Shown: positions 1 through 32,500 of the stretch, piece after piece | How the letters are laid out: each line of letters begins with the position of its first letter | How positions within the stretch are numbered: position 1 is the stretch's first letter | Assembly: GCA_012974305.1 (NCBI GenBank) | Contig: JAAXQN010000060.1 | Location: forward strand, 1 to 32,500 | Origin: Candidatus Methylomirabilis sp. | GTDB lineage: Bacteria; Methylomirabilota; Methylomirabilia; Methylomirabilales; CSP1-5 | DNA length: 32,500 bases | Direction of reading: 5' to 3' | Translations under genes and position numbers: made by a program | The notes under the pieces: generated by a model | Databases searched by the model: none | Told to the model about the DNA's origin: nothing | The model's input: only the letters and a program-made list of their open reading frames with translations

Positions 1-66
1 CCCTCCTCCCGGTCGTTACGAGGCTCGTAAGGCTTGATGCCGGTGCACCCGGTGACCAACAATGCC
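1..66. repeat. Direct repeat copy 1 (66 bp, perfect)
   Basis: Identical to 1921-1986. It lies inside the lipoprotein gene and covers the lipobox and the following residues. The identity may extend leftward beyond the window. The repeat marks a local duplication, or an assembly join at the contig start. Confidence 0.9.
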
Positions 67-122
67 ACCAGCAATGCACCGATCCACAGCGCTTTTCGTA
101 TAGGTGTTTTAGATATACCCAT
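1..122 (-). CDS. Small lipoprotein, 5' part only (runs off the window edge)
   Basis: The first 40 codons of a lipoprotein gene start at an ATG at 122 and leave the window at position 1. The N-terminus has basic residues, then a hydrophobic stretch ending in the lipobox LVTGC, so it should be lipid-modified and exported. The ATG overlaps the stop of the porin remnant as TAATG, which suggests porin and lipoprotein were once translationally coupled. A second copy, missing its start and most of its signal peptide, lies at 1749-1986; it shows that the complete protein would continue as a short, charged, Lys/Glu-rich tail. I do not recognise the family. Confidence 0.6.
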   Translation of the reverse strand, partial: MGISKTPIRKALWIGALLVALLVTGCTGIKPYEPRNDREE

Positions 123-208
123 TAGAACGTCACCCTTGTGCCGATTTATCCCACACTGATGTCATGCAGACTGAGGACAACATCCAGATCGAGCGAGTAT
201 TTGAAAAA
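122..208 (-). pseudogene. C-terminal remnant of a second porin gene
   Basis: Read on the minus strand, this stretch resembles the last part of the porin at 1936-3402: YSLDLDV, then LHDISVG, an in-frame stop, then IGTRVTF and a stop. The complete porin has YSLDRDV, VHDIGV and SIGARV at matching places. The remnant keeps the terminal Phe typical of outer-membrane beta-barrel proteins. The in-frame TAA and the loss of everything upstream of about 208 mark it as a pseudogene. Its final stop overlaps the lipoprotein start. Confidence 0.6.
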
Positions 209-228
209 AGTGATGCAAGAGTTCCATT

Positions 229-327
229 TCAATCCATTACTCTGTTAGATTCCAAAATACCATCAGCAAATCCCAGCTCTTTAGCTGTCCGCTTGTTTAC
301 GATCAAATAGGGTGATAAAAATTTGCT
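229..327 (-). pseudogene. 3' remnant of an ABC substrate-binding protein gene
   Basis: An open stretch of 32 codons on the minus strand ends in a stop at 229. It includes YLIVNKRTAKELGF and ends NRVMD. This resembles the C-terminus of ABC_sub_bind (PF04392) proteins, which typically read N-x-KTAK-x-LG and end near a R-AD-x-VI motif. An in-frame stop lies immediately upstream at 328-330, so only the tail survives. The family match comes from memory of the motif and is tentative. Confidence 0.35.
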
Positions 328-348
328 TTATTGAAAGCTCGTTTAACT

Positions 349-1617
349 CTAGTTCTCCGGTTCGAAATGATAACGCCAGGGTTTTTCAACCCTCCATTGC
401 GCGAAGCGTGCTGCTATCTCTATCGCTTTCTTATTGGTGAGCCACCATTTATAATCGAGTCGGAGGACATTACCAGCATTCTCCTTTGCAGTCGGAAGGT
501 ATTTTCGGACACTATCGTCGATAAAAGCCATCGCAGATTTACGAACAGGCGCATACGATATGTAGTTTGCATGAACAGCCATTCGCTTCGGATCGCTTGC
601 AAATACAATAAAATCGAGTGCCTTTTTAAGGTTGACCGTTCCTTTGGGGATCACCCAGACCACAATGTCCCAGACCTGGCCATCCCAGACAATCGCAAGG
701 TCTTCGTTACGCTTTCTGATCGCATCCAAGATTCCGCCGCTATAGGCCCAGGTCATCACCACCTTCTTGTTGCGAAGAACCTCTAAAGGTTGGAGGGGAT
801 CGTCCTCCAACCACACAATATTCCCTTTGATTCGATCGAGTACCTTGAAAGCGCGATCCACGCCGGAATCGGTCGACAAAACCTGATATACTTGGTCAAC
901 AGGGACCCCATCCGCCATTAACGCCCATTCCAGATTGACCACAGGAGAATTGCGCAAACCACGCACACCGGGGAATCTCTCGAGATCGAAGAAGTCTGCG
1001 AGCGCAGAGGGCTTCCCTGCAGCCAACTGATCAGCATTGTAGGCGATCACCATCGCATAAATAGATTCACCGACGGCACAATCTTGTAGAGCTTCCGGAT
1101 AGAAATCATCGACCGCTGACCTTCCAAGGACAGCGCGATCGATTTTTTCCAACAAACCCTCTTCACAGGCCCGAATCGCATCAGCAATCTCGATGTCTAC
1201 CACGTCCCACTTGACGTTGAGCCGACGGACCTGGTCACGAATCTGTGCCAACCCCCCATTATAGTGCTCCACATTCACCCAACGGTTTTTCATTTCGCGG
1301 TATGGGTTAACAAAGGCCAGCATCTGGCTTTTCGTATAAGCCCCACGCCCCCTGCTAACCACCGTCAAGGGGGGTTTACCTGCAATTGGCTCGGCCTGCA
1401 GTGACCCCGTGGAGACAAAAAAGGTGACAATAGCAAACAACCCAATCCGTTCAAGCCTGGATCTTTTAAAAATATGCGGTATACTCAGGCAGTCTGAAAC
1501 GTACTGTTGACAAAAGCAAATGAAGTACCGTCGCAGAGTACCCATCAATCCAGCAGCGCTGGGGCGTGTCCCACTGCTGATTTGTCTCTCTTCATAAAAT
1601 GTATTTGTGCGTTCCAT
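349..1617 (-). CDS. PotD/PotF-like extracellular solute-binding protein
   Basis: A periplasmic substrate-binding protein of the spermidine/putrescine type (COG0687, solute-binding family 1). The mature part has the order expected for the family: LTVVSRGRGAYTKSQ near the start, WDVVDIE, an NADQL-type hinge region, VMTWAYSGG and ASDPKRMAVHANYISYAPV near the end. Substrate is unknown. I chose the ATG at 1617 because a GAGG lies 6 nt before it; an ATG at 1662 is an alternative. Both leave an unusually long N-terminal stretch of 50 or more residues before the hydrophobic signal segment (GLFAIVTFFVSTGSLQA), so the N-terminus may be rearranged. No permease or ATPase gene adjoins it. It sits between two broken lipoprotein copies, which suggests it arrived with the rearrangement. 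Confidence 0.75.
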   Translation of the reverse strand: MERTNTFYEERQISSGTRPSAAGLMGTLRRYFICFCQQYVSDCLSIPHIFKRSRLERIGLFAIVTFFVSTGSLQAEPIAGKPPLTVVSRGRGAYTKSQMLAFVNPYREMKNRWVNVEHYNGGLAQIRDQVRRLNVKWDVVDIEIADAIRACEEGLLEKIDRAVLGRSAVDDFYPEALQDCAVGESIYAMVIAYNADQLAAGKPSALADFFDLERFPGVRGLRNSPVVNLEWALMADGVPVDQVYQVLSTDSGVDRAFKVLDRIKGNIVWLEDDPLQPLEVLRNKKVVMTWAYSGGILDAIRKRNEDLAIVWDGQVWDIVVWVIPKGTVNLKKALDFIVFASDPKRMAVHANYISYAPVRKSAMAFIDDSVRKYLPTAKENAGNVLRLDYKWWLTNKKAIEIAARFAQWRVEKPWRYHFEPEN

Positions 1618-1748
1618 TTCAAACCTCGATATATGAAAATAGTGAGAGCTCCTTTCCCGCATAACAAGAGGCCTTGGAAAGCCCCCTCAATGGGGCGAAG
1701 GCAATCTCCCCATGTTATATGTCAAACTAAGAAATCTTCCGCTCCCGA

Positions 1749-1986
1749 TTAGGCTTTGCCATTGACAGCCATCCGCCGACTTTTCCGGCTGTTTCTTTTG
1801 TTCACGCTCGGACTCGGTTTTTTCTCCCCCTTATACTTTTCCTCTCTGTCCTTCTGCGGAGCCTTCGGCCCCAGGATTACCCACTCACCCTCTGATCCGG
1901 TGAAGAGTCCCTTCTCCGGTCCCTCCTCCCGGTCGTTACGAGGCTCGTAAGGCTTGATGCCGGTGCACCCGGTGACCAACAATGCC
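1749..1986 (-). pseudogene. Lipoprotein gene, 5'-truncated copy
   Basis: This is the 3' part of the lipoprotein whose 5' part lies at 1-122. The reading frame carries LLVTGCTGIKPYEPRNDR and continues into a charged tail ending MAVNGKA. The start codon and most of the signal peptide are missing because the DNA jumps at 1986/1987 directly into the porin gene. The frame stays open into the porin sequence (to about 2138) but that extension is just porin DNA in another frame. Without its signal peptide this copy should not make a lipoprotein. Confidence 0.6.
1921..1986. repeat. Direct repeat copy 2 (66 bp, perfect)
   Basis: Identical to 1-66. Beyond 1986 this copy resembles position 131 onward, so relative to the first copy it lacks 64 nt (67-130). 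The missing segment held the porin's stop codon and the lipoprotein's start. Confidence 0.9.
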
Positions 1987-3402
1987 CACCCTTGCCCCGA
2001 TTGATAGCACGCCGATGTCATGGACACTGGGCTCAACATCCCGATCGAGCGAATAGAGGCGAAAGAGTCCGTAAAGCTCAGTGCCGTACTCCTCGAATTC
2101 CTGGACCACCGCCAGACCGACCGAATACCCGTCGTCATTTTCCGTGGGAAGATTCTGACCTCGGGTGTAATCGACGCTAAAAGCCGTCGTGCCGAAGGAG
2201 AAGAATCTCGTCAGCCATCCAGCCTTGGCGTAAAAGTTTGTGGGATCACTCTGCTTGTCACGCTTCTTCGTACCGGCAGACAGGCTGAGATTCAAACCGG
2301 TGTCCTCATGCAATAGTGAAAAGGAGCCTTGGTATTGAAAGTCGGTGCCACCCTCGTTGGGATCACCGATACCACCAGCTCCTGCGGCCTTGAAGCCATA
2401 GCCCTGCCCTCCCCAATACAAAGCCGCATCATAGCGATCATCGCTGTTAGCCGAGGCAGCGAGGTGTAAACCATAGAATATGGGCGAGTCATAGCGCACC
2501 CTGTTTTTCCGGACCAAGCCGTCAAAACTATTGTAGGCATCAACGATCCTGACATTCGTGAGGGTGTCGTCACTTTCTTGCCGAAACAACATCCCCCCGG
2601 CAAGATCCGAGATCGTTGGGGTTGCGATCACGGTGGTTCCGGATAGATCGGATGAGGCGGTGCCGTAGGTTGCCGTGTTGCCCTTGCCTAAGGAAAGCTT
2701 GCCGAAGCGCTTGCTGTCAAGGAAAACCTCAGTGATGCGCTGATCGAAAATGTCGCCGGTCTCTTGGTTAGTCTGACTGACGTTACTGGCCTTATTCGGA
2801 GCAATTGTGAGTACAATATTCGAGCCGAGGGTCAAGTCGTCGGTGACCTTGGCGGTGCCAAAAAAGCGGACACGACTTTCGCTGTTGTCGTTGTCGACGT
2901 AGTAGGGCTTGGTGCTTTTGCCGTCATCAACGATGTTCACGGCTCGGTTGACCCACCCTGAGATGGCGAGTTTAACCCGCTCCTGACCGGAAGTAACGAC
3001 CTTTTCAACGGGCGCCTGCACGGTTGTGTTCTTTTCTTCGGCCATAGACTTGGCTTCTTTGGCCTCGGTTTGCGCCTCGGTGGCTGTTTTTTTCAATTGG
3101 TTCACCTGTTGTTGTAAAGATTCCAACTGTTGCTGTTGTTCCTCGATGAGGCGTTCCAGCCTTTCAACTTTTTCGGAGTTTACGGTTCCCTCCTCAGCCG
3201 CAACCGTGCTTACAAAAAACACCTGGACTGCCAGCAACAGCACGACCAAAATGATGAATGTACTTCGTTCTCTTATCACCTTAACACGCTGCAACTCCTG
3301 CACTTTTTCGGCATCCTGGGCGAACGCCGGCATCGCAAGGAATCCCAGACCGATGGTTTCACCAGCCAAAAGCAGAAGGTGGAGCAAGGAAAAAGTTTTC
3401 AT
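1936..3402 (-). CDS. Outer-membrane porin with coiled-coil N-terminus; chimeric, altered C-terminus
   Basis: A beta-barrel porin of 488 residues, with a coiled-coil segment (about 76-125, rich in Gln and Glu) ahead of a barrel of alternating strands, as in porins of Proteobacteria and NC10-like bacteria. The start at 3402 has a perfect AAGGAG six bases upstream. Two export signals follow each other: residues 1-28 (ending AFA-QD) and a second basic-hydrophobic segment at about 41-69 (ending VAA-EE). The short piece between them, EKVQELQRV, looks like the start of another porin's coiled coil, so two porin 5' ends seem joined. The last 16 residues (GIVGHR onward) are lipoprotein DNA read in the wrong frame, and the usual terminal Phe is lost. 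Folding by the BAM machinery may be impaired. Confidence 0.8.
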   Translation of the reverse strand: MKTFSLLHLLLLAGETIGLGFLAMPAFAQDAEKVQELQRVKVIRERSTFIILVVLLLAVQVFFVSTVAAEEGTVNSEKVERLERLIEEQQQQLESLQQQVNQLKKTATEAQTEAKEAKSMAEEKNTTVQAPVEKVVTSGQERVKLAISGWVNRAVNIVDDGKSTKPYYVDNDNSESRVRFFGTAKVTDDLTLGSNIVLTIAPNKASNVSQTNQETGDIFDQRITEVFLDSKRFGKLSLGKGNTATYGTASSDLSGTTVIATPTISDLAGGMLFRQESDDTLTNVRIVDAYNSFDGLVRKNRVRYDSPIFYGLHLAASANSDDRYDAALYWGGQGYGFKAAGAGGIGDPNEGGTDFQYQGSFSLLHEDTGLNLSLSAGTKKRDKQSDPTNFYAKAGWLTRFFSFGTTAFSVDYTRGQNLPTENDDGYSVGLAVVQEFEEYGTELYGLFRLYSLDRDVEPSVHDIGVLSIGARVGIVGHRVHRHQALRAS

Positions 3403-3601
3403 GGTGTACTCCTTCCCACAGGGTAAAAGATGATCCTGTCGTGAGCGGGCACAGCAAGCCCACGGCGCCGATCATCAGAACATTCAGCAATAATTCACCC
3501 CCACCTCTGACAGTCACTATGACATCCCTCGGCCGGAGGTATCTAACGGCCATTAAATTATGCGTGTAATACGTTAGCGATAGTTTTAGCACGAATGTTG
3601 T

Positions 3602-3831
3602 GTGAAGGCCAACTTCGGGAAGCTCCGATTCAAGACGGAGCACGAGCAACAAATTTGGGGAGAATGCGCGCGTCTGATTACGAACAGTATCATCTACTAC
3701 AACGCGATGCTCTTATCCAACCTGCTGGATTATGAGGAAGCCGCCGGTGACGTCCAAGGAGCGGCCCTGCTCAAACAAGTCTCTCCGATTGCCTGGCAGT
3801 ACATCAATTTGTACGGGCGCTACGAGTTTCG
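3602..3831 (+). pseudogene. Tn3-family transposase, C-terminal fragment
   Basis: The frame reads ANFGKLRFKTEHEQQIWGEC, then IIYYNAMLLSNLL, GAALLKQVSPIAWQYIN and LYGRYEF, which is the characteristic C-terminal region of Tn3-family (DDE) transposases. Homology starts abruptly near 3602 and ends at the GRYEF motif near 3831. After that the frame stays open but looks unlike the family and overlaps the hydrolase gene on the other strand. About 900 upstream residues of a normal Tn3 transposase are absent. I see no Tn3-type terminal inverted repeat. This is a relic of a transposon that once inserted beside the porin locus. Confidence 0.75.
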
Positions 3832-3968
3832 CACTACGCGACACGCGCGCGCTGTGCGTCCGAAGCACGACGCGAGCGCCCGCCGACCAGGCGCGGGTGT
3901 CGACCTCCTACCAGTCCCCGTCTACGGGGAGTGCCCTACAGTCCAAAGGGTCAGGACGCTCCTGGCTA

Positions 3969-4931
3969 CTAATACCGATCGAGGATCACCTTTGCCACGC
4001 GGTCCGGAACATCGATCATCGGCCAGTGGGCCACGTCCGGCCACTTGTGGAGCTCGATCTTCGGCTGCATGTCCTTCCACGCGTCCGCCATCTTCACGAC
4101 AGAGACCGGATCCAGCTCACCCCAGAACATGCTCACAGGCCCGTTGAAATTGATGATTCCCGCCTGCCAGCGCTGCAGAAACTTCTTTCGCTGTATCATG
4201 TAGCGGATTTGGCGGTTGAATACCCGATCACCCTCGTTCTTGAGGATCTGGTCCGCCATGATACTGAGGGTTTCCTCGCTGGCCGGGTGGGCCTTGCCGA
4301 AGCTGTCGTTGAGGTCCTTCATGATGACCTTCTTGGTCATATCAGGGCCGAGGGTATCCGGTGCTTTAAGCCCTTTTATCTGCATGGGGAGGAGGTTTAC
4401 GAGGTTGATCAGCGTGGAACCGTTGAAGACAATCGCGTGCCGGATCTTGAACGGGAGCGTCCCTTCCTGCTGGCGCTTCATCAGCTCCGAACCGACCGAC
4501 TGGCCCATGTCGTGGATAACCAGCATGACCTCGGTCAGCCCTTCCTGCTTGGCCACGGCCTCATACAGGTCGGCCTGCTTGAACAGCGAGTAGTGATCTT
4601 CGAATGTCCCCGTCTGCGGCTTGTCGCTCTGGCCGAAGCCGACCATATCGGGTATCACCACGCGCGTCCGTTTCGCCACTTGCGGCACGACCCCGGACCA
4701 ATCCCAAGACGAGCCGGGAAAACCGTGCACGATGAGGACGCCATGGCCCTTCGTCTCCGCCTTGCCCGCGGTGACGAGGAAGATCTTGTATCCGTTGGCT
4801 TCAATGAACCGGCCCTGGTCGATCCATTCCTGGAGACCAGCGAGTTTAGTGCGTTGCGCTTCTGCTCCGACGCTACCGAACGGCACCGTCGCAAGCGACA
4901 AGGCGACGATCATAATGCACAAATTTTTCAT
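3969..4931 (-). CDS. Secreted alpha/beta hydrolase, epoxide hydrolase / haloalkane dehalogenase type
   Basis: A 320-residue alpha/beta hydrolase with a Sec signal peptide (residues 1-25, ending VGA-EAQ), so it should act in the periplasm. The oxyanion motif HGFPGSSWDW is at 69-78. The nucleophile elbow reads VIHDMGQ with Asp141, which is the pattern of epoxide hydrolases and haloalkane dehalogenases rather than the Ser of esterases. Asp274 (GELDP) and His302 (VAHWP) complete a plausible triad. The start at 4931 has GGAGG five bases upstream; a longer frame to 5066 has no such support. About 130 nt upstream is a promoter/operator block shared with the AcnX operon and the Mla operon, which suggests a common regulator. 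Substrate unknown. Confidence 0.85.
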   Translation of the reverse strand: MKNLCIMIVALSLATVPFGSVGAEAQRTKLAGLQEWIDQGRFIEANGYKIFLVTAGKAETKGHGVLIVHGFPGSSWDWSGVVPQVAKRTRVVIPDMVGFGQSDKPQTGTFEDHYSLFKQADLYEAVAKQEGLTEVMLVIHDMGQSVGSELMKRQQEGTLPFKIRHAIVFNGSTLINLVNLLPMQIKGLKAPDTLGPDMTKKVIMKDLNDSFGKAHPASEETLSIMADQILKNEGDRVFNRQIRYMIQRKKFLQRWQAGIINFNGPVSMFWGELDPVSVVKMADAWKDMQPKIELHKWPDVAHWPMIDVPDRVAKVILDRY

Positions 4932-5037
4932 TTCACCCTCCGTTGCGTGGTTGCGTGAAGGAAAGCGGGAGCCAAGGTGCCCGCTATGGGGTTGCAGGTG
5001 CAAGTGCCGGATAATGGCACATGTTACATTAAGGGCG

Positions 5038-5120
5038 ACAATAACGGGGGGGGGTAGCTCGGTCAATCGGGGTTTTTCCTGTTTTTTTCATAGGAAAAAC
5101 TACTATGGTCTGCATCGGGG
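5038..5120 (-). promoter_or_regulatory. Shared operator plus promoter, copy 1 (drives the hydrolase)
   Basis: Read leftward: CCCCGATG-cagac-CATAG, an imperfect palindrome near 5105-5119, then an A-rich block with AAAACAGG, then a -35 TTGACC (5061-5066), 17 nt, and a -10 TATTGT (5038-5043). The GATG half-site starts exactly 50 nt before the -35 box, the same distance as in copies 2 and 3. The hydrolase starts about 107 nt beyond the -10. A 9-bp inverted repeat (5072-5080 with 5092-5100) lies inside the block. Confidence 0.6.
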
Positions 5121-5126
5121 AATTCC

Positions 5127-5435
5127 CTAGGGAAGAGCTTGAGGAGTGGAGGGTGCTTCTGCGGCTTTTTGTTTGGAAGGAAGCCTTTTCCGACAAGGAT
5201 TGGCGGGTTCCTGGGGGCCGTCGAGGCTGTCCGGGTACGCGTCACCACGCGCGCCGGCTTCCGGACCTGCGTGTGCAACGCCGGTTGTCGCCATCGCCGC
5301 CAGGATGCAACCCAACAAGACGATCAAGACAATCCACGGGATCGAAGAGGCCCTCTGCAAGCCGGGGCCTCGAGACGATCCGGTGTGCCGGTATCGAGCA
5401 ATTGCCAGGTCGGTCACGGGTTCAGCCCATCGCAC
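5127..5435 (-). CDS. Possible small single-span membrane protein
   Basis: A 102-residue frame with a GTG start at 5435, 15 nt after the stop of the SDR gene and in the same direction. A GGGTGG lies upstream of the GTG, a weak ribosome binding site. The only feature is one strong hydrophobic segment (IPWIVLIVLLGCILAAMATT) followed by AHAG, which could be a membrane anchor or an internal signal peptide. The rest is low-complexity and rich in Pro, Arg and Lys. I recognise no family. Its position at the end of the exported-enzyme operon is the main reason to list it. Confidence 0.35.
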   Translation of the reverse strand: MRWAEPVTDLAIARYRHTGSSRGPGLQRASSIPWIVLIVLLGCILAAMATTGVAHAGPEAGARGDAYPDSLDGPQEPANPCRKRLPSKQKAAEAPSTPQALP

Positions 5436-5450
5436 GCAATTGCCACCCTG

Positions 5451-6404
5451 CTATGCTCCAAATGGCTCCATCCCAACGTTGTTAAATCCTCCGGCGATCG
5501 GGAAGAAATTGCCGGTCGTATACATGTTGTACCCATCGAGCAGGGCCACGGTGAAGTGTGCAGCCTCAGCCGTTTCTCCCAAACGCCGCATCGGGATCTC
5601 ATCCAGTATTTTCTGGAAAGCCTTCGGGTCGTCTTCGACACCCGCGGCATGCTTGAAACCAGGATAATTCATAAAGTTGGTGCCGACCACATTGACGGTA
5701 ACCCCCTTCGCCGCAACCGTCATGGCGGCGCAGCGGCACATCATGTTCGCGGCTGCGCGCATAGTGCTGTAGGCCATCAAGGTCGGTTGTGGTTTTTCAC
5801 CCGTTGCGCTGGTCTGTACCACGACCTGGCCGGCTCCGGCCGCCACCAGTGGCGGAAGCACGGCCTGCAAGCCGTACATCACTGCCAGCAGGTTCTGCTC
5901 ATAGTGAATCATCAAGCCCTCGGCAGACGTGTTCAGGATGTCCCCTTGAGGCGCATGTATCGCGGTGCGGATGAAGGCCGAATCAAAACCGCCAAATCTG
6001 TCCATCGCGGCATCAACCACCTTCTGGATGGCCCCCGGCTTGCTTTCGTTGTTCGGACCCTCTTGCTCGAGGCCGGGAACAACGACGACGTCTGACGCAC
6101 CGAGTCCGCGCAACTCTTTGGGCAGTCCTTTACGCACATCGGCGATCACCAGGTTGTAGTTGCGCTTGGCAAATTCGCGCGCCAGAAACGGCCCGATGTT
6201 CAATTGGGTATCGGTGATGACGATGGTACGTATACCGGTCTTCGAGTTGGTCTTCAGTTTGGCCCCCGGTGCTTTGGGCTGTGCCCATGCTGTATTCATA
6301 CCAACGCCGGCTGCAGCAATGCCTGCCGCTCCAACCACCCCTGCCTTCAGCAAATCACGGCGATTGATGCCTTTTCCATCCTGTTCTTTTTTGTCCGAAC
6401 TCAT
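5451..6404 (-). CDS. Tat-exported SDR-fold protein with altered active site
   Basis: A 317-residue protein with a Tat signal: NRRDLLKAG at 14-22, then an Ala/Gly-rich hydrophobic run to AWA-QP (about 42). The start at 6404 is supported by AAGGAGG nine bases upstream. The rest follows the short-chain dehydrogenase/reductase fold, but three signature motifs are changed. The cofactor motif TGxxxGIG reads TDTQLNIG (64-71), the NNAG position reads TAIH, and the catalytic YxxxK reads Y212-STM-R216. A Ser (199) is present before it. It may bind a different ligand or be non-catalytic. It is third after the two AcnX genes and the BKACE gene. Export of an NAD(P)-type enzyme is unexpected because the periplasm lacks a known NAD(P)H pool. 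Confidence 0.8.
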   Translation of the reverse strand: MSSDKKEQDGKGINRRDLLKAGVVGAAGIAAAGVGMNTAWAQPKAPGAKLKTNSKTGIRTIVITDTQLNIGPFLAREFAKRNYNLVIADVRKGLPKELRGLGASDVVVVPGLEQEGPNNESKPGAIQKVVDAAMDRFGGFDSAFIRTAIHAPQGDILNTSAEGLMIHYEQNLLAVMYGLQAVLPPLVAAGAGQVVVQTSATGEKPQPTLMAYSTMRAAANMMCRCAAMTVAAKGVTVNVVGTNFMNYPGFKHAAGVEDDPKAFQKILDEIPMRRLGETAEAAHFTVALLDGYNMYTTGNFFPIAGGFNNVGMEPFGA

Positions 6405-6539
6405 GATCACGTCCTCCTTTTTGCTTATTGTGCCTTCGTTTGAATTGCTCGATGCCGCACACGGCGGCACGGTGATTCCAGAATCCTGCGAGGCTTCCCG
6501 GATCGCGATCCTCGTGAAGGAAGCCACGCCGGGATCGAC

Positions 6540-7562
6540 CTAAGCTTTAGGCCACGTCGCCGCATACGGTATATCCAGATACTTTATTGCTTCGGCCCCG
6601 GTAACGACCTTGCGTCCGACCCCATCGATAATCTCTTTGGCGCGTTTCAACTGTTCCACATTACTGGTCCCGTTGGGCCAGTCCTCGAGCCCCACGCGGA
6701 AGCTGCCGCCCCGTTCCAGGGCCAGGCGAGCCAACGGGGTATCCATGACGCTTTTTTTGCCGATATAGCCGACGGACCATTTCAAATCCATGCCTTCTAT
6801 CATCTTCAGGTAGAGCTCGAGCGCTTCCGGTATGGGTGGTGCCATTCCGGCATAACTGTCCGATGCAAAGTAGATGTTGAGTTTTGACCCGCGCGGCAGG
6901 GTGCCGGCTCTGACCATCGCTACGACGTTCTTCATCCAGCCGGGCTCGAACACCGAGATCGAGGCGCCTGTCCCCAGGTCTTTGCAGGTTTGCAGAATGT
7001 AGCGCACATCGTCCGGCCAGAAGCCGTACCAGAAGAAGGCAGAATCCGGGCCGGGCACTCCTTCTTTGTCGTATACACCCAAAGGAACGACACCGGTGTC
7101 GAACAATACCATATTGGCCAGCCCGGCCTCAGCCAGTATACGTTGGTGACCGCATTGCACTTTGCCGATCCATGCTCTTCGGGTCCGGTTATAGACTTTC
7201 GGATCAAAGTTTGCGGTCGCGTAGAGGATCGCATGCGGATGCTTATTCCAGACGGGCCTGTACGTTTCCATGTAAGGTTGGGCGGCTTTCTTCGGGTCTT
7301 CATTCGGCTGGTTCGAGTGGCTATGGACAATCGTGGCGCCAGCATCCAGGCAGCGGATGATCTCTGCGGCCTGTTCGCTCGGCGTCTCCGGGACTAGCGG
7401 GTTCTTGGCCTTGGTGGTCGATCCGTTGATGGCGCATTCGAGAATAACCGGCGTATTTTCTACGGATTTTCTCGTAGCCGCCGATGCGGCGCGTACCGCC
7501 GGACTGACTGCTAACAATGCGCCGGCACCGGCCAGTGTTCCTATGAATTCTCTTCTTTTCAT
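6540..7562 (-). CDS. Tat-exported BKACE-family (DUF849) enzyme
   Basis: A 340-residue member of the beta-keto acid cleavage enzyme family (DUF849, PF05853). Known relatives condense a beta-keto acid with acetyl-CoA using Zn2+. The fold and metal site look intact: VIHSH-like His80 and His82 (TIVHSHS), then R289 and E293-D294 in FRVGLED, matching the metal and substrate ligands of 3-keto-5-aminohexanoate cleavage enzyme. It starts with KRREFIGTLAGAGALLAVSP, a clear Tat signal ending near VRA (25). The ATG at 7562 has GAGG five bases upstream; a longer frame to 7694 lacks support. It follows the AcnX small subunit by 10 bp. Export of a CoA-dependent family is odd, so the reaction may differ. Confidence 0.85.
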   Translation of the reverse strand: MKRREFIGTLAGAGALLAVSPAVRAASAATRKSVENTPVILECAINGSTTKAKNPLVPETPSEQAAEIIRCLDAGATIVHSHSNQPNEDPKKAAQPYMETYRPVWNKHPHAILYATANFDPKVYNRTRRAWIGKVQCGHQRILAEAGLANMVLFDTGVVPLGVYDKEGVPGPDSAFFWYGFWPDDVRYILQTCKDLGTGASISVFEPGWMKNVVAMVRAGTLPRGSKLNIYFASDSYAGMAPPIPEALELYLKMIEGMDLKWSVGYIGKKSVMDTPLARLALERGGSFRVGLEDWPNGTSNVEQLKRAKEIIDGVGRKVVTGAEAIKYLDIPYAATWPKA

Positions 7563-7572
7563 TTTATCCTCT

Positions 7573-8022
7573 TTAGCCGACCTCAACCGTGCCGTCCGCG
7601 TGGATGGCGATCGGATCGCCCGTGTTAACAGCCTTGAGGAACTCGTCGCCGAGCAGATCGATCGTGATGATGCGCCTCTCGTTCCAGATGTCACTCATGT
7701 AGAGACCTGCGGCTGAGACGGCGTCGACGTGCCAGGCGTACAGAAGTGCCTTGGGACCGACTCCCAGTTCGGTCATGCCCATCAAGACGCATCCGCCCAG
7801 GGTTGAACCGACGCCCTGTGTAGTGCAGATGATGGCCCCTTTGAGATCCTTCCCGTACAGATCCTTGTTGGCCGCATCTGTGCAGATGGCCTTTTTTGTT
7901 TCTCCTGCGAACATATTGTTCAAGTAAGATCCGCTCGTGTTGAACGCAACACGTGACACCAACGCCTTTCCCTTGAGGTTGCCGGGAAGTACGGCTCTCC
8001 CTTGAAATGTTTTCTTAGCCAT
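7573..8022 (-). CDS. Aconitase X swivel domain, small subunit (DUF126)
   Basis: A 149-residue protein of the AcnX small-subunit family (PF01989). Typical features are the opening GRAVLPGNLKGKALVSRVAF, a KDLKGAIICTTQGVGSTLG loop matching the family's conserved Gly/Ser-rich loop (usually GRGSSSGS), and a C-terminal D-x-V beta core. The GRGSSSGS core reads QGVGSTLGG here, a partial match. It lies 64 bp after the large subunit, as expected for two-gene AcnX enzymes, and has AGGAG upstream of the ATG. It has no signal peptide, although the large subunit has a Tat signal, so if the enzyme is exported this subunit would have to travel bound to its partner. Confidence 0.85.
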   Translation of the reverse strand: MAKKTFQGRAVLPGNLKGKALVSRVAFNTSGSYLNNMFAGETKKAICTDAANKDLYGKDLKGAIICTTQGVGSTLGGCVLMGMTELGVGPKALLYAWHVDAVSAAGLYMSDIWNERRIITIDLLGDEFLKAVNTGDPIAIHADGTVEVG

Positions 8023-8086
8023 TTTGTTGCTCCTGTTTTGAATTGCAGATTTGATTGTTGTTATCCATTCTTTTCAGTCCCAACAC

Positions 8087-9610
8087 TTACGCACCCCTGG
8101 GTATCTTTCCCGTCACGATGATCTCGAGTAGAACGTCGTCCGGGAAGTACCGGATGGAGGAATAGTTCCGGGTCTTGGCCGAGTTCGTGACGCCACGAAC
8201 CCTTTCGGAGAAACCCTTCATGCCCGCGTAGCTCACGCTGCACATGTTGGTAGGCCGCATGCCGGCCCGCCTCATCGCCCCGGCCAATTCGGGCTCTTCC
8301 TCGATGAGCCGGGCTCGCACCACATTTGCTAAGAACATGTAAACCGGGATCGCGGCCTTTTCCTTGCCAGCCTTCTTCAGCGCCTCGGTGACCATTTTGC
8401 CCCACTTGACGGTCTCCTGGTACGTGTTGTGCGGACAGCCGATAAAGCAGGCCGTGGGATCGGCGTCCTTGTCTGGCCAGAGGTTTTTGAAGGCGGCGCG
8501 CACGCGCTCTTGCTCGGCGTCGTCGATAACGTAGGTCTTGTAACCTTTGACCAGCAATTTTCGCCCTTTCTCCTTTGCGTCGGGGGTAACTCCTTCTACA
8601 TGGTACAACCCGACCGCGCCACTGGAGGCTGTTGCACTTCCCATGGCTTTCAGCAAGTGCATGTTCTCGTTGGTGACCTTGCCGCCGAAATACTTTTCAA
8701 GGCCCGTGATGTATGGGACGTCCTCTACCACCTTCCCGCCAATAGCGGTACCCACCACCCCCCAGTCCGGCTCCTTTGTGGTCTTCACCTCGACCAGCCA
8801 CTTGGCCATGCGGCCCTCGTCGGTCATGAGACCGAAACGGGGAGCCTTGCCCAGCAGGGCGCACAGCAACTCCATTCCGGTCGCATTGCGGTTTGTCCGA
8901 ATTCCGAGAACGGAATTGCCGTAGTTGACGGCAGACGATTCCGCCCAGGCCACGTAGGTTCCCGGCTTGGGAGCATTACCGACCTCGTCCACGTAGCAAG
9001 TGCAGCTTCTGTAGTTCAGGTCCGGCGCGCCGAGTCGGGAGTGGATATAGTCCACGTCTCGCTGAAGCGCGTAACCCTCGTAGATCAACTCGATGTCTTT
9101 GGCATTGTTGTTGACGTTGTACACGTCGTAGGGGCGCGGGTTGACCGTGTAGGGCGCATAGGCCTTGAGCCCGGCGTCGGCGCACTCATCGAAGATCTTG
9201 ACCAGCGGCGCCATGTAAGCCACACCGAAAAACATGGAGGAGTGACAAGCACCGCCAAGTTCCACGAGTTTGTCAGCACCAAAGGCGTTGCCGTGGGCGA
9301 CGACGATTTTCATGACCTTGGCCATGACCTCACCCTTCGATCCGTTCAGGATGTCCTTCTCCTCCCTGGTGAGACGCATCTGGTGGGGTTTCTTTGATTC
9401 ATCCTTGGTTCCGGCACTCCGGCCTGATATCACGTTCATGTCGGAGTGCAGGATCTTCCCCGCATAGTCCGGAAGGGTACCGGCCCCGGATGCACCAGAG
9501 GATGACTGTGCGGCGACCTTCCCGGCTTGGACCTTCCCGTCCTTAGCATAGAGCATACTGGGTAGCAGCGGCAGCGTGGCAATCACTTTGATGAATGATC
9601 TACGCTTCAT
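8087..9610 (-). CDS. Aconitase X catalytic subunit (DUF521) with Tat signal
   Basis: A 507-residue AcnX large subunit (PF04412). Characterised members are iron-sulfur dehydratases acting on cis-3-hydroxyproline or on mevalonate 5-phosphate. Family landmarks are MRLTREEKDILNG (78-90), the AWAESSAVNYGNSVLGIRTN block (221-240), the GCPHNTYQE loop with Cys392, and RPTNMC with Cys457; Cys203 and Cys205 are further possible ligands. The family normally begins near residue 78. Here about 75 extra residues come first, opening with KRRSFIKVIATLPLLPSMLYA, a twin-arginine signal. Tat export would fit a protein that must carry a folded metal cluster. The ATG has AAGGAGGAG upstream. It is the first gene of the operon, behind a promoter block at 9684-9770. 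The substrate is unknown. Confidence 0.88.
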   Translation of the reverse strand: MKRRSFIKVIATLPLLPSMLYAKDGKVQAGKVAAQSSSGASGAGTLPDYAGKILHSDMNVISGRSAGTKDESKKPHQMRLTREEKDILNGSKGEVMAKVMKIVVAHGNAFGADKLVELGGACHSSMFFGVAYMAPLVKIFDECADAGLKAYAPYTVNPRPYDVYNVNNNAKDIELIYEGYALQRDVDYIHSRLGAPDLNYRSCTCYVDEVGNAPKPGTYVAWAESSAVNYGNSVLGIRTNRNATGMELLCALLGKAPRFGLMTDEGRMAKWLVEVKTTKEPDWGVVGTAIGGKVVEDVPYITGLEKYFGGKVTNENMHLLKAMGSATASSGAVGLYHVEGVTPDAKEKGRKLLVKGYKTYVIDDAEQERVRAAFKNLWPDKDADPTACFIGCPHNTYQETVKWGKMVTEALKKAGKEKAAIPVYMFLANVVRARLIEEEPELAGAMRRAGMRPTNMCSVSYAGMKGFSERVRGVTNSAKTRNYSSIRYFPDDVLLEIIVTGKIPRGA

Positions 9611-9963
9611 GGTCTACTCCTCCTTCTGTTATTTGTTATTCGGTGAGAGCAAAAGGATAAAGGCTAAGAGTTTGCTTTTGTTGAGCCTGACAAAATTATA
9701 TTTGGTTGTCAATAGATGAAAACCCTGTATTTCTATTCGGCAAAAGCACCATGGTTTGCATAGGCAACAATGCTCTGGTTTACCTGGGCAAAACACCTAT
9801 GCCCCTGGTGCGGCGATTTCTGGTAGCAGCATGGTAGCAAGAGCTGACGTGGTGGACACGGCACAACGTGACATTTCGTGACCGAAAAACCCTACAGCTT
9901 GACACTTCTCGTCCAGTGGAGGGATACTTTAGGGCCACAACGCAATTGTAGGTCCAATTTATC
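9611..9963. other. Intergenic region between divergent AcnX operon and apaH
   Basis: About 350 bases between divergently transcribed genes. It holds the shared operator/promoter copy 2 (9684-9770) reading left. A further partial operator-like half-site (ACCTATG) lies near 9797-9803. I see no convincing sigma-70 promoter for apaH and no small gene. Confidence 0.5.
9684..9770 (-). promoter_or_regulatory. Shared operator plus promoter, copy 2 (drives the AcnX operon)
   Basis: Read leftward: CCTATG-caaac-CATGG, the best palindrome of the three (9749-9764), then GAATAGAAATACAGGG, then a -35 TTGACA (9707-9712). The half-site to -35 distance is exactly 50 nt. At 17 nt spacing the -10 is CAGGCT (9684-9689), weak but with the conserved A and T. 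An alternative is TTTTCA (9717-9722), 16 nt, TATAAT (9695-9700). The AcnX large-subunit gene starts 74 nt beyond. Confidence 0.6.
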
Positions 9964-10692
9964 GTGCGGTGGTTTGTAGGGGACATTCAAGGTTGCGCCC
10001 GCGAGTTCGAGCGGCTCCTGGAGGCGATCCGCTTTCAGCCCGGTCAGGATGAGTTGTGGTGCGTGGGGGATCTCATCAATCGCGGTCCTGATTCGCTGGC
10101 GGTGTTGCGCCTGTGGCAAAGTGTGGGAGGACGGGCGATCCTTGGCAACCATGAGATCGACGCGCTGCTGTCGTTCTCGCAAACAAAGCCAAAGAAGTTG
10201 AAACGACTTCAGGACGTTTTCCGGGCCCCCGACGCCGAGGAATTGCTCGGAGCCCTCCGGAATCTGCCGATCCTCGTCCACCTCTCGTCGGGTGGGAAGG
10301 GACCCGATGCCTGGATGGTTCATGCCGGTCTGGATCCCCGCTGGACCAACCTCGCCGAAATCGCCAGCAGGATCAATGAGTCTCCTCACGACGACGCCTG
10401 GCTCCAAAGCGAGGAGGTCGATTTTGCCACGAATGTGCGCTGCTGTACCAGAGACGGACGGCGATCCGACCACACCGGTCCGCCGGAAGAATGTCGTGCT
10501 CCCTTTCGACCCTGGGATTCGTTTTACTCCGGCCGGACGCTGGTGGTACACGGACACTGGGCCGCCAGGGGATACTACCGCGGTGACCACACGATGGGTC
10601 TCGATTCGGGATGTGTCTACGGCGGATCGCTCACGGCGTGGTGCCAAGAGGAGGATCGAATTGTCCAGATCCCGTCCAAAGAGAAGCCTTAA
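9964..10692 (+). CDS. apaH: Diadenosine tetraphosphatase (symmetrical), ApaH
   Basis: Hydrolyses Ap4A to two ADP. It has the metallophosphoesterase motifs in order: GDIQG at 6-10 (the ApaH variant with Gln), GDLINRGPDS at 35-44, GNHE at 61-64, MVHAGLDP in the middle and VVHGHW near the end. At 242 residues it is somewhat shorter than the E. coli enzyme. The start is a GTG at 9964 with no clear ribosome binding site. It converges on ppk1 with 108 bp between them, and its ADP product feeds the same nucleotide pool as the adjacent polyphosphate genes. Confidence 0.9.
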   Translation: MRWFVGDIQGCAREFERLLEAIRFQPGQDELWCVGDLINRGPDSLAVLRLWQSVGGRAILGNHEIDALLSFSQTKPKKLKRLQDVFRAPDAEELLGALRNLPILVHLSSGGKGPDAWMVHAGLDPRWTNLAEIASRINESPHDDAWLQSEEVDFATNVRCCTRDGRRSDHTGPPEECRAPFRPWDSFYSGRTLVVHGHWAARGYYRGDHTMGLDSGCVYGGSLTAWCQEEDRIVQIPSKEKP

Positions 10693-10800
10693 TCCCAAGG
10701 AGCTTCCAAGCTGGGGGCAGAGATTCGCACATTGGGGGGAGGGGTGAGCAGATTTTCTTGTCGAGACGAAAGTTTGTCGGTTGATTGGCTGGTGCTTGAG

Positions 10801-12987
10801 TCACGATGGCGAGCGAGAACCCTGGATGCTCTGCGCGCGAGCCCAGGGTAGGTTGGTATGAATCACCTTCCTTTTCCGAGACTCCTGCGCGAGTTGGATG
10901 AAGGTATCCTGTGCGGCCCTCCACGTCTCCCCCTCACGCGGGGTACGTCGGACGTACACGCCATCGGGCCCGCAGTCCCAGGCGGAACAGTTGTCGTCGT
11001 CGTAGACCTCCAGGATCCCGTCCAAGTGGTGCTTTAACGTCTCGTCCGAGATCGGAACCGCAATCTCGACCCGGTTGCTCAGGTTCCGCCGCATCCAGTC
11101 GGCTGAAGCGATAAAGTACTCGGGATCCCCGCCGTTCAGAAATCGGGTGATCCGGCTGTGCTCGAGAAACCGGCCCACCACACTAAACACGTGGATGTTC
11201 TGCGACAGCCCCGGCACGCCAGGCCGAAGGACACATATGCCGCGCACGTTGAGCCGGATAGGTACCCCCGCCTGGCTGGCGAGGTACAGCTCCCGGATCA
11301 CCTCGGGGTCCTGAAGTTGATTCATCTTGGCGTCGATGCCGCAGGGTCGGCCTGCGCGGGCGTGTTCTGCCTCGCGCCGGATGAGCTCGGTGAGACGTTT
11401 CCGCATCGTCACGGGGGCAACGACCATCTTGCGGAGGTTGCCGTACGGGGTCGTGCCGGTCAAAGCGTTGAATACCGTCGCGACATCCTCGCACATCTCG
11501 GGATCGCAGGTTAGCACGCCGAGGTCCTCGTAGATCCTGGCGGTGAGGGTATGGTAGTTCCCCGTGCCGATGTGCGCGTAACGCCGGATGCGGTCGTCCT
11601 CGTCGCGCACCACCAGACCCAGCTTGACATGGGTTTTGAGGCGCTCAACGCCGTAGGCCACATGGACCCCCTCGTTCTCGAGATGTTGTGCCCAGGCGAT
11701 GTTGGGTGCCTCATCGAACCTCGCTGTCACCTCGACCAGCACCACGACCTGCTTTCCCCGCCGCGCAGCCTCGGCCAGCGCTTTGACGATGGGGGAGTCG
11801 CTACTGGTGCGATAAATGGTGAGCTTGATCGCGAGGACGGCCGGATCCGCCGCAGCCGACTCCAGGAAACGGAGAACCGACGTGTCGAAGTTGTGGTACG
11901 GGTGGTGCAACAGGATGTCCCCCCGGGCGATTTCCTCGAAGATGGCGTGCGGGTTTTCGACCCGGATACGCCGGAGACGGGGGTGGGTGACAGGGTCGTG
12001 GGGTGGAAAATGAAGCTCTTCCCAGTCGGTCACCTTGAGCTGCATTAGATCGCGGAGGCCGAGGAAGTGGCCCGTCGGATAGAGATCTTCATCCCCGATA
12101 CGAAGTTGCTTGGCGAGCCACTCTTGGAACTTCCTTGGCATCGAGGGGTCGAGCTCGAGCCGGACAACACCCGCGAACCGCCGTGCTTTCAGCTCTCTGC
12201 TCACCTGATCGATGATGCCGCCCGGTTTTTCGAGCGATTCGTCTTCGGCGAGTTCGGCAGTGCGGTCCGGCTCGCCTTCTGCCCCGCGGGTGACCCGGAA
12301 CGAGTAGACCGCCAGCGGTGGGGTGGACGGATACATTAAATCGAAGTTCGCCGTGATGACCTGTTCCAGGGGCGTGAAACCTGCATCACCCGGCAGAGGA
12401 ACCCAGCGGGGACGATTGTCTGGAACCTTGATGCGAATGAATCGATCCCGCCCACCATGGTCGTCGGGCAGTACCACGGCCAGGTTGAGTCCGAGACTAC
12501 TGATGAAAGGAAAGGGATGCTCCGAATCGACCGCCAGCGGGGTCAGGATGGGAAGAACGGACTGTCGAAAGTATTCGCGCAACGATTCTTGCTGCCGCGG
12601 ATTAAGCTCGGAGTAATTCAGAATCGGGAGGCCCTCCTTCGCCATGTGCGGCCGGAACTCCCCCTCTATCGCCCTCCCGATCCGTCTCATCTGTTCGAGG
12701 ATTTCCTTTCGGCAGGCCTCAAACTCCTCTTGGAGTCGAAGACCCTCGCTGGAGGGCCTGTGCGACATCTTTCGGATTTCTCGCTTGATGCCGCTCATCC
12801 GTTTCATGAAGAACTCGTCGTGCAGCATGCCGGTGATGCCGGCAAATTTGACCCGTTCCATCAGGGGGAGGCTGGGGTCCTCGGCAAGGGCGATGACCCG
12901 TCCGACGAAGTTGAGCCAGCTTAACTCTCGGTTTAAAAAGGCTTCCGGAGATTCGAGGTCGACTTGGTATGACATCCTGTCAGACAT
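10801..12987 (-). CDS. ppk1: Polyphosphate kinase 1
   Basis: Transfers the ATP gamma-phosphate to a growing polyphosphate chain, reversibly, at the inner membrane. The 728-residue protein has the N-terminal ELSWLNF motif (21-27), the head domain and two phospholipase-D-like domains. His453 (LKTHVKLGL) and His610 (FLEHSRI) match E. coli His435 and His592; the spacing between them, 157 residues, is identical. The YAHIGTGNYH motif follows the first. The ATG at 12987 has no strong ribosome binding site; a second ATG lies four codons in. It is the last gene of the leftward polyphosphate cluster, 105 bp after sixA. Confidence 0.95.
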   Translation of the reverse strand: MSDRMSYQVDLESPEAFLNRELSWLNFVGRVIALAEDPSLPLMERVKFAGITGMLHDEFFMKRMSGIKREIRKMSHRPSSEGLRLQEEFEACRKEILEQMRRIGRAIEGEFRPHMAKEGLPILNYSELNPRQQESLREYFRQSVLPILTPLAVDSEHPFPFISSLGLNLAVVLPDDHGGRDRFIRIKVPDNRPRWVPLPGDAGFTPLEQVITANFDLMYPSTPPLAVYSFRVTRGAEGEPDRTAELAEDESLEKPGGIIDQVSRELKARRFAGVVRLELDPSMPRKFQEWLAKQLRIGDEDLYPTGHFLGLRDLMQLKVTDWEELHFPPHDPVTHPRLRRIRVENPHAIFEEIARGDILLHHPYHNFDTSVLRFLESAAADPAVLAIKLTIYRTSSDSPIVKALAEAARRGKQVVVLVEVTARFDEAPNIAWAQHLENEGVHVAYGVERLKTHVKLGLVVRDEDDRIRRYAHIGTGNYHTLTARIYEDLGVLTCDPEMCEDVATVFNALTGTTPYGNLRKMVVAPVTMRKRLTELIRREAEHARAGRPCGIDAKMNQLQDPEVIRELYLASQAGVPIRLNVRGICVLRPGVPGLSQNIHVFSVVGRFLEHSRITRFLNGGDPEYFIASADWMRRNLSNRVEIAVPISDETLKHHLDGILEVYDDDNCSAWDCGPDGVYVRRTPREGETWRAAQDTFIQLAQESRKRKVIHTNLPWARAQSIQGSRSPS

Positions 12988-13092
12988 GATGGCAACCCGA
13001 TCTGGTTATGTGGATAGAGAGGTTTCGAGTCCGTCGGAGGTGCGAATAATACCAGAACCCCGCTCGCGCTGTCAAGGTCACCCGGCTTGCGT

Positions 13093-13611
13093 TCACTTGA
13101 CCCCGGCGGGCCATCCGATTCCTGCCAGGAGCTTCGGGGTCATCAACCACACGAGGTTCCCTTTCCCGAACTCGGCCTCTTTCCACCGCGCGACGTCCAG
13201 GTCAATGCGAGCCATGGCCGCGGTGGGAAATTTTACGTTCGCCTTCCCGATCAACCCTCCGGCCACAAGTGACCAGGTCGGTTCATGGCCTGCCAGGAGA
13301 ATGCTGTTCAGGGAATCCTGGCTCTCGTGAATGAGACCCAAGACCTGCTCCGGAGAAGCCTCGTAGAGTTTTTCCGCAATTGTGATCGGGCAAGACCATT
13401 TTCCCGCCTTGGCCGCCAAGCGAACGGTCTCCTTCGCGCGGACCGCCGATGAGCAAATGACCCGATCGGGCAGCTGGTCGAGGCTTGCGAGGTACCTTCC
13501 CATCAGGGAGGCGGCTTTTTCGCCGCGTTTGGCGAGGGGGCGATTATGGTCCGCCTCGTAGTCGGCGTCCCAGTCCGATTTCCCATGCCGGAAAAGAAGA
13601 ATCGTTTTCAT
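13093..13611 (-). CDS. sixA: SixA-type phosphohistidine phosphatase
   Basis: A 172-residue histidine phosphatase. The opening MKTILLFRHGKSDWD carries the catalytic RHG with His9; a second conserved His is in AGHEPTW. SixA proteins remove phosphate from histidine, for example on HPt domains or PTS proteins. The start at 13611 has GGAGGAG upstream and lies 22 bp after the CHAD gene stop, so the two are probably co-transcribed. PPK1 and the phosphotransferases pass phosphate through His, but a direct role of this protein on them is speculation. Confidence 0.88.
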   Translation of the reverse strand: MKTILLFRHGKSDWDADYEADHNRPLAKRGEKAASLMGRYLASLDQLPDRVICSSAVRAKETVRLAAKAGKWSCPITIAEKLYEASPEQVLGLIHESQDSLNSILLAGHEPTWSLVAGGLIGKANVKFPTAAMARIDLDVARWKEAEFGKGNLVWLMTPKLLAGIGWPAGVK

Positions 13612-13633
13612 GAGGACGGCTCCTCCGGGACCG

Positions 13634-15211
13634 TCAGACGCCGATTCTTTTCCGCGTCTCGACGAGGCGACGGAGGCGCTCCCGATTCTCGGTGCCGGAG
13701 AACTGGGTGAATCGCTTGTCGAACCCCTTGCGCTCCTTCGCCTGACGGACCCCCAACCAGTTGACGAAGCGGCGTATGGCCGTGAGCGACTCGCCGGTAG
13801 CCATGCCTTCCTTGACCATCTGGCGGCCAAACTTTTTCATCGCCGCGTGTTGCACCCGGAGATCATTGAAGTCTCCCAGATTATCCTGAAGCGTCTTCAA
13901 ATCCTTGACGAGGGGGGCGAGATCCTCCGGCTTGTATAGGCTGCGGAAGAACTCCAGCAGGTAGCGCAGCTTTTTGCACTCGATGCGCAGCTGGTGGAGG
14001 GCTTTCGCTGAAGAAGAAGAGTCGATTACCACCCCTTCCATGAGGACCCTCCGGAACCGGAGTTCGATCCGTTCCGAGGCGACCCGGAGGATGGGCCATC
14101 TAGCATTCGGGAGCTTCGTCTTCTCCGGAACGGTCTCTTCGAGGAACCCTTTCCACGAAAGAATCAAGGTCTGGTACCGCGCCGACTGCAGCGCCTTCGC
14201 GAGGCGGTCTTGTTCGATGCGTTGTCGGACCTGGAGGAACTGCCGCAGGGGAGCGAGATGGTGCTGAACCTTCTTGTCGAGGCTGGCCTCGTATTCATCT
14301 ACCTTCAGGAGGTGGACGTCCAGATCACGTTTCGGTCCCGAGACGCGTCCCAACCACGAAAATTCGCGTCGGAAATGGTCAACCGTCTCCTCCGGGAACA
14401 CCTCCCTGATCTGTGCCAGACACGTCCGCGTGCGGCGCACGGCGACCCGGAAGTCGTGGAGGAACTCGGAATCGAGGTCCCGCCGTGTTCCCGCCTCGTT
14501 CATCTGAATTGTTTGGAGGAGCCTCCGGTGGATACGCTTTGCCGCCTCGTCGGCCCGCATCCGGGGGTCGAGGGAGAGCTCGAACTTGGACGAGTAGTCC
14601 CCGGGGGCCCTGCCGATGGCGGCAAGAGCAAGGGCAAGGTCCGTGGACTCTTGCCGCCGCAGGTCCAGGTCCGTTTCGACGAAGCGAACCACCTGGCCGT
14701 AGGCCTTCGAGTTGCCCGCGATTGGGACCAGATGAATTCTGGGGCCCAACGGGTGCCGCGACCCAGTCTTATCGGGGGCGCCAGCGGTTCCCCGCTCGAT
14801 GTCGATCCGGACGAGCCGTTTCTTTGCCCCGTCGAGCACCCAGAGAAACTTCGCGTGATTTTCCGTCTTGACCATCGGGAGCAGCCTTCGCATTTCGATC
14901 ACGGAGGTCAGGGCATCGCGAAACGGACCTGGCGGGAGGTCCCAGGCGAAGGCGGGAAGCGAATCGGTCTTCTGCTGATACCGGATCCGACCATCCACGG
15001 ACTTCCAGTCTATCAGCCACTTGCCTTGGGTCCGTTGGGCAGAGAGAACCCCCCCGTCCCAGTAGAGGCGCCAGTCGAACGTGTCGTAGCACGTCGTGCG
15101 AAGGCGGGGTGTCGACCCGCGGCTGGTGCGGAATCGGGCCTGCAGGGCCCAGAGGATGTGGCGACAGGCGGCCTCGGAGGTGATGGCATAGGTCGTGGGC
15201 AATTCCGTCAT
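13634..15211 (-). CDS. CHAD-domain protein with degenerate CYTH-like N-terminus
   Basis: A 525-residue protein. The C-terminal two thirds is a CHAD domain, an all-helical polyphosphate-binding domain. Its two halves show the conserved His repeats: LHDFRVAVRRTRT with His252 and LHQLRIECKKLRYLLEFF with His406, plus the LQDNLGDFNDL motif at 441-451. The first 200 residues look like a worn CYTH (triphosphate tunnel) domain: YDTFDWRLYWDGGVLSAQR resembles the family's first strands, but the ExExK signature is missing. It lies between pap and sixA, where polyphosphate binding makes sense. It probably anchors polyphosphate or proteins to polyphosphate granules; activity of the N-domain is doubtful. 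Confidence 0.85.
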   Translation of the reverse strand: MTELPTTYAITSEAACRHILWALQARFRTSRGSTPRLRTTCYDTFDWRLYWDGGVLSAQRTQGKWLIDWKSVDGRIRYQQKTDSLPAFAWDLPPGPFRDALTSVIEMRRLLPMVKTENHAKFLWVLDGAKKRLVRIDIERGTAGAPDKTGSRHPLGPRIHLVPIAGNSKAYGQVVRFVETDLDLRRQESTDLALALAAIGRAPGDYSSKFELSLDPRMRADEAAKRIHRRLLQTIQMNEAGTRRDLDSEFLHDFRVAVRRTRTCLAQIREVFPEETVDHFRREFSWLGRVSGPKRDLDVHLLKVDEYEASLDKKVQHHLAPLRQFLQVRQRIEQDRLAKALQSARYQTLILSWKGFLEETVPEKTKLPNARWPILRVASERIELRFRRVLMEGVVIDSSSSAKALHQLRIECKKLRYLLEFFRSLYKPEDLAPLVKDLKTLQDNLGDFNDLRVQHAAMKKFGRQMVKEGMATGESLTAIRRFVNWLGVRQAKERKGFDKRFTQFSGTENRERLRRLVETRKRIGV

Positions 15212-15250
15212 GAGGAAAACCTAGGGACGGGAGGCAGACGGGGACGAAAC

Positions 15251-16726
15251 TTATAAGGCGGCTTCAATCCGCTCGCAGAAAGTTCGGAGCACTTTGATGC
15301 GGGCGTAATTCTTGTCGTTCGCCTCGACAAGAGTCCAGGGAGCGTACTCCGTGCTCGTCCGGTCCACCATGTTACACACGGCTGTCACGTACGTGTCCCA
15401 CTTTTTCCGATTGCGCCAGTCTTCCTCCGTGATCTTGTGACGCTTGTATCCGGTCTTTTCACGCAGCTTGAAGCGCTTGAGCTGTTCATCCTCGCTAGTT
15501 GCGAGCCAGAACTTCATTACGATAATCCCATGTTTAGTCAGGTCTTGCTCAAAGTCACGGATCTCACTGTAGGCTCGCATCCAATCCGCTTCCGAACAGA
15601 AGCCTTCGATGCGTTCTACAAGTACCCGTCCATACCACGATCGATCAAATAAGGCGGAGTGTCCGAGGCGAGGCACGTGCCGCCAGAACCGCCAGAGATA
15701 CGGTTGGGCCCGCTCCTCCTCTGTGGGCGCTGCGATCTGGATCACACGGTACGCCTGCGCCTCGAGCGCTTGTGTGACCCGGTAGATCGCGCCACCCTTG
15801 CCCGCGGCGTCATTCCCCTCAAAAACTGCGACGACGGCGTGGTTCCTGAACTTCTTATGGCGAGAGAGCAGGCTGAGCCGCCCTTGATAGTCACCGAGTT
15901 GTTTTTTGTAGGTGGCGTCGGGACAGTTCTTCGACAGATCCAAAGCCGTCAACACATTCTGCTTACTCGGAGGTGACGCGATCGCCTGGGCCGACACCAC
16001 TTTCGGAGGGTTGGGTTGTTCCAGCCGCTTCTGGATCGCCTGAAGGGTCGTCCGCCAAATGGTGATGTTCCGGTACCGCTTGTCCGCACTAGCGATTACG
16101 TACCATGGCGTGTGGCTAGTGCTGGTGACGCGGGCCACGTGCTCCCCCACCTGATGGATCTTGTTCCACCGCTTGAGAGAGTCCCAGGCCGCCTCAGGGA
16201 TGCGCCACCGCGTCGCGGGGTCCTTATCCAGCTTTTTCAGGCGTTTCTTCTGTTGCTTCTGGACGAGATAGAACCAAAACTTGAGGACCAGGGCACCTTC
16301 ATCGGTGAGCATCTTCTCGAAGCGATTAATGTCTTGCAGGCTCTGCTCAAAGGCTACCTTGGAGATATTTCCAAGAGTCCGGTTAAGAATCGGCTCCCTG
16401 TACCACGAGCCCATGAAAATACCAATGCGCCCCTTCGGCGGCAACGCCCGCCAGAATCGCCACATGCGCGGGCGTTCGCGTTCCTCATCGGTGGGCTCAC
16501 CCATGGCGAACGTCGTGATGTAGTGCGAGTCCATCACATACTGAATGTCATTGGCCACCTCTTCCTTCCCAGAACCGTCCGCGCCCCCCATGATGATGAC
16601 GACCGGAAACGCCTTGCGTCCTGCAAGTTCAAATTGGGTGTCGAGCAACGCCTCTCGGAGGAGCGGCTCCTCTTTTTTGTACGTCGCTTTATCTATCGTG
16701 TGATCAAGTCCAGCTGATTCGAACAT
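15251..16726 (-). CDS. pap: Polyphosphate:AMP phosphotransferase (two-domain PPK2, class II)
   Basis: Uses polyphosphate to phosphorylate AMP to ADP. At 491 residues it has two fused PPK2 domains, the hallmark of class II enzymes. The C-terminal domain looks catalytic: Walker A EGNDAAGKGG (303-312) and Walker B FDRSWYGR (360-367). The N-terminal domain is altered, with Walker A GGADGSGKEE (47-56) and FMGSWYREP where FDRSWYGR is expected, as is usual for the regulatory half. It lies 10 bp after adk, so the ADP it makes can be turned into ATP and AMP by the neighbouring gene product. Confidence 0.93.
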   Translation of the reverse strand: MFESAGLDHTIDKATYKKEEPLLREALLDTQFELAGRKAFPVVIIMGGADGSGKEEVANDIQYVMDSHYITTFAMGEPTDEERERPRMWRFWRALPPKGRIGIFMGSWYREPILNRTLGNISKVAFEQSLQDINRFEKMLTDEGALVLKFWFYLVQKQQKKRLKKLDKDPATRWRIPEAAWDSLKRWNKIHQVGEHVARVTSTSHTPWYVIASADKRYRNITIWRTTLQAIQKRLEQPNPPKVVSAQAIASPPSKQNVLTALDLSKNCPDATYKKQLGDYQGRLSLLSRHKKFRNHAVVAVFEGNDAAGKGGAIYRVTQALEAQAYRVIQIAAPTEEERAQPYLWRFWRHVPRLGHSALFDRSWYGRVLVERIEGFCSEADWMRAYSEIRDFEQDLTKHGIIVMKFWLATSEDEQLKRFKLREKTGYKRHKITEEDWRNRKKWDTYVTAVCNMVDRTSTEYAPWTLVEANDKNYARIKVLRTFCERIEAAL

Positions 16727-16736
16727 TATTCGACCC

Positions 16737-17393
<657 letters not shown>

Positions 17394-17667
17394 TTACCCT
17401 TTCTCCGACCGTTGAGTGACTCTTAGCCGGCAAGGCTTCTGTATTTCACTCGGGACCTTTTGCACGACCGTGATCTACCCCGTGATCCGGATCCTTCGTG
17501 GGAGAAAGGCAAATAAGCAGAGAGTCGCCAAACAAACAAGCAAGGGAGGTTTGCAAGAGAGCATGAGCCTGAAGGGTCCACGGATACGGAAAAGCACTCA
17601 TTTAGTGAACGAAGATCGCTTACAACCTCCCCGGACAGGTGATAAGGACTCCCCTTTGGGTGACGAA

Positions 17668-17696
17668 AGGGTAAGGAAACAGGCGCTTTGTGTCAA
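17668..17696 (-). promoter_or_regulatory. Putative sigma-70 promoter for adk-pap-CHAD-sixA-ppk1
   Basis: On the minus strand a perfect -35 TTGACA (17691-17696) is followed by 17 nt and a -10 TACCCT (17668-17673). It points to adk, leaving a leader of roughly 270 nt before its ATG. Confidence 0.45.
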
Positions 17697-17796
17697 GGGA
17701 AAACCGGATTCACAATAATCTGTCCTGTGGTTGTGCTCCCGCCAGCCTGTGTGCCGTTTCGATCCTCTCGGTCTCCCGTCATGGCATAGGGGATTT

Positions 17797-17879
17797 CCCC
17801 GATGCCAAACATGGGTGTTTCACCGATAGAAAAAACAGGTTTTCCCCCTATTTACGCGCAAAGGCTATAGCAGTATAAC
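17797..17879 (+). promoter_or_regulatory. Shared operator plus promoter, copy 3 (drives the Mla operon)
   Basis: CCCCGATG-ccaaa-CATGGG (17797-17815) is followed by ACCGATAGAAAAAACAGG, then a -35 TTTACG (17851-17856), 17 nt, and a -10 TATAAC (17874-17879). The half-site to -35 distance is 50 nt, as in the other two copies. The -10 is about 185 nt ahead of mlaE. Confidence 0.65.
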
Positions 17880-18066
17880 AGTGGCGGACCACCACTGAGC
17901 GATGTGGAAGGGGTAATCCATTACGTCCAAATCTAATTAGTTGACAAATTTCTGTTTCTTGAATAGTTTGTGGTCTCGCGAAATGCCGTTTGATATTTGA
18001 ACGCTCGTGGCTAAAGGCCTAAGACCAGGGACGTTAAGTGACCGCTGAGGGCTGAGTGCTAACTCT

Positions 18067-19218
18067 ATGGATGCCGCGACGAAGATAGCTGCCGCGCACG
18101 GTGAAATGAGCTTCAGTCGTCCGACGGACGACACGCTGCTTGTCCGGCTCTCCGGGAGCTGGAAGATGCAGGATAAGCTGCCCTCGCACACCGAGGTAGA
18201 GCAGCAGGTTGCATCCGGCCCTCGGGTCAAGCGCGTCGCCTTTGATACCCAGGGCATCACGGCCTGGGATTCTGGGCTTGTGACCTTCCTGCTCAAGATC
18301 CTTACCCAGAACACACAGAACCAGATCGAGACGGACCAGGCGGGCCTGCCGGAGGGGGTCAGACGACTCCTGGCACTCGCCACCGCGGTTCCAGAGCGCG
18401 AGGGGGCGGCCAGAAAGGCGGTCCGCATTCCGCTGCTGGTCCGCGTCGGCAAGGGGACGATTGCTGCGGTCGAAGAAGCAAAGGGAATGCTCGCCTTCCT
18501 GGGCGAGGCCTTGCTGGTGTTCCTCACGTTCTTGCGTGGGAAGGCACGCTTCCGCCGATCGGATCTCTTCCTGATCATACAAGAGAGTGGTGCCAACGCG
18601 TTGGGCATTGTTACGCTCATCAGTTTCCTGGTGGGCCTGATCCTTGCGTTTATGGGGGGGATCCAACTGCGGCAATTCGCCGCAGAGATCTTTGTGGCCA
18701 ACCTTGTGGGACTGGGCATGATACGCGAGATGGCGCCCATCATGACTGGCATTATCATGGCCGGACGCACCGGGGCGGCGTTTGCCGCGCAGCTCGGCAC
18801 GATGCAGGTGAACGAGGAGATCGATGCGCTCAAGGTCCTGGGGCTCTCACCCATGGAATTCCTGGTCTTGCCGCGCATGCTGGCACTCGTGTTGATGATG
18901 CCGCTGCTCACCTTGTATGCGGACCTTGTAAGCATCCTAGGCGGCCTCGTCGTGGCGCAGGGATTCGGTATCTCCGCAACGGAGTACGTCATCCAGACCA
19001 TGAAGGCGGTCCACCTGCACGATCTTGCCTTTGGGCTCTTCAAGAGCGCGGTGTTTGGCGTCATCGTGGCCATTTCCGGGTGCCTGCGGGGCATTCAGTG
19101 CGGGCGAAGTGCCCAGGCGGTCGGCGAAGCAACCACCTCGGCGGTGGTGATGTCTATCGTCCTCATCATCACGCTGGACGGGATCTTTGCGGTCGTCGCC
19201 GATGTGCTCGGTTTGTAG
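18067..19218 (+). CDS. mlaE: MlaE-type lipid ABC permease with N-terminal STAS domain
   Basis: The inner-membrane permease of an Mla/Mce-type phospholipid transporter. Residues 1 to about 115 form a STAS-like domain (VKRVAFDTQGITAWDSG), which in the E. coli system is the separate protein MlaB, so here MlaB and MlaE look fused. The remaining 260 residues are the MlaE permease: FLVGLILAFMGG, GLGMIREMAPIMTGI, AGRTGAAFAAQLGTM, and EEIDALKVLGLSP. The ATG at 18067 lacks a good ribosome binding site. It is first in a four-gene operon with ATPase, MCE protein and lipoprotein. Confidence 0.92.
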   Translation: MDAATKIAAAHGEMSFSRPTDDTLLVRLSGSWKMQDKLPSHTEVEQQVASGPRVKRVAFDTQGITAWDSGLVTFLLKILTQNTQNQIETDQAGLPEGVRRLLALATAVPEREGAARKAVRIPLLVRVGKGTIAAVEEAKGMLAFLGEALLVFLTFLRGKARFRRSDLFLIIQESGANALGIVTLISFLVGLILAFMGGIQLRQFAAEIFVANLVGLGMIREMAPIMTGIIMAGRTGAAFAAQLGTMQVNEEIDALKVLGLSPMEFLVLPRMLALVLMMPLLTLYADLVSILGGLVVAQGFGISATEYVIQTMKAVHLHDLAFGLFKSAVFGVIVAISGCLRGIQCGRSAQAVGEATTSAVVMSIVLIITLDGIFAVVADVLGL

Positions 19219-19238
19219 CGGAGGAAGGGTCCAAAGCA

Positions 19239-20012
19239 ATGGCACAAACAGAGGCGCGCATCACGGTTCAAAATGTCACGATGGCCTACGGGGATTTCGT
19301 GATCCAGCGCGACCTGAACTTCTCGGTCAAAGCTGCCGAAATTTTCATTATTATGGGCGGGAGTGGTTGTGGCAAGAGCACGGTCATGCGGGCCCTGATC
19401 GGACTCAAGGCACCGGCGCGCGGGGACGTGCTGTACGACGGCGAGAATTTCTGGAAGGCAGAGCCATCGGAACGCGAACGTATGAACCGACGATTCGGGG
19501 TGTGCTATCAAAGTGGTGCGCTCTGGAGCTCCATGACGTTAGCCGAAAACGTGGGCCTGGCGCTGGGGGAGTATACGAGTCTCAGGGCCAGCGAGATTCG
19601 CGAAATCGCGTCGCTGAAGCTGGCGCTGGTGGGCCTGGCTGGCTTCGAAGACTATTACCCGTCCGAGATCAGCGGGGGCATGCAGAAGCGGGTTGGCGTG
19701 GCCCGGGCTTTGGCGATGGACCCTGATATCCTCTTCTTTGACGAGCCGTCGGCGGGACTGGATCCGATCAGCTCAAAGCTGCTGGATGACCTGATCCTTG
19801 AGCTGCGAGACAGTCTCGGCGCAACCGTGGTCGTGGTGACGCACGAACTCGCGAGCATCTTTGGTATTGCCGACAGCTCGGTCTTCCTTGATCCCGAGAC
19901 CAAGACGATGCTCGCCGTGGGGAACCCCAAGACCCTGCGCGACCAGTCGGCGAATCCGAAGATTCGCACTTTTCTCACCCGAGGCGAGTTCGCTTCGGCA
20001 ACGAAGGGATAA
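19239..20012 (+). CDS. mlaF: MlaF-type lipid ABC transporter ATPase
   Basis: A 257-residue ABC ATPase: Walker A GGSGCGKST (40-48), Q-loop in GVCYQSGALWSSM, signature SGGMQKRVGVARAL and Walker B ILFFDEPSAGLDP. The SGGMQKR signature and the QSGAL Q-loop are typical of the MlaF/Mkl subfamily. The ATG at 19239 is 20 bp after mlaE and preceded by GGAGGAAGGG. It powers the permease encoded just upstream. Confidence 0.93.
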   Translation: MAQTEARITVQNVTMAYGDFVIQRDLNFSVKAAEIFIIMGGSGCGKSTVMRALIGLKAPARGDVLYDGENFWKAEPSERERMNRRFGVCYQSGALWSSMTLAENVGLALGEYTSLRASEIREIASLKLALVGLAGFEDYYPSEISGGMQKRVGVARALAMDPDILFFDEPSAGLDPISSKLLDDLILELRDSLGATVVVVTHELASIFGIADSSVFLDPETKTMLAVGNPKTLRDQSANPKIRTFLTRGEFASATKG

Positions 20013-20055
20013 CAAGGCCCGGGACCTGGCCCCGGGCCGGGATGGGAGTTGAGTC

Positions 20056-21051
20056 ATGGCTAAGAAAGCGAATCCTGCGGTCATCGGTGGCTTTGTCGTG
20101 GGTGCGGCGGCCCTGCTCGTCGTCGGAGTGCTGGTCTTCGGGAGTGGCAAGCTCTGGAAAGCTACGCGTCCCTGGGTTTCATACTTTCCCGGTTCCGTGA
20201 AGGGCCTGCAAGTGGGAGCCCCGGTGACCTTCAGAGGTGTCAAGATCGGTCAGGTCACCAGCATCAAAGCGGTACTCAACGTCAGGGATGAACCGTTGAC
20301 GATACTGACTCCGGTGTACTGGGAATACGACACGGACATGGTTGAGACAGTTGGGATTTCAAGAGCCGAACTGAATAAAATGGCGGCGGCTGGGCGACCG
20401 GTCGATCAACTACTGATCAAACGTGGGTTGAGAGCCCAGCTGCAATTGCAGAGTTTTGTGACGGGCCAGAAATTCATCCAGATCGACTTTCATCCCGACA
20501 CTCCTATCAGGCTGGTCGGCGTTGACACCGATGTTCCAGAGTATCCAACCATTCCATCAAGCTTGGCACACTTGACCAAATCCCTCGAGGAGCTTCCGCT
20601 CAGGGAAATCGGTGACGCCGCGCTGAATTTGCTCCACCATGCGGATCAACTGGTGAATTCACCCGAAGTGAAGGCAGTTCTGCGCTCCGCGAACGAAACC
20701 CTGAAGACGTACGACAAGGTGGGGCGAGATATCGATAGCGAGATCATTCCGCAGACTTCGAAGCTGGTCAAGAACATCGATACTCAGATCATTCCGCAGA
20801 CTTCGAAGCTGGTCCGAGACCTCGATAGCCAAGTCACGCCGGCGGCTCATGACGCCCTGAAGGAAGCTGAGGCGACGCTCGCGACGTACAGAGACCTCAT
20901 GGCAGAGGGTTCGCCGGTGCGGTACGAACTGGTGAAACTGCTCTCTGAGGGGGCTGGAGCAGCGCGCTCCTTGCGTGTTTTGGCCGATTATCTCGAGCGA
21001 CACCCAGAAGCCTTGCTTGCCGGCAAGGGCGGCCCGGGTGGCAGGAGGTAA
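20056..21051 (+). CDS. MCE-domain lipid-binding protein (MlaD/PqiB-like)
   Basis: The periplasmic lipid-binding component. It has one N-terminal membrane anchor (about 8-30, VIGGFVVGAAALLVVGVLVF) and an MCE domain: YFPGSVKGLQVGAPVTFRGVKIGQV, later RGLRAQLQLQSFVTGQKFIQIDF. The C-terminal third (about 190-310) is helical and contains a 15-residue repeat, IIPQTSKLV, in two near-perfect copies, which may extend a helical tube. It follows mlaF by 43 bp. The single MCE domain is MlaD-like; the pairing with a PqiC-type lipoprotein is more like the Pqi system. Confidence 0.9.
   Translation: MAKKANPAVIGGFVVGAAALLVVGVLVFGSGKLWKATRPWVSYFPGSVKGLQVGAPVTFRGVKIGQVTSIKAVLNVRDEPLTILTPVYWEYDTDMVETVGISRAELNKMAAAGRPVDQLLIKRGLRAQLQLQSFVTGQKFIQIDFHPDTPIRLVGVDTDVPEYPTIPSSLAHLTKSLEELPLREIGDAALNLLHHADQLVNSPEVKAVLRSANETLKTYDKVGRDIDSEIIPQTSKLVKNIDTQIIPQTSKLVRDLDSQVTPAAHDALKEAEATLATYRDLMAEGSPVRYELVKLLSEGAGAARSLRVLADYLERHPEALLAGKGGPGGRR
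20741..20814 (+). repeat. In-gene tandem repeat, period 45 bp
   Basis: A 29-nt sequence at 20741-20769 recurs exactly at 20786-20814, 45 nt later, in frame within the MCE gene. It encodes the repeated IIPQTSKLV and could expand or contract. Confidence 0.85.
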
Positions 21052-21054
21052 AGC

Positions 21055-21663
21055 ATGCGCCGTTTCGTTCTTCCATTGGCAGTCGTCACGCTTGGTGCCT
21101 CCGTTCTGGGAGGGTGCGTAGGGAAAAGCAAGCCCTCGAAATTCTATCTCTTGAGTCCCCTCCCCGATGCGAAGGTGGGGAAACAGGTCGCAGCGGGTAA
21201 GCGGGATCTCGCCGTCGGGATCGGGCCGGTTGTGCTTCCGCCGTATCTGGATCGGACGCAGATCGTGACCCGCGCCAGCCCGAATCAACTCGACCTTGCC
21301 GAGTTCGATCGGTGGGCAGAGTCGCTGCGGCACAACTTCTCCCGCACGCTCACGGAAAATCTGTCGATCCTGCTCGCGACGCATCATGTCGCCGTCTTCC
21401 CATGGGACGGGTCGACTCCGATCGACTACCAGGTCGCGGTGGACGTGACTCGCTTTGAAGGCGACGCGGATGGGAACGCGGTGCTGATCGCTCGATGGAG
21501 CATCTTTGGGAAAGGTATGAAAGAACTGCTCGTGAGAAGGAGATCACGCTTTAGCGAGCCTGCCGGTACGGAGGACTACGAGGTGTTGGCTTCCGCCATG
21601 AGCCGGACGCTCGCGAATCTCAGTCGGGAGATTGCCACAGCCATCGAGACCGTCTCGCGGTAA
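21055..21663 (+). CDS. PqiC-like ABC transport auxiliary lipoprotein
   Basis: A 202-residue lipoprotein of the ABC_trans_aux family (PF03886), which binds the outer-membrane end of MCE complexes. The signal peptide ends in the lipobox LGGC (Cys at 21). The mature protein opens with KFYLLSPLPDA, then LAVGIGPVVLPPYLDRTQIVTR and FDRWAESLRHNFSRTLTENL, all family landmarks. It starts 4 bp after the MCE gene stop. It probably anchors the lipid path to the outer membrane. Confidence 0.9.
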   Translation: MRRFVLPLAVVTLGASVLGGCVGKSKPSKFYLLSPLPDAKVGKQVAAGKRDLAVGIGPVVLPPYLDRTQIVTRASPNQLDLAEFDRWAESLRHNFSRTLTENLSILLATHHVAVFPWDGSTPIDYQVAVDVTRFEGDADGNAVLIARWSIFGKGMKELLVRRRSRFSEPAGTEDYEVLASAMSRTLANLSREIATAIETVSR

Positions 21664-21789
21664 CTGCCCGACACGAGGGTAGCCCTGCAATAGCATTAGG
21701 GCTCTTCCGCTGCACCCAACCCATATCCATCTTTGCCTCCCAGGCTGCACTTAGGGCAAACAAACGCATATTACAACAAGGAGAAGGAC

Positions 21790-22284
21790 ATGCTGAGCCA
21801 GTCACTCCAGAAAGCGATCAATGATCAGATCAAGGACGAGCTGTATTCGGCATATCTGTACCTTTCGATGTCGGCGTACCTCGAGACAATCCACCTGTCG
21901 GGATCTGCGCGGTGGATGCGCCTGCAAAGCCAGGAAGAAGCATCGCACGCGATGAAGTTCTTTGACTACGTCCTCGAACGGGAGGGTCGCGTGGTGCTGC
22001 AGGCCATCGAACAGCCGCCTCAAAAGTTCAAGTCGATGCTCGATGTTTTTCAGCAAGCGCTCGAGCACGAGCGGAAGGTCACCGGCATTATCCACCGCCT
22101 GTATGATCTGGCGGGCAAGGAGCGGGACTACGCGACCCAGGTGATGCTGCAGTGGTTTATCACAGAGCAGGTGGAAGAGGAGAAAAATGCTGGCGAGGTT
22201 GTGGACCAGATCAAAATGATCGGAGATCAGCCCGCAGCGCTGTTCTTCTTGGATAAGCAGTTGGGCGCCCGCGAGGCGGAGTAA
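21790..22284 (+). CDS. ftnA: Ferritin (FtnA type)
   Basis: A 164-residue iron-storage protein. All ferroxidase-centre residues of E. coli FtnA occur at the same numbers: Glu17, Glu50, His53, Glu94, Gln127 and Glu130. The start at 21790 has AAGGAG upstream; an earlier in-frame start at 21733 would add a poor N-terminus. It forms a 24-subunit shell storing iron as ferric mineral. It lies 126 bp after the Mla operon and probably has its own transcript. Confidence 0.93.
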   Translation: MLSQSLQKAINDQIKDELYSAYLYLSMSAYLETIHLSGSARWMRLQSQEEASHAMKFFDYVLEREGRVVLQAIEQPPQKFKSMLDVFQQALEHERKVTGIIHRLYDLAGKERDYATQVMLQWFITEQVEEEKNAGEVVDQIKMIGDQPAALFFLDKQLGAREAE

Positions 22285-22310
22285 GTCAGGGTAAGGTTTG
22301 CCGAAAGGGC

Positions 22311-22339
22311 TTGACCTCTTGTAAGCACCTGACTAGACT
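22311..22339 (+). promoter_or_regulatory. Putative sigma-70 promoter for ispH
   Basis: A -35 TTGACC (22311-22316), 17-nt spacer and -10 TAGACT (22334-22339) lie about 90 nt before the ispH start, just after the ferritin stop. Confidence 0.5.
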
Positions 22340-22429
22340 CGTTATGTTACCCAGATTCTATGACCTTTCCGCCTGCTGCCGGGAGCCGATGAAGGCCCCG
22401 GAGAAGGCGGGCTGACGATAGGGGGGCGT

Positions 22430-23416
22430 ATGGGCATCGAGCGGGTGATCTTGGCGGCGCCGAGGGGCTTTTGCGCGGGCGTAGACCGGGCGATTGATAT
22501 CGTCAATCTGGCCCTGGAGCTCTACGGCACCCCCGTGTACGTCCGGAAAGAGATCGTGCACAATGCGCACGTGGTGCAGGAGCTCGGGGGCCGGGGAGCG
22601 GTCTTTGTGGATGACCTGGAGGAAGTCCCCGACGGAGCCCGCGTGATCTTCAGCGCGCACGGCATCTCGCCGGAGGTCCGGACCCAGGCGGCGGCCAAGG
22701 GACTTCGGGTCATCGACGCCACGTGCCCCCTCGTCACCAAGGTCCATTACGAGGCCATCAAGTATGATCGGGATGGCCGCTGTGTCATTCTGGTGGGGCA
22801 TGCCGGCCATGATGAAGTGATCGGCACCATGGGCCATGCGCCGGGACGGATGCAGCTCGTGGGTACAGTAGAGGAGGCGGAACAGGTCCAGGTCTCGGAC
22901 CCGGATCGGGTTTCGGTGATCACCCAAACGACGTTGAGCATCGATGATACCCGAGAGATCATTGCAGTCCTCAAGCGGCGATTTCCCAGCGCCGTCTTTC
23001 CCCCCAAGGATGATATCTGCTATGCCACCCAGAACCGTCAGGTAGCGGTGAAACAGATGGCCGGGACAATCGACCTCCTCCTGGTCATCGGATCTCCCAA
23101 TAGCTCGAACTCGATGCGCCTGGTCGAGGTAGCCCAGGCGGACGGAGTGCGGGCCTATCTGATCGATGATGTCTCCGAGATAGACCCTGGGTGGCTCGGG
23201 GGGGTCCGGACGGTGGGGATTACCGCGGGCGCTTCGGCCCCGGAGCATCTGGTCCAGGAGGCCGTCGATTTCTTCCGTCGTAGTGGAGTGAGTCAGGTGG
23301 AGAAGTGGGACGGGATCCAAGAGGATGTGGTCTTTGCCCTACCGCCAGAGATCCAGAAGGACGTGCCGGCAGGGAGCAAGGCGGCGCGGTCACTTAGGGT
23401 TTCAGGACAACCTTGA
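22430..23416 (+). CDS. ispH: 4-hydroxy-3-methylbut-2-enyl diphosphate reductase (IspH/LytB)
   Basis: Last step of the MEP pathway, making IPP and DMAPP. Iron-sulfur cluster ligands are Cys15 (GFCAGV), Cys99 (DATCPLV) and Cys197 (DDICYATQNRQ). Catalytic Glu129 is in HDEVIG, and the SSNS motif binds the diphosphate. At 328 residues it is full length. The product feeds ispA and the hopanoid genes on the opposite strand. Its last 23 bp overlap the end of the convergent dehydrogenase gene. Confidence 0.95.
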   Translation: MGIERVILAAPRGFCAGVDRAIDIVNLALELYGTPVYVRKEIVHNAHVVQELGGRGAVFVDDLEEVPDGARVIFSAHGISPEVRTQAAAKGLRVIDATCPLVTKVHYEAIKYDRDGRCVILVGHAGHDEVIGTMGHAPGRMQLVGTVEEAEQVQVSDPDRVSVITQTTLSIDDTREIIAVLKRRFPSAVFPPKDDICYATQNRQVAVKQMAGTIDLLLVIGSPNSSNSMRLVEVAQADGVRAYLIDDVSEIDPGWLGGVRTVGITAGASAPEHLVQEAVDFFRRSGVSQVEKWDGIQEDVVFALPPEIQKDVPAGSKAARSLRVSGQP

Positions 23417-24422
23417 TCGCCTCGCCCCGGCCCAGGAGGTCGAAGGCCTCCGGTAGGGCGCCAAGCGCCATTCTGTGGGTGAGAAGTAGATTCGCGTCCA
23501 CCACCCCCTGAGCAAGGAGCGTGAGGGCCTCCCGGATGTGACGGGGGGTGTGGTGAAAGACACCGAGGAGTGTAAGCTCCTCGTAGTGCATCCGACGGGT
23601 ATCCACCTGAAAACTGGTCCCTGGTTCACAGCCCCCAAACAGGACCACCGTTCCCGCCTTGCGCGTCACCTCGACCGCCTGTTCCCACACTTCGGGTCTC
23701 CCCGTTGCCTCGATCGTGACGTCGGCACCACGCCCCTCGGGGCTGAGCCGCCGGACCTCTGCGACCACGTTCTCTGTCCGCGCTGCATCCAGGATCTCAT
23801 CAGCACCCGCCTCAGCGGCTTTTCTCAGGCGGAACTCCCCCTTCCCCACGACCAGAACCCTGCCCCCCTGGCCTTTTGCCAATTGGGTGAGGAGGAGTCC
23901 CATCGGTCCGGCCCCGAAAATACACAGGGTCTGTCCGAGCTGCACTCCGGAGCGCTCGATCCCGTAGAGAGCACAGGCTAACGGTTCGACCAGGGCGGCC
24001 TGGGCAAAAGTGAGATGGTCCGGGATCGTGAGGAGGTTCTGTTCAACAATCCGGGCCGGGACGCGGATGTACTCGGCGTAAGCACCATTGAGCAGCTCCA
24101 GGTCCTCGCAGAGGTTGACCCGCCCGATTTGACAGGGGAAGCAGCGGTGGCACGGGGCGGAGTTGGCCGCGACCACGCGGTCTCCAACCCGCACATGCAC
24201 AACCCCCTCCCCGACCCCCTCGACCGTGCCAGCCCACTCGTGGCCAAAGAGGGCGGGGGTCTTTTTGATCATCACCGGGTGCCCTCGGCGGTACGTTTTG
24301 AGATCCGTCCCGCAGGTCAGCGCCGAGCCGATCCGGACCAGGACTTCTCCGGGTCCCGGCGTTGGGGTGTCCACCTCTTCAAACCGGATATCTCCGGGGC
24401 GATGAAACACTATCGCCTTCAT
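23394..24422 (-). CDS. Zinc-dependent medium-chain dehydrogenase (first of a pair)
   Basis: A 342-residue MDR-family alcohol/polyol dehydrogenase. Catalytic zinc ligands are Cys37 (TCGTD) and His61-Glu62 (GHEWAG). The structural zinc site has four Cys: 91, 94, 97 and 105. The Rossmann motif reads FGAGPMGLL. The ATG overlaps the stop of the upstream dehydrogenase as ATGA, implying coupled translation. The substrate cannot be read from the sequence; sorbitol or threonine dehydrogenase-like folds are the nearest idea. Its 3' end overlaps ispH on the other strand. Confidence 0.85.
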   Translation of the reverse strand: MKAIVFHRPGDIRFEEVDTPTPGPGEVLVRIGSALTCGTDLKTYRRGHPVMIKKTPALFGHEWAGTVEGVGEGVVHVRVGDRVVAANSAPCHRCFPCQIGRVNLCEDLELLNGAYAEYIRVPARIVEQNLLTIPDHLTFAQAALVEPLACALYGIERSGVQLGQTLCIFGAGPMGLLLTQLAKGQGGRVLVVGKGEFRLRKAAEAGADEILDAARTENVVAEVRRLSPEGRGADVTIEATGRPEVWEQAVEVTRKAGTVVLFGGCEPGTSFQVDTRRMHYEELTLLGVFHHTPRHIREALTLLAQGVVDANLLLTHRMALGALPEAFDLLGRGEAIKVVLKP

Positions 24423-25444
24423 ATCCCTACCTCGACAAAGACCTTGAGAGCGTCCTTTTCCCGAAAGAGGCGCATGCCATGGGCCAGGTCAGCCAAGGGA
24501 ACCCTGTGGGTGATGAGTTCCTTTACCCGGACCTTTCGGTCGGCAAGAAGGGTGAGGGCCTCCTGAAGCTCTAGGGTAGAGGGGGAGTAGCTGCTGACGA
24601 TACTGAGTTCGCGGTGGAAGAAGCGGTGGATGTCCAGATCAACCGGGGGTTGACCCGGCTCGGAGGCAAAGAGGACGAGGACCCCACCATCTCGGAGCAA
24701 GTCGGCAGCCTCTGCAAACGCCCGCGGTCCACCCGCAGTCAGGATGGCGGCGTCGGCCCCGCGGCCGTTGGTTGCATCCCGCACCGCCTGGGCCACCTCG
24801 GGGCGTCCCGGGGTAAGGGTCAAGTCCGTCCCCAGGGTCTTGGCGCGCTCGAGGCGGTCCGAGAGGATGTCGAGCCCGATCACGCGGGTCTGGTAGAGCT
24901 TGAGGATCTGTATCATCATGAGGCCGATGGAGCCCAGCCCGAACACGAGGACGGTGTCGGAGAGGAGGGGATTCAGTCGCTTCACCCCCCTGATACAGCA
25001 GGCGAGCGGTTCGGTGAAGGCGGCCTCTTCGTCCTCTAGAGGAGGCAGGATCGGAAATGTGGCGTATTGGACATTCAGCGCCGGGACCCGAATGTATTCG
25101 GCAAAGCCTCCCGGGTCGATATTGGAGGCTTTGAAGGTCCGACACATTGAGAAGTTGCCGTGCTTGCAGTAATGGCAGGCATAGCAGGGGACGTGGTGAG
25201 AGACAACCACGCGCTCGCCCGTCGTGATTCCTCGGACTCCTTCGCCCACGGCCGAGACGGTTCCCACCACCTCGTGCCCGAGGACCGTGGGAGGCGTCAC
25301 GAGAGCGTGATCCACCTTGGACACGTCGGTCGCGCAGAGCCCACATCCGCTGACCTTGACCAGGAGCTCCCCCGGCCCGATCTTGGGCAGGGGAAGCTGT
25401 ACCAGGCGAATCTGCCGATTCCCCTGGTACACCGCCGCCTTCAT
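24419..25444 (-). CDS. Zinc-dependent medium-chain dehydrogenase (second of a pair)
   Basis: A 341-residue MDR protein with catalytic zinc ligands Cys37 (LCATD) and His57-Glu58 (GHEVVG), a four-Cys structural site (87, 90, 93, 101) and Rossmann motif FGLGSIGLM. I chose the ATG at 25444 because MDR proteins normally open with MKAAVY; an ATG at 25468 with a GGGG close upstream is possible. It and the next gene overlap by four bases, and both are paralogous in motif layout, so they may form a heteromer or act in sequence. About 170 bp separates it from hpnD. Confidence 0.83.
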   Translation of the reverse strand: MKAAVYQGNRQIRLVQLPLPKIGPGELLVKVSGCGLCATDVSKVDHALVTPPTVLGHEVVGTVSAVGEGVRGITTGERVVVSHHVPCYACHYCKHGNFSMCRTFKASNIDPGGFAEYIRVPALNVQYATFPILPPLEDEEAAFTEPLACCIRGVKRLNPLLSDTVLVFGLGSIGLMMIQILKLYQTRVIGLDILSDRLERAKTLGTDLTLTPGRPEVAQAVRDATNGRGADAAILTAGGPRAFAEAADLLRDGGVLVLFASEPGQPPVDLDIHRFFHRELSIVSSYSPSTLELQEALTLLADRKVRVKELITHRVPLADLAHGMRLFREKDALKVFVEVGI

Positions 25445-25507
25445 GGTTTCAATATTGCGCCTCACCATCTTCCCCTTCGCGTTGACCAATCACCGATGTC
25501 GAACGGC

Positions 25508-25621
25508 GACGACCGATGACCGACGACCGTAGACTGTAGATCGTTGACGGATGAAAACTCTGCGAGACGCCGAGGAAGAAAAAGGTTTTTCCTGTCATCG
25601 GAAAACGGTGATCGGTCATCG
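25508..25621. repeat. Imperfect repeat patch between hpnD and the dehydrogenases
   Basis: CGACGACCGATGACC is followed by a partial repeat CGACGACCG (25508-25530). CCGATGACCG at 25512-25521 has an exact reverse complement at 25612-25621, at the 3' end of hpnD. The role is unknown; it may form an RNA structure that reduces transcription into the dehydrogenase genes. Confidence 0.4.
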
Positions 25622-26446
25622 GATTTTCGCCCAGGTGGTAACGGCGATCTGGAGTTTCCGGGGACTGGATAGGGCAGCGCGCCCGTCGAAAACCCGGTAG
25701 TCCTTTCGCACGATGGTCTCCAGGGTCTCCCGGTAGATTCTTCCCATGATTTCAGCGGCCACCATATTTTTCCGATCTTCAGGTGTGAGGCTGTCCGCCG
25801 CCCGCCGGAAGTACTCCCGGGCTCGATCCGCCTCAAAACGCATGAGGGAAAAGAATGCGGGAGTGTACCGGCAGCTCAGGAGATCTTCCTCCCGGTAGCC
25901 GAATCGCTGCAGGTCCTCTTGGGGCAGGTAGATCCGATCCCGCCGACCGTCCGGTTTCACGTCGCGGAGGATATTGGTCAGCTGCAGGGCCAGCCCGAGA
26001 TTGACCGCATAATCCTTCGTGGATTCCTGGCTATAGCCAAAGATCTCGATACAGATCAAGCCCACCACCGATGCCACCCGATAGCAATAAGTGTAGAGGT
26101 CGGCGAAGGTGGCATATCGGCTGATGGTCAGATCCATTTCCACCCCGGCGACGAGCTCCTCGAAATAGGCCTTGGGAATCGGGTAGCGGTTCAGACAATC
26201 ACGGAGCTGCGTGGTAATCGGATGGGTCGGCTGACCGGCGTAGCACCGGTCGATCTCCTCTCGCCAACCCTTCAAGCGTTCCGCCTTTTCCGTCACGTCC
26301 CCGGCATCGTCGGCGATATCATCCACCACGCGGCAGAAGGCGTACACGGCATAGATCGCCTCTCGTTTTGGCCGGGGGAGGAACCGGAAGGAGTAAGAAA
26401 AGCTGGAGCGACTCTTTCTGACGAGTCGGGCAGGCGTCTCGGACAT
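25616..26446 (-). CDS. hpnD: Presqualene diphosphate synthase (HpnD)
   Basis: Condenses two farnesyl diphosphates to presqualene diphosphate, the first committed step to squalene and hopanoids. The 276-residue protein opens with SSFSYSFRFLPRPKREAIYA and has both Asp-rich motifs: DDIAD at 42-46 and D162-x3-D166-x3-D170. HpnD-like features include FCRVVDD and IYLPQEDL. It starts 3 bp after the ispA stop, so they are translated together. HpnC and HpnE, the partners for squalene, are not in this window. Confidence 0.92.
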   Translation of the reverse strand: MSETPARLVRKSRSSFSYSFRFLPRPKREAIYAVYAFCRVVDDIADDAGDVTEKAERLKGWREEIDRCYAGQPTHPITTQLRDCLNRYPIPKAYFEELVAGVEMDLTISRYATFADLYTYCYRVASVVGLICIEIFGYSQESTKDYAVNLGLALQLTNILRDVKPDGRRDRIYLPQEDLQRFGYREEDLLSCRYTPAFFSLMRFEADRAREYFRRAADSLTPEDRKNMVAAEIMGRIYRETLETIVRKDYRVFDGRAALSSPRKLQIAVTTWAKIR

Positions 26447-26449
26447 ACC

Positions 26450-27340
26450 TTATGCCTTTCGGGAGACGATGTAGCGAGCGATGTCACGGAGAGGATCTGC
26501 CCGCTGGTCGAACGAGGCAATGGCATTCAGCGCCTCCTCCAGGAGGCGCTGGGCCTCCCGTTTGGCTTCGTCAATCCCGACGAGAGCCGGGTAGGTGGCC
26601 TTGCCTCGCGTGACATCGCCGCCCGCCTTCTTTCCCCGCAGTGCTTCCTCTCCCTCGATGTCCAGAATGTCGTCGGCGATCTGAAAGGCGAGGCCGACTG
26701 CCTTTCCGTATTGCGTGATCGCCTCGAGCTCTGCTGCGGTTGCACCCCCCAGGTGGGCCCCGGCCCGAAGGGTACAGAGCATGAGGGCCCCTGTCTTATG
26801 CGTATGGATGTAATGGAGGAACGGCAACTCGACGGCCTTTCCCTCTGACTGGATATCCACCGCCTGTCCCCCGACCATTCCTTGCGACCCGGCGGCAAGG
26901 GCAATCTCGTGGATCACCATCCGGTGGAGGCGTGGATCGAGGTGGCCGACGTATGCAGGATTCGTCAGGAGGGCAAAGGCCTCGGTGAGGAGCCCATCCC
27001 CGGCCAGGATGGCCATGGCCTGGCCGAACACCTTATGACAGGTGGGGCGACCGCGTCTGAGATCGTCGTCGTCCATGGCGGGGAGGTCGTCGTGAACCAG
27101 AGAGTACGTGTGAATGTACTCGAAGGCGCAGGCGACAGGCAGGACATCCTCCGCTCTCCCTCCCACCGCCTCAGCGGCGGCGATGGTGAGGATCGGCCGG
27201 AGGCGCTTTCCCCCCGCGAAGAGGCTATAGTGCATGGCCTCGTGCAGCTCGGGGGGCAAAGTCTCTTCCCCCGGTGTAAAGCGCTTTAGGCCTTCCTCCA
27301 CCAGGGCTCGCCGATGTTCGAGATACGCCTTGAGATCCAC
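26450..27340 (-). CDS. ispA: Farnesyl diphosphate synthase (polyprenyl synthetase)
   Basis: Makes farnesyl diphosphate, the substrate of HpnD. The first Asp-rich motif is DDLPAMD (84-90), preceded by EYIHTYSLVH as in FPP-length enzymes, and the second is DDILD (223-227). I chose a GTG start at 27340: GGAGG lies four bases upstream, and the protein then begins MDLKAYLEHR, normal for IspA. The ATG at 27358 and the longer frame to 27421 lack such support. It follows hpnA by 49 bp. Confidence 0.92.
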   Translation of the reverse strand: MDLKAYLEHRRALVEEGLKRFTPGEETLPPELHEAMHYSLFAGGKRLRPILTIAAAEAVGGRAEDVLPVACAFEYIHTYSLVHDDLPAMDDDDLRRGRPTCHKVFGQAMAILAGDGLLTEAFALLTNPAYVGHLDPRLHRMVIHEIALAAGSQGMVGGQAVDIQSEGKAVELPFLHYIHTHKTGALMLCTLRAGAHLGGATAAELEAITQYGKAVGLAFQIADDILDIEGEEALRGKKAGGDVTRGKATYPALVGIDEAKREAQRLLEEALNAIASFDQRADPLRDIARYIVSRKA

Positions 27341-27389
27341 TGATCCTCCCACCGTCATGAAACGGGACACACCTCTCCTTATTATACGC

Positions 27390-28391
27390 CTAACCCCCCC
27401 CTTTTCGGGGGGCATATCCATGGGCCCAGAACCATTCTACCGCCTCTCGGAGTGCTTCCTCGACCGGCGTCTGAGGCAGATGGAGTTCGTGGACTGCCTT
27501 TGACGCATCGAAGAACATGATCTTGCGCGCTATGCGGACACCGGTCAGCGGAATCGGGGAATCCTGGCGGCGCACCCGGGCATACAGCTCGGACGCGCCG
27601 GCGGCCAGGAGAGCCACCGGATAGGGGATCCTCCAGCGGGGGGCGGGGACCCCGGAGATCCGCTCCAGCATGTGAAAGATCTCGCGCAATGTCAGATTGG
27701 TGTTTCCCAAGACATACTTTTCTCCGACCAGTCCTTTCTCGGCTGCCAGGATGTGACCCCGGGCCACATCCCGCACATGGATCAGGTTGAGACCGGTGTG
27801 GATGTACCCAGGCATCTGTCCGTTGAGGTAGTCCACGAGCGTCCGGCCGGTCGGGGTCGGCTTGACATCCCACGGCCCGATGGGGGCGGAGGGATTCACG
27901 ATGACAACGGGCAGTCCCAGGCGTGCCATCCGCTCTGCCTCACGCTCGGCCAGAAACTTGGAGCGCTTGTACGCGCCGACCATGTCGTTCAGGGTGACCG
28001 GGGTATTCTCGTTCCCGGGGACCCCATCCTTGGGGATTCCCAGCGCCCCGACCGTGCTGGTGTACACTACCCGCTCTATCCCTACGTCAAGAGCAACCTC
28101 CAGGATGTTTCGCGTCCCCTCCACATTGGCCCGGTACATTTCGGCCGCGTCTTTTTCGGAAAGGCTATATCGGGCGGCTACGTGGTAGAGAACCTGGCAC
28201 CCGTTCAAGGCCTGCCGAAGCAGCTCCCGGTCCTGGAGGTCTCCAGAAACCACTTCGACGTCGAGGTGCTCGATGGTGGTTCTGGGAGTTCCGGGTCTGG
28301 CTAGGACCCGAACGGCGGTCCCGTCTTCAAGAAGCTCCCGGACGAGATTTGCCCCGACGAAACCGGTTGCCCCCGTCACCAGTGCCTTCAT
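27390..28391 (-). CDS. hpnA: Hopanoid-associated sugar epimerase (HpnA)
   Basis: An extended SDR of the dihydroflavonol reductase/epimerase type that marks hopanoid clusters. The cofactor motif TGATGFVG is at 6-13 and the catalytic Tyr141-Lys145 in AYKRSK. The PSAPIGPWDVKPTPTGR block is typical of HpnA. A GGAG is eight bases before the ATG. It probably modifies the sugar of a hopanoid headgroup; the exact substrate is not settled for the family. Confidence 0.9.
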   Translation of the reverse strand: MKALVTGATGFVGANLVRELLEDGTAVRVLARPGTPRTTIEHLDVEVVSGDLQDRELLRQALNGCQVLYHVAARYSLSEKDAAEMYRANVEGTRNILEVALDVGIERVVYTSTVGALGIPKDGVPGNENTPVTLNDMVGAYKRSKFLAEREAERMARLGLPVVIVNPSAPIGPWDVKPTPTGRTLVDYLNGQMPGYIHTGLNLIHVRDVARGHILAAEKGLVGEKYVLGNTNLTLREIFHMLERISGVPAPRWRIPYPVALLAAGASELYARVRRQDSPIPLTGVRIARKIMFFDASKAVHELHLPQTPVEEALREAVEWFWAHGYAPRKGGG

Positions 28392-28410
28392 ACCGTTGTC
28401 TCCATACCCT

Positions 28411-29148
28411 TCACGCTCCCAGCGACTTCACAAGGGCCTCGATGCCCTGAGCGAGCCGGCGGGTGGCCGGACGGAGTTTGGAAGCGAGGTGGAGCAGCCG
28501 AGGGATCCGGGAGGGTTGGCGGAGGAGAGAAGTGGCGAGAGATGCAAGGTTCATGCGGCCATCCGGTTTCAGTAAGTGCCTCCCTTCAGTCGCCCAGGGC
28601 GCGGACGGGGTATCCGAGACGACTCGGATGGCCAGGAACGGAACCCCATGACGCTGCGCCGCCTCGGCAAGGTGGGCGCTCTCCATCTCCACCGCGAGGA
28701 TTTCCGGCTCCGCCCGTCCCTGTATCCCGTCGGCCGGGGTGACGACCTCATCGACCGTGAGGATGGTGCCCACGTGGACGGGACAATCGATGGTCTTAAA
28801 TGCGCGAGATGCAGATTCCAGCAAGAAGGGGTCGGCGGGAAAGGACCCGGTATTTCGGACCACCTGCGAGCCGATGATGATGTCGGCGAGGCCAATCTCA
28901 GGCCTCAGTCCGCCACAGAATCCTGCCGACAAGAGGAGCGAAGGCGTCTCAAGTGAGGTGAGGGCGCGGGCTGCTCCATGAGCGCCCATCCCCGCCTGAA
29001 TGAGGAGCAGCCGACCTCCCCATCCATGATACCGGGTGACCCCGTCTAGGACCTCGGACTTCGTGAGGCCAAGGTGCTTCGCTAAGGGGGTGGCCTCCCA
29101 TGGAAGGGCCACGACGATGGCCGCCGCACCGGGAGCCAATCGACTCAC
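28411..29148 (-). CDS. hpnG: Hopanoid-associated nucleoside phosphorylase (HpnG)
   Basis: A 245-residue protein of the PNP/UDP phosphorylase superfamily. In hopanoid producers HpnG removes adenine from adenosylhopane to give ribosylhopane, following HpnH. Landmarks are LLLIQAGMGAHGAARAL, LLLSAGFCGGL, VVRNTGSF and AVEMESAHLAEAA with RVVSDT. The start is a GTG at 29148 with GGAGG upstream. The gene sits between hpnH and hpnA, as in known clusters. Confidence 0.88.
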   Translation of the reverse strand: MSRLAPGAAAIVVALPWEATPLAKHLGLTKSEVLDGVTRYHGWGGRLLLIQAGMGAHGAARALTSLETPSLLLSAGFCGGLRPEIGLADIIIGSQVVRNTGSFPADPFLLESASRAFKTIDCPVHVGTILTVDEVVTPADGIQGRAEPEILAVEMESAHLAEAAQRHGVPFLAIRVVSDTPSAPWATEGRHLLKPDGRMNLASLATSLLRQPSRIPRLLHLASKLRPATRRLAQGIEALVKSLGA

Positions 29149-29202
29149 TTCACCGCCCTCCGGACGCCGTCACTCCACATCACGAGCCGAAGCAATATCG
29201 CT

Positions 29203-29595
29203 CTATAGATCCCCACGGGCCTCGGCCTCAGCGAGAGTCCTCTCCGCTTCGGCCATGCGCATCGCTTCGCTTTTGGCGACCCAGGCCTCCCAAGAGTTCC
29301 CAAAGGCGGTGTCTTCCCCCGTGAATTCGACGGCCACGATATCCGTGTACTGTATTGCCTTGCTGCCGGTCTCGTCCTTGGGGAAAATCAGGATATACGG
29401 TTCGGTTCCTCGCGTCTCGCGGTTGAATATGTACCCTTCGATTCGGCTCCCGTCCTTGAGCTCGAGTGTCACGTCGCCTCGATAATCGAAGGCTGCCTCA
29501 ATCACCTCAAACAACCCCGTCTGCTTCGTAAAACGAAAAGACCGACCTTCCCACCGCGGTCTTTCGGACCCAACCCTCTTCGCTTCCTGTGGCAC
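29203..29595 (-). CDS. Small conserved-looking protein in the hopanoid cluster
   Basis: A 130-residue soluble protein of unknown family. The middle, DYRGDVTLELKDGSRIEGY and IFNRETRG, reads like a small beta-barrel (SH3- or Sm-like) with charged ends. The C-terminus is a charged helix. It starts with a GTG at 29595, 16 bp after hpnH, and precedes hpnG by 54 bp, so it is likely co-expressed with them. No signal peptide or membrane segment. I do not assign a function. Confidence 0.7.
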   Translation of the reverse strand: MPQEAKRVGSERPRWEGRSFRFTKQTGLFEVIEAAFDYRGDVTLELKDGSRIEGYIFNRETRGTEPYILIFPKDETGSKAIQYTDIVAVEFTGEDTAFGNSWEAWVAKSEAMRMAEAERTLAEAEARGDL

Positions 29596-29611
29596 GTGTC
29601 TTTTCCCCCGC

Positions 29612-30628
29612 TTATCGCGAATTCGGGAGGAGCGTCAATTTGACCGTCCGGGAAAATCCCGACCATGAACTGAACGTATCATCCACTGCGCTGGCCTCAT
29701 AGCCGCAGTGTACCATGCAATCGGCGCACTCCTCATTCCTCCCGGTGCCGTACCGGTCCCAGTCCGTCGTATCGATCAACTCCTTGAAGCTTGTTGCGTA
29801 GCCGTCTTGCAGCAGGTAACAGGGTCTCTGCCAGCCAAAGATGTTGTAGGTGGGATTGCCCCAGGGTGTGCACTGGTAGTCCCGCTTTCCCTCGAGAAAT
29901 TCGAGGAACAACGGGGACTGGTTAAAGTCCCAGTGCTTTTTGCGATTGGTAAGGATGGCCGCAAAGAGCTCCTTCGTGCGATTCCGTCGAAGGAAGTGCT
30001 CTTGGTCGGGGGCCTTCTGGTAACTGTACCCGGGCGAAATCATCATCCCCTCGACGCCCAGGTCCATCATGGCGTCAAAGAATTGCCGGACGCGGTTGGG
30101 ATTGGCCCCTTCGAAGAGGGTGGTGTTGGTGGTGACCCGGAAGCCTCGCTCGAGAGCCGCCTTGATCGCTTTCAGCGCAATGTCGTAGACCCCATCCCGG
30201 CACACGGCCATGTCGTGCTCTTCTTTGAGGCCGTCCATGTGCACGCTGAACGTGAGGTATTTGGACGGCGTATACTCGGAAAGCTTTCGCTCCATGAGTA
30301 GAGCATTGGTACAGAGGTAGATATACTTCTTGCGCTCGATGAATCCCCGAACGATCTCGGGCATTTCGGGATGGATGAGGGGCTCACCGCCGGGGATACT
30401 GACGATCGGCGCCCCACATTCTTCTGCCGCCGCCCAGCACTCTTCGGGCGTCAAGCGTCGTTTCAGCACGTGTTCGGGGTATTGAATCTTTCCGCAGCCT
30501 GCACAGGCCAGGTTGCACCGAAAGAGGGGCTCCAGCATGAGGACGAGAGGATAGTGTTTATTCCCCCGCAACTTTTGACGGAGGACGTACGATGTAACGG
30601 TCAACGCTTGTGACAGAGGAACTGCCAT
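29612..30628 (-). CDS. hpnH: Adenosyl-hopene transferase (radical SAM, HpnH)
   Basis: A 338-residue radical SAM protein that attaches adenosine to the hopane skeleton, the first step to C35 hopanoids. The [4Fe-4S] motif is Cys38-x3-Cys42-x2-Cys45 (RCNLACAGC). GGEPLIHPE follows, and YLTFSVHMDGLKEEHD is a strong HpnH feature. The C-terminal Cys-rich ECADCMVHCGYEAS is also typical. An AGGAGG upstream supports the ATG at 30628. It lies 102 bp after the DUF422 gene. Confidence 0.95.
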   Translation of the reverse strand: MAVPLSQALTVTSYVLRQKLRGNKHYPLVLMLEPLFRCNLACAGCGKIQYPEHVLKRRLTPEECWAAAEECGAPIVSIPGGEPLIHPEMPEIVRGFIERKKYIYLCTNALLMERKLSEYTPSKYLTFSVHMDGLKEEHDMAVCRDGVYDIALKAIKAALERGFRVTTNTTLFEGANPNRVRQFFDAMMDLGVEGMMISPGYSYQKAPDQEHFLRRNRTKELFAAILTNRKKHWDFNQSPLFLEFLEGKRDYQCTPWGNPTYNIFGWQRPCYLLQDGYATSFKELIDTTDWDRYGTGRNEECADCMVHCGYEASAVDDTFSSWSGFSRTVKLTLLPNSR

Positions 30629-30730
30629 ATCGGGTGGCCTCCTATAACTCTTTCATCGCCCTCTGGGGTGCTATCGGAGACCCCTCGGGGACCGATCATT
30701 TGCTTCGATGGATTCCCTCAGGGGAACCAC

Positions 30731-31663
30731 CTAGTTGGGGTTCAGGTCCTTCCAGACTGCCTCTGCGGGAAGCGACCCTCTACCATTCGTGGGCATGCCC
30801 CCTCCTAACATAACGCCTTCCCGTGCCTCAAGATTCTCGCCGAGCGAGCGCTGGCCTTGCCTCAATCGCATGACGATGGTAGTGGCCAGGAGTGCCGTCA
30901 AGGGGCCGTAGATGAAGAGCCCAACGAGGAAGAGGGTCTTTTCCCCGATCATCCAGGTCACGGTGAGCATAAACCCCAGGACGATGTAGTAGAGGCCCGG
31001 CCCGTACAGGGGACGGAGTGGGAGCTGCGCCGCCCAACGGGGTGGTTCGTCTGTGACCCGCCGCTCGAGCAGCGCAAAGAGGATCATGATCGTGGAGCCC
31101 ACCACCGCCCATCCGACAAAGTTGGAGACAGGGACCCCAAAGTAGGCACCCGGCTCGGGATAATAGAAGATCTGGCCCAGGAACCAGCGGTCGCCTCGGA
31201 GAGCAACGGGGTCGATGACGATATCGATCAGGACAAAGAGGACCACGGTGAGCAGGAAGACGGGGGCCCCCAACCGCCCTTGAACGGGAAGGGAGAAGTT
31301 GCGCCATCCGTTTCCCTCCCGGGACAACGGGAGGAGCGCCAGGCAGGCGAGCGTCCAGCTCGCATAGGCCAGGAAGATGAACGAGAGGGAGTCCATGAAG
31401 GGAACCCCGGCGATCCACAGCTCTTGATCCACTGTCGTCGGAACATAGTGGTAGAGGCCGAACGGAATCCCGACCCGAATCGAGAGGGATTCGGCGGCGA
31501 AAGCGACGCCCCACCCTACCAGGGTAAAGAGAAGAGTCCGGCGCCATCCCATATCAGCCACGGCGGCGAAAAGATAGAGGAGCAGGAAGGCGAAGACGTA
31601 TGGTCGTAACAGGATCGTCCCGAAGAGCAGAACAAAGAAGGAGTCCATGGTCAGCCCCATCAT
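30731..31663 (-). CDS. DUF422 membrane protein, carotenoid-hydratase-like (CruF family)
   Basis: An integral membrane protein of about 310 residues with roughly seven hydrophobic segments. ESLSIRVGIPFGLYHYV, IAGVPFMDSLSFIF and IDIVIDPVALRGDRWFL match the carotenoid biosynthesis DUF422 (PF04240) family, which includes the CruF hydratase. In some hopanoid-producing bacteria members of this family occur beside hpn genes, so a role on hopanoids or carotenoids is open. The ATG at 31663 or 31648 are both possible starts; neither has a strong ribosome binding site. It heads the leftward hopanoid cluster. Confidence 0.8.
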   Translation of the reverse strand: MMGLTMDSFFVLLFGTILLRPYVFAFLLLYLFAAVADMGWRRTLLFTLVGWGVAFAAESLSIRVGIPFGLYHYVPTTVDQELWIAGVPFMDSLSFIFLAYASWTLACLALLPLSREGNGWRNFSLPVQGRLGAPVFLLTVVLFVLIDIVIDPVALRGDRWFLGQIFYYPEPGAYFGVPVSNFVGWAVVGSTIMILFALLERRVTDEPPRWAAQLPLRPLYGPGLYYIVLGFMLTVTWMIGEKTLFLVGLFIYGPLTALLATTIVMRLRQGQRSLGENLEAREGVMLGGGMPTNGRGSLPAEAVWKDLNPN

Positions 31664-31985
31664 CAGGAGAGGAAATACAGGTAGCAAATTAGCCTAAATG
31701 CAATTCCGGGATTTTGCAACGAAAAAATCATCCTGATGACGCGGAACTCCCTGATCCGGCGAGGGCCCCGGGGATCGGGGATATCCAAGGGTACGGGCGT
31801 GTTCTATTTCCCCCCGGTCGTCCTTGACATCTGCGGTCTCTTATAATAGAAGAACCGGGGTCTATTTTCCTTCGGGCCGGGTCAATTTTTCGTGCTTGCC
31901 ACCGATGTCCCTAGTGAGTAGAATCAGGTTTTTAGGGTCGAGGGCTTTCGTGGGATGGCACTCGCAATCTCTTTGAGGACGAGGC
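31664..31985. other. Divergent intergenic region between the DUF422 gene and the second mlaE
   Basis: About 320 bases. It holds a rightward promoter candidate (31824-31852) and a 7-bp inverted repeat (CCCCGGT at 31812-31818 with ACCGGGG at 31854-31860) around it. I see no copy of the shared operator and no extra gene. Confidence 0.4.
31824..31852 (+). promoter_or_regulatory. Putative promoter for the second mlaE gene
   Basis: TTGACA (31824-31829), 17 nt, then TAGAAG (31847-31852). A better -10, TATAAT (31842-31847), lies only 12 nt away, which is too close for this -35. Flanked by a short inverted repeat that could be an operator. Confidence 0.35.
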
Positions 31986-32469
31986 GTGGGGCTCGTGCGC
32001 TTGCTCGGAGGGTGGTTTTTGCGTTTCCTCCGCGATGGGGGGCGGATGGTGATATTTCTCAGCTCTGCCCTCTTGTGGATGTTTCGCCCTCCGCTCAAGT
32101 GGCGGCGGATGATTGGCCGGATTCACTTCATCGGCGCGAAATCCCTCTCCGTGATTGTGCTGACGGGGGCCTTCACCGGAATGGTCCTCGGTCTCCAAGT
32201 GTTCCATACGTTGAGGAAGTTCGGCTCGGAGGGATTCCTGGGGTCGGTGGTGGCCCTGTCCCTGATTCGGGAGTTAGGGCCCGTCCTATGCGCCCTCATG
32301 GTCACGGGGAGAGCCGGCTCGGCCCTGACGGCTGAGATCGGCATCATGCGCATCACCGAGCAGATCGATGCGCTCACCGTGATGGCGTTAAATCCTATGC
32401 GGTATCTCGTCGTCCCGACCATCCTGGCCGGCCTGATTGCATTTCCCCTTCTCACGGCCATCTTTGACC
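31986..32469 (+). CDS. Second MlaE-type lipid permease, 3' end missing
   Basis: A GTG start at 31986 with GAGG seven bases upstream opens a frame reading VGLVRLLGGWFLRFLRDG, then the permease landmarks IVLTGAFTGMVLGLQ, LIRELGPVLCALMVTGRAGS, AEIGIMRITEQIDAL and MALNPMRYLVVP. About 161 genuine residues are present. After 32469 the frame runs into sequencing adapter and the tail VSYTHLTLP is an artefact. Unlike the first MlaE at 18067, there is no N-terminal STAS domain, so the organism has at least two different MlaE transporters. Its ATPase and MCE partners should lie beyond the contig end. Confidence 0.85.
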
Positions 32470-32500
32470 CTGTCTCTTATACACATCTGACGCTGCCGAC
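32470..32500 (+). other. Nextera adapter sequence (artefact)
   Basis: The last 31 bases begin CTGTCTCTTATACACATCT and continue GACGCTGCCGAC, which is the Nextera transposase mosaic end followed by the read-1 adapter tail (known from standard library kits). It is not genomic and should be trimmed. Confidence 0.97.

Follow-up and report, generated by a model that had tools for sequence, protein, structure and literature searches.

The operon examined here, in a 32,500-nt stretch of DNA from Candidatus Methylomirabilis sp. (the window), raises the question of whether an aconitase X (AcnX) and the enzymes encoded with it act outside the cytoplasm. No exported member of the aconitase superfamily is known to us, and the open-access library searched contains no paper that connects "aconitase X" to the "Tat pathway" or "halohydrin dehalogenase" to "twin-arginine". 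The characterized AcnX Type II members are treated as cytoplasmic (PMC8184944). Relatives of the two other tagged enzymes likewise normally work inside the cell.

Operon layout and export signals

All genes of the cluster are encoded on the minus strand. The AcnX large subunit (AcnX-L, 507 aa, 8087..9610; PF04412, E 7.6e-79) is followed by the small subunit (AcnX-S, 149 aa, 7573..8022; PF01989), which carries no signal, by a DUF849/BKACE-family TIM barrel identified by Pfam and fold matches (340 aa, 6540..7562, with its ATG at 7562; PF05853, E 8.8e-41), and by a halohydrin-dehalogenase-like SDR-fold protein (317 aa, 5451..6404; PF13561 and PDB matches). The original prediction of tight spacing and strong ribosome-binding sites is borne out, with gaps of 64, 10, and ~135 nt and good sites before the four genes (AAGGAGGAG, AGGAG, GAGGA, and AAGGAGGA). 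A promoter-like TTTTCA-16-TATAAT lies upstream of AcnX-L at 9722-9695. Beyond a doubtful gene, a 102-aa ORF with one hydrophobic segment and no Pfam match (5127..5435), the same strand encodes an alpha/beta-hydrolase of the epoxide-hydrolase/haloalkane-dehalogenase type (3969..4931; PF00561, with PDB and NCBIfam matches), a porin-like outer-membrane protein (1936..3402), and a periplasmic solute-binding protein (349..1662; PF13416, E 3e-35), all three with Sec-type signals. The porin-like protein was recognized by its hydrophobic signal, coiled coil, and beta-rich sequence, its family matches being weak and of the coiled-coil type only.

Tat signals were called by the presence of an RR motif, a moderately hydrophobic uncharged h-region, and an A-x-A-like cleavage site in a genome possessing tatC; TatC is encoded in this genome. 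As predicted, AcnX-L, the DUF849 protein, and the SDR-fold protein each bear such a signal; besides the RR motif and the A-x-A-like end, all three contain an uncharged stretch that spans 14-23 residues. The AcnX-L signal occupies residues 1-22 (MKRRSFIKVIATLPLLPSMLYA, 9545..9610) and has a 14-residue uncharged run; that of the DUF849 protein (MKRREFIGTLAGAGALLAVSPAVRA, 7488..7562) has the same layout, as does the 41-aa signal of the SDR-fold protein, which contains NRRDLLK and ends in AWA (...GINRRDLLKAGVVGAAGIAAAGVGMNTAWA, 6282..6404). The three tagged genes had been described as consecutive, but the untagged AcnX-S lies between the first two. A deliberately loose version of the rule was positive for 17 of 499 ORFs of at least 200 aa, and the window accounts for six of these. 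When the sequences were inspected, true Tat-like h-regions among the 17 proved to be confined to the three window proteins and an SDR-fold protein of a myxococcal genome, G631, the others resembling lipoproteins, membrane segments, or spurious frames. Three Tat signals in one operon are far above the chance rate of the loose rule. Together with the three Sec-type signals, this makes six of the seven recognizable products predicted envelope proteins.

Active sites of the tagged enzymes and the alpha/beta-hydrolase

Comparison with characterized AcnX enzymes places the window pair in Type II, as PF04412 and PF01989 occur as separate genes and all listed residues are kept: the Fe-S ligands Cys203, Cys392, and Cys457, Glu224-Ser225, Lys479, and Tyr483 in AcnX-L, and an invariant catalytic Ser in the GST motif of AcnX-S. 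This two-subunit layout and residue set are found alike in TkAcnX, a mevalonate-5-phosphate dehydratase, and in AcnX IIa, the cis-3-hydroxyproline dehydratase (PMC8184944). Unlike TkAcnX (PMC8184944), the window protein has an N-terminal extension and a Tat signal and does not keep the phosphate-binding residues Gly48-Val49-Ser50 and Asn53, Ser50 being replaced by Ala and Asn53 by Pro in an alignment made by eye. The alignment to TkAcnX thus sets it apart from the mevalonate-5-phosphate dehydratases (AcnX IIb), and it reaches 134 bits in the NCBIfam cis-3-hydroxyproline dehydratase equivalog, whose cut-off is 700. In AtAcnX, of the cis-3-hydroxyproline dehydratase type (AcnX I/IIa), proline is bound by Trp35, Thr72, Asp203, and Ile206. 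The window AcnX appears to lack the known substrate determinants; types IIc-f have been reported without landmark residues. The roughly 75 residues originally seen as added to AcnX-L are indeed an N-terminal addition, but one that resolves into the 22-residue signal, a spacer, and an extension of 35-40 residues common to untagged relatives. Iron-sulfur hydro-lyases are often oxygen-sensitive, which counts against a periplasmic AcnX.

The third tagged enzyme has the SDR fold that had been predicted but is not an ordinary NAD(P) dehydrogenase, an assignment ruled out by its missing nucleotide motif and by its best PDB matches, which are of the HheG type (1.5e-45, versus ~1e-14 for NAD(P) SDRs). 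In place of the NAD(P)-SDR motifs TGxxxGxG and YxxxK it has ITDTQLNIG and YSTMR. Its nearest solved relatives are the HheG-type halohydrin dehalogenases (PDB 7wkq, 8h8y, 5o30; PMC4989007, PMC11976700), with which it shares the absence of the nucleotide-binding glycine motif and the Ser-Tyr-Arg triad of halohydrin dehalogenase motif 2, S-X12-Y-X3-R (SATGEKPQPTLMAYSTMR). Motif 1 of that family, T-X4-F/Y-X-G, is represented by T-DTQL-N-I-G, in which Thr and Gly are kept and the aromatic residue is Asn. The protein also differs from the HheG-type enzymes in its predicted export and its linkage to AcnX. On these motifs it is best termed halohydrin-dehalogenase-like rather than filed as a member of the family. 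Its AlphaFold model was poor (pLDDT 53) and was left out of the analysis.

The DUF849 protein matches the folds of Kce and cis-epoxysuccinate hydrolase and has the BKACE fold and metal site, with the His/His/Glu ligands kept; the metal ligands of this protein and the iron-sulfur ligands of AcnX had both been predicted to be intact, and all align. Kce and other BKACEs (PDB 2y7d-g, 8rip) and BsfD (PMC12871164) share with it the DUF849 TIM barrel, the His-His-Glu site, and a nearby Arg and Asp. It differs from Kce in that the catalytic Tyr (Kce Tyr145) is Phe, Glu14 and Glu143 are absent, the loop after the metal Glu is shorter by about six residues, and a Tat signal is present. The catalytic Tyr is said to occur in all BKACEs, and BsfD, whose chemistry is divergent, likewise has Phe (PMC12871164). 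In the alignment, the CoA-contact residues of the shortened loop (BsfD Tyr251 and Lys254) are missing. The Tyr-to-Phe change and the short loop rule out a plain BKACE. The D-forming cis-epoxysuccinate hydrolase (PDB 5zmu/5zmy; PMC6429283) is similar in being a metal-dependent enzyme of the DUF849 fold, but it uses Glu14 as a ligand, where the window protein has a Kce-type Glu; with this third ligand missing, an identity as cis-epoxysuccinate hydrolase (D) was rejected as well. The existence of that hydrolase indicates that the family is capable of CoA-free epoxide chemistry (PMC6429283).

The alpha/beta-hydrolase has HGFP and an Asp nucleophile in HDMG. It resembles Cif and other alpha/beta epoxide hydrolases (PMC8244358) in the H-G-X-P motif with aromatic X and the Asp nucleophile and, like Cif, appears to be secreted; it differs in the Met after the nucleophile, and no Tyr-Tyr or His-Tyr pair for orienting and opening the epoxide ring could be assigned.

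The degenerate CoA-contact and nucleotide sites support, at the residue level, the predicted chemistry without CoA or NAD(P)H, soluble cofactors that would be lacking beyond the cell membrane. DUF849 proteins make few contacts with CoA, however, and the short loop does not prove that the window protein makes no use of it.

Relatives and origin of the region

A second AcnX copy is present on another contig of the same bin. The first 87 nt of its gene, covering the signal region, are identical (87/87), while identity is 82% in the adjoining extension and 91% in the core; the upstream (promoter) region at 9614..9796 is also common to both copies (93% over 183 nt). The pairing of a dehalogenase-like protein with AcnX recurs in L060, L005, L006, and G631, an actinomycete and three myxococcal MAGs, and the dehalogenase-like relatives in L060 and G631 are likewise closest to HheG. 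AcnX lacks a signal in L060, L005/L006, G384, and G631. An apparent N-terminal match in L061 was discarded because a stop interrupts the reading upstream, and L061 has no signal.

An ordinary cytoplasmic pathway, in which the extensions are not working export signals and CoA and other soluble cofactors are used as in L060, would fit these untagged nearest relatives. It would also fit the gene neighborhoods of some of them: CoA-transferase genes are among the neighbors in L060 and G384, indicating a cytoplasmic route there, and TPP-enzyme genes also lie near some relatives. We nevertheless consider it improbable for the window, given the full Tat layout in three of three signals, an AcnX signal that the second copy retains intact although the following 47 codons have diverged, the degenerate CoA and NAD(P) sites, and the Sec-type signals of the neighbors. 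The original prediction had taken homologues without signals as evidence against export, and this is half the case: the closest AcnX relatives outside the genome are untagged, but the G631 SDR-fold protein bears its own, independent Tat signal, and this homologue aligns with the window SDR-fold protein from residue 11. With TatC encoded in the genome, export of the tagged enzymes is likely.

In G631 the tagged dehalogenase-like protein adjoins an AcnX that has no tag; a common compartment is thus not required for the two. This would fit signals that are functional but were gained piecemeal by enzymes serving different purposes, such as detoxification by a periplasmic dehalogenase-like protein to which AcnX is unrelated. 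The DUF849 gene also lies beside AcnX only in the window, its relatives adjoining an aldehyde dehydrogenase. Against such piecemeal tagging, which we regard as unlikely though a serious competitor, stand the tight operon with its good ribosome-binding sites, the occurrence of three tags in one operon beside Sec-type neighbors, and an AcnX-SDR linkage kept across phyla. A single shared periplasmic pathway seems somewhat the better account of the window genes.

No relatives of the cluster were found in the 94 other genomes of the class (95 including this one) or in a scan of the viral_contigs set, and a plasmid search recovered relatives only at ~38% identity or below, for example in Rhodococcus opacus PD630, whose neighboring SDR is an ordinary TGxxxGIG/YxxxK enzyme. 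The first 9.7 kb of the window are compositionally foreign, with a tetranucleotide correlation of 0.76-0.80 versus ~0.98 elsewhere. Deviant composition and absence from the class would also be produced by a binning or assembly artefact, including a chimeric contig, that placed a foreign operon in this genome. This is very improbable, since positions 21.8-32.5 kb of the same contig are collinear with a same-genus genome (74-84% identity) and another AcnX copy lies on a second contig of the bin; mis-binning would in any case leave the reading of the proteins unchanged.

A proposed envelope module

The best explanation as a whole, and one we hold to be somewhat probable, is that the gene cluster was gained by horizontal transfer and specifies a set of catabolic proteins that work together in the cell envelope. 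Tat would export AcnX-L once it has folded in the cytoplasm with its iron-sulfur cluster in place, and the untagged AcnX-S would be carried along, a hitchhiker mode of export established for other Tat substrates. The DUF849 and halohydrin-dehalogenase-like proteins would each be exported through Tat by a signal of their own, and Sec would export the alpha/beta-hydrolase. The porin may admit the substrate, and the solute-binding protein may hand the product to an importer, although none was seen up to the contig end. The enzymes would require at most a bound metal or Fe-S cluster. AcnX would add or remove water, the dehalogenase-like protein could open or close an epoxide, halohydrin, or similar group through its Ser-Tyr-Arg triad, the alpha/beta-hydrolase may cleave an epoxide or carbon-halogen bond hydrolytically, and the DUF849 protein may carry out a metal-dependent reaction without CoA. 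More tentatively, at slightly less than even confidence, we propose that the Tat-exported AcnX heterodimer is the center of a CoA- and NAD(P)H-free periplasmic route for epoxides, halohydrins, or hydroxy acids, served by a re-tooled BKACE-family protein together with a halohydrin-dehalogenase-like protein.

If true, this would represent a carbon-catabolic module relocated to the periplasm along with the loss of its soluble-cofactor sites. It would also offer a way into the uncharacterized AcnX types IIc-f and into unusual DUF849 subgroups, and would bear on the question of what role halohydrin dehalogenases play in nature.

Gene cluster, export signals and origin

Positions 1-9.6 kb of the window are filled by seven genes with recognisable products, all on the minus strand. 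These encode the large (AcnX-L, 9610-8087) and small (AcnX-S, 8022-7573) subunits of an aconitase X, a DUF849/BKACE-family protein (7562-6540), an SDR-fold protein (6404-5451), an alpha/beta-hydrolase (4931-3969), a porin-like protein (3402-1936) and a solute-binding protein (1662-349). AcnX-L, the DUF849 protein and the SDR-fold protein carry N-terminal twin-arginine (Tat) signals, in which the twin arginines precede a stretch of 14-23 uncharged residues of moderate hydrophobicity that leads to an A-x-A-like end. Sec-type signals were recognised by inspection in the alpha/beta-hydrolase, the porin-like protein and the solute-binding protein; none is present in AcnX-S. Of the 499 ORFs in the window and the loci carrying relatives, 17 matched a loose Tat rule, and the only real-looking signals among these, by inspection, are those of the three window proteins and of one relative's SDR. 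TatC is encoded in the genome, and the tagged enzymes are predicted with high confidence to be exported. The 66 nt at the contig end (1-66) recur exactly at the 3' terminus of the porin-like gene (1921-1986), which points either to another copy of a porin-like gene or to an assembly broken at the repeat.

The right part of the window (21.8-32.5 kb) aligns collinearly with a genome of the same genus (74-84% nucleotide identity), and thus the contig belongs to this genome. Positions 1-9.7 kb are lower in GC content and differ in tetranucleotide usage (correlation 0.76-0.80, versus approximately 0.98 for the right part); the operon was most likely acquired horizontally. Between the two (9.9-21.8 kb) lie genes for polyphosphate kinase, a CHAD protein, polyphosphate:AMP phosphotransferase, adenylate kinase and Mla components, the adenylate kinase reaching at best 53% identity within the 2.0 Mb compared of the same-genus genome.

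Predicted properties of the enzymes

The window AcnX is of Type II. Cys203, Cys392 and Cys457 of AcnX-L align with the three iron-sulfur cysteines of TkAcnX, a known mevalonate-5-phosphate dehydratase, and Glu224-Ser225, Lys479, Tyr483 and the Ser of the small subunit are conserved. In contrast, the phosphate-binding residues of TkAcnX are not retained, consistent with reports that types IIc-f lack the landmark residues of both known activities. The added N-terminus of AcnX-L is composite, with the signal at residues 1-22 and an extension (approximately residues 43-77) common to untagged relatives.

A predicted model of the DUF849 protein (pLDDT 76.5) matches Kce and cis-epoxysuccinate hydrolase (TM-score about 0.8, by target length). 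The protein shares with Kce the His-His-Glu metal site as well as Arg226 and Asp231, but it lacks Glu14 and Glu143, has Phe in place of Tyr145, and is some six residues shorter in the loop that follows the metal Glu. In BsfD this loop holds two of its few CoA contacts and a Tyr-to-Phe change accompanies non-BKACE chemistry, while a related hydrolase of the fold acts on an epoxide without CoA; CoA-independent chemistry is therefore likely for the window protein. An untagged DUF849 subgroup at loci L081 and L082 and plasmid loci L084 and L085 also has a shortened CoA-contact loop and lacks Kce Glu14.

The best solved relatives of the SDR-fold protein are HheG-group halohydrin dehalogenases (1.5e-45), whereas other SDRs reach only about 1e-14. 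It possesses the Ser-X12-Tyr-X3-Arg motif and lacks a glycine-rich nucleotide motif. Since the motif 1 aromatic residue of halohydrin dehalogenases is Asn here, we name the protein halohydrin-dehalogenase-like rather than class it as a member. These enzymes have a nucleophile pocket in place of the nucleotide site, and by analogy no need for NAD(P)H is expected. The alpha/beta-hydrolase contains HGFP and an Asp nucleophile (HDMG), which together mark epoxide hydrolases and haloalkane dehalogenases, and is a candidate member of this group.

Relatives and a second AcnX copy

Among 95 same-class genomes, AcnX, DUF849 or SDR proteins of the window types were found, at the thresholds used, only in the window's own genome. 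The nearest relatives of the window AcnX come from an actinomycete MAG (L060, 74-76%), myxococcal MAGs (L005 and L006, 68-69%; G631, 55%) and a mycobacterium-like genome (G384, 55%), and none of these AcnX proteins has a signal. A dehalogenase-like gene lies upstream of AcnX-L/S in L060, L005/L006 and G631, and HheG-group enzymes are likewise the best solved matches for the SDR-fold relatives of L060 (5e-44) and G631 (5e-60). In L060 (6137-7432) and L006 (514-1722), a secreted SGL/beta-propeller-type protein is encoded between the dehalogenase-like gene and untagged AcnX-L/S. The G631 dehalogenase-like protein (locus L078, 2271-3314), which adjoins an untagged AcnX, carries a Tat signal; it is 45% identical to the window protein in an alignment starting at residue 11, with a still more divergent motif 1 (VDTETHMM). 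The AcnX and dehalogenase-like pair is thus conserved across phyla, with tagging of the dehalogenase-like partner seen twice and that of AcnX so far only in the window genome.

A second AcnX-L copy in this genome (contig C233; L003 3084-4340) is cut by the contig end and has an identical signal. Compared with the window gene, identity is complete over the first 87 nt, 82% in the 47 codons that follow and 91% in the core; the 183 nt upstream are 93% identical. That the signal is conserved while the adjoining spacer diverges suggests that the signal is under selection or that gene conversion took place recently. Searches of the genome found no second AcnX-S or DUF849 gene.

A proposed envelope module

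A single shared pathway is a weaker claim than export, as only one partner is tagged in G631 and CoA-transferase genes occur in the clusters of L060 and G384. The simplest reading of the cluster is an envelope module, in which a small substrate would enter through the porin, be worked on in the periplasm by cofactor-independent enzymes, and yield a product passed on by the solute-binding protein. Tat would be a fitting route for AcnX as an iron-sulfur protein, and AcnX-S may cross the membrane with AcnX-L as a hitchhiker, a mode of export with known precedent. Based on the enzyme types, the substrate may be an epoxide, a halohydrin or a hydroxy acid.
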